A stretch of DNA of 64,000 nucleotides from positions 4,960,001 to 5,024,000 of the forward strand of contig OY730169.1 in NCBI GenBank assembly GCA_963422465.1, written 5' to 3'. Position numbers and translations under genes: made by a program. Of this stretch, positions 1-64,000 are shown one piece after another. This DNA comes from Lichina pygmaea (taxonomy: Eukaryota > Ascomycota > Lichinomycetes > Lichinales > Lichinaceae). The stretch's first letter is position 1; each line of letters opens with the position of its first letter. The notes under the pieces were generated by a model. It saw nothing but the letters and a program-made list of their open reading frames with translations, did not search any database and was not told the origin of the DNA.

Positions 1-17
1 GGGCCGTTCCGGCCTAG

Positions 18-1019
18 GCCTTAACAACCAACAGAATCTTCCAGGAGCTGGAGAATATCAACAAGCGGCTGGACAAACAAGAAGCCAAGCCATCATATGC
101 CCAGGCTGTCCAAAAATCTATTGCAGCACAAATCCCTCTACCTGCAAGAATTCTCAAAGAAGTTCTTGTACATCCTGGTATCCAGCCACCTGACATGGCT
201 AATAGAACTCACATCCAGCTTTTCCAGGCTCTTCAAGACAGACTACCCAGCCTCTACAACAAGCAGGTCAGAGCAGTAAGGAAACTTCCTTCAGGGGATA
301 TCCTTATTAACACAGAAAGCCAAGAGACTAAAGTCTTCCTAGAAAAAAACCCTGCCTGGGTATCAGCTATCTTCATAAAGGAAGTAACCATCCAGCCCAA
401 GAGATTCCCAGTTCTGATCCATGGAGTCAGAACAGAAGATATCCAACCTGAAGACCTGGAGAAAACCTGCCAGATAATCCAGAACAGCAACCCATCTCTG
501 AGCAAACAAATCACCATCCTGAGAGCCTACTGGTCTAAGAAGACTATAGCTCAAAAGAAGCCAGTTACCTCTCTCCACCTGGATCTGGCTACCCCTGAAC
601 AAGCCAATCTTTTGATTGAGAGTGGGCTAGTGCTGGGGCACAGGATGCATGAAGCAGAACCTTTCCTGGCAGACACAGTTATTGCACAATGTTTCAAGTG
701 CTTTGGCTATGGGCACCAAGCACGCTTCTGCAAGAACAAAGCTGTGTGTGGTGCCTGTGGAGGCCAGTATGAAAGGAGAGCCTGCCAAGTTCCTGAACAG
801 CTTCTCAAGCCAAAATACTGCAACTGCAGAGGAGCTCACCCAGCCTGGGCCAGTGTCTGTCCAGTACGCCAGGAAGCAGCCAAGAAGGCAAGAGAAGCAT
901 GGAACACACGCCCAGGAAAATATGAGATCCCAACAGCTACCTCTGTTCCAGCTCTACAACCCCCCCCCAGTTATGTCTTTCCCTCTCTCTCAGTCTCTAC
1001 CAGGAGAGAAAAAACGTAA
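18..1019 (+). CDS. LINE ORF1 protein (gag-like, CCHC zinc knuckles), 5' end uncertain
   Basis: The frame is open from base 18, after an in-frame TAG at 15-17, to the TAA at 1,017-1,019. The first ATG is at 195, but the frame upstream of it (residues reading SYAQAVQKS and similar) looks coding, so the true start is probably further left. The C-terminal third has cysteine clusters of the zinc-knuckle type (CFKCFGYGHQARFC, then CGACGGQ and CNCRGAHPAW), as in ORF1 of Tad1 elements, where the protein binds RNA in the RNP. A C9 run at about 960-968 lies just before the end. The neighbouring frame continues to 1,050, so slippage in this run may have changed the last residues. ORF2 starts 138 nt after this stop. 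Confidence 0.75.
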   Translation, partial: ALTTNRIFQELENINKRLDKQEAKPSYAQAVQKSIAAQIPLPARILKEVLVHPGIQPPDMANRTHIQLFQALQDRLPSLYNKQVRAVRKLPSGDILINTESQETKVFLEKNPAWVSAIFIKEVTIQPKRFPVLIHGVRTEDIQPEDLEKTCQIIQNSNPSLSKQITILRAYWSKKTIAQKKPVTSLHLDLATPEQANLLIESGLVLGHRMHEAEPFLADTVIAQCFKCFGYGHQARFCKNKAVCGACGGQYERRACQVPEQLLKPKYCNCRGAHPAWASVCPVRQEAAKKAREAWNTRPGKYEIPTATSVPALQPPPSYVFPSLSVSTRREKT

Positions 1020-1157
1020 AACAGCTGAGCCAAGCAGAAGCTCAGAGTGACTCAGAGGTGCACTCCCAGAAGTGCAAATTCTTTCTTCAAGATCAGCCAA
1101 CTCTGGAGGAAAGCTACCAGCTAACTCCTTCAAGATCTTTGATGCTGAGATGTCTGC

Positions 1158-4100
1158 ATGAAAGACACAAAGCTGACACTTCTCCAGTATAATGTGCAAA
1201 AAAGCCAATCAGTCCAAGAGCTACTGCTAGCAACCTCAGCTCTCCAAGAGGTGGACATTATTGCACTTCAAGAGCCCTGGAAAAACCCTCACCTAGAAAC
1301 AAGCACTTCAACTGTTTTCTCTTCCTTTCTTCCTCTCTACTGTTCAGAGATTGGCAGAACACTTTTTCTTATTAATACAAATCTGAAACTCTCTTCTCTT
1401 TATCCTACCTTCTGGAATAAAGACTTTGTTTCTCTTGAAATCTACTTGGAAAACTCTTCTACTTCTCTTTGGGTACATAATCTCTACTTCACCCCATCAA
1501 GTCAAGAAAACTACACAGAGGCATCAGAAGCTCTTCTCTGTTTACTCCAAAATGCTTTACAAGAACAAGGACAACATATTCTTCTCACAGACTCAAATCT
1601 TCACCGCCCAGACTGGTCAAAGAAAAGAAGACTGTACTCTGAGACTGCAAACAAGTTTCAAGACCTAATGAAAGATTTAAATCTGGATTTAGCTATTGCA
1701 CCTTTCACCCCTACCAGAGCAAGATCTTTTTCTGAAAAACCATGTTCTGCTATTGATCTGTCTTTTATTTCTTCTTCTCTTTCTAACTCTCTGATTTTCT
1801 CCAAAGTGGCTCTTCAGTTCTTTCATGGGTCTGACCACAGACCTGTACTAACCTGCCTGGACCTGGATCCTCCAAGGAAAATCTGGAAACCAGAAAGAAA
1901 CTGGAGAACACTGGACTCAAACCTTGCAAGAGTAGAGTGTGAGAAGCTACACCTGCCCTTCCACTTCCAAGACAAATATAAAGTGGATGAGTACTTGGAG
2001 TATCTTGACAACTTTCTCCAAAAAATAGCAAGCAAATCCACACAGCTCCAGAAGCGATCTGGCCACTCAGTCCCCTGGTGGAATCAAGAGATCCAAAACA
2101 AGGTTAAAGAGGAAAGAAGAGTAAGAAGAAAAGTGCAAAAAAGACAAGCAAGTCAAGAGGAACTTGAGCAAGCAACTAAGCTCAAGAAAAAGGCAGTCAG
2201 AGATGGAAAACAGAACACTTTCAGACACCAAATCCATGAGCTGGCCAGCTCTTCAAAGTTCTGGAAGCTTGCAAAGTGGGGAAGGTCCAAAGCCAACAAG
2301 ACTCCTGATCTTCCTCTGGTTCCTGACCTGGAAACACAAGAAGGAATAGCCAAAACCTTTGAGGAAAAGACTAAAGCCTTCTCACAGCAGTTCTTTCCAA
2401 AAGCTCTAGTTCCAGAACCAGGCTCAGAAAGCTCCCAGACTATCTCTGAGATACAGCTCTCCCAGGAGGTAACATGTTGGAGCAAATTCTGGCCAAGAAG
2501 AAACCTTTCACAGCAGGAGGGAGAGATAAGCTGCCAAATGGATTTCTGAGAGCTCTGGGGCCTAGGTTCTGCCAAGCTCTAGCTATTCTGACTTCAACAT
2601 GCTGGAAACTGGAGTACTTCCCTGAAAGATTTAAGAGTGCAAAAACAGTCTGCTTGAGGAAACCTGGCAAGGGAACCTACAATCAAGCTAAAGCCTGGTG
2701 CCCTATAGCTTTGCTAAACACAACAGGCAAGCTGATGGAAGCTATTGCTGCAGCCAGACTAAGCAAGATAGCAGAAGAAGCTGGACTATTGCCAGATATC
2801 CAGATGGGCTTTAGGAAAGGAAGATCCACAGAAGCAGCACTTTTTCTTCTAACCTCCCAAGTGGAAAAAGTCTGGAAGGAAGGCATGGTTGCATCCCTAC
2901 TCTCACTGGATATCTCAGGAGCCTATGACAGAGTTCTCCCCAAGATACTACAGCAAATTCTGAAAAGAAAAGGAATACCTGCCTGGCTAGCTTCCTGGAT
3001 CTACTCCTTCTGTGATAAGTGCTCTACCACTCTTGTCTTTGATGATTCTGAGTCTTGTTCAATTCCTATTCATTGTGGAGTTCCTCAAGATTCTCCATTA
3101 TCCTCTATTCTTTTTCTATTCTACATTTCTGAATTGCATGAGACTGTGCATACTCCCTCTTCTGGTGTATCTGCCCTGGGGTTTGCAGATGATACAAATC
3201 TGCTTGCTTTTGGTCACTCCTTGAAAAGTAACCTTCTGAAGTTAAAGAACACACACCTCAAATATCTATCATGGGCTGCAAGACATGGAATGGTCTTCTC
3301 TCCTGAGAAATATGAAATACTTTATTTTTCCAGAAGAAGATCAGACAATCTTCAGCTCAAGCTCAGACTGGGGAATGTGATTCTCAAACCAAAAGAAGAA
3401 GTGTGAGTACTTGGAGTGTACCTAGATGCAAAGCTCCACTGGCACAAACACCAGAGGATTATTCTTCAAAAAGCACAGAAAGCACTCTCTTCTCTTTCTA
3501 GAACTTCCTATTCTACTTGGGGCTTTCCAGTTCACACATCATGTCTGGTGTACACTGCTATACTGAGATCTCTACTGAGCTATGCAGTGGGGATCTGGTT
3601 TAACCCTCTAAGAAAATCCTCCAATATCTCTTCTCTTGTTTCATTTCAAAACAGATGCCTAAGACTTATTGGGGGTGCCTTCAAAGCCACTCCTTCTTTT
3701 CTATTAGAGAGTGAGCTTTTTCTTCTACCTCTAGACCTATACTTTAAATTTCGCACTGCCTGTTTTCTTTCTTCTATTCAAAACTCCCCTCTCAAATACT
3801 TTCTTGACAGTATCTTTTCCACTATTTCCAGCTATACCTCTCTCTTGAAGAAACCTTTAAAGGAATCCTCAACTATCTCTCCTAAGTGGAAATTCACTTG
3901 GTTAAGTCAAATAACTACTAACCAGGCTAGTTCAAAGAAAGAAGTACAAAAGCTCTTTACTAAAGAGTGGGAAGACCAATGGGAAGAGAAGAAAAGAAGA
4001 AGCTATCCAGGCTGGCAGACTTTCTGTCAAAAGCCACACAAAAACAATCTGAAGCTCTACAAAGAGTTACAGAAAGCTGAGGCAAGTCTGCTACTGCAAA

Positions 4101-4393
4101 TCAGGACTGGAAGAATTAGTCTGGCAAGTTTTCTTTTCAGAGCTGGAGTTCCTGACTTCTCTACCCCACTATGTGTGTGTGGCCAAGCAGAAGAAACTGC
4201 AAAATATATCACCTCTTCATGCTCTCTTTATTCAAGACAAAGACAACAAGTCTCTTTTAATCCCCAAGACTTCACCACTATTATTTCAAACCCAGAGCTA
4301 CTACAGAAGTTCTTGTACTGGTTTATGTCTTTGAAAAGACTAAACCAGTTTAATCTAGCTTTCAAACTCCACTATTCCCAATCCAATACCTAG
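1158..4393 (+). pseudogene. LINE ORF2: AP-type endonuclease and reverse transcriptase, broken
   Basis: Residues from 1,158 form an AP-like endonuclease (N-terminal LLQYNVQKS, then ALQEPW, LTDSNLHRPDW and the late GSDHRPV). The RT follows, with SLDISGAYDRV, GVPQDSPLSS and the catalytic GFADDTNLLAFG. The last part has a C-X-C ... C zinc-like motif near 4,170-4,230 where other copies have a histidine and this one has tyrosine (AKYITSSC). Two lesions are clear by comparison with the other LINE copies. A loss of about 7 nt near 2,470-2,485 shifts the frame between the endonuclease and RT. A TGA at 3,404-3,406 replaces the CGA (Arg) found in the other copies, a CpG transition. The RT motif has D where the usual box is GVPQGSP. 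This copy is dead as it stands. Confidence 0.9.
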
Positions 4394-4580
4394 ATTCTCT
4401 TCTCTTACCAGAAACTTCAAGATTTCTTTTGTTACATTCCCTAGTCACACCCTGCCTTCAGTTTTTATCTCTTGAAAGGTTTTCTGAAGGAGTTCACTAT
4501 TAGCTAGAAGATCTGCATGGCTGTAAAGCTACTACCAGTGTAAGAATCAAATAAAAAAAATAAAAAATAAAATAAAAAAC

Positions 4581-4852
4581 CCAGAGCTGCTACAGAAGTT
4601 TCTATACTGGTTCATGTTTTTGAAAAGACTGAACCAGTTTAATCTGGCTTTCAAACTCCACTATTCACACTCTAATATCTAGAAGTTTTCTCTCTACCAG
4701 TCACTACAAGATTTCCTTTTGCTATATTCTCTAGTCACCCCCAGTCTTCAGTTTTTATTTCTCTAAAGGTTTTCTGAAGAAAATCACTCTTAGCTAGAAG
4801 ATCTGCATAACTGAAAAGCTACTATCAGTGTAAGAATCAAATAAAAAAAAAG
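4581..4852 (+). mobile_element. LINE 3'-end fragment in tandem with copy A
   Basis: This is a second 3' end of the same LINE: the last codons of ORF2, the 3' UTR and the tail ending in AATCAAATAAAAAAAAA. It directly follows the tail of copy A. It is 5'-truncated, as usual for target-primed reverse transcription into an A-rich tail. The TSD cannot be told apart from the A-rich tails. Confidence 0.85.
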
Positions 4853-5412
4853 TAGTCTTTTGGCTCAGTTCCACTTTAGTCTACTCTGTACAGCACTGTG
4901 TGACAGTATGTCTGGGCTTAGTCAGTACCCCACCTCTTGCTTGAGTATAGACCAGCTGTCTAGAGCACACAGTCACAAGTTCAAGTCAGGCTGGTGTATA
5001 GTGCTGACAAGGTTTTCATATGTCTTCAGGTTTGATCCCCAGGAAGTACAGAAGTACCTTGGAAGCTTGTGATAGGTGAACAGGGCCCACTTACCCACTC
5101 ATGACCTGCTGACCTTGTGTGGCTACACCACAGCTGGGTGCAGACTTCAAGCTAGTATGTACACTACTTGCAGTAAGTGAGATACACCTTCTTAGCAAGA
5201 CTTGCAGCTAGCAGGGATACTAGTCTTGGAAGAGGGGTAATGTCAGGAGTGAGTCACCCAACCAGGTGCTTAGTCAGCCTTGTCACCTGACTAAGCAGGT
5301 GGGTGCAGCCACAGTTATCTATCACTAGTACAGAGGTGTTGGGCACTAAGCCCAGACATAGTAGTCTTTTGGCTCAGTTCCACTTTAGCTTACTCTGTAC
5401 AGCACCACACAA
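4853..5412. repeat. Dispersed repeat with 16-bp inverted motifs, copy A
   Basis: The unit core lies between TATGTCTGGGCTTAGT (4,907-4,922) and its exact inverse ACTAAGCCCAGACATA (5,345-5,360). A flank of about 55 bp beginning GTAGTCTTTTGGCTCAG stands on both sides (from 4,853 and from 5,361). Inside is a tRNA-like stretch with a box-B-like AGTTCAAGTCAGG (GAGTTTGACTCAGG in the other copy). No protein is coded. The element class is unclear: it could be a MITE with TA duplication or a tandem SINE-like retroposon. It abuts the TSD of chromovirus 1 on the right. Confidence 0.6.
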
Positions 5413-6377
5413 TGTTGCGGTCTGTACCATGCTGTCCTAACCAAGTATAGGATTAAGGGCAAGATGCAGAAGGCAGGTTGGTTCTCGCAGGAGAGGAGTG
5501 TCAAGGAGCACAAAGGGGTTTGGTGGAATGTGGTGGTGGTGACACCTGATCAATAGCTTTGTACAAAAGGATTGTATTGAAGTAGATCTAGTTGTCTGGA
5601 TCACAACATAAGTTGAAGATGATTGTTCTATAAGGGAACTATCACCAGAATATATATTGCTGGCCTGTCAAGATTTTTTTTTTGATTTGATTCTTACACT
5701 GTTTGTAGCTTTACAGCCATGCAGATCTTCCAGCTAATAGTGAACTTCTTCAGAAAACCTTTAAAGGAATAAAAACTGAAGACAGGGAGGTGACTAGAAA
5801 GTGTAGCAAAAGGAAATCTTGTAGTGTCTGGTAGGAAAAGCTTCTAGATGTTGGAGTGTGAATAGTGAAGTTTGAAAGCCAGATTAAATTGGTTTAGTCT
5901 TTTCAAAGACATAAACCAGTACAGAAACTTCTGTAGAAGCTCTGGGTTTGAAATAATAGTAGTGAAATCTTGGGGGTTTGGCCTGTCAAGATAATTGAGG
6001 TTGTCTTGACAGTCTCAATGTCAAGATGGGTGAGATTGTCTTGACGTGTCATGCACTCTGTGTCAAGACAGGTGAGATTGTCTTGACAGTCCCACTATGT
6101 TATGCACCCTGTGTCAAGACTGGTGAGATTGTCTCAACATGTCATGCATACTGTGTCAAGATGGGTGAGATTGTCTTGATGCTTCCTGCACCCTGCATCA
6201 AGACTAGTGAGATTGTCTTGATGCTTCATGCATGCTGTGTCAAGCCACCTGTGTTTGTTTCAACAGTCACGTGACTCTTTGTCAGTTTGGTCACTTGACT
6301 TTTCCATGGTGTCCTCTTGTCTGGCCTGTGGCCTGTCTGCTTATAAATAAGTGGCTCTCTTCCCAGAGATTGTAACA
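5413..6377 (-). repeat. Subtype-B LTR of chromovirus 1 (3' LTR), holding a LINE fragment
   Basis: On the plus strand the LTR reads TGTTGCGGTC to TTGTAACA. It holds the GTCAAGAC/GTCTTGAC repeat array (5,990-6,250), GTCACGTGAC near 6,268 and a plus-strand TATAAATA near 6,343. A LINE 3' fragment sits inside at 5,675-5,980. Confidence 0.9.
5675..5980 (-). mobile_element. 5'-truncated LINE fragment inside LTR
   Basis: This LINE 3' end lies on the minus strand, with T-rich start and TTTGATTTGATTCTTACACTG. It is flanked by a 13-bp TSD, GGCCTGTCAAGAT (5,662-5,674 and 5,981-5,993). The duplicated LTR sequence shows it landed after chromovirus 1 was in place. Confidence 0.93.
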
Positions 6378-6490
6378 CTATCCTCCTCTCCTTCATTCAT
6401 CATCCTGATGAATTCTTGAGTATGTCTGCAAGATCATGTGCCTCTGCTTACTGAAGACAACTGGCAGCCCAGATCTGTGATTATAACTTT

Positions 6491-6736
6491 GTGTTGCTTG
6501 CTCTGTGTGACTTCTGTGTTTTGAACCACAAGCCCTGTTTCCAAATATCTGACAACAACAATAAGTTGAAGTGCGCTGAATGCACTCATCATGGGAAGTC
6601 CTGTGTGTCACTTTCTTGGGAGTTGTTGAACATGACCCAAGATAATCTTCACAAGGATGTGGCCACTGAAGAGGTGACACGTGACACACTCTTCAAACAG
6701 CTTGCTGCAGTGCAAGTTTGTCTGTCTCAGAAGTGA
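6491..6736 (+). CDS. Antisense accessory ORF of chromovirus 1: Zn2Cys6-like protein, subtype B
   Basis: The ORF is on the strand opposite to gag-pol, between the 3' LTR and the pol end. Its product has six cysteines spaced C-X2-C-X6-C-X11-C-X2-C-X6-C, which fits the Zn2Cys6 binuclear cluster of fungal regulators. Loops read VLNHKP and THHGKS. A leucine-rich helical stretch follows. Four elements in the window keep this ORF in the same place and orientation. The function is unknown. Most Zn2Cys6 proteins have a more basic first loop, so DNA binding is an inference. Confidence 0.6.
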   Translation: MLLALCDFCVLNHKPCFQISDNNNKLKCAECTHHGKSCVSLSWELLNMTQDNLHKDVATEEVTRDTLFKQLAAVQVCLSQK

Positions 6737-7301
6737 AAGATTCTTGAAGGTGCTGAGAGTCAAGCGAAGAAGAAGCTCCAGTGCCTTGTTGCTGAAATGG
6801 AGGTGGATGGTGAAGACTTGGCAGTGACAGTTATTGATGTGTCTGCGCTGCAGGCCAAGCTGTTCAGTCCTGCTTCCACTGGAACTGCTGCAGGAGGAGC
6901 TGGCAGTTTGTGAGGTTTCTAAGTGGTTCCCAGGTATTTTCCAAGTCTGGGTAGTTTTTCCACTTGACAAGGTATCACTGACTTTTTCTCTTCAGGATAT
7001 GTTCAACCTTGAATTCCTGTTCTTCCTCTGGTTGGTAACAAAATGTTTCCTGCAAGGGTGTGCTCTGGTCAGCTAATTCAATCATTAAGATGTGAAAGTT
7101 TAGATGTACCTGAGCGTCTCTCAGTAGTCGCAGTCTGACATTGACTGGTCTGGTTCTTTCTTCGACTGGAAATAGTCTGACTTTGACATAGTCCAGTTTC
7201 TTTGTTCTTGGTTTCTTGACTTTCTAATTTTTTGTGAGGAGGTAGACTTTATCCCCCTTCTTCAGCTGAGGTGCTATTTTCGATTTTTTGTCTATTTGGC
7301 A

Positions 7302-10258
7302 TTACATCTTTTCTGAGGTCTCTTGAAGGTAGTGCCTTATTATTGTGTGTGTTTGTTGTAGAAGCTTGTTGTGTTGGAGTACTTTCTCTGTGTTTGGTGA
7401 AGCTCTGCTTGGCATTCCAATGTTTGCGTGTTGTCCAAAATTGGCAAAGAATAGTGATTCCTTCATTGAGTCTGATCTGTGCTGGTTAATTGCCAGCTGT
7501 GCCACTGGTAATAGCTGTGCCCAATTGCTGTGGGTCTGGTTGATGTAATGCTGCAAATAAGTCTCCAGGACTTGGTTTGCTTGCTCTGTCTGGCTGTCAG
7601 TTTATGGGTGATAGGCTGTAGACATTTTGGGTTTTGTTCCCATGGCTGCACTGATTGTTTTCCAGTAGTTGGATGTGAAGAGTTTGTCTCTGTCAGTAAT
7701 AACTGTAATTGGAACTCTGTGGTCCCTGACCAATCTGTCCAGTAGGAGGTGTCCCAGCTGCTCTGCTGTGTGGGTTTCCTTGAATAGTACCACTATTAGG
7801 TATTTTGTGAATCTGTCCACAATCACCATAATTAAGTTGTAGGTGATTCCAGTGACTGGGTCTTTGGACTTGGGTAGCTTTCTGATGAAGTCTATTGACA
7901 TGTTTTCCCAAGGGCCTCTTGGTATTGTGTTCGGGTGTCCTTCTCTGTATAGCTTATGTCTTCCATGTTTGTTTTTCTGGCATAGTAGACACTTGCTGAT
8001 GTAGCTTGTGACATGTTGTCAGAGGTTAATGATATTGTTCCCTGCCTGTTGGATAAGGTCTGTGGTTTTGGTGATTCCTAGGTGACCATGTGCTGGATTA
8101 TTGTGGTAGTTCCTTATTAGTTCTTCAGTGTCTTCTGCTGTGAGCTTGTTGATCTGTGGTTGAGGTACCAGGTTTCCTTGCTGGTCCTGCTGTAAGATCA
8201 TTCCTTGGTGTTCATCATCTTCCATGTGGTCTTTTCATCAGCTTAGTGTGTCTGCTCTCCTATTGTCTTGTCTGGGGGTGTACAAGATCTTGAACTTGTG
8301 TTACTCTAGGAGTTCAGCCTATCTGACTTGCTGTCTGTTCAGCTTCTTGGTTGTTGTGAATGTTGTCAGATTCTTGTGGTCTGTGAGAATAGTGAGTTCA
8401 GAACTGCTTTCCACATACACTCTCCAGTGTTCAAGTGTGTTGACAACTGCCAGTAGCTCTTTGTTGTGGATATTATAGTTTTATTCCACTTGTAACATTT
8501 TGCATGAGTAGTAGGCAACTGGGTACTATTTGCTGTCTGCCTGTTGGCATAGACATGCTCCCACCACTTGGTCTGAAGTGTCTGTTTTGATTTGTGTTGG
8601 CTGGCCTGTCTTGAAGTTGAGGAGAACTGGTTCCTTGGCACAAGTGTCCTTAAGCTGTTGGAATACTTTTTGTTGTCTCTCCATCCACCAGTACTCCATG
8701 TTCTTCTTTGTGAGTTCTGTCAGTATTATTGCTGTCTGTGAGTAGTTCTTGATGAACTGTCAGTTGAAGTTGGCAAATCCTAGGAAGGCTTGTACTTTCT
8801 TAACTGATGTCAGTGTTGGCCATTGCTAAATCACTTTGATTTTCTCAGGGTTGATCTTAATCCCTTTGATTCCTATAATGTATCTGAGGAATTCAACTTC
8901 CAGTTTGTTGAACTTGCATTTCTTCAGGTTGAGCTTGAGCCCTACCTCTTGTAGACATTGTAGAACATCCTTCACATGTTTGGTATGTTCCTGTTGTGTG
9001 TTCGAGTAGACAAGAATATTGTCTAAGTAGGTGATAGCTGTTTAGTCCAGGTGTGCTCTGATGATGTTGTTGATCAATGCTTGACATATTGCTGGTGTGT
9101 TTATAAGTCTGAATAGCACAACCAGATACTTGTAGTGTCTGTATCAGGTTCTGAAGGCTGTCTTCCATTCTTCTCCTTTTTTCATGTGTATCAGGTTGTA
9201 TACTGCTTTCAAGTCCAGCTTGGTGAAGATTGTAGCTTGGCTGATCCTGTCTTGCAATTTATTCGCATTTGGCAACAGATATCAGTTCTTGATGGTAATG
9301 TTGTTGAGTTTCCTGTAATCCACACAAAGTTGAAGACTTCCATCTTTCTTTAGTGCAAATAGTATCAGGTATCCTGCTGGCAATTGAGATTCTTGAATGA
9401 AACTCTTTTTCAGGTTTTCCTCCAGGTACTCGCGAAGTACTTGGAGCTCTTTCTCTGATAACTGGTAAATTGGTCCAAATCCTGGCTCTGTCCCTAGTTG
9501 CAACTTGATCTCATGATCCCAAGATTGGTGCTTAGGTAACACTGCTGTTGTTGTCTCTTCCTGAAAGAAGTTATTATACCCAGGTCAGTACTCTTCAGAG
9601 ATCTCCAGAGGGTTAACAACTTCCTCTCTCTTCATCTCTGACTGTTTGGCCATCTGGTTCTGGGGTGTGCCTGTCAAGTTGGACTTCTTCTCTTGAGAGT
9701 TGTCCTTTCTGTCAGTGAGGTTCCACTGAGGACTTCTTCCCTCATCTGTCCATGCCTTCTGTGGCTAGTAACAGGTCTGAGCTGTGTTGTTAGTGTAGTT
9801 CCTAAACATGAGTACTCCTGTCTTCCAGTTAACAACTGGGTTGTGCTTCTTTAGCTAAGGTATCCTCAAATAGATATCCTGAGTGGCTAACTTGACAATA
9901 TCAAGGTGGATCCTTTCAGCATGGTGTCTGGTAACTATTTCTATTGGCTGTGTCTTATGGCAGACTAGCTCTGTCTGTCTATTTGCCATCGTGAGCTTGT
10001 AGGGCTGCTGCTTGTGTTTCTTTCCAGTGCTGAGGGTGTTGTAAAGTTGTCTTGAAATGTAGTTTCCACTGGCTCCAGAATCAACAAGCATGTATGTCTG
10101 TACTGGCGTGTTGGTGTGTAGTGACACAGGCAATCACAGGTGCTTTGTGTTGCTAGAGGTTATGTGGTTGAGCTCCCAATATCACTCCTTGACAAGGGAG
10201 TTCAGTCTTTTCCTGATTGAAGTGTTTTTCCGCTGACTGGGCAATAGGTCCAGCTATT
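7302..10258 (-). mobile_element. Chromovirus 1 pol remnant (integrase, RNase H, RT, protease)
   Basis: Read on the minus strand, protease (DSGASGNYIS) lies near 10,080, RT near 8,890-9,540, RNase H near 8,370-8,700 and the integrase core near 7,600-7,900 (FIRKLPKSKDP, VDRFTKYLIVVLF). The frame is broken repeatedly. The upstream gag half of the same element continues beyond the nested element, from 16,931. Confidence 0.88.
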
Positions 10259-10938
10259 TGTTGCGGTCTGTACTGTACTGTCCTATCCGAGTATAGGATT
10301 AGGGCGAGAGGTGGAAGGCGGGTTGGTTCTTGTAGGAGAGGAGTGTCAAGAAGTGCGAAGGGGTTTGGTGGAACATGGTGGTGGTGACACCTGATCAACA
10401 GCTTTGTACAAAAGGATTGTATTGAAGTAGATCTAGTTGTCTGGATCACAACATGAGTTGAAGATGATCATTCCATAAGGGAACTATCACTGGACTATAT
10501 AGTGCTCAGTTCGTGAGCATAGTGAGCTCTGCTCACTTTGCTTACTTGGTGAGATCAGTGAGCTCTGCTCACTTTGCTCACAGTTCATGCACACTGCGGT
10601 GAGCTGGGTGAGCTCTGCTCACTTTGCTCACTTGTTCATGCATGCTGTGGTGAGCTGGGTGAGCTCTGCTCACTTTGCTCACTTGTTCATGCACACTGCA
10701 GTGAGCTGGGTGAGCTCTGCTCACTTTGCTCACTTTTCATGCACGCTGCGGTGAGCTGGGTGAGCTCTGCTCACTTTGCTCATGTTTGTGCATATGCATG
10801 CTGTGGTGAGCACCCTCTGGTTTGTCTCACCGGTCACGTGACTGGTTCCTGTGTCACGCTGCCTGGTACTTCTGTCCAGTATCCTGTCTGCTGCTTCCTG
10901 TGAGTATATAAAGACTGTGTTCCTCCTAGTTCGTAACA
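10259..10938 (-). repeat. Subtype-A LTR, chromovirus 2 (3' LTR)
   Basis: It starts TGTTGCGGTC and ends CGTAACA on the plus strand. A minus-facing TATA (CTATATAG, 10,495-10,502) and a plus-facing TATATAAAG (10,905-10,913) enclose a tandem array of GTGAGC/GCTCAC half-sites (10,505-10,800) and CACGTG (10,835-10,840). Confidence 0.92.
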
Positions 10939-11053
10939 CTATCCTCCTCTCCATCTTTCATCATCTTGATGAAATCCAGTCATGCCTCCAAAGTCACATG
11001 TGACTATTAGCTGAACTCAGCTTGCTGCTCAAATCTACAATCAGGGTTTTGTT

Positions 11054-11296
11054 TTGTGTACACCCTGCGACTTTTGTGTTCTTCGTGGTCATCCGTGCTT
11101 CCAGATATCAGAAGAAGATGATAAGTTAAAATGTGCTGCGTGCACTTGGCGCAGAAGGTCTTGTGTCTCTGTGTCCTGGGAATCTCTGAACATGTCCTGG
11201 GACAACCTCTGTGAGGATGTGGCCACTGACAAGGCAACACACAACACACTCTTTGAACAACTTGCCACAGTGCAGGCTTGTCTGTCTCAGAAGTGA
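11054..11296 (+). CDS. Antisense accessory ORF of chromovirus 2: Zn2Cys6-like protein, subtype A
   Basis: It has the same position and strand as the copy at 6,491, with the same cysteine spacing C-X2-C-X6-C-X11-C-X2-C-X6-C. The loops differ (VLRGHP and TWRRRS, the second more basic). The plus-facing TATA of the adjoining LTR lies about 145 nt upstream of this ATG. The region downstream converges on the end of pol. Confidence 0.6.
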   Translation: MCTPCDFCVLRGHPCFQISEEDDKLKCAACTWRRRSCVSVSWESLNMSWDNLCEDVATDKATHNTLFEQLATVQACLSQK

Positions 11297-11423
11297 AAGG
11301 TGTTAGAGGGCGCTGAGGTCTGTGCGAGGCAGAAGCTTCAGTGCTTGGTGAAAGAGATGGAGTTGGATGGTGAGGATTTGACTTGATCAGTTATTGATGT
11401 GTCCCTCCTGCAGGCCAAGCTGT

Positions 11424-12488
11424 TCAGTCCTGCTCCTGCTGAAACTGTCGCAGAAGAAGCTGGCAGTTCGCAAGGTTCTTGAGTGGCTCCCAGGTATTTT
11501 CCGGGTCTGGGTATCCTTTCCACTTGACAAGGTATTGCTGACTTTTCCTAGCCAGGATCTGTTCAACTTCAAACTCTTGTTCTTCTTCAGGTTGATAATA
11601 GAATGTTTCCTGCAAGGGTGTGCTCTGGTCAGCTGGTTCAATCATCAATATATGAAAGTTTGGATGGACTCTGGCATCCCTTGGTAGTTGTATCTTGATG
11701 TTGACTGGTCCTGTTTTTTCTTCGACTGAAAATAGTCTGACCTTGATGTTGTCAAGTTTCTTTGTCTTTGGTTTCTTTGTTTTCCAATTTCTTGTGAGAA
11801 GGTAGACTTTATCCCCCTTCTTTAGCTGAGGTGCTATTTTTGATTTCTTGTCTATTTGATGTTGCATTCTTTCTGAGGTCTCTTGAAGGTAGTCGCTCAT
11901 CATTGTGTGTGTTTGTTGTAGGAGCTTGTCATGTTGGAGTGCTTTCTCCGTGTTTGGTGAAGCTCTGCTTGGCATCCTGATGTTCACATGTTGTCCAAAA
12001 TTGGCAAAAAATAGTGATTCCTTTGTTGAGTCTGATCTGTGCTGGTTGATTGGCAGCTGTGCCACCAGTAATAACTGTACCCAATTGCTGTGGGTCTGGT
12101 TGATGTAATGCTGTAAGTAAGTCTCCAGAACTTGGTTTGCTTGCTCTGTCTGGCTGTCAGTTTGTGGGTGATAGGCTGTAGACATTTTGGGTTTTGTTCC
12201 TATGGCTGCACTGATTGTCTTCCAGTAGTTGGATGTGAAGAATTTGTCTCTGTCTGTAATGATCATGATCAGAACTCCGTGGTCTCTGACCAATCTGTCC
12301 AGTAAGAGGTGTCCCAACTGTTCTGCTGTGTGGGTCTTCTTGAATAGAACCACTATTAGATATTTTGTGAATCTGTCCACTATCACCATAATCAAGTTGT
12401 AGGTGATTCCTGTGACTGGGTCTTTGGACTTGGGTAGCTTCGTGATGAAGTCTATTGACACGTCTTCCCACAGACCTCTCGGTATCAT
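11424..12488 (-). mobile_element. Chromovirus 2 integrase and chromodomain part
   Basis: A 354-codon open stretch covers the integrase core (SIDFITKLPKSKDP, VDRFTKYLIVVLF, ITDRDKFFTS), the GPF-like C-terminal region and a C-terminal chromodomain (QYLVKWKGYPDPENTWEP). Chromodomains in this clade direct integration to modified chromatin. This is the longest open piece of pol in the window. Confidence 0.92.
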
Positions 12489-12489
12489 G

Positions 12490-15400
12490 TTCAGATATCC
12501 TTCTCTGTATAGCTTATGTCTTCTATGTTTGTTTTTCTGGCATAGTAGACACTTGCTGATGTAGTTTGTGACATGTTGTCAGAGGTTAATAATATTGTTC
12601 CCTGCCTGTTGGATAAGGTCTGTGGTCTTGGAGAGTCCTGGGTGACTATGTGCTGGATTATTGTGGTAGTTCCTTATTAGTTCTTCAGTGTCTTCTGCCG
12701 TGAGCTTGTTGATCTGTGGTTAAGGCACCAGGTTTCCTTGCTGGTCCTGCTGTAAGATTGTTCCTTGGTGTTCATCATCTTCCATATAGTCTTTTTGTCA
12801 GCTTAGTGTGTCTGCTCTCCTATTGTCTTATCCAGGGGTGTACAAGATCTTGAACTTGTGTTGCCCTAGGAGTTCAGCCTATCTGACTTGCTGTCTGTTC
12901 AGCTTCTTGGTTGTCGTGAATGTTGTCAGATTCTTGTGGTCTGTGAGAACAGTGAGTTCAGAACTGCTTTCCATGTACACTCTCCAGTGTTCGAGTGCGT
13001 TGACGACTGCCAGTAGCTCTTTGTTGTGGATATTATAGTTTTGTTCTGCTTGTGTTATTTTTTGTGAGTAGTAGGCAACTGGGTGCCACTTGCTGTCAGC
13101 CTGTTGGCATAGACATGCTCCCACTGCCTGATCTGAAGTGTCTGTCTTGATTCATGTTGGTTGGCCTGTCTTGAAGTTGAGGAGAACTGGTTCCTTTGTG
13201 CAAGCATCCTTGAGCTGTTGGAATACTTTTTGTTATCTTTCCATCCACCAGTACTCCACGTCCTTCTTCGTGAGTTCTGTCAGTGGTGTTGCTATCTGTG
13301 AGTAGTTCTTAATAAACTGTCAGTTGAAGTTGGCAAATCCTGGGAAGGCTTGTACTTTCTTAACTGATGTCAGTGTTGGCTATTGCTGAATCACTTTGAT
13401 TTTCTCAGGGTCAATCTTGATTCCTTCAATCCCTATGACATATCTGAGGAATTCAACTTCTGGTTTGTTGAACTCACATTTCTTTGGGTTGAGCTTGAGC
13501 CCTGCCTGTTGTAGGCATCGTAGAACATCCTTCACATGTTTGGTATGTTCCTGTTGTGTGTTCGAGTAGACAAGAATATTGTCCAGGTAGGTGATAGCTG
13601 TTTAGTCCAGGTGTACTCTGATGATGTTGTTGATCAATGCTTGACATGTTGCTGGTGTGTTCGTGAGTCCGAATAGCATAACCAGATACTTGTAGTGTCT
13701 GTATCAGGTTCTGAAGGCTGTCTTCTATTCTTCTCCTTCTTTCATATATATCAGGTTGTATACTTCTTTCAAGTCCAGCTTGGTAAAGATTGTAGCTTGG
13801 CTGATCCTGTCTCGCAATTTGTTCACATTTGACAACAGATATCAGTTCTTGATGGTAATGTTGTTGAGTTTCCTGTAATCCACACAAAGTCGAAGACTTC
13901 TGTCTTTCTTTGGTGCAAATAGTATTGGGTATCCTGCTGGCGATTCAGATTCTTGAATGAAATCTTTTTTCAGGTTTTCCTCCAGGTACTCGCGAAGTAC
14001 TTGGAGCTCTTTCTCTCATAACTGGTAAATTGGTCCAAATCCTGGCTCCATCCCTGGTTGCAACTTGATCTTATGATCCCAAGGTTGGTGCTTAGGCAAC
14101 ACTGCTGTCATTGTCTCTTCCTGAAAGAGGTTATTATACCCAGGTCAGTACTCTTCAGAGATCTCCAGAGGGTTAACAACTTCCTCTCTCTTCATCTCTG
14201 ACTGTTTGGCCACCTGGTTCTGGGGTGTGCCTGTCAAGGCAGACCTCTTCTCTTGAGAGTTGTCCTTTCTGTCAGTGAGGTTCCACTGAGGACTCCTTCC
14301 CTTATCTGTCCATACCTTCTGCGGCTGGTAACAGGTCTAAGCTGTGTTGTTAGTGCAGTTCCTAAATGTGAGTACTCCTGTCCTCCAGTTAACAACTGGG
14401 TTGTGCTTCTTTAGCCAAGGTATCCCCAAATAGATATCCTGAGTGGCCAACTTGACAATATCAAGGTGGATTCTTTCAGCATGGTGTCTGGTAACTATTT
14501 CCATTGGCTGCGTCTTATGGCAGACTAGCTCTGTCTGTCTATTTGCTATTGTGAGCTGATAGGGCTGCTGCTTGCGTCTCCTTCCAGTGCCGAGGGTGTC
14601 GTAAAGTTGTCTTGAAATGTAGTTTCCACTGGCTCCAGAGTCAACAAGTGTGTATGTCTGTACTGGCGTGTTGGTGTGTAGTGACACAGGTAATTGCAGG
14701 TGTTTTGTGTTGCTAGAAGTCATGTTGTTGAGCTCCTGATGTCGCCCCTTGACAAGGGAGTTCAGTCTTTTCCTGATTGAAGTGTCTTTCCACTGACTGG
14801 GCAATAGGTCCAGCTATTCCCATCAGTCCTGAGGAATCTGTTCATGAATTTGTCTTGCTGATGCTTGTCACATCCAGGCTTGAGGCAGTACTGCCAATTG
14901 TTGATGTAGCAGTTGTGGTTGTTGCCTTGCTGTAGGAACATAAGGTGTTCATGCCAATCATGTGTGTGCCTGGGGAATGTGGTGTGTTGGCGTTTGTCCC
15001 AAAGGTGGATTTCACACGCATCCTTCTCGCAGTTGACCCAATGCTTGTGGCAGGTGGCGTGGTAGGGTGAATGTCCTCTGTACCTTTGTAGTTGTTTGTG
15101 GTAGGTGCAGTAGTGCTTTGTGCAAAACCTCCACTGTAGTTCACTGTGCTGTAGATTTCGTGGGTCTATGCTGTAAGCATAGCTTCCTTGTGGTATTTCT
15201 TCTTTGATAGACACAGGTTTATCTCAGTCCCTATCAGAGGTGGTTAAGGGCTCCTGTCTCTTGTCCTGACCTGTCTGTTCTGGTAGATCCTTGCCTCCTG
15301 ATGTTGCCAGTTGGTGGGCTGCTTCCAATGTCTGATTGTAGTTGTTCTATTGTTTGAGGGATAGCTGAGCCTCTCCTGGTGGGTCCTCTGGCTTGATGAT

Positions 15401-16261
15401 ATTCCAGTCTCTGTCAAGCATATTAAGTTGCTGTCAGTGCACCTTGTTCTTTGAATGACAGTCTTTCACCATGTGGCCTAGCTTGCCACAGGCATAGCAC
15501 TTCAGTGCTTTCCCTTTTTTGTTGTTCCTTCTCTTCGTGAACCTTCCCTTGTGGTGGACTGTATCCAGTTCCATGGGTGTATAGCTATATGGGTCATGTG
15601 GTGGTGTCTTGTTAGGCAGCTTGTAGTGGTTGCTCACATGCCATGCAGGGTGGCTGTATCCTCTGTCATAGTGTTTCTCCATCACTCGCTCAAATAGTTT
15701 GTCATCAATGTTGATTGCTTGTGTGATGAGTTTGTCCAGTGTGTTGACCACTTGTCCGTCAAAGGTGATTTCATCCTTCATGTTTTCCTTGAGTTTATTT
15801 CAGTACATGACCATCAGGGTGTTGTCATCCCAGTCAGTCAGTACTGAGTATTGTTTGAACTGTGTGGTGTACTCTGCAGCTGAGTGTTGTTGCTTGATGT
15901 GCTAGATCATTTGTATAGCCACTTTGTCTTCATTAGATAGTCCAAGAATCCTTTTGATCTTGTCCTTGAATCACATCTATTTTGTTATCCATTCTGTTGT
16001 GCTGTCATGGTCTCTGTTTCCTGAGAGATGTTTGTTGACATAGGGCTTGATCCATCAATAAGCATTACCTCTCATGTAAGTAGTTGCGAAGAGGGGCCAC
16101 TTTTCCTTAGGCAGCTTTGTCTCTGGTTGGAATTGAAAGTAGACTTGGAGTTGCATGAGCCAGTCGTCAACTTTGTTTCTTTCACTGTAGAACAGGTCTG
16201 GCTTGGCGACGCTAATCTTTCCATCTGGGAAGTTGGGGTTGGTTGCTCCTGAGGTACTCAT
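12490..16261 (-). mobile_element. Chromovirus 2 RNase H, RT, protease and gag parts
   Basis: Minus strand from right to left: gag start (MSTSGATNPNFPDGK at 16,261), gag knuckle CYACGKLGHMVKDC (near 15,470-15,520), protease DSGASGNYIS (near 14,630), RT (near 13,470-14,100) and RNase H (near 12,880-13,250). The C-X2-C-X4-H-X4-C knuckle and DSG protease are the usual gag-pol layout. The frame is broken several times. Confidence 0.88.
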
Positions 16262-16279
16262 CCTTGAGGGTCTTCAAAG

Positions 16280-16925
16280 TGTTGCAGTCTGTACTGTACT
16301 GTCCTATCTGAGTATAGGATTAGGGTGAGAGGTGGAAGGTGGGTTGGTTCTCGCAGAAGAGGAGTGTCAAGGAGTGCGAAGGGGTTTGGTGGAATGTGGT
16401 GGTGGTGACACCTGATCAACAGCTTTGTACAAAAGGATTGTATTGAAGTAGATCTAGTTGTCTGGATCACAACATAAGTTGAAGATGATCATTCCATAAG
16501 AGAACTATCGCCAGACTATATAGTGCTCAGTTCATGAGCATAGTGAGCTCTGCTCACTTTGCTCACAGTTCATGCACACTGCGGTGAGCTGGGTGAGCTC
16601 TGCTCACTTTGCTCACTTGTTCATGCACGCTGCGGTGAGCTGGGTGAGCTCTGCTCACTTTGCTCACTTGTTCATGCACACTGCAGTGAGCTGGGTGAGC
16701 TCTGCTCACTTTGGTCACCTTTCATGCACGCTGTGGTGAGCTGGGTGAGCTCTGCTCACTTTGCTCACTTGTTCGTGTATATGCATGCTGTGGCAAGCAC
16801 CCTCCGGTTTGTCTCACCAGTCACGTGACTGGTTCCCGTGTCACACTGCCTGGTACTTCTGTCCAGTATCCTGTCTGCTGCTTCCTGTGAGTATATAAAG
16901 ACTGTGTTCCTCCTGGGTCGTAACA
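16280..16925 (-). repeat. Subtype-A LTR, chromovirus 2 (5' LTR)
   Basis: It has the same layout as its partner. The likely primer site lies just outside at 16,270-16,279 (plus-strand GTCTTCAAAG). The inverse TTGAAGAT/C lies inside at 16,479-16,486, about 30-35 nt from the minus-facing TATA at 16,516-16,523. Confidence 0.92.
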
Positions 16926-16930
16926 CCATT

Positions 16931-17320
16931 CCCATCAGTCCTGAGAAATCTGTTCATGAATTTGTCTTGCTGATGCTTGTCACATCTGGGCTTGAGGCAG
17001 TACTGCCAATTGTTGATGTAGCAGTTGTTGTTGTTGTCTTGCTGTAGGAACATAAGGTGTTCATGCCAATCATGTGTGTGCCTGGGGAATGTGGTGTGTT
17101 TGTGTTTGTCCCAAAGGTGGATCTCACACACATCCTTCTTGCAATTGACCCAATGCTTGTGGCAGGTGGTGTGGTAGGGTGAATGTTCTCTGTACCTTTG
17201 TAGTTGTTCATGGTAGGTGCAGTAGTGTTCTGTGCAGAACCTCCACTGTAGTTCACTGTGCTGTAGGTTTTGTGAGTCCATGCTGTAAGCATAGCTTCCT
17301 TGTGGTATTTCTTCTTTGAT
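16931..17320 (-). mobile_element. Chromovirus 1 gag region, first part
   Basis: This continues chromovirus 1 after the nested chromovirus 2. It matches 14,821-15,210 of chromovirus 2 closely and is cut by LINE B at 17,320. Confidence 0.85.
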
Positions 17321-17484
17321 TTTTGATTTGATTCTTACACTGTTTGTAGCTTTACAGCCATGCAGATCTTCCAGCTAATAGTGAACTTCTTCAGAAAACC
17401 TTTAAAGGAATAAAAACTGAAGACAGGGAGGTGACTAGAAGGTGTAGCAAAAGGAAATCTTGTAGTGTCTGGTAGAAAAAGCTT

Positions 17485-18501
17485 CTAGATGTTGGAGTGT
17501 GAATAGTGAAGGTTGAAAGCCAGATTAAATTGGTTTAGTCTTTTCAAAGACATAAACCAGTACAGAAACTTCTGTAGAAGCTCTGGGTTTGAAATAATAG
17601 TAGTGAAATCTTGGGGGTTAAAGAGAGCATGTTGTCTTTGACTTGAGTAGAGACAGCATGAAGAGGTAATATACTTTACTGTCTCTTCTGCTTGACCACA
17701 CATACATAGGGGAGTAGGAAAGTCAGAGACTCCAGCTCTGAAAAGAAAACTTGCTAGACCAATTCTCCCAGTTCTGGTTTGCAGTAGTAGACTTGCCTCA
17801 GCTTTCTGTAGCTTTTTGTAGAGCTTTAGATTGTTGTAGTGAGGTTTTTGGCAAAACACCTGCCATCCAGCATAGTTTTTTCTTTTCTTCTCCTCCCATT
17901 GGTTTTCCCACTCTTTAGTAAAGAGTATTTGTAGTTCTTTCTTTGAACTAGCCTGGTTAGTAGTTATTTGACTTAACCAAGTGAACTTCCAATTAGGAGA
18001 GATAGTTGAAGATTTCTTTAAAGGTTTCCTCAGTGAAGAAGCATAGGAAGAAATAGTAGAAAAGGTACTGTCAAGAAAGTCTTTCAGAGAGGAGGTTTGG
18101 ATAGAAGATAGAAAACAAGCTGTGCGAAATTTAAAATAGAGATCTAGAGGTAAAAGAAAAAGCTCACTCTCTAATAGAAAAGAAGGAGTGGCTTTGAAAG
18201 CACCCGCAATAAGTCTCAGACATTTGTTTTGGAATATGATAAGAGAGGAAATATTAGAGGATTTTCTGAGTGGGTTGAACCAAATTCCCACTGCATAGCT
18301 CAGTACAGATCTGAGTATTGCAGTGTACACAAGACGTGCTGTGAGAACTGGAAAGCCCCAGGTGGAGTAAGAGATTCTAGAAAGAGAAGATAGTGCTTTT
18401 TGTGCTTTTTGAAGAATAATTCTCTGGTGTTTGTGCCAGTGGAGTTTGGCATCCAGGTACACTCCCAATACTCGCACTTCTTCTTTTGGTTTTAGAATCA
18501 C
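17485..18501 (-). pseudogene. LINE B ORF2, C-terminal part
   Basis: 338 codons from the RT thumb (PKEEVRVLGVYLDAKL) to the end. The arginine of EVRVLG is intact here where LINE A has a stop. The cysteine motif reads CMCGQAEETVKYITSSC, with Tyr where two other copies have His. There is no RNase H signature. Confidence 0.85.
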
Positions 18502-18652
18502 ATTCCCAAGTGTAAGCTTGAGCTGCAGATTGTCTGATCTTCTTCTGGAAAAATAAAGTATTTCATATTTCTCAGAAGAGAAGACTATTCCATGTCTTGC
18601 AGCTCAAGATAGACATTTAAGATGTGTATTCTTCAACTTCAGAAGGTTGCTT

Positions 18653-19399
18653 TTAAGAGTGTCCAAATGCAAGCAGATTTGTATCATCTGCAAATCCCAG
18701 AGCAGAAACACCAGTAGTAGGAGAATGTACAGTCTCATGAAGTTCAGAAATATAGAATAGAAAAAGAATAGAAGACAAAGGGGAACCTTGGGGGACTCCA
18801 CAGTGAATAGGAATAGAAGAGGACTCAGAGTCATCAAAAACTAGGGTGGTGGTACGTCTGGTACAGAAAGAGAAGATCCAAGAAGTTAGCCAGAGAGAGA
18901 TTCCTTTTCTCTCCAGAATCTTTTGAAGAATCTCTGGGAGAACTCTGTCATATGCTCCTGAGATGTCCAGAGAAAGTAGAGATGCAACCATGCCTTCTTT
19001 CCAGACTTTTTCCACTTGGGAAGTTAGAAGGAAAAGTGCTGATTCAGTTGATCTGCCTTTCCTGAACCCCATCTGGATTTCTGGCAAGAGTTTAGCCTCT
19101 TCTGCTACCTTGCATAGTCTGGCTGCTGTAATAGCTTCTATCAGCTTGCCAGTTGTGTTTAGCAGAGCTATAGAGCGCCAGGCTTTAGCTTGGTTATAGA
19201 TTCCCTTGCCAGGTTTTCTTAGACAGACTGTTTTGGCATTCTTGAATCTCTCTGGAAAGTATTCCAGTCTCCAGCATGTTGATGTGAGAACAGCTATAGC
19301 TTGGCAGAACTTGGGACCCAGAGCTTTCAGAAATCCATTTGGCAGCTTGTCTTTTCCTCCTGCTGTAAAAGGTTTCTTCTTGTTCAGAATTTGCTCCAC
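18653..19399 (-). pseudogene. LINE B ORF2, reverse transcriptase part
   Basis: 248 codons with all main RT motifs intact, including GFADDTNLLAFG. It is separated from the C-terminal part by the frame break near 18,655. Confidence 0.88.
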
Positions 19400-19846
19400 T
19401 TCTTCAGTGGTAACCTCCTGAGAAAGCTGGATATCTGGGGTACTCCGGTGACTTTCTGTACTTGGTTCTGGAACACGTGCTTCTGGAAAGAATTGAGCTG
19501 AGAAAGATTTTGTCTTCTCCTCAAAGCTTTTGGCTAGTCCTTCTTGAGTCTCCAGATCAGGGACCAGAGAAAGATCAGAGGTCTTGTTAGCTTTTGATTT
19601 TCCTCACTTTGCAAGCTTCCAGAATTTTGAGGAACTGGCTAGCTCATGAACTTGTTTTCTGAAGGTGTTCTGTTTCCCTTCTCTGACAGCTTTCTTCTTG
19701 AGCTTAGTTGCTTCTTCTAGCTCTTCTTGGCTTGCCTGTCCTCTGAGCACTTGTCTTCTTATTCTTCTTTCCTGCTTAACTTTAGTTTGGATCTCTTGGT
19801 TCCACCAGGGGACTGAGTGGCTAGATTGCTTCTGTTCTTCTTTGAT

Positions 19847-21364
19847 AGACACGGGTTTGTCTTGGTCCCTATCAGAGGTGGTTAAGGGCTCCTGTCCCTT
19901 GTCCTGACCTGTCTGTTCTGGTAGGTTCTTGCCTCCTGATGTTGCCAGTTGGTAGGCTGCTTCAAGTGTTTGATTGTAATCATCCTATTGTTCGAGGGAT
20001 AGCTGAGTCTCTCCTGGTGGGTCCTCTGGCTTGATGACGTTCCAGTCTCCGTCAAGCGTATTTTTGATTTGATTTGATTCTTACACTGATTTGGCTGTTA
20101 AGCTATGCAGAACTTCTTGAAGAATTTTTGTCTCTGGTAGACTTGACTCGGGGACCTCACACATTTACTGTACACCCTGTGGTTTGTAGTGTATGTACTG
20201 TGGGAAAACCCCAAACCCTGTAGGGGAAATAGGAAAACCACAGTAATAAGGGTTTTGTGGATCTTGACAGATATTGGGTGAGCTATTTCTTGGGGGTTTT
20301 CATACATCTTGCGAGGAGTACATCTTAGACAAGTTCTATGAATCTCAGGGGTTTTTGTGGCAGAATGTGGGGTGAGTCAGATTTGAACTGACAACTAGTT
20401 TAGTCAGGTTCTCCAGGCCTGACACCACTAGTTCCAGGTCATGGGTGCTATGTAGTGGGAAACTCTCACCAGCTTCCCACTACACTATGCCGCCCCTGTC
20501 GAGCGTATTAAGTTGCTGTCAGTGCACCTTGTTCTTTGAACAACAGTCTTTCGCCATGTGGTCTAGCTTGCCACAGGCATAGCACTTCAGTGCTTTCCCT
20601 TTTTTATTGTTCCTTCTCTTCATGAACCTTCCCCTGTGGTGGACTGCATCCAGTTCCATGGGTGCATAGCCATATAGGTCATGTGGCAGTGCCTTGTTAG
20701 GTGGCTTGTAGTGGTTGCTCACATGCCATGTGGGGCAGCTGTATTCTCTGTCATGGTGCTTCTCCATCACTTGCTTGAATAACTTGTTGTCAATGTTGAT
20801 TGCTTGTGTGATAAGTTTGTCCAGTGTGTCAACCACTTGTCTGTCGAAAGTGATCTTGTCCTTCATGTTTTCCTTGAGTCCACATCAGTACATAACTATT
20901 AGGGTATTGTCATCCCAGTCAGTCAGTACTGAGTATTGTTTGAACTGTGTGGTATACTCTGCGGCTGAGTGTTGTTGCTTGATGTGCTGGATCATTTGTA
21001 TAGCCACTTTGTCTTTGTTAGATAGTCCAAGAATCCTTTTGATCTTGTTCTTGAATCATGTCCATTTTGTCATCCATTCTGATGTGCTGTCGTGGTCCCT
21101 GTTTCCTGAGAGGTGTTTGTTGATGTAAGACTTAATCTATCAGTGGGCATTGTCTCTCATGTAAGTGGTTGCAAAGAGTGACCACTTTTCTTTAGGCAGC
21201 CTTGTTTCTGGTTGGAATTGAAAGTAGACTTGAAGTTGCATAAGCCAGTCGTCAACCTTGTTCCTTTTGCTGTAGAACAGGTCTGGCTTGGTGACACTAA
21301 TCTTTCTATCTGGGAAGTTGGGGTTGGTTGCTCCTGAGGTACTCATCCTTGAGGGTCTTCAAAG
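19847..21364 (-). mobile_element. Chromovirus 1 gag region, remaining part (with SINE 1 inside)
   Basis: Gag runs on the minus strand from 21,346 (MSTSGATNPNFPD) through the knuckle CYACGKLDHMAKDC (near 20,540-20,585) and on to 19,847. The SINE occupies 20,061-20,497. Confidence 0.87.
20061..20497 (-). mobile_element. tRNA-derived SINE, copy 1
   Basis: It lies on the minus strand, flanked by a 12-bp TSD with one mismatch (GTCAAGCGTATT 20,052-20,063, GTCGAGCGTATT 20,498-20,509); the T-rich edge makes the left boundary uncertain by a few bases. The head (20,370-20,497) has a box-A-like ATAGTGTAGTGGGAA and a T-arm GTCAGTTCAAATCTGAC. The body is unrelated to LINEs, but the 3' end (CTGCATGGCT...CAGTGTAAGAATCAAATC) matches the LINE 3' end. 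Confidence 0.85.
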
Positions 21365-22011
21365 TGTTGCAGTCTGTACTGTGCTGTCCTAACTGAGTAT
21401 AGGATTAAGGGTGAGATGTGGAAGGCAGGTTGGTTCTCGCAGAAGAGGAGTGTCAAGGAGTGCGAAGGGGTTTGGTGGAACATGGTGGTGGTGACACCTG
21501 ATTAATAGCTTTGTACAAAAGGATTGTATTAAAGTAGATCTAGTTGTCTGGATCACAACATGAGTTGAAGACGATTGTTCTATAAGGGAACTATTACTGG
21601 ACTATATAGTGCTGGCCTGTCAAGATGATCAAGGTTGTCTTGACAGTCTTGATGTCAAGACAGGTGAGATTGTCTTGACATGTCATGCACTCTGTGTCAA
21701 GACAGGTGAGATTGTCTTGACAGTCCCACCATGTTATGCACCCTGTGTTGAGACTGGTAAGATTGTCTTGACATGTCATGCATGCTGTGTCAAGACAGGT
21801 GAGATTGTCTTGATACTTCCTGCACCCTGCATCAAGACTGGTGAGATTGTCTTGATGCTTCATGCATGCTGCGTCAAGCCACCCATGTTTGTCTCAACAG
21901 TCACGTGACCCTTTGTCAGTTTGGTCACTTGACTTTTCCATAGTGTCCTCTTGTCTGGCCTGTGGCCTGTCTGCTTATAAATAAGTGGCTCCCTTCCCAG
22001 GGATCATAACA
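21365..22011 (-). repeat. Subtype-B LTR of chromovirus 1 (5' LTR)
   Basis: It reads TGTTGCAGTC to ATAACA on the plus strand. The array at about 21,610-21,890, the CACGTG near 21,903 and the plus-facing TATAAATA near 21,977 repeat the layout of its partner. TSD CACAA follows. Confidence 0.92.
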
Positions 22012-22016
22012 CACAA

Positions 22017-22159
22017 CACCAGTGCACTTCTTAACTTTGAATAGTCTGATTTGTACATGATCCAGCTTTTTGCTTGGTCACTTCAAGCACAGGTTTTTTG
22101 TTGACAAATAGACCTTATCCTCTCTCTCCAGAGTTGGTCCCTTTAACTTTTTGTTGCTT
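22017..22159 (-). mobile_element. Remnant of a second Ty3/gypsy family, left piece
   Basis: The minus strand reads like the stretch after the integrase core (EDKVYLST) of a Ty3 element distinct from the chromoviruses above. It continues at 31,960 once the intervening insertion is removed, across the 8-bp duplication AGGCAGTG (22,160-22,167 and 31,952-31,959). It is old and broken. Confidence 0.7.
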
Positions 22160-22167
22160 AGGCAGTG

Positions 22168-22430
22168 TCAGGAGCTAGTTGCCCAAGCAGGCACTTAGTC
22201 AGTTAGATCCTGACTAGGCAGGCAGGTGCAGCCACACTTATCTATTGCTAGTAAGAGATGTCAGGCACTAAGCCCAGACATAGTAGTTTTTTAGCTCAGT
22301 TCCACTTTAGCCTACTCTGTACAGCACCACACAACAGTATGTCTGGGCTTAGTTCTGCTTTAGTCTACTCCATACAGCACTGTGTGACAGTATGTCTGGA
22401 CTTAGTTGGTACCCCACCCTTCAAGCAATG
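22168..22430. repeat. Dispersed repeat with inverted motifs, left part of copy B
   Basis: It holds a truncated unit ending ACTAAGCCCAGACATA (22,267-22,282), the 55-bp flank, a TATGTCTGGGCTTAGT (22,338-22,353), a partial second flank and a third motif (22,391-22,406) that opens the next unit. LINE C splits that unit at TCAAGCAATG (22,421-22,430). Confidence 0.65.
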
Positions 22431-22541
22431 TTTTTTTTTTATTTATTTGATTCTTACACTGATAGTAGCTTTTCAGCCATGCAGATCTTCTGGCTAAGAG
22501 TGATTTTCTTCAGAAAACTTTTAGAGGAATAAAAACTGAAG

Positions 22542-23061
22542 TGTTGCGGTCTGTACTGTACTGTCCTATCTGAGTATAGGATTAGGGCGAGATGTAGAAG
22601 GCAGGTTGGTTCTCGCAGGAGAGGAGTGTCAAGAAGTGTGAAGGGGTTTGGTGGAACATGGTGGTGATGACACCTGATCAGTGGCTTCGTACAAGATTGT
22701 ATTGAAGTAGATCTAGTTGTCTGGATCACAACATGAGTTGAAGATGATTGTTCTATAAGGGAACTATCACCGGACTATATAGTGCTGGTCTGTCAAGACA
22801 ATCAAGATTGTCTTGACAGGCTCACTATGTTATACACACTGCATCAAGACAGGTGAGATTGTCTTGATGCTTCATGCATCCTGCATCAAGAATAGTGAGA
22901 TTGTCTTGATACTTCATGCATACTGTGTCAAGCCACCCGTGTTTGTCTTGACAGTCATGTGACTCCCTGTTGGTTAATCACTTGACTCCACGGTGGTCTC
23001 TTTCCTGGCCCAAGGCCTGATACCTATAAATGAGTGGCTTCCCTTTCCAGGGATTATAACA
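22542..23061 (-). repeat. Subtype-B LTR, chromovirus 3 (3' LTR)
   Basis: 520 bp, TGTTGCGGTC to ATAACA on the plus strand, with fewer array units than the LTRs of chromovirus 1. A minus-facing CTATATAG lies near 22,773. Confidence 0.92.
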
Positions 23062-23204
23062 CTACCTTCCTCTCTTTCATTCATCATCTTGATGAATTCT
23101 TGAGTATGTCTGCAAAATCACGTGCCTCTGTTTACTGAAAGCAGCTGTCAGTCCAGATTTGTGATCACAACTTCCTGTCACTTACTCTGTGTGACTTCTG
23201 TACT

Positions 23205-23606
23205 TTGAATCACAAGCCCTGTTTCCAAATGTCTGACAACAACAATAAATTGAAGTGTGCTGAATGCACTTGTTGTGGGAAGTCCTGTGTGTCACTTTCT
23301 TGGGAGTTGCTGAACATGACCCAGGATAACCTTCGTGATGATCTGGCTGCTGATGAAGCCAAGTGGGATACTCTTGTTGAGCAGCTTACTGAGCTGCAGG
23401 CTTGTGTATCCCAGAAGTGGAAGGTTCTTGAAAGGGCCAAGGGTCAGGTGAAGAAGAAGCTCCAATACCTTGTTGCTGAGATGGAGGTGGATGGTGAGGA
23501 CTTGTCGGTGACAGTCATTGATGTGTCCACACTGCAGGCCAAGCTTTTCAGTCCTGCTCCTGTTGGAACTGTCACAGAAGAAGCTGGCAGTTCACGAGGT
23601 TCTTGA
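23205..23606 (+). CDS. Antisense accessory ORF of chromovirus 3, longest copy
   Basis: 133 codons from this ATG, and the open frame runs further upstream to include the first cysteines (CDFCTLNHKPC from about 23,191). The complete C-X2-C-X6-C-X11-C-X2-C-X6-C pattern is present. Downstream is a heptad-like leucine and lysine-rich segment (LVEQLTELQACVSQKWKV and VKKKLQYLVAEMEV) that could form a coiled coil. The ORF ends in an acidic-to-serine tail (TEEAGSSRGS). By comparison with chromovirus 2 its 3' end lies over the end of pol on the other strand, a convergent overlap of roughly 60 bp. The start codon is uncertain. Confidence 0.62.
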   Translation: MNHKPCFQMSDNNNKLKCAECTCCGKSCVSLSWELLNMTQDNLRDDLAADEAKWDTLVEQLTELQACVSQKWKVLERAKGQVKKKLQYLVAEMEVDGEDLSVTVIDVSTLQAKLFSPAPVGTVTEEAGSSRGS

Positions 23607-23658
23607 GTGGTTCCCAGGTATTTTCCAAGTCTGGGTAATCTTTCCACTTGACAAAGTA

Positions 23659-26600
23659 TCACTGACTTTTCTTCTTCAGGATTTGTTCAACCTTGAATTC
23701 CTGTTCTTCCTCTGGTTGATAATGAAATATTTCCTGCAAGAGTGTCTCTGGGTCTGCCAGTTTGATCATTGAGATATGAAAGTTTGGGTGTATCTGAGTG
23801 TCTCTCAGTAGTTGCAGTCTGATGTTGACTGGTCTGGTTCTCTCTTTGACTGAAAATAGTCTGACCTTAACATAGTCCAGTTTCTTTGTTCTTGGTCTTT
23901 TGACCTTCCAATTTTTTGTGAGAAGGTAGACTTTATCCCTCTTCTTTAGCTGAGGTGCTATTTTTGATTTTTTGTCTATTTGACACTGCATTTTTTCTGA
24001 GGTCTCTTGAAGGTAGTGCCTTATTATCATGTGTGTTTGTCGTAGGAGCTTGTCATGTTGGAGTACTTTCTCTGTGTTTGGTGAAGCTCTGCTTAGTATT
24101 CTGATGTTCGCATGTTGTCCAAAATTGGCAAAGAATAGTGATTCCTTTTTTGAGTCTGATCTGTGCTAGTTAATTGCCAGCTGTGCCACCAGTAATAACT
24201 GTACCTAATTGCTGTGGGTCTGGTTGATGTAATACTGCAAATAAGTCTCCAGCACTTGGTTTGCTTGCTCTGTCTGGCTGTCAGTTCATGGGTGATAGCC
24301 TGTAGACATTTTGAGTTTTGTTCCCATGGCTGCACTGATTGTCTTCCAGTAGTTGGATGTGGAGAGTTTGTCTCTGTCTGTAATAATCATGATTGGAACT
24401 CTGTGGTCTCTGACCAATCTGTCCAGTAAGAGGTGTCTCAACTGTTCTGCTGTGTGGGTCTCCTTGAATAGTACCACTATCAGATATTTTGTGAATCTGT
24501 CTACTATCACTATAATTGAGTTGTAGGTGATTCCTCTGATCAGGTCTTTGGACTTGGGTAGCTTGGTGATGAAGTCTATTGACACATCCTCCCACAGGTC
24601 TCTCAGTATTGTGTTTGGGTGTCCTTCTCCATATAGCTTATGTCTTCCATGCTTGTTTTTCTGGCATAGTAGATATTTGTTGATGTAGCTTATGATATGT
24701 TGTCAGAGATTGATGACATTGTTCCCTGCCTGTTGGATAAGGTCTGTGGTTTTGGTGATTCCTGGGTGACTATATGCTGGGTTGTTGTGGTAGTTTCTTA
24801 TTAATTCTTCAGTGTCTTCTGCTGTGAGCTTGTTGATCTGTGGTCAAGGTATCAGGTTTCCTTGCTGGTCCTGCTGTAAGATTATTCCTTGGTGTTTATC
24901 ATCTTCCATATAGTCTTTTTGTCAGCTTAGTGTGTCTGCTCTCCTATTGTCCTGTCTGGGGGTGTACAAGATCTTGAACTTGTGTTGCTCTAGGAGTTCA
25001 GCCCATCTGACTTGTTGTCTGTTCAGCTTCTTGGTTATCGTGAATGTTGTCAGATTCTTGTGGTCTGTGAGAATAGTGAGTTCAGAACTACTTTCTGCGT
25101 ACACTCTCCAGTGTTCAAGTGTGTTGACAACTGCCAGTAGCTCTTTGTTGTGGATATTATAGTTCTGTTCCACTTGTGTTATTTTGCGTGAGTAGTAGGC
25201 AACTGGGTGCCACTTGTCATCTGCCTGTTGGTATAAATATGCTCCCACTGCCTGATCTGAAGTGTCTATCTTGATTTGTGTCAGTTGGCCTGTCGTGAAG
25301 TTGAGGAGAACTGGTTTCTTGGTGCAAGTGTCCTTGAGCTGCTGGAATATTTTTTGTTGTCTCTCTGTCCACCAGTACTCCACATTCTTCTTTGTGAGTT
25401 CTGTCAGTAGTATTGCTGTCTGTGAGTAGTTCTTGATGAACTGTCAGTTGAAGTTGGCAAATCCTAGAAAGGCTTGTACTTTCTTAACTGATGTCAGTGT
25501 TGGCTATTACTAAATCACTTTGATTTTCTCAGGGTTAATCTTAATCCCTTTGATTCCTATGATGTATCTGAGGAATTCAACTTCCAGTTTGTTGAACTTG
25601 TATTTCTTCAGGTTGAGCTTGAGCCCTACCTCTTGTAGATATTGTAGAACATCCTTCACATGTTTGGTATGTTCCTGTTGTGTGTTTGAGTAGACAAGAA
25701 TGTTGTCTAAGTAGGTGATAGCTGTTTAGTCCAGGTGTGCATTGATGATGTTGTTGATCAATGCTTGACATATTGCTGGTGTGTTTATAAGTCTGAATAG
25801 CATAACCAGATACTTGTAGTATCCATATCAGGTTCTGAAGACTGTCTTCCATTCTTCTCCCTTTTTCATATGTATCAGGTTGTATGCTTCTTTCAAGTCC
25901 AGCTTGGTAAAGATTGTAGCTTGGCTGATCCTGTCTCACAATTTGTTTGCATTTGGCAACAGATATCAGTTTTTGATAGTAATGTTGTTGAGTTTCCTGT
26001 AATCCACACAAAGTTGAAGACTTCTGTCTTTCTTTGGTGCAAATAGTATTGGGTATCCTGCTGGTGATTGAGATTCTCAAATAAAACTCTTTTTCAGGTT
26101 TTCCTCCAGGTACTCGCGAAGTACTTGGAGCTCTTTCTCTGATAACTGGTAAATTGGTCCAAATCCTGGCTCTGTCCCTGGTTGCAACTTGATCTCATGA
26201 TCCCAAGGTTGGTGCTTAGACAACACTGCTGTTGTTGTCTCTTCCTGAAAGAGGTTATCATACCCAGGTCAGTACTTTTCAGAGATCTCCAGAGAGTTAA
26301 CAACTTTCTCTCTCTTTATCTCTGACTGTTTGGCCACCTGGTTCTGGGGTATGCCTGTCAAGGTGGATCTCTTCTCTTGAGAGTTGTCATTTCTGTTGGT
26401 GAGGTTCCACTGAGAACTCCTTCCCTCATCTGTCCACACCTTCTGCGGCTGGTAACAGGTCTGAGCTGTGTTGTTAGTGCAGTTCCTAAACATAAGTACT
26501 CCTGTCCTCCAGTTAAAAACTGGGTTGTGCTTCTTTAGCCAAGGTATCCCTAAATAGATATCCTGAGTGGCCAACTTGATGATATCAAGGTGGATCTTTT

Positions 26601-26676
26601 CAGAATAGTGTCTGGTAACTATTTCTATTGGCTGTGTCTTATGGCAGACTAGCTCTGTCTGTCTATTTGCCATCAC
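23659..26676 (-). mobile_element. Chromovirus 3 pol parts
   Basis: Minus-strand integrase C-terminal region (23,659-24,030), integrase core (24,286-24,585), RNase H (24,922-25,383, ending in DNRRADTLS), RT (25,577-26,080) and the region after the protease (to 26,676). Several breaks. Confidence 0.87.
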
Positions 26677-26679
26677 AAG

Positions 26680-28403
26680 CTAATAGGGCTGCCACTTGCA
26701 TCTTCTTCTAGTGCCAAGGGTGTTGTAAAGTTGTCTTGAAATGTAGTTTCCACTGACTTCAGAGTCAACAAGTGTGTATGTCTGTACTGGCGTGTTGGTG
26801 TGTAGTGACACAGGTAATCACAAGTGCTTTACATTGCTAGAAGTTATGTTGTTGAGCTCCTGATGTCACCCCTTGACAAGGGAGTTCAGTCTTTTCCTGA
26901 TTGAAGTGTTTTTCCACTGACTGGGCAATAGGTCCAGCTATTCCCATCAGTTCTGAGAAATCTGTTCATGAATTTGTCTTGCTGATGCTTGTCACATCTG
27001 GGTTTGAGGCAATACTGCCAATTGTTGACATAGCAGTTGTGGTTGTTGCCTTGCTGTAGGAACATGAGGTGTTCATGCTAATCATGTGTGTGTCTGGGGA
27101 ATGTGGTGTGTTGGTGTTTGTCCCAAAGATAGATCTCACACACATCCTTCTTGCAATTGACCCAATGCTTGTGGCAGGTGGTGTGGTAGGGTGAATGTCC
27201 TCTGTACCTTTGTAGTTGTTTGTGGTAGGTGCAGTAGTGCTTTGTGCAAAACCTCCACTGTAGTTCACTGTGCTATAGGTTTTGTGGGTCTATGCTGTAA
27301 GCATAGCTTCCTTGTGGTATTTCTTCTTTGATAGACATAGGTTTATCTCAGTCTCTATCAGAGGTGGTTAAGGGCTTCTGTCTCTTGTCCTGACCTGTCT
27401 GTTCTGGTAGGTCCTTGCCTCCTGATGTTGCCAGTTGGTGGGCTACTTCCAATGTCTGATCATATTTGTCCTATTGTTCAAGAGATAGCTGAGCCTCTCC
27501 TGGTGGGTCCTCCAGCTTGATGACATTCCAGTCTCTGTCAAGTGTATTAAGTTGCTGTCAGTGCACCTTGTTCTTTGAACAACAGTCTTTCACCATGTGG
27601 CCTAGTTTACCACAGGTATAGCACTTCAGTGCTTTCCTCTTTTTGTTGTTCCTTCCCTTTGTGAACCTTCCCCTGTGGTGGACTGCATCCAGTTCCATGG
27701 GTGTATAGCCATATAGGTCATGTGGTAGTGCCTTGTTAGGCAGCTTGTAGTGGTTGCTCACATGCCATGCGGGGTGGCTGTATCCTCTGTTGTGGTGTTT
27801 CTCCATCACACACTTGAATAGCTTGTCATCAATATTGATTGCTTGTACGATAAGCTTGTCCAGTGTGTTGACTACTTGTCTGTTGAAGGGGATTTCATCC
27901 TTCATGTTTTCTTTGAGTCCATGTCAGTACATGACCATCAGGGTGTCATCATCCTAATCAGTCAGTACTGAGTATTGTTTGAACTGTGTGGTGTACTCTG
28001 CGGCTGAGTGTTGTTGTTTGATGTGCTGGATCATTTGTATAGCCACTTTGTCTTTGTTAGATAGTCCAAGGATTTTTTTGATTTTGTCCTTGAATCACAT
28101 CTATTTTGTCATCCATTCTGTTGTGCTGTCATGGTCTCTGTTTCCTGAGAGATGTCTGTTGATGTAGGGCTTGATCTATTGATAAGCATTACCTCTTATG
28201 TAAGTGGTTGCGAAGAGGGGCCACTTTTCCTTAGGTAGCTTTGTCTCTGGTTGGAATTGAAAGTAGACTTGGAGTTGCATAAGCCAGTTGTTGACCTTGT
28301 TTCTTTCACTGTAGAACAGGTCTGGCTTGGTGATGCTAATCTTTCCATCTGGGAATCTGGGGTTAGTTGCTCCTGAGGTACTCATCCTTGAGGGTTTTCA
28401 AAG
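26680..28403 (-). mobile_element. Chromovirus 3 protease and gag parts
   Basis: Gag start MSTSGATNPRFPDGK at 28,382, knuckle CYTCGKLGHMVKDC near 27,570-27,620, and the gag-protease linker near 26,966-27,268. Confidence 0.86.
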
Positions 28404-28963
28404 TATTGCAGTCTGTACTGTACTGTCCTATCCAAGTATAGGATTAGGGTGAGATGCAGAAGGCAGGTTGGTTCTCACAGGAGAGGAGTGTCAAGGAGTG
28501 TGAAGGGGTTTGGTGGAACATGGTGGTGATGACACCTGATCAGTGGCTTTGTACAAGATTGTATTGAAGTAGATCTAGTTGTCTGGATCACAACATAAGT
28601 TGAAGACAATTGTTCTATAAGAGAACTATCACCAGACTATATAGTGCTGGTCTGTCAAGACAATCAAGATTGTCTTGACAGTCTTGACATCAAGACTGGT
28701 GAGATTGTCTTGACAATCTTGCCATGTTATGCACACTGCATCAAGACAGGTGAGATTGTCTTGATACTTCATGCATCCTGCATCAAGACTGGTGAGATTA
28801 TCTTGATGCTTCATGCATGCTGTGTCAAGCCATCTGTGTTTGTCTCAACAGTCACGTGACTCCCTGTTGGTTGGTCACTTGACTCCACAGTGGTCTCTTT
28901 CCTGGCCCAAGGCCTGATGCCTATAAATAAGTGGCTTCTCTTTCCAGGGATTGTAACATAACA
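28404..28963 (-). repeat. Subtype-B LTR, chromovirus 3 (5' LTR)
   Basis: It starts TATTGCAGTC (the usual TGTT edge is altered) and ends TAACATAACA before the TSD TGAAG. The array lies at 28,650-28,830 and CACGTG near 28,853. Confidence 0.88.
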
Positions 28964-29125
28964 TGAAGACTGGGGGTGACTAGAGAATGTAGCAAAAGAA
29001 AATCTTGTAGTGACTGGTAGAAAGAAAACTTCTAGATATTAGAGTGTGAATAGTGGAGTTTGAAAGCCAGATTAAACTGGTTCAGTTCTTTCAAAGACAT
29101 GAACCAGTATAGAAACTTCTGTAGA

Positions 29126-29564
29126 TTTGATTTGATTTGATTTGATTCTTACACTGATTTGGCTGTTAAGCCATGCAGAGCTTCTTGAAGGATTTTTGTC
29201 TCTGGTAGACTTGACTCGGGGACCTCACATATTTACTGTACACTCTGTGGTTTGTAGTGTATGTACTGTGGGAAAACCCCAAACCCTGTAGGGGAAATAG
29301 GAAAACCACAGTAATAAGAGTTTTGTGGATCTTGACAGATATTGGGTGAGCTATTTCTTGGGGGTTTTCATACATCTTGCGAGGAGTACATCTTAGACAA
29401 GTTCTATGAATCTCAGGGGTTTTTGTGGCAGAATGTGGGGTGGGTCAGATTTGAACTGACAACTAGTTTAGTCAGGTTCTCCAGGCCTGACACCACTAGT
29501 TCCGGGTCATGGGTGCCATGTAGTGGGAAACTCTCACCAGCTTCCCACTACACCATGCCACCCC
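29126..29564 (-). mobile_element. tRNA-derived SINE, copy 2
   Basis: It is in the minus orientation inside LINE C, with a 12-bp TSD (AACTTCTGTAGA 29,114-29,125, AACTTCTATAGA 29,565-29,576). The tRNA-like head spans 29,437-29,564. The 7-bp acceptor arms GGGGTGG and CCACCCC pair perfectly, and the T-arm GTCAGTTCAAATCTGAC directly precedes the 3' acceptor strand. A box-A-like TGGTGTAGTGG is present. The head is 128 nt, longer than a plain tRNA. The tail is (TTTGA)n on the plus strand. Confidence 0.9.
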
Positions 29565-31553
29565 AACTTCTATAGAAGCTCTGGGTTTGAAATAATAGAA
29601 GTGAAATCTTGAGAATTAAAGGGAGCTTGCTGTCTTTGACTTGAATACAGAGAGCATGAAGAGGTGATATGTTTCACTGTCTCTTCTGCTTGACCGCAGA
29701 CACATAAAGAGGTAGGAAAATCTGGAACTCCAGCTCTGAATAGAAAACTTGCCAGGCTAATTCTCCCAGTTCTGGTTTGTAGTAGTAGACTTGCCTCAGC
29801 TTTCTGTAGCTTTTTGTAGAGCTTCAGATTGTTGTGGTGAGGCTTTTGACAAAACACCTGCCACCCATAGTAGCTTCTTCTTTTCTTCTCCTCCTATTGG
29901 TTTTCCCACTCTTTAACAAAGAGTTTCTGTAGTTCTTTCTTTGAACTAGCCTGGTTAGTAGTTAATTGGTTTAACCAAGTGAACTTCCAATAGGGGGAGA
30001 TAGGTGAGGATTTCTTTAAAGGTTTCTTCACAGAAGAGGCATAGTGGGAGATATTAGAAAAGATATTATCCAGAAGTGTTTTCAGAGAGGTTTGAATAGA
30101 AGAGAGAAAACAGGCTGTGCGAAATTTGAAATAGAGATCTAGAGGTAAAAGAAAAAGCTCACTCTCTAATAAGAAAGATGGAGTGGCTTTGAAGACACCT
30201 CCAATAAGTCTCAGGTATTTGTTCTGGAATATGCTAAGAGAAGAGATATTAGAAGATTTTCTTAGAGGATTGAACCAGATCCCCACAGTATAACTCAGTA
30301 AAGATCTGAGTATTGCAGTGTACACAAGACATGATGTGAGGACTGGGAAACCCCAAGTAGAATATGAAGTTCTAGAAAGAGAGGAAAGTACTTTCTGAGC
30401 TTTTTGAAGAATAATTCTCTGGTGTTTGTGCCAGTGGAGTTTTGCATCCAGGTACACTCCTAATACTCGCACTTCTTCTTTTGGTCTTAGAATCACATTC
30501 CCCAGTCTGAGCTTAAGCTGAAGATTGTCTGATCTTCTTCTGGAAAAATGAAGTATTTCATATTTCTCAGAAGAGAAGACTATTCCATGTCTTGCAGTCC
30601 ATGATAGACATTTGAGGTGTGTGTTCTTCAACTTCAGAAGGTTGCTTTTTAGAGAGTGTCCAAATGCAAGCAGATTTGTATCATCTGCAAATCCCAGAGC
30701 AGAAACACCTGTGGAAGGAGAGTGTAGTTTCATAAAGTTCAGAAATGTAAAATAGAAACAGAATAGGAGATAAAGAGAAACCTTGGGGAACTCCACAGTG
30801 AATAGGAATAGTAGAAGACTCAGAGTCATCAAACACAAGAGTGGTAGAACAACTGGTGCAGAAAGAGAGAATCCAGGAAGATAGCCAGAGAGGAATTCCT
30901 TTTCTCTCTAGGATTTGTTGGAGGATCTTAGGTAGAACTCTGTCATAGACTCCTGAGATATCCAGAGAAAGTAGAGATGCAACCATGCCTTCCTTCCAGA
31001 CTTTTTCCACTTGGGAAGTTAGTAGGAAGAGTGCTGATTTAGTTGATCTTTCTTTCCTAAAGTCTATCTGGATTTCTGGCAAAAGTCTAGCTTCTTCTGC
31101 TACCTTGCTTAGCCTAGTTGCTGTAATAGCTTCCATCAGCTTGCTAGTTGTGTTTAGCAAAACTATAGAGTGCCAGGCTTTAGCTTGGTTATAGTATCCT
31201 TTACCAGGTTTTCTTAGACAGACTGTCTTTGCATTCTTGAACCTCTCTGGAAAGTATTCCAGTCTCCAGCATGTTGATGTGAGAACAGCCATAGCTTGGC
31301 AGAACTTGGAACCCAGAGCTTTCAGAAATCTATTTGGCAGCTTATCTTTTCCCCCTGCTGTGAAAGGTTTCTTTTTGTTCAGGATTTGTTCCACTTCTTC
31401 AGCAGTAACTTCCTGAGAAAGCTGGATCTCTGGAGTACTCTGGGAACTCTCTGTACTTGGTTCTGGAACAAGTGCTTTGGGGAAGAACTGGGCTGAGAAT
31501 ACTTTTGTCTTCTCCTCAAAGGTTTTAGCTAGTCCTTCTTGACTCAAGCAATG

Positions 31554-31951
31554 TAGACCAGCTGACAGTTCAGTCACGAGTTTGACTCAGGCTGGTGCAT
31601 GGTGCTGACAAGGTTTGTACATCTTCAGGTTTGATCTCTGGGAAGTATGTACCTTGGGGGCTTGTTATTGGTGAACAGAGCCCAGCACACTTGTACTTGT
31701 GTGTCTGAGCTAGTAGCTAGCAAGACACAGCAGTGCAAGAGCTGTAGCTAGCAAGGACACTAGCCTCAGAAGAGAAGTGATGTCAGAAGCTAGTTGCCTG
31801 ACTGGGTGCTTAGTCAGTTAGATCCTGACTAGGCAGGTGGGTGCAGTCACACTTATCTATCACTAGTACAGAGATGTCAGGCACTAAGCCCAGACATAGT
31901 AGTCTTTTGACTCAGTTCCACTTTAGCCTACTCTGTACAGCACTGCACAAC
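31554..31951. repeat. Dispersed repeat with inverted motifs, right part of copy B
   Basis: This continues the unit split by LINE C: a tRNA-like stretch near 31,556-31,605 with box-B-like GAGTTTGACTCAGG, the inverted motif ACTAAGCCCAGACATA (31,883-31,898), then the 55-bp flank. Beyond it is the 8-bp duplication AGGCAGTG (31,952-31,959). Confidence 0.65.
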
Positions 31952-31959
31952 AGGCAGTG

Positions 31960-32937
31960 GCTTGTCACTTGTTGTGTGGATTCAATTGCAGTCTTTATTT
32001 CCTCATGTATAGCTGTGAGTTTTTTGATGTTTGTTGAAGTGCCACTTCCAGCCACTGTTGCTTCCCAGCAGGGGTTTCTGCTGTAGTTCACAAAGTACAG
32101 TGTTGTGCCTGTCACACTGTGCTGCTGATTGTTGTACACAAACTGAGCTATTAGCAACAGTTCCACCCAATCATCCTGTTGATAGTTGATGTAGTGGTGT
32201 AGGTACTGTTCTATTGTTTGGTTTGTTCTCTCAGTTTATCTATCTGTTTGTGGATGGTAGGTGGTGGACATTCTTGTGTCTATCCCTAGCTGTCTTGTCT
32301 ATGTGTTCCAGAATTTCAAGGTGAAGAGTTTGTCTTGATCTGAGATAATCTTTGTTGGTAGTCCTTACTGGCTAACCAACTCTCTGAGCAGAACATTTGT
32401 GAGCTTGCTCACTGTTCCTGTCTCTTGCCACAGGATCAGGTGAGTGTATTTGGTGAGCTTGTCCACAACCACCAGAATACTGTTGTATTTCACCTTGGTT
32501 ACTGACCTTGGCAGCTTCACCACAAAGTCTATTGTGATAGTATCCCAAGCTGCTTCTGGGAAGTCTATTTGTTGACTCTCTCCATAGGGTTTGTGGTGTG
32601 ACAGCTTGTTTTTCACACATTCTTTGCAATTGTGAGTAAATTCTGTCACTTTCCACTTTATTCTATTGAAGTGGTATTATCTCCAGATCTTCTCCAGAGT
32701 CTTGTCTCACCCAGGATGTCTGTGTAGAGGTCTATCATGATATTGTCAAATCATGTTCTCTTGTGCACTCTCTGGCACTTCTTCCTTGTTCATGGCTGTG
32801 ATGTTGTGGCCTAGAGTCAGAAGTGCACCCATCTCTTCAGTTTTCACTAACTGAGGTTGAGCATAGACTAATGTCTGTTCTTTTGTCATAAGGATTGGGC
32901 ATTCTTCTGTTGTGTTGTCTGTTGTTATATCAGGTCA
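31960..32937 (-). mobile_element. Remnant of the second Ty3/gypsy family, right piece (integrase)
   Basis: Minus-strand integrase: a CX2C-type end (HNCKECVKNKL), core FVVKLPRSVTKVKYN and VDKLTKYTHLIL, then VYNNQQHS. The sequence is only distantly similar to the chromoviruses, so it is a separate family. It is a fragment, old and broken, ending where LINE D starts. Confidence 0.85.
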
Positions 32938-33500
32938 CCTGCCCTGACAGATACAAATCAGCTAGAACAATATGTCTGAGAAAGTCTAGCAAAGGATGCT
33001 ATTGCTATACCAAAGCTTGGAGGCCAATAGCACTTCTCAACATAATTGGAAAGCTGATAGAAGCTCTAGCAGCTACAAAGCTAAGTGAACTAGCTGAGAA
33101 AGAAAACCTGCTACCAGAAATCCAGATAGGCTTCAAAAGGAAGATCAACTGAGTCTGTATTATGTCTACTCACTTCCCAAGTTGAAAAAGTCTGGAAGGA
33201 AGGAATGGTAGCCAGTCTTCTTTCTCTAGATATCTCAGAAGCTTATGACAGAGTTCTGCCAGAAATTCTCAAGAAAATCCTGGAGAGAAAAGGAATCCCC
33301 AGCTAGTTTGTTAACTGGATCTTTTCTTTTACTACTCAAAGGAAAACCTCTCTTGTTTTTGATAATTCAGAGTCTCCTTCTTTTCCAGTACACTGTGGAG
33401 TTCCCCAAGGTTCACCTCTCTCTCCTATTTTATTTCTTTTCTATATTTCAGATCATCATAATATTATTCATACACCAGAGAAAGGTGTATCAGCTCTGGG

Positions 33501-34130
33501 TGTTGCGGTCTGTACTGTACCGTCCTATCCGAGTATAGGATTAGGGCGAGAGGTGGAAGGCGGGTTGGTTCTCACAGGAGAGGAGTGTCAAGGAGTGCGA
33601 AGGGGTTTGGTGGAACGTGGTGGTGGTGACACCTGATCAACAGCTTTGTACAAAAGGATTGTATTGAAGTAGATCTAGTTGTCTGGATCACAACATGAGT
33701 TGAAGATAATCATTCCATAGGGGAACTATCACCAGACTATATAGTGCCCAGTTTGTGAGCAGAGTGAGCTCTGCTCACTTTGCTCACTTGGTGAGATAAG
33801 TGAGCTCTGCTCACTTTGCTCACTTTTCATGCACGCTGCAGTGAGCTGGGTGAGCTCTGCTCACTTTGCTCACTTTTCATGCATGCTGCGGTGAGCTGGG
33901 TGAGCTCTGCTCACTTTGCTCACTTTTCATGCACGCTGTGGTGAGCTGGGTGAGCTCTGCTCACTTTGCTCACTTGTTCGTGCATATGCATGCTGTGGCG
34001 AGCACCCCCTGGTTTGTCTTGCCGGTCACGTGACCGGTTCCTGTGTCACGCTGTCTGGTACTTCTGTCCAGTATCCTGTCTGCTGCTTTCTGTGAGTATA
34101 TAAAGACTGTGTTCCTCCTGGGTCGTAACA
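33501..34130 (-). repeat. Subtype-A LTR, chromovirus 4 (3' LTR)
   Basis: The array at 33,750-33,990 has more units than the partner LTR. It carries GGTCACGTGACCGG near 34,023-34,036 and a plus-facing TATATAAAG near 34,097. Confidence 0.92.
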
Positions 34131-34245
34131 CTATCCTCCTCTCCATCTTTCATCATCTTGATGAAATCTGGTCATACCTCCAAAGTCACGTGCGACTGTT
34201 AGCTGAACTCAGCTTGCTGCTTAAATCTGCGATCAGGGTTTTGTT

Positions 34246-34488
34246 TTGTGTACGCCCTGTGACTTTTGTGTTCTCCGTGGTTGTCTGTGCTTCCAGATGC
34301 CAGGAGAAGATGATAAGTTGAAATGTGCTGCGTGCACTTGGCGCGGAAGGTCTTGTGTCTCTGTGTCCTGGGAATCTTTGAACATGTCCCGGGACAACCT
34401 CTGTGAGGATGTTGCCACTGACAAGGCAACACATGATGCACTCTTTGAACAACTTGCCACAGTGCAGGCTTGTCTGTCTCAGAAGTGA
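34246..34488 (+). CDS. Antisense accessory ORF of chromovirus 4: Zn2Cys6-like protein, subtype A
   Basis: Same strand, place and cysteine spacing as the copy in chromovirus 2, with near-identical loops (VLRGCL, TWRGRS). One loop position has gained a cysteine. The helical part NMSRDNLCEDVATDKATH follows. Confidence 0.6.
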   Translation: MCTPCDFCVLRGCLCFQMPGEDDKLKCAACTWRGRSCVSVSWESLNMSRDNLCEDVATDKATHDALFEQLATVQACLSQK

Positions 34489-34615
34489 AAAGTGTTGGAG
34501 GGTGCTGAGGTCTGTGCGAGGCAGAAGCTTCAGTGCTTGGTGAAAGAGATGGAGTCGGATGGTGAGGATTTGACTTGATCAGTCATTGATATGTCCCTCC
34601 TGCAGGCCAAGCTGT

Positions 34616-35653
34616 TCAGTCCTGCTCCTGCCGAAACTGTCGCAGAAGAAGCCAGCAGTTCGCGAGGTTCTTGAGTGGTTCCCAGGTATTTTCTGAGTCT
34701 GGGTATCCTTTCCACTTGACAAGGTATTGCTGACCTTTTCTAGCCAGGATCTGTTCAACCTCAAACTCTTGTTCTTCTTCAGGTTGGTAATAGAATGTTT
34801 CCTGCAAGGGTGTGCTCTGGTCGGCTGGTTCAATCATTGATATATGAAAGTTTGGATGGACTCTGGCATCCCTTGGTAGTCGTATCTTGATGTTGACTGG
34901 TCCTGTTTTTTCTTCGACTGAAAATAGTCTGACCTTGATGTTGTCAAGTTTCTTTGTCTTTGGTTTCTTTGTTTTCCAATTTCTTGTAAGAAGGTAGACT
35001 TTATCCCCCTTCTTTAGCTGAGGTGCCATTTTCGATTTCTTGTCTATTTGATGTTGCATTCTTTCTGAGGTCTCTTGAAGGTAGTGCCTCATCATTGTGT
35101 GTGTTTGTCGTAGGAGCTTGTCATGTTGGAGTGCTTTGTCTGTGTTTGGTGAAGCTCTGCTTGGCATCCTGATGTTCACATGTTGTCCAAAATTGGTAAA
35201 AAATAGTGATTCCTTTGTTGAGTCTGATCTGTGCTGGTTGATTGCCAGCTGTGCCACCGGTAATAACTGTACCCAATTGCTGTGGGTCTGGTTGATGTAA
35301 TGCTGTAAGTAAGTCTCCAGGACTTGGTTTGCTTACTCTGTCTGGCCATCAGTTCGTGGGTGATAGGCCGTAGACATTTTGGGTTTTGTTCCCATGGCTG
35401 CACTGATTGTCTTCCAGTAGTTGGATGTGAAGAGTTTGTCTCTGTCTGTAATGATCGTGATTGGAACTCCGTGGTCTCTGACCAATCTGTCCAGTAAAAG
35501 ATGTCCCAACTGTTCTGCTGTGTGGGTCTCCTTGAATAGTACCACTATTAGATATTTTGTGAATCTGTCCACCATCACCATAATCAAGTTGTAGGTGATT
35601 CCTGTGACTGGGTCTTTGGACTTGGGTAGCTTTGTGATGAAGTCCATTGACAC
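34616..35653 (-). mobile_element. Chromovirus 4 integrase and chromodomain parts
   Basis: Chromodomain QYLVKWKGYPDSENTWEP close to 34,650-34,720, the C-terminal integrase region to 35,257, and the core (SMDFITKLPKSKDP, VDRFTKYLIVVLF) at 35,333-35,653. Confidence 0.9.
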
Positions 35654-35770
35654 GTCTTCCCACAGGCCTCTCAGTATCGTGTTCGGGTGTCCTTCTCCGT
35701 ATAGCTTGTGTCTTCCATGTTTGTTTTTCTGGTATAGTAGACACTTGCTGATGTAGTTTGTGACATGTTG

Positions 35771-37915
35771 TCAGAGGTTAATGACATTGTTCCCTGCCTG
35801 TTGGATAAGGTCTGTGGTCTTGGAGATTCCTGGGTGACCATGTGCTAGATTATCGTGGTAGTTCCTTATTAGTTCTTCAGTGTCTTCTGCTGTGAGCTTG
35901 TTGATCTGTGGTTGAGGTACCAGGTTTCCTTGCTGGTCCTGCTGTAAGATTGTTCCTTGGTGTTCATCATCTTCCATGTGGTCTTTTTGTTGGTTTAGTG
36001 TGTCTGCTCTCCTGTTGTCTTGTCCAGGGGTGTACAAGATCTTGAACTTGTGTTGCCCTAGGAGTTCAGCCCATCTGACTTGCTGTCTGTTCAGCTTCTT
36101 GGTTATTGTGAACATTGTCAGATTCTTGTGGTCTGTGAGAACAGTGAGTTCAGAACTGCTTTCCGTGTACACTCTCCAGTGTTTGAGTGTGTTCACAACT
36201 GCCAGTAGGTCTTTATCGTGGATATCATAGTTTTGTTCTGCTTGTGTTATTTTTCGTGAGTAGTAGGCAACTGGGTGCCACTTGCTGTCTGCCTGTTGGC
36301 ATAGACATGCTCCCACTGCCTGATCTGAAGCGTCTGTCTCAATTTGTGTTGGTTGGCCTGTCTTGAAGTTGAGGAGAACTGGTTCCTTAGCGCAAGTGTC
36401 CTTGAGCTGTTGGAATGCTTTTTGTTGTCTCTCTGTCCACCAGTACTCCACATCCTTCTTTGTGAGTTCTGTTAGTGGTGTTGCCATCTGTGAGTAGTTC
36501 TTAATGAACTGTCAGTTGAAGTTGGCAAATCCTAGGAAGGCTTGTACTTTCTTAACTGACATCGGTGTTGGCCATTGCTGAATCACTTTGATTTTCTCAG
36601 GGTCAATCTTGATCCCTTCAATCCCTATGACATATCCAAGGAATTCAACTTCCAGTTTGTTGAACTTGCATTTCTTTGGGTTGAGCTTGAGCCCTGCCTG
36701 TTGTAGGTATCGTAGAACATCCTTCACATGTTTGGTATGTTCCTGTTGCGTGTTTGAGTAGACAAGAATGTCATCCAGGTAGGTGATAGCTGTTTGGTCC
36801 AGGTGTGCTCTGATGATGTTGTTGATCAATGCTTGACATGTTGCTGGTGTGTTTGTGAGTCTGAATAGCATAACCAGATACTTGTAGTGTCTGTATCAGG
36901 TTCTGAAGACTGTCTTCCATTCTTCTCCTTCTTTCATGTGTATCAGGTTGTATGCTCCTTTCAAGTCCAGCTTGGTAAAGATTGTAGCTTGGCTGATCCT
37001 GTCTCGCAATTTGTTCGCATTTGGCAACAGATATCAGTTCTTGATGGTAATGTTGTTGAGTTTCCTGTAATCCACACAAAGTCGAAGACTTCTGTCTTTC
37101 TTTGGTGCAAATAGTATCGGGTATCCTGCTGGTGATTGAGATTCTCGAATGAAACTCTTTTTCAGGTTTTCCTCCAGGTACTCGTGAAGTACTTGGAGCT
37201 CTTTCTCTGATAACTGGTAAATTGGTCCAAATCCTGGCTCCGTCCCTGGTTGCAACTTGATCTCATGATCCCAAGGTTGGTGCTTAGGCAACACTGCTGT
37301 TGTTGTCTCTTCCTGAAAGAGGTTATCATACCCAGGTCAGTACTCTTCAGGGATCTCCAGAGAGTTAACAACTTCCTCTCTCTTCATCTCTGACTGTTTG
37401 GCCACCTGGTTCTGGGGTGTGCCTATCAAGGCAGGCCTCTTCTCTTGAGAGTTGTCCTTTCTGTCAGTGAGGTTCCACTGAGGATTCCTTCCCTCATCTG
37501 TCCATGCCTTCTGCGGCTGGTAACAGGTCCGAGCTGTGTTGTTAGTGCAGTTCCTAAATGTGAGTACTCCTGTCTTCCAGTTAACAACTGGGTTGTGCTT
37601 CTTTAGCCAAGGCATCCCCAAATAGATATCCTGAGTGGCCAACTTGACAATATCAAGGTGGATCCTTTCAGTATGGTGTCTGGTAACTATTTCCATTGGC
37701 TGCGTCTCATGGCAGACTAGCTCTGTCTGTCCATTTGCCATCACGAGCTGATAGGGCTGCTGCTTGCGTCTCCTTCCAGTGCCAAGGGTATCGTAAAGTT
37801 GTCTTGAGATGTAGTTTCCACTGGCTCCAGAGTCAACAAGTGCGTATGTCTGTACAGGCATGTTGGTGTGTAGTGACACAGGCAATCGCAGGTGCTTTGT
37901 GTTGCTAGGGGTCAT
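35771..37915 (-). mobile_element. Chromovirus 4 RNase H, RT and protease parts
   Basis: RNase H with ETDASDQAVGACL (35,771-36,487, which also holds the integrase zinc-binding start NYHDNLAHGHPG). RT with the catalytic YLDDILVYS (36,512-36,871) and VDYRKLN (37,034-37,294). Protease LVDSGASGNYIS (37,337-37,915). Confidence 0.9.
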
Positions 37916-38198
37916 GTTGTTGAGCTCCTGATATCACCTCTTAACAAGGGAGTTCAGTCTTTTCCTGATCGAAGTGTCTTACCACTGACTGGGCAATGGG
38001 TCCAGCTATTCCCATCAGTTCTGAGGAATCTGTTCATGAATTTGTCTTGCTGATGCTTGTCACATCCAGGCTTGAGGCAGTACTGCCAATTGTCAACGTA
38101 GCAGTTGTAGTTGTTGCCTTGCTGTAGGAACATGAGGCGTTTGTGCCAATCATGTGTGTGCCCGGGGAATGTGGTGTGTTGGTGTTTATCCCAAAGAT

Positions 38199-38806
38199 TT
38201 ACTAAAGAGTGGGAAAACCAATAGGAGGAGAAGAAAAGAAAAGGCTATGCTGGATGGCAGGTGTTTTGCCAAAAACCTCACTACAACAACCTAAAGCTCT
38301 ACAAAGAGCTACAGAAAGCTGAGGCAAGTCTACTACTGCAAACCAGAACTGGGAGAATTGGTCTAGCAAGTTTTCTTTTCAGAGCTGGAGTCCCTGACTT
38401 TCCTACCCCCCTATGCATGTGTGGTCAAGCAGAAGAGACAGTAAAGCATATCACCTCTTCATGCTCTCTCTACTCAAGTCAAAGACAACATGCTCTCTTT
38501 AACCCCCAAGATTTCACTACTATTATTTCAAACCCAGAGCTTCTACAGAAGTTTCTGTACTGGTTTATGTCTTTGAAAAGACTAAACCAATTTAATCTGG
38601 CTTTCAAACTTCACTATTCACACTCCAACATCTAGAAGCTTTTCCTACCAGACACTACAAGATTTCCTTTTGCTACACTTTCTAGTCACCTCCCTGTCTT
38701 CAGTTTTTATTCCTTTAAAGGTTTTCTGAAGAAGTTCACTATTAGCTGGAAGATCTGCATGGCTGTAAAGCTACAAACAGTGTAAGAATCAAATCAAAAA
38801 ATCAAA
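38199..38806 (+). mobile_element. LINE E, 5'-truncated, inserted in chromovirus 4
   Basis: Plus strand, 11-bp TSD ATCCCAAAGAT (38,188-38,198 and 38,807-38,817). It has only the ORF2 end, open from 38,261 to 38,635 with CMCGQAEETVKHITSSC, plus the 3' UTR and tail. It is the youngest event in this arm of the nest because it lies in chromovirus 4. Confidence 0.94.
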
Positions 38807-38817
38807 ATCCCAAAGAT

Positions 38818-40090
38818 GGATCTCACACACATCCTTCTCGCAATTGACCCAATGCTTGTGGCAGGTGGCGTGGTAGGGTGAATGTCCTCTGTACCTTCGT
38901 AGTTGTTCGTGGTAGGTGCAGTAGTGCTTTGTGCAAAACCTCCACTGTAGTTCACCGTGCCGTAGATTTCATGGGTCCATGCTGTAAGCATAGCTTCCTT
39001 GTGGTATTTCTTCTTTGATAGACACGGGTTTGTCTCAGTCCCCATCAGAGGTGGTTAAGGGCTCCTGTCCCTTGTCCTGACCTGTCTGTTCTGGTAGGTC
39101 CTTGCCTCCTGATGTTGCCAGTTGGTGGGCTGCTTCCAATGTCTGATCATAGTTGTCCTATTGTTCGAGGGATAGCTGAGCCTCTCCTGGTGGGTCCTCT
39201 GGCTTGATGACATTCCAGTCTCCATCAAGTGTATTAAGTTACTGTCAGTGCACCTTGTTCTTTGAACAACAGTTTTTCACCATGTGGCCTAGCTTGCCAC
39301 AGGCATAGCACTTCAGTGCTTTCCCCTTTTTGTTGTTCCTTCCCTTCGTGAACCTTCCCTTGTGGTGGACTGCATCCAGTTCCATGGGTGCATAGCCATA
39401 TGGGTCATGTGGTGGTGCCTTGTTAGGCAGCTTGTAGTGGTTGCTCACATGCCATGTGGGGTGGCTGTATCCTCCATCGTGGTGTTTCTCCATCACTCAC
39501 TCAAATAGCTTGTCATCAATGTTGATTGCTTGTGCGATGAGTTTGTCCAGTGTGTTGACTGCTCGTCCGTTGAAGGTGATTTCATCCTTCATGTTTTCCT
39601 TGAGTCTACGTCGGTATATGACCATCAGGGTGTTGTTGTCCCAGTCAGTCAGTACTGAGTATTGTTTGAACTGCGTGGTGTACTCTGCGGCTGAGCGTTG
39701 TTGTTTGATGTGCTGGATCATTCGTATAGCCACTTTGTCTTTGTTAGATAGTCCAAGGATCCTTTTGATCTTGTCCTTGAATTGTGTCCATTTTGTCATC
39801 CATTCTGTTGTGCTGTTGTGGTCTCCGTTTCCTGAGAGATGTTTGTTGACGTAGGGCTTGATCCATCAATAAGTATTGCCTCTCATGTAAGTGGTTGCGA
39901 AGAGGGGCCACTTCTCCTTAGGCAGCTTTGTCTCTGGTTGGAATTGAAAGTAGACTTGGAGTTGCATGAGCCAGTCATCAACCTTGTTCCTTTCACCGTA
40001 GAACAGGTCTGGCTTGGTGACACTAATCTTTCCATCTGGGAAGTTGGGGTTGGTTGCTCCTGAGGTACTCATCCTTGAGGGTCTTCAAAG
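38818..40090 (-). mobile_element. Chromovirus 4 gag parts
   Basis: Gag start MSTSGATNPNFPDGK at 40,072, capsid-like region 39,497-39,799 (RMIQHIKQQRSAAEYTTQFK) and the knuckle CYACGKLGHMVKNC near 39,260-39,310. The putative primer site at 40,081-40,090 (plus strand GTCTTCAAAG) touches the LTR. Confidence 0.88.
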
Positions 40091-40634
40091 TGTTGTGGTC
40101 CGTACTGTACTGTCCTATCCGAGTATAGGATTAGGGTGAGAGGTGGAAGGTGGGTTGGTTCTCGCAGGAGAGGAGTGTCAAGGAGTGCGAAGGAGTTTGG
40201 TGGAACATGGTGGTGGTGACACCTGATCAACAGCTTCGTACAAAAGGATTGTATTGAAGTAGATCTAGTTGTCTGGATCACAACATGAGTTGAAGACGAT
40301 TGTTCCATAGGGGAACTATCACCAGACTATATAGTGCCCAGTTTGTGAGCAGAGTGAGCTCTGCTCACTTTGCTCACTTTTCATGCACGCTGCGGTGAGC
40401 TGGGTGAGCTCTGCTCACTTTGCTCACTTTTCATGCACGCTGTGGTGAGCTGGGTGAGCTCTGCTCACTTTGCTCACTTGTTCGTGCATATGCATGCTGC
40501 GGTGAGCACCCCCTGGTTTGTCTCGCCGGTCACGTGACCGGTTCCCGTGTCACGCTGTCTGGTACTTCCGTCCAGTATCCTGTCTGCTGCTTTCTGTGAG
40601 TATATAAAGACTGTGTTCCTCCTGGGTCGTAACA
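40091..40634 (-). repeat. Subtype-A LTR, chromovirus 4 (5' LTR)
   Basis: 544 bp with a contracted half-site array (40,345-40,480). It differs from the partner mostly by C/T and G/A changes at CpG sites. Confidence 0.92.
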
Positions 40635-41322
40635 CTGGGCTTTGCAGATAATACAAACCTTCTGGCATTTTCTTCTTCTCTTAAAAACAATCTTCTGAAA
40701 CTAAAGTCTACTCACTCCAAGTGTTTAGACTGGGCAAGAAAACATGGAATGAAGTTTACACCTGAAAAGTATGAACTTCTCTATTTCTCTAGAAGAAGAA
40801 CAGATAATCTTCAGCTCAGTCTAAGACTTGGAGAAGTGGTACTACAGCCCAAGGAAGAAGTGCGTATTCTGGGACTACACTATGACTCCAAGCTTCTCTG
40901 GAAAAAACACCAGAAAATCATGTTACAGAAAGCTTCCAAGTTCTTCTCAGCACTTTCCAGAACTACTTTTTCTACATGGAGTCTACCTGTTCTCTCTGCT
41001 AGACTTGTCTACACTGCAATACTGAGATCACTTCTCAGCTATGCAGTAGGAGTCTGGTTCAATCCCCACAAAAAGCTTTCTAATATTTCTTCTTTAAATC
41101 TTTTCCAAACTAAGTGTCTAAAAACTATAGGAGGTGTCTTTAAAGCTACTCCCACATTTCTTATTAAAGAAGAACTATTCCTACCACCTCTTGATCTTTA
41201 TTTCAAATACAGAACAGCAACTTTCCTACAATCTTTCTATTTTTCTAATACTTTCTCTAATTCTCCCTCTTCACTTCTCCACAAGCTTTTCTCCCAGATC
41301 ACAGTTTTTGTTTCCACTCTAA

Positions 41323-41922
41323 TGTTGCGGTCTGTACTGTACCGTCCTAACTGAGTATAGGATTAAGGGTGAGATGTGGAAGGCAGGTTGGTTCTCGCAG
41401 GAGAGGAGTGTCAAGGAGCACGAAGGGGTTTGGTGGAACGTGGTGGTAGTGACACCTGATCAATGGCTTCGTACAAAAGGATTGTATTGAAGTAGATCTA
41501 GTTGTCTGGATCACAACATGAGTTGAAGACGATCGTTCTATAAGGGAACTATCACCGGACTATATAGTGCTGGCCTGTCGAGATGATCAAGATTGTCTCG
41601 ACAGTCTTGATGTCAAGATGGGTGAGATTATCTCGACAGTCCCACCATGTTATGCACCCTGCGTCAAGACTGGTGAGATTGTCTCGATGCTTCATGCACG
41701 CTGCGTCGAGACTGGTGAGGCTGTCTTGATGCTTCCTGCATCCTGCATCGAGACTGGTGAGATTGTCTCGATACTTCATGCATGCTGCGTCGAGCCGCTC
41801 GTGTGTCTCGACAGTCACGTGACCCCTTGTTGGTTGGTCACTTGACTTCCATGGTGTCCTCTTGCCTGGCCCGCGGCCTGATTGCCTATAAATGAGTGGC
41901 TCCTATCCCAGGGGTTGTAACA
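41323..41922 (-). mobile_element. Solo LTR, subtype B, inserted in LINE D
   Basis: 600 bp, TGTTGCGGTC to TTGTAACA on the plus strand, with TSD TCTAA (41,318-41,322 and 41,923-41,927). There is no internal sequence, so it arose by LTR-LTR recombination. Its array keeps CpG (TCGAGAC/GTCTCGA arms, 41,575-41,800) better than the other subtype-B copies and shows the likely ancestral form. Confidence 0.93.
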
Positions 41923-42654
41923 TCTAAGAACACCTCCAAAGTCTTTGTCTACTGTCATACCTAACTGGAAAGCAAGATGGCTAGAAGAACTAACCACTAA
42001 CCAAGATTACTCCAAGAAACAACTGCAAGAAGTGTTTCAGAGAGAGTGGGAAGCCAGATGGCAGACAAACAGACAGAAGTGTTCTCCAGTCTGGGAGCTA
42101 TTTTGCAGACCACCCCAAAAGAAAAATCTCAAAGTTTTCAAAGACTTGAGAAAAGCTGAAGCTAGTCTTTACTTGTAGATTCTATCAGCAAGAATAGGAC
42201 TAGCCAGCTTTCTTTTCAGAGCAAATGTTCCAGACTTCTAATCTCCTTTATGTTCCTGTGGTTTTGGAGAAGAGACTGCCTAACATATCACTTTCTTTTG
42301 TAATAAGTTTCTTACTCAAAGACAGCAAGCCACTTTTCTTTCCTACAATTTCTCTTCTTTACTTCAAAAGCCTAAAGTGCTTAAAGAATTTCTTCTCTGG
42401 TTTATGTCTTTGAAAAGACTAGACCAGTTCAACTTAGCACACAAACTCTTGCCAGAAAGTCTTCTATCTCTGTGATTTCTATTCTCTTCAGACACTACAT
42501 ATTCTTTCAGATATTTCCCTAGTCTTACCCAAGTCTTAGTTTTTATTCCTTTAAAGGTTTTCTGAGAAAACAAGCATATATCTAGAAGTTCTGCATGGCT
42601 CACCAGCCAAATCAGAGTAAGAATAAAATAAAAATAAAGATAAAAATAAAAAAA

Positions 42655-43077
42655 ACTACTACTACTACTACTACTACTACCACTTCCTATTCTGCTGCTT
42701 CTTGTCCTAGTGCTCGAGCGTCGTCATCTTATCTGTCACTGGTGTCTACTGCTACCATTTCTGCTGCCGACGAGAACTACCCACGGCGTTCAGGACACGG
42801 ATGCTTGCTAGTGCTGGTGCTGGTGCTGGTGCTGATGCTGGTGTTGATGCTGATACTGGTTCTGGTGTTGATGCCGATGCTGGTGCTAGTACTGGTGTTG
42901 ATGCTGATGCTGATGCTGATTCTGATTCTGATGGTGTTGCTGCTGGTGCTGGTGCTGGTTGTGGTGCTGGCTGGTACTAACAAGGACACCTTGTGCCATC
43001 CACTCGACGTCGTCTGTTGTCACGTACTTCTGAATATACCGTTCGAGACAACGTTCGATCGGAGCACACCTCATGGA
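42655..43077. repeat. Boundary spacer with (CTA)n and a CTGGTG/CTGATG minisatellite
   Basis: (CTA)n at 42,655-42,680 abuts the LINE D tail. A degenerate hexamer array of GCTGGT, GCTGAT and GTTGAT units spans about 42,806-42,975. One frame would read as Leu/Val/Met repeats, but nothing else supports a gene. This is where CpG-depleted repeat DNA gives way to GC-rich host DNA. Confidence 0.85.
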
Positions 43078-43986
43078 TCAATCGACACCGTATCTTGTTC
43101 TATATGCTCTCATCTGCTCTATTCTGTTTCCGGTGCTAGCGTCACCGCTCGCTCGACGCTGCCGCCGGTCGTCCGACTCCCGCTCTTTGCCTGCGGCTGC
43201 TGGTAGAGCTGCCTTGTCCAAGCCACAGATGATGTCGTTCAGGTTCAGGACGGACAGGATCGGTATGCCGAGCCGAGACCTAAGTTGTCCTATGGCACTC
43301 TCCTGCTTGGTCGTCTCTGTCGTTCGACGATCGTGGCCGACGTCTCCGGCTCGAGACGTATCTTGTCCCACCGGGCTCTCCACCGGGCTCTCCGCCGTGC
43401 CGAGCTTCTCCATCCGATCAAGCGCCACGACGACACCTACGAGCTCGCCTCCTTCCTGTCGGATGATTTCCACAGCCTCGCGCAGCGCCGTCCCCGCCGT
43501 GACGACGTCGTCCACGACGACGACCCTCTTGCCGCGCAGCGGACATCCCACGATCCGGCCGCCTTCGCCGTGGTCCTTGGCTTCCTTGCGGTTGAAGGCG
43601 TAGTCAACGGAGCCGTACCGCGACGGCGCGAGCTCCGCGAGGGTCTGCAACGTGGCCACCGCCAGCGGAATGCCCTTGTAGGCAGGGCCAAAGAGGACGT
43701 CGAACCGTAAGCCCTCTCCCCCATCCGGCCCAGCGTCGGCGCGAAACGAACGGATCGTCTCCGCGTACGCGACCGCGACGGCACGCAGAAGGTCTGCCCG
43801 GTGGAACAAGCCGGCGTTGAAGAAATACGGGGACACGCGCCCGGACTTCAAGGTGAAGGAGCCGAAGCGGAGGATGTCGTGCCTGAGGCAGGTCTCCAGG
43901 AACGACGTCTTCCAAGGGGGCGCCGTCTGGTCCTCTTGGATTCGTTCAGGCTCGACGGCGGTTGGCAGTCGGCCATCATGAGCCAT
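43078..43986 (-). CDS. URA5: Orotate phosphoribosyltransferase (URA5 type)
   Basis: A single-exon ORF of 302 codons. OPRT joins orotate and PRPP to make orotidine 5'-monophosphate, the fifth step of cytosolic pyrimidine synthesis. Visible motifs are [12 protein letters not shown] (about residues 48-59), [11 protein letters not shown] (99-109), the flexible catalytic loop [10 protein letters not shown] (134-143) and the PRPP-binding [13 protein letters not shown] (155-167). The C-terminus ends [11 protein letters not shown], like the last helix of other OPRTs. Fungal OPRTs are usually about 220-240 residues. This one is longer through an N-terminal extension of about 25 residues, a Ser/Thr/Arg-rich insertion after ALDRMEKL (about residues 195-230) and a basic stretch before the last helix. 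The ATG is followed by GCT, a common fungal start context. It faces away from the MTHFR gene, with a shared upstream region of about 1.6 kb. Confidence 0.93.
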
Positions 43987-45572
43987 GGAAAGTGGACGTC
44001 GGTGATTGGGCTCGATGACGGTCGAGCCGCGGAGCTGGTGGCTTGGCCTGTACCTCGTACTCGTACGTACAGTACGTACCGGTATACGGTCAAGCAGATC
44101 AAGAGGTCCGGCGGCACTTGATGGCTTTTTTTTTTTCAGGCAAAAAGCTGACGGTTTGCAACAGCGCGTGAACGAGCTGACTGGCCTGAGGAAGCCTTGT
44201 AGAAAGCTCGTCCTGATGACGTACGGGTCGACTACTCCATTGGCAACAAATGTATTGATCTACGTAGGTACTGTACGTACGAACGTACAAAAGTACAGCA
44301 GTACCTTACGTACTGTACGTACATACGTATCGCGTAGCACAGCTCCGTCATCGGACTTCTCTTCGTGCGAGGTACGTAGCCGTGCTTACGGTATCAAGTT
44401 AGTCTAGGGCCAGCTATACCCCCCACCTTTTTATACCTCGACCCCCTGTTGCCCCTCCAGCGTGGTGGTGTCGTACAAAGTACGGAAGTCTGTACGTACT
44501 TCCCTCCACGGACGAGTAGTCGACTACAAGCCGTCGGTCGATGTAGGTGCGCATCAAAGAGAGCATTTGCTCGAAAACCTTGGCCTGCATGTCTTGCGTG
44601 ATCGCACGACCACCTTCGTTACGCATGTACCGCTGCTGCTAAAGGGAGCGGAGTGGGTCCAAAGCCTGTACGGACCGTCGACTCGGAGGAAGCCATCTCT
44701 ACTTTCCTGGCATTCAGATCTGGACTGATCCGTCTTGTTGCCTTCGACATCAACGACGACGTTTGCCTTCCAAGAGCTACAAAGCCGTTGGCGATACGTC
44801 GAGCAGGTCGACGAGAGTTGCTCGGGTCGACGAGCCGACCCTTTGGCGCTTGTCCGAGTCCAGGAGTCCAGGCCCTGCGTCGCTGCTGCGTCGACTGATT
44901 GTGGCATGATTGATGGATGACGACGAGAGAAAGGAGGTCATCCCTGCCGCTTGACCGCACGAGGCTCGCGCTCGGCCAGACGGGTTCGAAGGAGGGATTG
45001 TTTGTGCCAGTCTGGTCTGTTGGCAGCCGTGCCAGCCCCGTGTGGATACGTGTCCGTGGTGCGGACTCCAATCGCGCGCAGGATCGCGACGACAACTTAC
45101 CCGGCCACGCTCCGAGGGTGCCTGCAGGTGCCGTTCTTGTGCCAGACCGACACGCAGACGCTGTCGACAAGCCCGACTGGAATCGGGCAAACGGCTGAAT
45201 TGAGCTTCTTATTACTTCGGCGTCTGCGTCGACGTCGATTCGAACCGGCATCGTGATCACCTTTCACTGGCGTGCCGGTCAGATAACGGACCACACAGTC
45301 GGATTTCCACGAGAGGCAACGGACCGGATTCTCCGCCGACCCCGCGCCGAAGCGCCTACATGAAGCTGGTCGACTTGCCTCTTTCTCCCGAGCCGCTAGA
45401 GTCAACCTTGGACCCGCCAAAGAGCACCGACGTCGGCTCAGGGGACAGCGGGAACAAGACCCCCTGGCAGCAGCCCTCGCAGATGCCCTCTCACGTTTGC
45501 CGCCAGGACGACGGCGTCATACCACTTCGCGAGCAGACTCCCCCTGGCTCGTCTTCCGACCTTCCGGTCCAG
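43987..45572. other. Divergent intergenic region between URA5 and MTHFR genes
   Basis: No gene is recognised. It holds TACGTA/GTACGTAC clusters (44,063-44,085, 44,258-44,335, 44,485-44,500), a T13 run ending TTTCAG near 44,127-44,141 and a possible TATA (TTTTTATACC) near 44,430. Several overlapping ORFs on both strands (for example 44,619-45,260 minus) look like chance products of GC-rich DNA. The frame of MTHFR is open upstream to an ATG at 45,360, so the last 213 bases may be 5' UTR or an N-terminal extension. Confidence 0.6.
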
Positions 45573-47791
45573 ATGCATATCAGCGAGAAATTGGCGGCCT
45601 CCCAGAGCGCCGGGAGGCCGACCTTCTCCTTCGAGTTTTTCCCGCCAAAGACGGCGCAGGTAAGACCGCCGTGGCAGCGTCTTCCGCTTCGACGGTGCGC
45701 TGACGTCGGGCTGTCCAGGGTGTGCAAAACCTCTACGACCGTAGGCGACCCGCTCCAGACCGCAGCCGCAGCCGCAGCCGCAGCCGCAGACGTTCCCCTC
45801 GACCTTGCTTACTCGAGACCAGGAATGAACCGCATGCACGGCCTCGGTCCCGCCTTCATCGACGTCACGTGGGGCGCCGGTGGTCGTCTCTCGGACCTGA
45901 CGTGCGAGATGGTCAACGTGGCCCAGTCGGCACACGGCCTCGAGACGTGCATGCATCTGACCTGCACCGACATGGAGCGCTCCAAGGTCGACTGGGCGCT
46001 CAAGGAAGCCTATCGCGCCGGCTGCACCAACATCCTCGCCCTCCGAGGCGACCCGCCCCGGGAGAAGGAGAAGTGGACGGCGACGCAAGGTGGCTTCATG
46101 TACGCCAAGGACCTCGTGCACTACATCCGTGACCGGTACGGCAACCACTTCGACATCGGTGTGGCCGGCTACCCGGAAGGGTGTGACGACCAAGACGACC
46201 GAGTCCTCCTGATGGATCACCTCAAGGAGAAGGTCGATGCTGGCGCCACCTTCGTCGTCACCCAGATGTTCTACGACGTCGACATCTTCCTCGACTGGGT
46301 GCGACAATGCCGAAAGCGAGGCATCACCGTGCCCATCATCCCCGGCATCATGCCCATCCACACCTACGCCGCCTTCCTGCGCCGGGCCACCTGGACCAAG
46401 TGTCGCATCCCGCCGGAGTGGACCGAGGCCCTGGACCCGGTCAAGAACGACGATGCGGCCGTTCGCGAGGTCGGGAAAGTCCTGGTGGCCGAGATGTGTC
46501 GGAGGATGCTGGATGCCGGGATCTTGCATCTTCACTTGTACGTTTCTCTAGAAGCGCCCTTCCCCCCCCCCCCCCCCCCCCCTTTTTTTTTCTTCCCGGA
46601 GACCCTAACCCTAGCTGGTCTGATTCGTCCATGATCCTGCAGTTACACCATGAACCTGGCCGGAGCGACTCGCATGGTCTTGGAGGACCTCGGCCTCGTA
46701 GACCCCGCCGGCACCCCGGTCAAGCAGCCGTTGCCGTGGCGTCAGTCTCTCGGCCTCAACCGACGAGACGAGAACGTGAGACCGATCTTCTGGCGGAACC
46801 ACCACGCCTCGTACGTCAGGAGAACCCAGGACTGGGACGAGTTCCCCAACGGCCGATGGGGCGACTCCCGGTCTCCGGCCTTTGGCGAACTCGACGCCTA
46901 CGGCATCGGACTAAAGGGCACCAACGAACAGAACATCAAACTGTGGGGCGAGCCCCGGTCGGTCCTGGACGTCGGGAGCCTCTTCGTGCGCTACCTCCAG
47001 AACGACCTCGAAAGCATACCGTGGAGCGAGGCGCCGATCAGCGGCGAGGCCGACATCATCAAGTCCGAGCTCGTCGGACTCAACCGCCGCGGCCTCCTGA
47101 CGATCAACTCCCAGCCGGCGGTCGACGGCGTGCGATCGACCGACCCCGTACACGGCTGGGGTCCGCGCAACGGCTACGTCTACCAGAAGGCATACGTCGA
47201 GCTCTTCGTGCATCCGGCGCTGATCGACCGCGTCATCGAGCGCATCGGCCAGAACCCAGATCTGACCTACTACGCCGTCAACAAGAGCGGCCAGCTGCGC
47301 ACAAACGCCACGAGCGACGAGCCGAACGCAGTCACCTGGGGCGTCTTCTCGGGCAAGGAGATCATCCAACCGACCATCGTCGAGACGATCAGCTTCCTGG
47401 CCTGGAAGGACGAGGCCTACCGCCTCGGACTGGACTGGGCTCGCTGTCACGCCGCCGGCAGTCCCAGCCGTCGGCTCATCGACGGGCTCATGGAGACGTG
47501 GCACCTGATCAACATTGGTGAGCTGGCCGCGCATGCTCCGCGTCGTTCCATCCCCCTCCCGCGCGTTGGATGCCGATCTCCTAGCTGACACCGGCGGCTG
47601 CAGTCGACAATGATTTCCATCGCCAGAGGGAGATATTCAATCTCTTCCGAGACCTCGAGGCGCCAGACCTCGACCGTCCAGAGACGAAGCTGCCGAATGG
47701 AGACCCACACGACCCATCATCCACGTCTCACGGCGTCAACGGCGTCAATGGCGCCAACGGTGCCAACGGTGCCAACGGTGCGGGAAAGTAG
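45573..47791 (+). CDS. Methylenetetrahydrofolate reductase (five exons, 628 aa)
   Basis: The enzyme reduces 5,10-methylene-THF to 5-methyl-THF for methionine synthesis; yeast has MET12 and MET13, and which one this matches is not certain. Exons: 45,573-45,659, 45,719-45,740, 45,823-46,537, 46,643-47,517 and 47,604-47,791. Introns are 59, 82, 105 and 86 nt, all GT-AG, and the joined frame is exact. The start is chosen because MHISEKLAASQSAGRPTFSF matches the usual fungal N-terminus; an in-frame ATG at 45,360 would add 71 residues. The FAD barrel is residues 1 to about 300: FSFEFFPPKT with the catalytic Glu at 21, FIDVTWGAGG, GDPP, VTQMFYDVDIF and LHFYTMNLA across intron 3. The C-terminal regulatory domain follows (FWRNHHASYVRRTQDWDEFPNGRWGDSR, ITWGVFSGKEIIQPT type). 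The end has an Asn-Gly-Ala/Val repeat tail (NGVNGANGANGANGAGK), which is odd. Exon 2 is only 22 nt. Confidence 0.95.
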
Positions 47792-48539
47792 CGCCGTCAC
47801 GACCGTTTACACCTTCAGTCGTTGGTCGAGTCAGTCCATCCCGCCCGTCCTTCCTTTTCCTTCGGGCCTTATCATCGGCCTCTCCGTCACCAACTCATGG
47901 TCGACCATCACGGAAGCGCTCGGCGGACCACTTGGCACCTCTCGCTCTTTCTGATAACACTTGCTCTTCGTCTTTCCATCTTCCTTGCTTTCTGGAACAT
48001 GTGTTCGGTCACGACGACGGCGGCGACGAAGACGATGGCATGATACTCAACTTTGCCGTAGCACCAACAGCACAACGGAATTCAACTCGCCGTGTAGAAA
48101 AGAGGATGCAGGGGTTCGTTCGATGCATTCGACCAGCGCCCCTCTCAACGATTATTTCCACGCTCATACCAGCTGCCTTGTCCATACCGTCTCCCCTATT
48201 CATCCTACTTCTCCAACCTTTCCTGGACACCGTTTCCTTGCACCTCATGTTCATGATCTGCAAACATCTTTATACTTTGCACAGATCTCTATCATCATTC
48301 TCTTTACCATCCTCGTCATCCTTGTCATCATCACCATCCTCCTCAACGTCAATATCCTGTATGTTGTTCTCTTGTAGTCATTCACGAGGGAGGCACTCAG
48401 ACGGCCGCGGAGACGGGTTCCTTTCTCTCCTTTTCTTTCCTTCCCTTTCCACGTCTTCTTTCGGTGCGGAAGGAAAAGACGGAGGAGGAGGAGGAGGAGG
48501 AGGAGGAACGATCGAGAAGGGAGAACGGGAGAAGTAAAA
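47792..48539. other. Region downstream of MTHFR gene
   Basis: Probable 3' UTR and spacer. No gene is recognised. The DNA is pyrimidine-rich with TCATCA/CTCATC runs (48,290-48,360) and (GGA)n at 48,482-48,506. The ORFs at 47,932-48,537 and 48,378-48,731 are low-complexity. Confidence 0.55.
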
Positions 48540-49250
48540 CATTTCCTTTCCGACAAATACCGTTTGTAACAGGTGAAGAGCTAGAAAGAAAAAAAAGACA
48601 TTGTAGATGAGTGGGAAATCTGTAGGTGGAAGATATATGGATGGAGGATGGAATAAAGAAACGAAGAATGAACTGCATCTACCCTCAACAGTGGTGACAC
48701 CCTCTCTCTCTCTTTCTCTCTCTTCCTTCAAAGAGCCTGTCTTGGTGGGAAATAAACATTGCTCTCACTACTCAGTGGTGAGTACTATATATGTGTCTCT
48801 TGTTGTCCAATTCTCTCCCTTGGTTCTCTCTGTCTGCTTTGTGTGTAGGTGATGTACTACTATCAAGGTACACACAGCATAGTCTTTGGAGATTGCTTGC
48901 GGGCTTCTGTAATGATGTTGTTCTTGGTGAATGATTGCATCAAAGCCTATTTTCTCATCACCCTTTGTCTTCTCAATCACACAGCATATAGCATTTTCTT
49001 TGAAGATGACTGGCAGGCAGTTCTTCTTAGGAGACGAGTACCGACAGACAAGTATAAGCAAGTATACAGAAGTATTGCCAGACCAGCATGACGACACAAA
49101 CCTGTGGAGTTCCTGAACATGTTCATTGGGAGACATGTTCGTGTTGACCGGTGACAAGAATTCTTCTCCTCTTGTCTTCAGACAGAACACCCTCGAACAA
49201 TCCTGATCACGAGAGCAACCGCTGACGCTGGAGGACTGTAGTGTTCAATC
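48540..49250. other. AT-rich island between GC-rich blocks
   Basis: The base composition is markedly more AT-rich than on either side. A minus-strand frame of 140 codons (48,768-49,190) is open but matches nothing I know. It may be an old transposon remnant or a non-coding RNA region. It shares no clear sequence with the repeats of the left half. Confidence 0.4.
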
Positions 49251-50968
49251 ATACTATGGCTCGCCAGCGAAGGAAACAAGCCAACAGGCCCCCCGGCGGC
49301 CTCGCAGAAGGCAGAGAAGTCGGAGCACCGACGCTACATCTCGCAACTGTTTCGTCAATCGGAACCTGAATCCCTCTCGGGGTGGTCTTCATTTTCTCGA
49401 GGGTACCGAGTACGGTACGCATGGTACGTTCGTACTCCGTACATACGTACGTCTGAAGGCACGAATAGGTCAGAGTCGTGATAATATGCCGCACTCGACC
49501 CCCCTCTGGCGATCTGCCTGCGTTTCAGGAAAGCTCGCGTGCTGGGCCTGGAAGAGGAGAGCAGACTCTTTTGGGACCCGGACGTGCCGGACTATCTACA
49601 GTCTGTGCGTCGTGCACGGGCCAACGAAAGAAGAAGAAGAAGGTTGGGTCGTTGCTACTCAGCTGCCTCACGAGCTGTCGTCGACGCCTGGGGTCGGCGC
49701 TACCTTCACCTGTCTGACGTCCTTCGACCAGGACATGTGCTCGCCCCAATGGCATGTCAGCGGCGGCAGAGGATTGGTCGACGACGATCGTCCGCCCGGA
49801 GCTAATCGATGTAGCAGCAACAGGTCGCATCATCACTCTCTGCTCGGGGCGGGCTGTCGACCCCACCCCCGCTACTCTCGGTCCGCACGGAAAGGGTCGA
49901 GCTGCACGGTGCCCAAAAGAAACGGTGATGGAGAGTGGACCAGGTCGATGTGGCGACCGACGAACATCACCCTCATTGGCCGCCGGTGCGCCTCGCACGA
50001 GCCGGCAGCAAGCTCCGGTCGACGGGTCTTCTCCGCCCTGCGTCGGGCGCTCGACTGTTGTGCTCTGCTCAGGATTGCACGTGGATGCTACAGTACAGCC
50101 GCCGGATCGGCTCCGGCATGGAGGATGGCCTACATACGTACTACGTACGTGGAAGACGTCGGCATGGCTAGGCAGCCGGACGAGTGTCCGGGTCGGTGCG
50201 GTCGCGCCACCGTCGGCCGTTTGGCTTACGTTCTCGCCACCAGAGTCGACGTCGAACCTGGTGACACTATTTACGTACGTACTGTACGTACGTACGTAGC
50301 GGCCCGCCACACCACTTCTCCCCAGCCTCCCTGGGGTGCTGGCCGCTCTCCTACGCACGCTACGCACGCTACGCTACGCCTACAATCCGGTCCGGCTTGG
50401 AATTCAGGAGAAATTGGTCTCGCGCCACGAAAGCTACCGACATCAGAACCGAGGGCTCCTCTCGGAACGAAGTACGTACGTACGTACGAACAGCGACTGC
50501 CGTCTCAGGGCGTCGACCTTTGGCAGCCCAGACAAAAGAGGTATGAAGGTGGAGAATGGAATTTCTAGCACCCAAGGCAATGCTATCATGCCGTGGCCGG
50601 CGGCCTCGAGGTCTTCATGAGACAAGCGGTGCGTTCTCGACAGCTGCTTGCTCGCGCGACATCGTGACCGAGTACCGCGAAAGGGGGCCCTTGAGACGAA
50701 GATGGATTAATCAGCATGGATAGACGAGCCGATCCAGCAGGGGGAAGCGAGCGTGGCGAGGTCGTGCGCGCATTCTCGTCAAAGTCTATTGCGACGCAAG
50801 ACCAACATGCCGACGCCTCTACAGAGTCGCGGGAGTACTGGTACGTACGGGAGCACCTGCACACCGTAAGTAAAGATGTATCTCTACGTGCCCTCTACAG
50901 TACGGTCTGACCCTGACAAGGCCGTACGAACGTACGAGGAGTACTCGTACGGGACGCCGGCCCAGGTG

Positions 50969-50990
50969 ATTAATTAATTAATTAATTAAT
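50969..50990. repeat. (ATTA)n microsatellite
   Basis: ATTAATTA units in an otherwise GC-rich spacer. Confidence 0.95.
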
Positions 50991-51472
50991 CAGTGTACGG
51001 AGTACAGCACGAAGTACCGTATTATATATCAACCCAATAGGGACCGGCAGACCCCCACATCCACCCATCGCGCCGGAAAACATCTCCCCACGCAAGAGGC
51101 CGGGGCGCACAGAACGTCGAACCCCGCGACCGACCAAGACGAGTCGCTGTTTCGAGCTCCTCCCCCATGCTGTCGCGCCGTCGCGCCGTCGCACCGCCGA
51201 GATACGCCGTCGACGGCCGAGATTGACGGTCGAGGCCTAAGCGGCCGGTCGGAGGGCCGTTGCGCGACTCGACCGAACGCTTGCGCTCGAGTATCCACCG
51301 TCGGCGCAAAAGAGGTGCAGCTTCGAGGTGCAACTTCCCCGGATAAGCTTCTTTTTCCAGCCGCCGACGGAGAGATCGTGTCCTACGGGCCGGTGTACCA
51401 CATACTCGTACGGACCCTCCGTACTGCGGCGTACAGTACGTGCTCGGCCAACGTCGTCGTGCTCCCCACCAA

Positions 51473-51499
51473 CCCCCCCCCCCCCCCCCCCCCCCCCCC
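51473..51499. repeat. C27 homopolymer
   Basis: An uninterrupted run of 27 C, followed after one A by CCCC. It is prone to length error in sequencing. Confidence 0.95.
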
Positions 51500-52506
51500 A
51501 CCCCAAGCCCCCGGGACAGGCGCATCAGGCGCGTAGGGCCGTCGACGGCCCTACGCTTCTGAAATTTCGGTGCTGAACCCGCCTCGAACTCGTCGCTCCT
51601 TGGGTCTGTCCCCACGCTGACCCACACTTGGACGCATACAGCACACACGGACGCACGACCTACCCGCGCCGCTGGGACCGGTGTCGCGCAAGGACCTTCG
51701 GACGACGACGACCACGACCACGACCACGAGACGAACCTGACGTGCCAAGAAATCGAAGAGAGGTTCCGGCGGCCCCCTCGTCGTCTCTCTCGTGTGGGTG
51801 GCACGGAACGGATGAGAGTGTTCGAGAGACGTTGCTTGGCGTACTTGTTTCCTGCCAGACGAAACGAGGGGAAGACACCGCCCAGAGGTGACACAGAAGG
51901 TCACGACAGTTGCCGGACGGCGCCCATCACGACCCAGATACGAACCCACCTAGACGACCGGGCGGAGAAAAGCAAGGCGAGGAGACGGCGGGTCGGACGG
52001 ACATCTTGATCCCACACGCTGCCGATCACCGAGACCGTTGCGCCAACGGCTGACGGCGTTTGGCGTCTGGTCGAAGCGTCCAGGTCCCTGGGTAGCGCGC
52101 TTGAGAGATCGAAACCCCGGCGAGAGGGCGTGACAGGGTCGGCCGGGGGCTCCGGCGGTTCGGTCGGTCTCCGCTGCTCAGACCCTGCTCGACCTGACGG
52201 CTCGTTCGAGTCGCCATCCCGACCGAGACGACGACCCCGGCTTGAACGTCCGGCCGCCTGCAGGGGGCGTGTACGGGATCCTGCAACAGTCGGGCTCGCA
52301 CGACGAGTCGGCCAACAGATCCCTGCATGCCTGTCCACCGACGCCCGATGAGCTCGAAGCCGGCCCCGAGAAGAGACTGCGCGTGAAGGGGGGAGGGGGG
52401 AGGGGGATAGGTGTTGGCACGTGAGGCCGGGTCTTTCGACGCCAGCAGCGCCGGCAGCACCGGCAGCAGCGCCGCAGGCAGTTCTCCCCTGCCGACAGTC
52501 CCGGCC

Positions 52507-53040
52507 ATGGCGGTGCCCGAAGGCGACGAGAAGCTGCGCGGCCGACGCTGGGACCGCAACGGAGAGCGGCCCGACGATGAGGAGGCCGCGGCAGCCGCCG
52601 CCGAGGCCCAAGGCTCGGGCGCATCGTCGGCCGAAGATCTCGACGCCGATGGCCCGTCGCGCAAGAGGCGGCGCAGCCGAAAAGCTCTCGACAAGAAATT
52701 CCCGTGTCCGTGGGCCGAGTGCGGCAAGAGCTACTCCAGGGCCGAGCACCTCTACCGGCATCAGCTCAACCGTAAGCTCCCCCCGTCCCCCCCCCCCTGC
52801 CGCACTTGTCGCGACGACCGTCTGGGCTTGCGCTGACGGCTCCTCTCTCCCTCCCTTCCGCCCTCCCTGCAGACGCGCCGAAGCAGATCTACAAATGCGA
52901 CTTCCCCGGTTGCCCTCGCGAGTTCGTGCGCCAAGATCTGTGTCAGCGACACCAGGAGCGCCACACGGCCAAGAACCATCAACAGCCGCAGCGGACGACC
53001 AGCCTCATGCAAGGGCTCCACGGCCCCGCTGCCGCCGCTG

Positions 53041-53071
<31 letters not shown>

Positions 53072-53897
53072 TGTCGACGTCAAGCCGTCGCCGCTGGACC
53101 CGCATCCGCTGGCTCGCCGGATCGACGTGCCCGTGCCCGGGCCCGGCGCGCACGACGTCGTCGTGACGCCTGTCAAGTCCGAGCCTCCTCTCTCTCCCTA
53201 TCTCGAGCGCGATCGGACCACGACGCCGATCAAGAACGAAGCGTGCCAGTCGCCCCTCGGACCGACCCATCAGCGGGGAGGAGCGGGCACGTACCAGAGC
53301 CTGTTCGACTCCAGCGTCGCGCCCAAGTCGGCAGGCCTGCCGCGCCAACGGCGTCCGCCCGATCGGACCGGATCGGCCCCGGGAGTCGGGCTCGGACGTG
53401 CCGAAAGCGAGGCCGGCCATCGAGCCGACGACGCCGGCAGGATCGTGGACCCGTCCGTCGCGCCTCGGAGCAACCCCCGCGCGAGGGCCGGTGCCGGGTC
53501 GCGACGCGGCGCGAGCTTTGGCTCCGCCGAGGCCGGCCGGCCGCAGCTGGGGCCGGCTCCGGATGGCGTGGCCGTGTCCCGGCCGGGGCCCCATGCGCCG
53601 CCGCCGCCGCCCGTCAACACGAACAACGCCTTCACGGCAGCTTCGTCCGTTCACTCGAACTACGCCGCCGTAGCGTCGTCGGCTCGCGCCCACGTCGATC
53701 CCTCCCAGGTGACGATGACTGGTGCCTCTTACGGCGGTGGTGGCGGCGGCGGTGGACATGGTATGTACGTCAACGCGCAAGGCTTCGTGCCCCTGTCTCT
53801 ACCGCCGCCGGTGTATCCGAACATGAGCCAGGCCAACTCGTCGCGCGGCTCGGACGGCAACTTTGTCGAGTCACCGGCGACGAGTATGTCCTCGGTC

Positions 53898-53934
<37 letters not shown>

Positions 53935-54041
53935 GGGATCGGCACCACCAAAACCACAACAACCACCACCAGCATCGCCAGCACCATCAACAACAACAGC
54001 AACAGCAACAGCAACAACAACAGCAACAACAACAGCAACAA

Positions 54042-54078
<37 letters not shown>

Positions 54079-55057
54079 TGGCCGCCGTTGCCGCAGCCGC
54101 GGCCGCCTCGCACGCCGGCACGATGGCGTCAGGCGTGTCCGACGGCGTGCTCGTCGATCCCGTCGCGTACGCGCCCTCGTCATTTGGGGGCTACGGCATG
54201 ATGACCCGTTCGCCCTTCTCGATACCGGAAGCGTTCGCCGAGTGGCTCTTCGGCGACAACCAAGTGACCAACTCGCTTACGACGGGTCAGAATGTGGGCT
54301 CGGCCGGCATCTTCAACTTCGGTGGTGCTTTCGGCCCTTCGTTCCAGTCCGGCTTCGTTCCGGACGGCTTCGAGCTCGGCGGTGGCGGCTTCGACCCGCA
54401 GCTCATGGCGGCGCAGCAGCAGCAACAGCAACAGCATCCCATGGCCGTCACGAGCATCCTCGGGCCGGATCCGGTCGAGTTGCAGCTGTCGGAGTACAAG
54501 CGGCAGCAGCTGATCGAACTCATCGAAACCCGCTTCAACGAGCCGGACCCCGCCTCGGTCTCTCGACAGAAGGACGAGGTGCTCGCGGGCGATCGAGACG
54601 CGGACACGCACGTGCTCAGCCTCGCGATGATACGGACCTACATCGGCTCGTACTGGTACCATTTCCACCCGCAGCTGCCGCTGCTGCATCGACCGACCTT
54701 CGTGCCGGACGAGGCGCAGAACCTGCTCCTCATCGCCATGATCACCATCGGCGCGTCCTGCCTCGAGAAGATCCACGGGCACGCGGTGACGCAGGACAGC
54801 GCTCGCCTGGCCAGCTTCCTGGCCTTGCACCTGCGCTGGGAGATCTTCCTGAACGCGCACTTCACGCCGCCGGCGAAGCTGTGGGTCTTCCAGGCCGCCC
54901 TGCTGCTCGAGATCTACGAGAAGCTGTACAGCACTCGCACCTTCCACGAGAGGGCGCACATCCACCACGCCACCACGATCACGTTGATGCGCCGAGGCAG
55001 CTCGCTGATCGGGAAGTCGGCGCTCGACTCCCCTCCGAGCATGAAGGACGAGAAGGT

Positions 55058-55095
<38 letters not shown>

Positions 55096-56513
55096 GGGGC
55101 CAGGCCGGCGGTGGCGCCGGCGGTGGCGCCGGCTCCGCAGCCGGATCGAGCCAGCCCTCGGGCACGACGACGCCGGACAGGTGGTGGAACGAGTGGATCG
55201 CGGCCGAGGCGACGCGACGGGCCGCCTTTGCCGCCTTCATCATCGACGCCACGCACGCGACCATGTTCGGCCACTCGGCCGCGCTGGTGGCGCACGAGAT
55301 CCAGCTGCCGCTGCCGTACGACGAGTCGCTGTGGTCGGCCACGAGCGGGGCCGAGGTCAGCCGGCTCGAGGCGAACTTGCGCGCCAACGGCGTCGAGCGG
55401 GTCCGCTTCCTGGACGGGCTCAAGCAGACGCTCAACAACAAGAGCGTGCGCACCAACGCCTTTGGCCGGTCCATCATCATGGCGGGGCTCCTGTCGGTCA
55501 GCTGGCACATGAACCAGCGAGACCTGCAGCTGAACTCGCTCGGCGTCGCCGTGACCATGGGCGGGCGCGACCGGTGGCGAGGCGCGCTGCGGGCCGCCTT
55601 CGACTTCTGGAAGAAGGACTTTGAGGACTCGCTGGCCGAGTTCCCGGAGCTGCCGCTTGAGCCGAGCGCGTACCCGTTCATCGGCGCGGCCAAGGTGCAG
55701 GAGGACATTGTCCTCGAGAGCAAGAACGTGCTGCACCACCTCGCCCACATGGCCATGCACGTCGACATCATCGACTGTCAGATCTTCGCCAAGGCCCCGC
55801 GCCTCTTGGGCCGCACCATCAGCCCGCAGGACTACAAGGCCGGTGCGGACCGCATGCGGGACTGGGCCCCGACGGCCAAGGCCCGCGACGCAGCCTTCTA
55901 CGCGCTCCGCTTCCTCTCGGACGTCCTATGCACGGCCCGCTACGCGCCCGCGACCTTTCCGCCCGAAGCCGGATCGATGTCGTCGTCGCCGTCGTCGTCG
56001 TCGGACGAGCAGCAGCAGCACGTTCAACCACATGCACAATCACAAGCACATGGTCAACTGCAGCAGCAGCAGCAGCAGCAGCAGCAACTCGTGCCGTACT
56101 CGGCACGGGAAGATTACCTCATGAATCGACCGTGGGTCCTCTTCTTCGCGGCGCTGATCGTGTGGTCGTACGGATTCGCGCTCGAAGGGCCGTTACCGCA
56201 ATCATCCTCCTCGTCCTCGACCTCTTCGTCCACCACCGCCACCATCAATAACAGTAACCACAACAACAGCAATAACCGGCCCGTGCTGCCAACGACGTCG
56301 GCCGACAAACATCGCGACATGCGCGACTTTCTGAGCCGCGTCGGCGCCGTCGTGTCTCCCGAGGGGCTCAGCTCCGTCGTCGGCCGCAACCGGTGCGTCG
56401 GCCTCCTCATGGTCGTCCGAGACATGTTCGAGACGACGCGCTGGGAACTGCTCGAGGAGGCGTCGCGGCTGCTGTCGAACTGCGTCGATCTTTTGGTCGG
56501 CACGAAACAGTGA
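52507..56513 (+). CDS. C2H2 zinc-finger plus fungal_trans regulator, klf1-like (1,301 aa)
   Basis: Exons 52,507-52,771 and 52,873-56,513 are joined across a 101-nt GT-AG intron that cuts the first zinc finger just before its last His. The ATG has a good context (GGCCATGG). A basic stretch (SRKRRRSRK, about residue 51-59) looks like a nuclear signal. Two C-X4-C-X12-H-X3-H fingers lie at about 67-89 and 97-119 (CPWAECGKSYSRAEHLYRHQ, CDFPGCPREFVRQDLCQRHQ). Then come poly-Ala (about 138-152), two poly-Gln tracts (about 432-443 and 460-495), more poly-Gln near 53,980-54,075, and the fungal_trans middle region (about 680-965: YWYHFHPQLPLLHRPTF, WEIFLNAHFTPPAKLWVFQA). A Thr-rich loop (ACG repeats 55,060-55,095) splits that region. 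The layout is like S. pombe klf1 and its ascomycete relatives. Target genes cannot be told from the sequence. Confidence 0.9.
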
Positions 56514-58443
56514 AAAAAATGGGGGTTTTTTTGCAGTGTCTCTCTATTTCTCTCTCTACCCCACCTCTCTCTGTCCATCTTTCTCCATCTTCTCTCCCAG
56601 CATGCAAGACAGTTACTGTCAAATGCCTCTACCTCAAACGAAATACCCCCGTCCTTGCTTTCATCGAGCCATTTACAGTACTTACGAAAATACGCATATC
56701 TTTACGCATGTCCCCTCCCGTTGAACTCTCCAAGTCTCCAGAATACTGTACTGGATGACGACGAGGAGGAGGAACATGCTCTAATGCATTACTTCCAGCA
56801 GTTGTCTCTTCTGTCATCCGTCCTCTTGCCTCCATTCCCCCCTCCCACTTATTCGTCAAATCTTTGGAAGTTTTTTTTCCCCTCTTCGCTCCGCTCTTCT
56901 TTTCTCCCCTCGCTCGTCTGTTGCTGATGTTTGCTTTCCGGCCATCTCGTCTACCTTATCTTGTCTGTTCTTTGATGAATATCAACGCTTGCTTGATCTG
57001 ATGTTTTCTCTCTCGCTCCTCTTTTGTTTCTGCTCTGCTCTTCTCTTGTTCGATGTCCTTTCCTTGCCATACCTCATACTTGTGTGTCACAACCGTGTGT
57101 GTCACGACTGTGCATCAGGGGTTGTCTCTCACGTCCACTTCTCACATCCGTGTGAACACGTGAGTGAATGAGTCTACGTATGTGTCTGTCTGAGAAAATA
57201 CAAGACACGAGAGAGAGCAGGGAGAGAAAAGAGCAGAGAGAAGACAGAATGGGAGCAGACTGCAGTCGCATCTGGGGACAGTCAAGGACAGGAGCGACAC
57301 CGCGTCATGATGCCGCAGCCATGAAACAACTCTACAGCAAAATTTCGGTGGGGGAAGACGATGGCTGATAACGACAAGCTTTGTTCTTACTTGCTTTCTG
57401 TGTCTTGCAGCCATGCTTTTGAGAAGCCATCCCTTGAGCTTTGGAACGTGGCCTCGGTTGGGTTCTTTTCTCTACCCCTCGCCCAGGCTTTCGGGTGTCT
57501 GGGTCTCCGAGTCTACCTAATCTTCGAGTCTGCTCTCTCAACCCCTCTTTCTTCCTTTCTTTACACTTCCCGCCAACACAGGATATCTCACTGGTGGGAA
57601 TCTCTGACGACTGCTGTACGTTAGCCTCGGCTAAGTTATCTTGGGTGGCTTGGTAGCAATAGGATTGTCTTTGCCGTGTCTACGGGACGTACTTCTGACC
57701 CGCTCAATCTGCTGATCTGTCTATCACTGGGCCAATCCTCACACGGACTTGTCAGGTGAGTGTGATCATGAGGATCAAGCATAGGGGGGCTGGGAGGAAG
57801 GGGGAAGGGAGGAGAAGAGAAGAGAAGGGGAGGGGTTCTAGAGAGCCGAGGAGGAGGACGTGGAAACTTTATCGACTGAGCTGGTTTTGGATGGGAGGGC
57901 GGAGTGCTTGTTCGATGACTGAGTAGACAGCATGATCGGAGCATTGATGGAAGCTGCTGGCAGGGCCAAGTTGGAGTTTTGCTTGGGGCCAATAGTGGAT
58001 GGATGGATGGGTCGATAGATGGAACAAGGACATTTGATGCTCTTGCGTAACATAGTACGACACCTTGGGAGGAGGAGGAGGAGGAGGAGGAGGAGGTGGT
58101 GGTGGTGGTGGTGGTGGTGAAGGCAGCATCGATACTAGCATTAGTACCGTAGAGAGTAGATGGCATATCGAGTAGCTCATCTCTCCCGCACAGCTACCTT
58201 GTAATTGTGCTGTCCCAGGTAAGTGCTGTACTCGTACGTACTGTACATGTCTTCTCCAAGACAGCGCCGTGGAAGGAGATGTACGTTTCAAGGTAAGCAG
58301 TCGACGGTAGGTAGATGAGCCAATCGGCAAAGAAACTACGGTAGTCCAAGCCAGCGGCCATCTGCGAGGTTCGAACAAATCATGTGACCGTGACCGGTGG
58401 TCACTCTTCCGTCGGACATCGCATCGATTCGGGAGCGTACGTA
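56514..58443. other. Intergenic region after the zinc-finger gene
   Basis: The first few hundred bases are pyrimidine-rich and probably 3' UTR. No gene is recognised. Simple repeats include (GGA)n(GGT)n at about 58,067-58,121 and GATG units at 58,000-58,015. A minus-strand frame at 57,636-58,166 is low-complexity. A TACGTAC cluster stands at 58,235-58,250 and another just left of the pogo element. Confidence 0.5.
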
Positions 58444-60255
58444 GGCGACCCCGGAAGTGAGCCACCTCCCCCTAGTGAGCCACTCGCCAAAATCTACCGG
58501 TTGAGCGACTTGATCATGAAAATAGTTGTAGACAACCACAAATGAATTAGATTTGGAATTCAAATAGGCAGTCTTCAAATCTAGCTATAGTAGTAGCTCC
58601 CACAGAAATTTGAGCTTATCACTGTGTTGCATGTTGCTGATTGTCAGCCCTTTGCTGCTTCTCCTCCTCAAGTGCCCTCATGATGTTCTCGATATTTGAG
58701 AATTGGGTGTTTGGACCTACCATGACTTGACGCTGTGTAGGTTGCCCCTCCAGCTCCCTAACCCGTGCCTCAAGCATCTTAATGCACTTAGTATGCTCTG
58801 CTTGGAGTACAACAGCCTCCTCAAGTGCCTTGCGTGTTTTGTTGAAGAATGCCTGACATCTCTCCCCAGGGAATCCATCCGTAGAAAGTTGTGCAGCAAC
58901 CTCAGCAAATTAAGCTGGCTTCCGGGGGGTCTCAACCTCCATTGTTGTACTATTCCGAGAACGTTTGCGGGGTTGGGGAGATAGTGACTGCTGGTCTTGA
59001 GAGTGTGCCAGTACCTGGGATGAGTTGATGACAGATTGGGGGTTGTATGGCACTAAACCTGTGGCTCTCCACCCTGCCCGTATGACTCTTGTGATCAGGC
59101 CTTCCTCCCGAGCATGATGGTAGCATTTGACAAAGCGCCTTTTCTTGACAGGAGCTGCATTATCAAGGATAGCAAGCTCAGAGATTTGCTTGCGGTAGTG
59201 GCTTTTTACCGCAGAAAAACAACTCAGATCCAGAGGCTGCAAGACATGGGATGAGTGTGGAGGAATGTAGACTACATGGACGTTATTCTGCTTGCAAATC
59301 CATTGGAATTCCACTGTAGTATGGCTTCCATGTCCATCAAGTAGAAGCATCCGTGGCTGTTCCCCCCGCCTGGTTTCTGGCAAAAAAAGCTCATTCAACC
59401 AGTTGATAGCAACATGGTTTGCAGTCCAGCCACGGTCTGATGTGGTATAGATCCAGTCTGGCACCTCCTCATGCGTAAACCAGCTGGTTTGTGCTGCCTG
59501 TCCTTTGAAAATAACAAGAGGACGAGTCTTTGTTTCAGCAGCAGAGATTGTCTCCAGAAAGGACACCCACTCTTGATTCCCAGGCATTTTCTTGTATGTC
59601 TGCTTCCTGGAGGAGTCTCCAATCACCTGGCTGTTCGTACAAGTCCCTAGAGCTATCCCAGTCTTGTCCATGTTCCAGATATCCTGGTGTTTGATGTTGT
59701 TCTGGAGTTGCATAGTCTTGAACCGGTGGAAGAAGTTGTTAAGAATGTCTGGATGGGTGTTATCAATCCTAGAGGATATAATAGGCCTTCCAATGATTGA
59801 GGCTATTGATGGATGACACTGAATGAAATTCCGCAGCCATTTGTTGCCAAGATCCGTAGTGTCTCCATTTGCACGTAGGATTTGAGTTGCCATATCTCGG
59901 GCAAAACTATGGGAGGGGGGGTGTCCTGTTGCTTCCTGCTCAAGGATCCATGTGACCAGGTACTCCTCCTGGTAGGGAGTCAAGCGCCGCTCAGGTTCAT
60001 GGGCAATTGCTCGTGATGGCCGACCCTTCATGCGTCGACCAAGAGTGGCTCGTGAGATGTTGTACGCAGTTGCTGCAGCCCGGATTAAGCTGAAATGACC
60101 AGCTTCCAGATCCTCAATGGCCTCCTGAATAGTCTCCTCAATAGAATCACTATTGTTTGGCGCCATAGCGTTGATAATTACTACATTTTGTGGCATTAAT
60201 GTGGTGGGGTTACCCGGTCGCTAGATTTTACGAGTGGCTCACTAGGGGGGGCGCC
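58444..60255 (-). mobile_element. pogo/Fot1-like DNA transposon
   Basis: About 1.8 kb. Terminal inverted repeats: CTAGTGAGCCACTCG lies at 58,472-58,486 and in inverse near 60,230-60,244, with the match extending inward to AAAATCTA. Outside these, GGCG/CGCC edges adjoin TA on each side (58,442-58,443 and 60,256-60,257), the TA duplication expected for this family. The left end carries an extra AGTGAGCCAC, a partial repeat of the terminus, so the exact left end is uncertain. Both flanks read TACGTA, so the target was one of the local TACGTA palindromes. Confidence 0.85.
58619..60196 (-). pseudogene. pogo/Fot1-like transposase with one in-frame stop
   Basis: 428 codons are open from 60,196 to the TAA at 58,910-58,912, and the same frame then stays open to a TGA at 58,619-58,621. 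The stop is best read as CAA changed to TAA. The N-terminal psq-type helix-turn-helix (about residues 15-60, ISRATLGRRMKGR), CENP-B-like second DNA-binding domain (about 68-130) and DDE_1 catalytic domain are all visible, with NMDKTGI, LLLDGHGSH and PHSSHVLQPLDLSCF giving the acidic triad. The part after the stop has a leucine-rich helix (EEAVVLQAEHTKCIKMLEAR), common at the C-terminus of fungal members. The catalytic core is whole, so the stop removes only the tail. It is likely a young copy. Confidence 0.9.
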
Positions 60256-61247
60256 TACGTACGGAGTATCAGGGGTGTTTACCGTATCTGCTTACGTAAG
60301 AGGCATGAGAGGTCCGTCTTCTACTGTCATCATTGTGAGAGGGGCCAAGCAACCGCAGAGCATCCCACTGAGCAGTCACCTTGCAGAGTTCAACAACCTG
60401 TGCTCACACTACAGTACGGTATCTCTAGGCTGGACTCCATTGGACATCGGGGGTGGTGCAGAGAGCGCGAATGGTCTTTCTGCTTGTCGGAGATAAAACG
60501 TCCGCTACGGTATTAGATTTGGATGCTGGACCCCTGCAAGCTACTTGCAATGTCAAAGGAGGAGTGAGGACGATGCATCGACGCGCCAGTTACATTGTTA
60601 CGGCTGATGTTGGGTGTCGAGGAAAGAAATGGTCTGGTTTGGTTCTTTATACACTACCGTACGGTAAGGTAATGTGGGGAGGGGGGCACAAGGGTTTGCG
60701 GGGCGCAAGGTATGCTCAGTTGAGCCTTTTCACAAGGATACAGTAATCAGTCTTATGAATCAGGGCATCACGCTCATGACTGACCTCCCCGTGCTATTGT
60801 TGGTCACATTCGACAAACGGTTCCAGGGTTCAAGGCAGACCAAGAGGTTACCGGGGTCACGCAACAAGATGCCAAAGTCAGTCGACGCCGACGCTCTTTC
60901 GTTCGTCCCAGCCATCCATGTAAACCATAAACTCGCTGCCTCGTCCGCACGAGGGTCTTGCCCGCCACGCCGTCCACGAACATCTCGATTCACTCCCGTC
61001 GGTCGTCTCGAGGCCCGCTCGGATAAACTATTTCCCGAGCCGATCGTCGGCGCTCGGAGAATCGTCAGGCTCCGATAGAGCTACGGTACGGCAGGGCCAA
61101 AGCCGCCGAAATGCAGCTCAGAAGTGCCAGTCGCACCGAGCGGAGGACCTACAGCCAGTCGAGCTCGGTCAAAGTGGGTCTTACGCTGGCACGACCCAGT
61201 CCAGCTCCGACGACGACGTCCCTGATCGTCCCTAGTCCCCGAAAGCG
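60256..61247. other. Intergenic region upstream of the SAP30-type gene
   Basis: No gene is recognised. A TACGTAC motif directly follows the transposon. Short frames on both strands have no domain. Part of the last few hundred bases is probably promoter and 5' UTR. Confidence 0.5.
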
Positions 61248-62130
61248 ATGGCTCCGCCACGGATACAGAATGTGACTGCCGATGAGGTCAAGTCCGAAGC
61301 GGCTGGCCCCACCAAGAACCGTCATCCAAGCTCGACCGTCGCTTCGACAAACCACCACCACCACCACCACCACCACTCGCAACAGCAGCACCAGCCGCCA
61401 CAGGCCCCGACATCGACAAGCCGGTCGCGTCGAAACGGACACGCCAGCGCTGCAGGCGGCGGTGCCGCAAAGAGCGCGGCTGCGGCGAATGCTGCGTCGG
61501 CGGGCACGACAGTCGCTACGGCGACCCACGGCAGCAGCGTCGGGGCCACCGGCCAGTCGGGGCAAGCTAGCGGAACGATAGGAGTACTATCCTCACCCCG
61601 ACCGCTGTCACCTTACCCCCCCGGCATCACTGGGGGATGAGGGATCGTGCGCCTTGGACGAAGCGGAACTTGAACTGACTCGCTGCCGCCTCTCTCAGAT
61701 CAACTGGTCCGCCGCCGAGACGCGCACGCTACATGCCTACAGGCACCTGTACCGGCTGCAGACCCCGTCCGCCTTCAAGTCCACGTTCAACCAGATGGTG
61801 CTCTCGAACCCGGGCATTGGCCGCCTGTCGCCGACGATGGTCGGCCGAACTCGCGAGAAGCGCCGGGTCGGCAAGGAGCAGCTGGCCCTGGCGGTGCGGA
61901 AACACTTCAACGCCATGGCCGTGGCCGAGATGGACGTCATTCCCGAGTTTCTCAACCGCGCGCAGAACGACCGTAAGGTTCAGATTTCATGACTCGGCCT
62001 CTGCTTCTGGGTACTGTCCGATTGTGCGTTCGAGGACGCTGGGGAGTCGGCTCGCTGACGGACACACGGACCGACAGACAGGGAGTTCCGCTTGCGATTC
62101 GGTCCCCGCCTGGCCAGGCGCGGGCCATGA
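61248..62130 (+). CDS. SAP30-type subunit of the Sin3 histone deacetylase complex (three exons, 239 aa)
   Basis: Proposed exons are 61,248-61,583, 61,642-61,972 and 62,078-62,130, an exact frame of 240 codons. The start context is AGCGATGGCTCC. The N-terminal half is low-complexity with a His8 run (HHHHHHHHS) and Ser/Ala/Gly, as in Pezizomycotina homologues. The C-terminal half is the SAP30 Sin3-binding domain: RTLHAYRHLYRLQTPSAF, MVLSNPGIGRLSPT, LALAVRKHFNAMAVAEMDVI, then REFRLRFGP from the last exon. The protein would tether the Rpd3/Sin3 deacetylase complex in the nucleus. Intron 2 (105 nt) has CTGAC near its end. Intron 1 (58 nt, GTACTA to GATGAG) is the weakest call; another small intron in 61,584-61,641 or a frame error could also join the halves. 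Confidence 0.82.
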
Positions 62131-62786
62131 TCGTTGCTCTGATCGGAGCTGTCGGGGCTCTGCATCTTTGCAGCGTTGGTCTAGGAGTTTGAGCTTGGGT
62201 GGCATCGACTGGCATCTGCGTTGGAGGCCCTGTGGGTCCTACGTACGCTCGTACAGTACGTATGAACGGCGGTAACGAAGCTAGCTGTCTTTACAAACTT
62301 TTGCATCCGCATGACAGATTGTGACACGGTGCCACAAGTCATGACCTGCGCCGACAATCCTTTTCACAATCCTAGTACGTCATAAATCCTCGTAGCAAAG
62401 AACCTGAAAAATCGCATGAAGCAGGGCTCCTCACTTTAGATACTGTACACCTGATCCGGTAATCACCGTACCGTACCGTACCGTACCGTACGATACCGTG
62501 GATACGTACCTATACGTGCCGTAGAGTTCCCCACGACGTGGAAATTTCTAGCGAATCAGACCGTCGTCGAAAGAAATGTAGGAGAAAAAGTTTTAACAAC
62601 CTACGAGCACGCAGACATGCCACTCTAGCATCGACACCTTGCCAATCCCAGGAAAAAAACCGCTTCACAACGAGATCCATACGTAACGTACCACGAACGA
62701 GCTCGACATGTCCAGGGCCTGTGTGAAGGTCTAGCTTTCACGGCAGTGCTGCTGCTGCCGCTGCTGCTGCTGCTGCTGCGAACGAG
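62131..62786. other. Intergenic region between SAP30-type and DnaJ genes
   Basis: No gene is recognised. Contains TACGTACG (near 62,239), a pentamer array (CCGTA)n at about 62,467-62,492 with a TACGTA nearby, and (CTG)n near 62,746-62,779 directly before the DnaJ start, probably in its 5' UTR. Confidence 0.6.
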
Positions 62787-64000
62787 ATGAACGTCGCCGG
62801 CTCTCGGCTGCCCTCGGCGACGACGGCGGCGGCGACGGTGGCCGCGCCCAGTCGACTGCTGTGGCCGTCGAGGAGCTGTCGACGGAGCACTTACGCGCTC
62901 GCGGACCACCAGCGGCGAAGTTACGGGCATCGGTCCTGCTCGCTGCCTTGGCCTTGGTCGCCGTGGCGGGAAACGTCCGTGAGCGAACACCGACCGAGGC
63001 GAACGACGACGTTTACCTCATCGAAGAGGGTACGTGATCCGGGTTCGGTTGGTCCGGTGGATGGAGAGGAGGGGGGAGTCGTCTTTGGGGTTCAGACACG
63101 TCATGCTGACGGCGGTGCGCCTGTAGAGGTTTCACGCTACGCCAGCGTCGCGGGCCGCGAAGGATCCCTACAAAGTGCTCGGCCTCGACAAGGCTGCGTC
63201 GACGTCCGATATCAAGAAGGCCTACTACACCCTGGCCAAGAAGTATCATCCGGACACGAGCAAGGAGACCAACGCCAAGGACAAGTTTGCCGACGCACAG
63301 TCTGCCTACGAGCTGCTGTCGGACCCCAAGAAGAAGGAGGCCTGGGATCAGTACGGCGCGGCCGCGTTCGGCGACGGAGCCGGCTTCGACCCGTCAGGCG
63401 CTGGACCTGGGCATCCGTTCAGCGGCGGCGGTGGCGCCGGCGGTTTCTCCGGCTTCGGCGGGGCCGGATTCGGTGCCGACTTCTCCTTCGAGGATCTCTT
63501 TGGCGCCTTCACCGGAGGTGGCCGCCGGGGCCGCTCTCGAGGCTCGCCCTTCCAGAAGGAGATTCTCGTCGGGGACAACATCGAGGTCCAGGCGACGATC
63601 TCGTTCATGGACGCGGCCAACGGAGCCAGCAAGGACATCCCCCTGAACGCCATGGTCCAGTGCCGCACCTGCACCGGTAGCGGGCTGAAGGCGGGTGCGC
63701 AGCGGACCAAATGCTCCAAGTGCAACGGCACCGGCACCCGGGTGCATTTCATGTCGAGCGGCTTCCAGATGGCCAGCACGTGCGACGCCTGCGGCGGACA
63801 GGGCCTCACGGCGGCCCGGGGCTCGGAGTGCCGCACCTGCCGCGGAGACGGCGTCGTCCGAGAGCGCCGCACCGTCACGGTCGACATCCCACCCGGGGTC
63901 GAGGACGGCATGCGATTGCGGGTGACGGGAGAGGGAGACGCGCCGGCGACGGGTGCGGCGTCGCAGCCGAACCTGGCCACGGCCCGGGGCGATCTCTTCG
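62787..64000 (+). CDS. MDJ1: Mitochondrial DnaJ (Hsp40) cochaperone, MDJ1 type, cut by the window end
   Basis: Exon 1 is 62,787-63,029 and exon 2 starts at 63,127 after a 97-nt GT-AG intron, phase 0, and runs past the window. The first 81 residues are rich in Arg, Ser and Thr with almost no acid, as in a mitochondrial presequence, and RRFHATPA just after the splice resembles MDJ1 proteins. The J domain (about residues 94-156) has HPD at 122-124 (KKYHPDTS). A Gly/Phe-rich linker follows ([17 protein letters not shown]). The zinc-binding domain from about residue 260 has four C-X2-C-X-G-X-G motifs: [24 protein letters not shown] and CRTCRGDG. The start of the C-terminal substrate domain is visible ([10 protein letters not shown]). 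It should stimulate mitochondrial Hsp70 in folding. Confidence 0.92.

Follow-up and report, generated by a model that had tools for sequence, protein, structure and literature searches.

An antisense gene under purifying selection in chromodomain-bearing Ty3 elements of Lichina pygmaea, and its possible role in element self-control

Nested Ty3 elements and their third gene

The window, that is, the whole stretch of 64,000 nucleotides of Lichina pygmaea DNA analysed here (contig OY730169.1), contains nested Ty3 elements on the minus strand. Self-BLAST and inspection of the edges identified both LTRs in two of them, B1 and B2, and the sequence CTGGG found at the outer ends of both B2 LTRs is a 5-bp target duplication. 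Self-alignment suggests that A1 is an older A-type element that hosts B1 and resumes at about position 16928. A Pfam scan of B1 and B2 showed that pol terminates in the C-terminal domains SH3_Tf2-1 (PF24626) and Chromo (PF00385), so the term 'chromovirus' used in an earlier note on this DNA was correct; in the A elements, frame reading showed that pol closes with the same kind of sequence. The features of the elements and of the antisense frames described below are as follows.

10259..10938, minus strand: 3' LTR of B1, with TG...CA ends (self-BLAST and edge inspection)
16280..16925, minus strand: 5' LTR of B1 (self-BLAST and edge inspection)
33501..34130, minus strand: 3' LTR of B2 (self-BLAST and edge inspection)
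40091..40634, minus strand: 5' LTR of B2 (self-BLAST and edge inspection)
10939..10952, minus strand: B1 polypurine tract, GGAGAGGAGGATAG on the minus strand, adjoining the 3' LTR (identified by position and composition)
11424..12488, minus strand: B1 integrase C-terminal region at the pol end, SH3_Tf2-1 and chromodomain (Pfam)
10982..11482, plus strand: B1 antisense frame, decayed, six-Cys region 11066-11164 (ATG at 10982 in frame with the listed ORF, 166-codon gene elsewhere, Cys pattern)
6422..6922, plus strand: A1 antisense frame, decayed, six-Cys region 6506-6604 (sequence, Cys pattern)
23106..23606, plus strand: A2 antisense frame, decayed near the start and open from there to the end, six-Cys region 23190-23288 (155-codon open stretch, Cys pattern)
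34174..34674, plus strand: B2 antisense frame, decayed, six-Cys region 34258-34356 (sequence, Cys pattern)

Other mobile sequences lie in the window as well: a LINE-like element with endonuclease and reverse transcriptase ORFs (1158-3406, plus strand), further reverse transcriptase fragments on the minus strand (18653-19399 and 30681-31577), and a transposase ORF of 428 aa with HTH_Tnp_Tc5 and DDE_1 and without an internal stop (58910-60196, minus strand). The window also encodes an MTHFR whose best PDB matches are the Chaetomium structures 8uy1 and 8uy2 (E near 1e-124; 3e-57 for the next match), which suggests a filamentous ascomycete as host.

The earlier note had described four elements, each with a small ORF on the plus strand. 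Such a frame is real at all four places, but the ORFs listed were only fragments started by GTG or TTG, and they are decayed pieces of one 166-codon antisense gene. In better-preserved copies this gene begins with an ATG about 44 bp from the 3' LTR and ends within the pol (chromodomain) frame, and it forms a third gene of the element, running against gag-pol so that the two meet at their tails. The ORF had been placed clear of pol, whereas the end of the gene runs into pol, with an overlap of 35-89 bp among the 16 copies that were readable; in B1 the shared stretch is 11424-11482. The chromodomain frame could be traced into the gene in 16 of 23 full-length copies. Eleven of these overlap it by 56 bp, two A copies by 35 and 50 bp, and three B copies by 89 bp. 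In two of the 23 (L023 and L033) the pol frame terminates 55 bp short of the antisense gene, and in five the script picked another, longer frame, which makes it uninformative for those copies.

The four copies of the window are really two pairs, A (6422 and 23106) and B (10982 and 34174), and do not count as four independent witnesses. When the genome (32.47 Mb, 8 contigs) was searched with an A fragment and with a B fragment, at least 150 matches were obtained with each, and identity among the matches listed was at least 75% to A and at least 81% to B. Since A and B differ by about 30% and the listed identities exceed the similarity between them, we took the two match lists as separate sets; A and B are two old subfamilies. 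We fetched 40 A and 40 B places, mainly from matches without stops (27 without and 13 with stops for A; for B, all 40 stop-free across the 80 residues matched), so the sample is not random. A smaller set, of 17 A and 6 B copies that start with ATG and run for 166 codons, came from a filter that required the Cys motif, which makes the invariance of the cysteines across those 23 copies circular. With anchoring that did not use the motif, all 80 fetched copies aligned across 498 bp with no indels and more than 80% identity, a result favoured by the picking of copies from full-length matches. Anchored in this way, 39 A and 36 B copies of the 80 kept the ATG; the copies open throughout, ATG included, numbered 18 in A and 6 in B.

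Coding constraint on the antisense frame

The comparison of A with B gave a dN/dS of 0.16-0.18 for the frame as a whole and of 0.11-0.12 when only codons 2-145 were counted, far below the value of about 1 that the earlier note had set against its proposal of a real antisense gene once under selection. The 18 A and 6 B open copies yielded pS 0.614, pN 0.182 and dN/dS 0.16, while all 40 A against all 40 B yielded 0.18 for the whole frame and 0.12 for codons 2-145; as A-B dS lies at 1.3-2, near saturation, these ratios are approximate and the exact values soft. Among codons invariant within both subfamilies (the set of 17 and 6 copies), synonymous changes numbered 38.5 at 62 sites and nonsynonymous changes 31.5 at 214 (Fisher P 3e-12). 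As a control, the other five frames were read over codons 2-146 of the same set, and four of them gave a ratio above 1. The fifth, on the minus strand, gave 0.36 with a mean of 6.8 stop-bearing codons; it shares third positions with the antisense frame, so an echo of the signal is expected there. In 2000 neutral simulations the minimum ratio was 0.45, as compared with 0.27 observed, and 23 of the 2000 runs remained stop-free.

In codons 147-166, which overlap pol, dS fell to 0.15-0.18 and the ratio was near 1, while dS was about 2 elsewhere, as it should be if those bases are held in place by pol. Within subfamilies dN/dS was higher (0.56 in A, 0.30 in B), as expected if decay after insertion is mixed in. 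From an A-B dN/dS of about 0.12 outside the stretch shared with pol, we conclude that the antisense frame is a coding gene for a 166-aa protein under purifying selection. The idea of a chance or by-product frame, held open as the complement of the pol end, has in its favour that the gene does overlap pol; it is refuted by the extent of that overlap, merely 35-89 of 501 bp in the 16 readable full-length copies, and by the location of the low dN/dS outside it. The same constraint bears on a role of the antisense transcript as RNA, either as a source of dsRNA or small RNA or through transcriptional interference, with the ORF mattering little. Antisense transcripts of transposable elements are documented in Blumeria hordei, where the parts of the study seen judge them to be without meaningful peptides (PMC10648671), and such transcripts are also discussed for plant aORFs (PMC7264820, in part). 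Strong constraint at the codon level, as measured by dN/dS, disfavours this explanation here and leaves it very improbable as an account of the gene, although both roles could coexist.

The earlier note had argued for past selection from the retention of cysteines in decayed copies. Selection stands, on the A-B dN/dS, but that argument for it does not: within subfamilies the Cys columns were retained at 0.987 (A) and 0.983 (B), and the remaining non-CpG columns at 0.969 (A) and 0.989 (B). The retention of cysteines thus reflects recency, not selection, and we rejected it as evidence. Between A and B, the cysteines agreed at six of six positions and their neighbours at 16 of 27 (P=0.067, not significant alone), which is no more than suggestive. 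In the broken copies that have a start (26 examined), 26 of 27 stop positions fell at codons that are mostly CGA in the open copies. This is the pattern of CpG-type decay of these repeats and suggests that the stops in the gene arose mainly by CpG deamination. Arginines in decayed copies frequently read Cys, His, Gln or Trp.

The cysteine region and the LTR U3

The spacing C-X2-C-X6-C-X11-C-X2-C-X6-C was present at all four plus-strand places, as the earlier note had stated. The exact spacing, searched as a DNA pattern, matched five times in the window (0.00 expected in shuffles); four of the matches are the elements and the fifth, at 53972-54070 on the minus strand, is a TGC-repeat stretch. 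The third ORF listed (23205-23606) misses cysteines one and two, as its TTG lies downstream of them (23190-23201). In the 166-aa protein the six cysteines occupy residues 29-61, and codons 35-37, between Cys2 and Cys3, carry fixed differences between A and B.

GAL4-type Zn2Cys6 domains have the spacing range C-X2-C-X6-C-X5-12-C-X2-C-X6-8-C. The spacing thus agrees with that consensus, as had been claimed, but the Pfam domain Zn_clus (PF00172) was not matched: the profile search proposed in the earlier note gave no match in 13 members of the family (E up to 5) or in the four window fragments (E up to 1), and none of the 27 Zn_clus matches in the genome fell at antisense-gene places among the matches listed. 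When the family was aligned by hhalign with 17 Zn_clus domains taken from this genome, all six cysteines were paired at a probability of 74%, a score equalled by 1 of 150 shuffles with fixed cysteines and by 0 of 150 shuffles without. 'Zn2Cys6-like' is therefore a fair working description of what the spacing and alignment suggest, short of established membership. The likeness would be accounted for if a GAL4-type domain had been captured from a fungal host, a claim about origin that is compatible with the regulatory role considered below. The exact spacing and the hhalign score speak for it, while the lack of Zn_clus matches and a weaker, partial likeness to DUF3716 as well speak against it, and we regard it as rather doubtful; with Zn_clus unmatched and the Cys region unmodelled, the name 'captured GAL4-type regulator' is unproven.

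AlphaFold placed a helix at residues 55-117 of the A2 fragment, with a block of pLDDT 65-89 at residues 61-110, in a model that was poor overall (mean pLDDT 53.5, pTM 0.30, Cys part below 50); the B2 fragment alone gave no usable model, with a Cys region pLDDT below 50. The protein is thus predicted to consist of a six-Cys region followed by a long helix.

No credible family for the antisense protein was found in Pfam, NCBIfam or PDB. Membership of DUF3716 (PF12511) was rejected, with a single match among 13 members (E 0.055, at 13.8 bits where the cut-off is 22) and an hhalign probability of 22% against five DUF3716 domains, partial and reached by 2 of 150 shuffles. Hits to Pfam zf-PHD-like, below its cut-off in 4 of 13 members (best E 0.0089), and to the NCBIfam primosomal protein N' (2 of 13, best E 0.00078) were taken for chance. 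Both hits of the PDB profile search were at chance level, Tektin-2 with E 0.49 and a designed protein with E 1.4. Outside this genome, 34 viral-contig and 46 genome-contig pattern matches in viral and prokaryotic collections gave no confirmed relative.

A different mobile element of the genome (L093 27-1779, C2:3860326-3863481) carries plus-strand ORFs of the Clr5 and rva_4 integrase type and a minus-strand Cys-rich DUF3716 ORF, the stop of which almost touches that of the integrase piece. L091 has a similar DUF3716 ORF and L094 an open piece just under the DUF3716 cut-off. The first of these is perhaps an independent antisense Cys-rich gene in a fungal transposon.

Upstream of the gene, the LTR-terminal GTAACA starts 49-50 bp before the ATG, which leaves about 44 bp between LTR and ATG. 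An inward-facing TATA(A/T)A was found in U3, 70-85 bp upstream of the ATG, in 78 of the 80 fetched copies (40 of 40 B, 38 of 40 A). On the gag-pol side, deeper in the LTR, the TATA-like palindrome CTATATAG was present in 77 of 80. The longer form ACTATATAGT occurred in 19 of 19 A as compared with 14 of 30 B in an earlier copy set. A tandem array, with units of 42 bp in A and 50-51 bp in B, is located between the two TATA-like sites.

10905..10911, plus strand: TATA-like site in the B1 3' LTR, facing the antisense gene, 33 bp from the last base of the LTR (sequence; same place in fetched copies)
10547..10782, no strand assigned: B1 U3 tandem array of GTGAGC-N3-GCTCAC inverted repeats (sequence; fetched copies)
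16543-16774, no strand assigned: 5' LTR counterpart of the B1 array (sequence)
6019..6244, no strand assigned: A1 U3 tandem array, A type, 42-bp unit, GTCAAGAC...GTCTTGAC arms (sequence; fetched copies)

CACGTG, which lies between the array and the inward-facing TATA-like site, was kept in 71 of 80; it sits within a palindrome of the E-box type and is possibly a site for a host bHLH factor. As copies of the same LTR, the 5' LTRs (e.g. 16280-16925) should carry an outward-facing antisense TATA-like site.

Of the 40 copies of each subfamily, 39 A but no B copies had A-type inverted repeats, and all 40 B but no A copies had B-type repeats. Both patterns were composed after inspection of the copies, and a fairer test is the pattern-free count of inverted repeats, which exceeded that of all 100 shuffles of the same sequence in 73 of the 80 copies (33 A and all 40 B); a stricter A pattern was matched by only 12 of 19 A copies. 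Judged from position and letters, the TATA-like sites and dyads are putative functional sites, and the tandem repeats could also serve host factors or an RNA fold. One alternative takes the dyads for RNA or DNA hairpins, used in packaging or cDNA synthesis, rather than for protein sites. It is consistent with the complementary arms kept in both subfamilies despite their differing letters, but the arms are short (6-8 bp), occur several times per LTR and lie between two promoter-like sites, and we hold it to be unlikely.

Tandem U3 repeats also occur in elements that have no such gene, and they might here be unrelated enhancers for host factors. The antisense protein would then be a nucleic-acid chaperone or a particle component, nucleocapsid-like or an accessory of packaging, whose cysteines bind zinc and RNA or cDNA. 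A small, Cys-rich, helical protein that Zn_clus does not match would suit such a role. On the other hand, a gene in antisense position with its own TATA-like site would be uncoupled in dose from Gag, and subfamily-specific repeats would be left unexplained, so we consider this role improbable, if less so than the hairpins.

A possible self-regulator and its counterparts

The antisense gene probably serves the control of the element's own activity. Starting from the gene, the selection on it, the positions of the TATA-like sites and the subfamily-specific dyads, all of which were observed, we infer the further steps (transcription, zinc, dimer, binding and the effect on gag-pol). The TATA-like site in the U3 of the 3' LTR would drive the antisense mRNA, and, as it lies about 33 bp from the LTR end and faces the gene, the mRNA would start near the border of the LTR and the polypurine tract. 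The protein would fold around zinc via its cysteines, dimerise via its helix, enter the nucleus and bind the LTR inverted repeats of its own subfamily, and this binding would set the level of gag-pol transcription; the protein may be a feedback repressor, or else an activator or anti-silencing factor. We give about an even chance to a dimeric self-regulator that is made from the 3' LTR and acts on the repeat arrays of both LTRs. The fixed differences in the Cys2-Cys3 loop (codons 35-37) parallel the differences between the A and B half-sites, in a comparison of two lineages only. More tentatively, and at somewhat less than an even chance, a dimeric zinc-cluster-like protein made from the antisense promoter may read the U3 array of its own subfamily, self-recognition co-diverging with its target.

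Antisense genes at this 3' position are already known, as partly seen sources describe, from the plant elements Grande and Retand and from Botrytis Boty with brtn. Like the aORF-3R genes, the gene described here is antisense to gag-pol and lies between pol and the 3' LTR with its end overlapping pol, and it is retained in many copies under coding selection (at least 150 matches per subfamily; dN/dS 0.12-0.18). The earlier note knew of no Ty3 chromovirus with a fungal Zn2Cys6-like protein. That statement calls for caution, since Boty-like elements of Botrytis cinerea are described with the antisense gene brtn (Zhao et al. 2011 Virology, as cited in other papers) and the Boty gag-pol has a CHROMO domain; the likeness described is that of an antisense gene. 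Boty is named among elements with additional ORFs (PMC7264820), and a Monilinia transcript resembles Pol and BRTN (PMC5987419), in the portions of these papers seen. Both Boty and the window elements are fungal, CHROMO-bearing Ty3 elements with an extra antisense gene; they are likened here by description and may prove to be the same family.

In plants, gene23 of Grande and the genes of RIRE2 and PvRetro13 (aORF-3R) lie antisense between pol and the 3' LTR, as here, and the relevant part of the review mentions no Cys6 motif for these plant-hosted elements; Grande has an antisense promoter, placed upstream of gene23, and a nuclear protein (PMC7264820). About half of the Retand elements combine, like the window elements, an antisense gene (TRP28, predicted to bind DNA) with family-specific tandem repeats; as far as the parts seen describe it, Retand differs in being a non-chromovirus plant lineage with another domain and with a long region between pol and the 3' LTR that holds the repeats, rather than U3 (PMC11963269). 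The word 'antisense' is absent from the main text of three papers on fungal LTR elements (PMC3248453, PMC5872316 and PMC11540331). In the open-licence literature we recognised no Cys6 antisense gene in a fungal Ty3 element, nor did we meet, in the parts seen, the combination of a Cys6-plus-helix protein, an inward U3 TATA-like site and subfamily-specific dyad arrays.

VANDAL elements are DNA transposons, and HBZ of HTLV is a bZIP protein. With its Cys6 region and predicted helix the window protein differs from HBZ, and no sequence relation is claimed. What HBZ shares with it, according to the passages of two papers, is an antisense gene, an antisense promoter in the 3' LTR, as proposed here, and a nuclear protein, as would be expected here (PMC7264820, PMC11963269). 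VANC anti-silencing proteins are related, element-encoded proteins whose targets are often tandem repeats that vary between related elements; in those Arabidopsis elements binding has been shown, whereas here it is conjectural (PMC5735166, in part).

Antisense genes located 3' in LTR elements are well described, and a 2020 review, in the part seen, gives their functions as still unknown (PMC7264820). In the elements described here, a stretch of about 1 kb holds the gene together with its likely promoter and a candidate target array, and it does so in two lineages that differ in their half-sites, so that the role of the antisense protein becomes a matter for a binding experiment. If co-diverging self-recognition is true, that of these chromoviruses would be the LTR-element counterpart of VANC, in fungi. 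If the self-regulator reading is right, fungal LTR elements would run a sequence-specific self-control comparable with VANC and HBZ.
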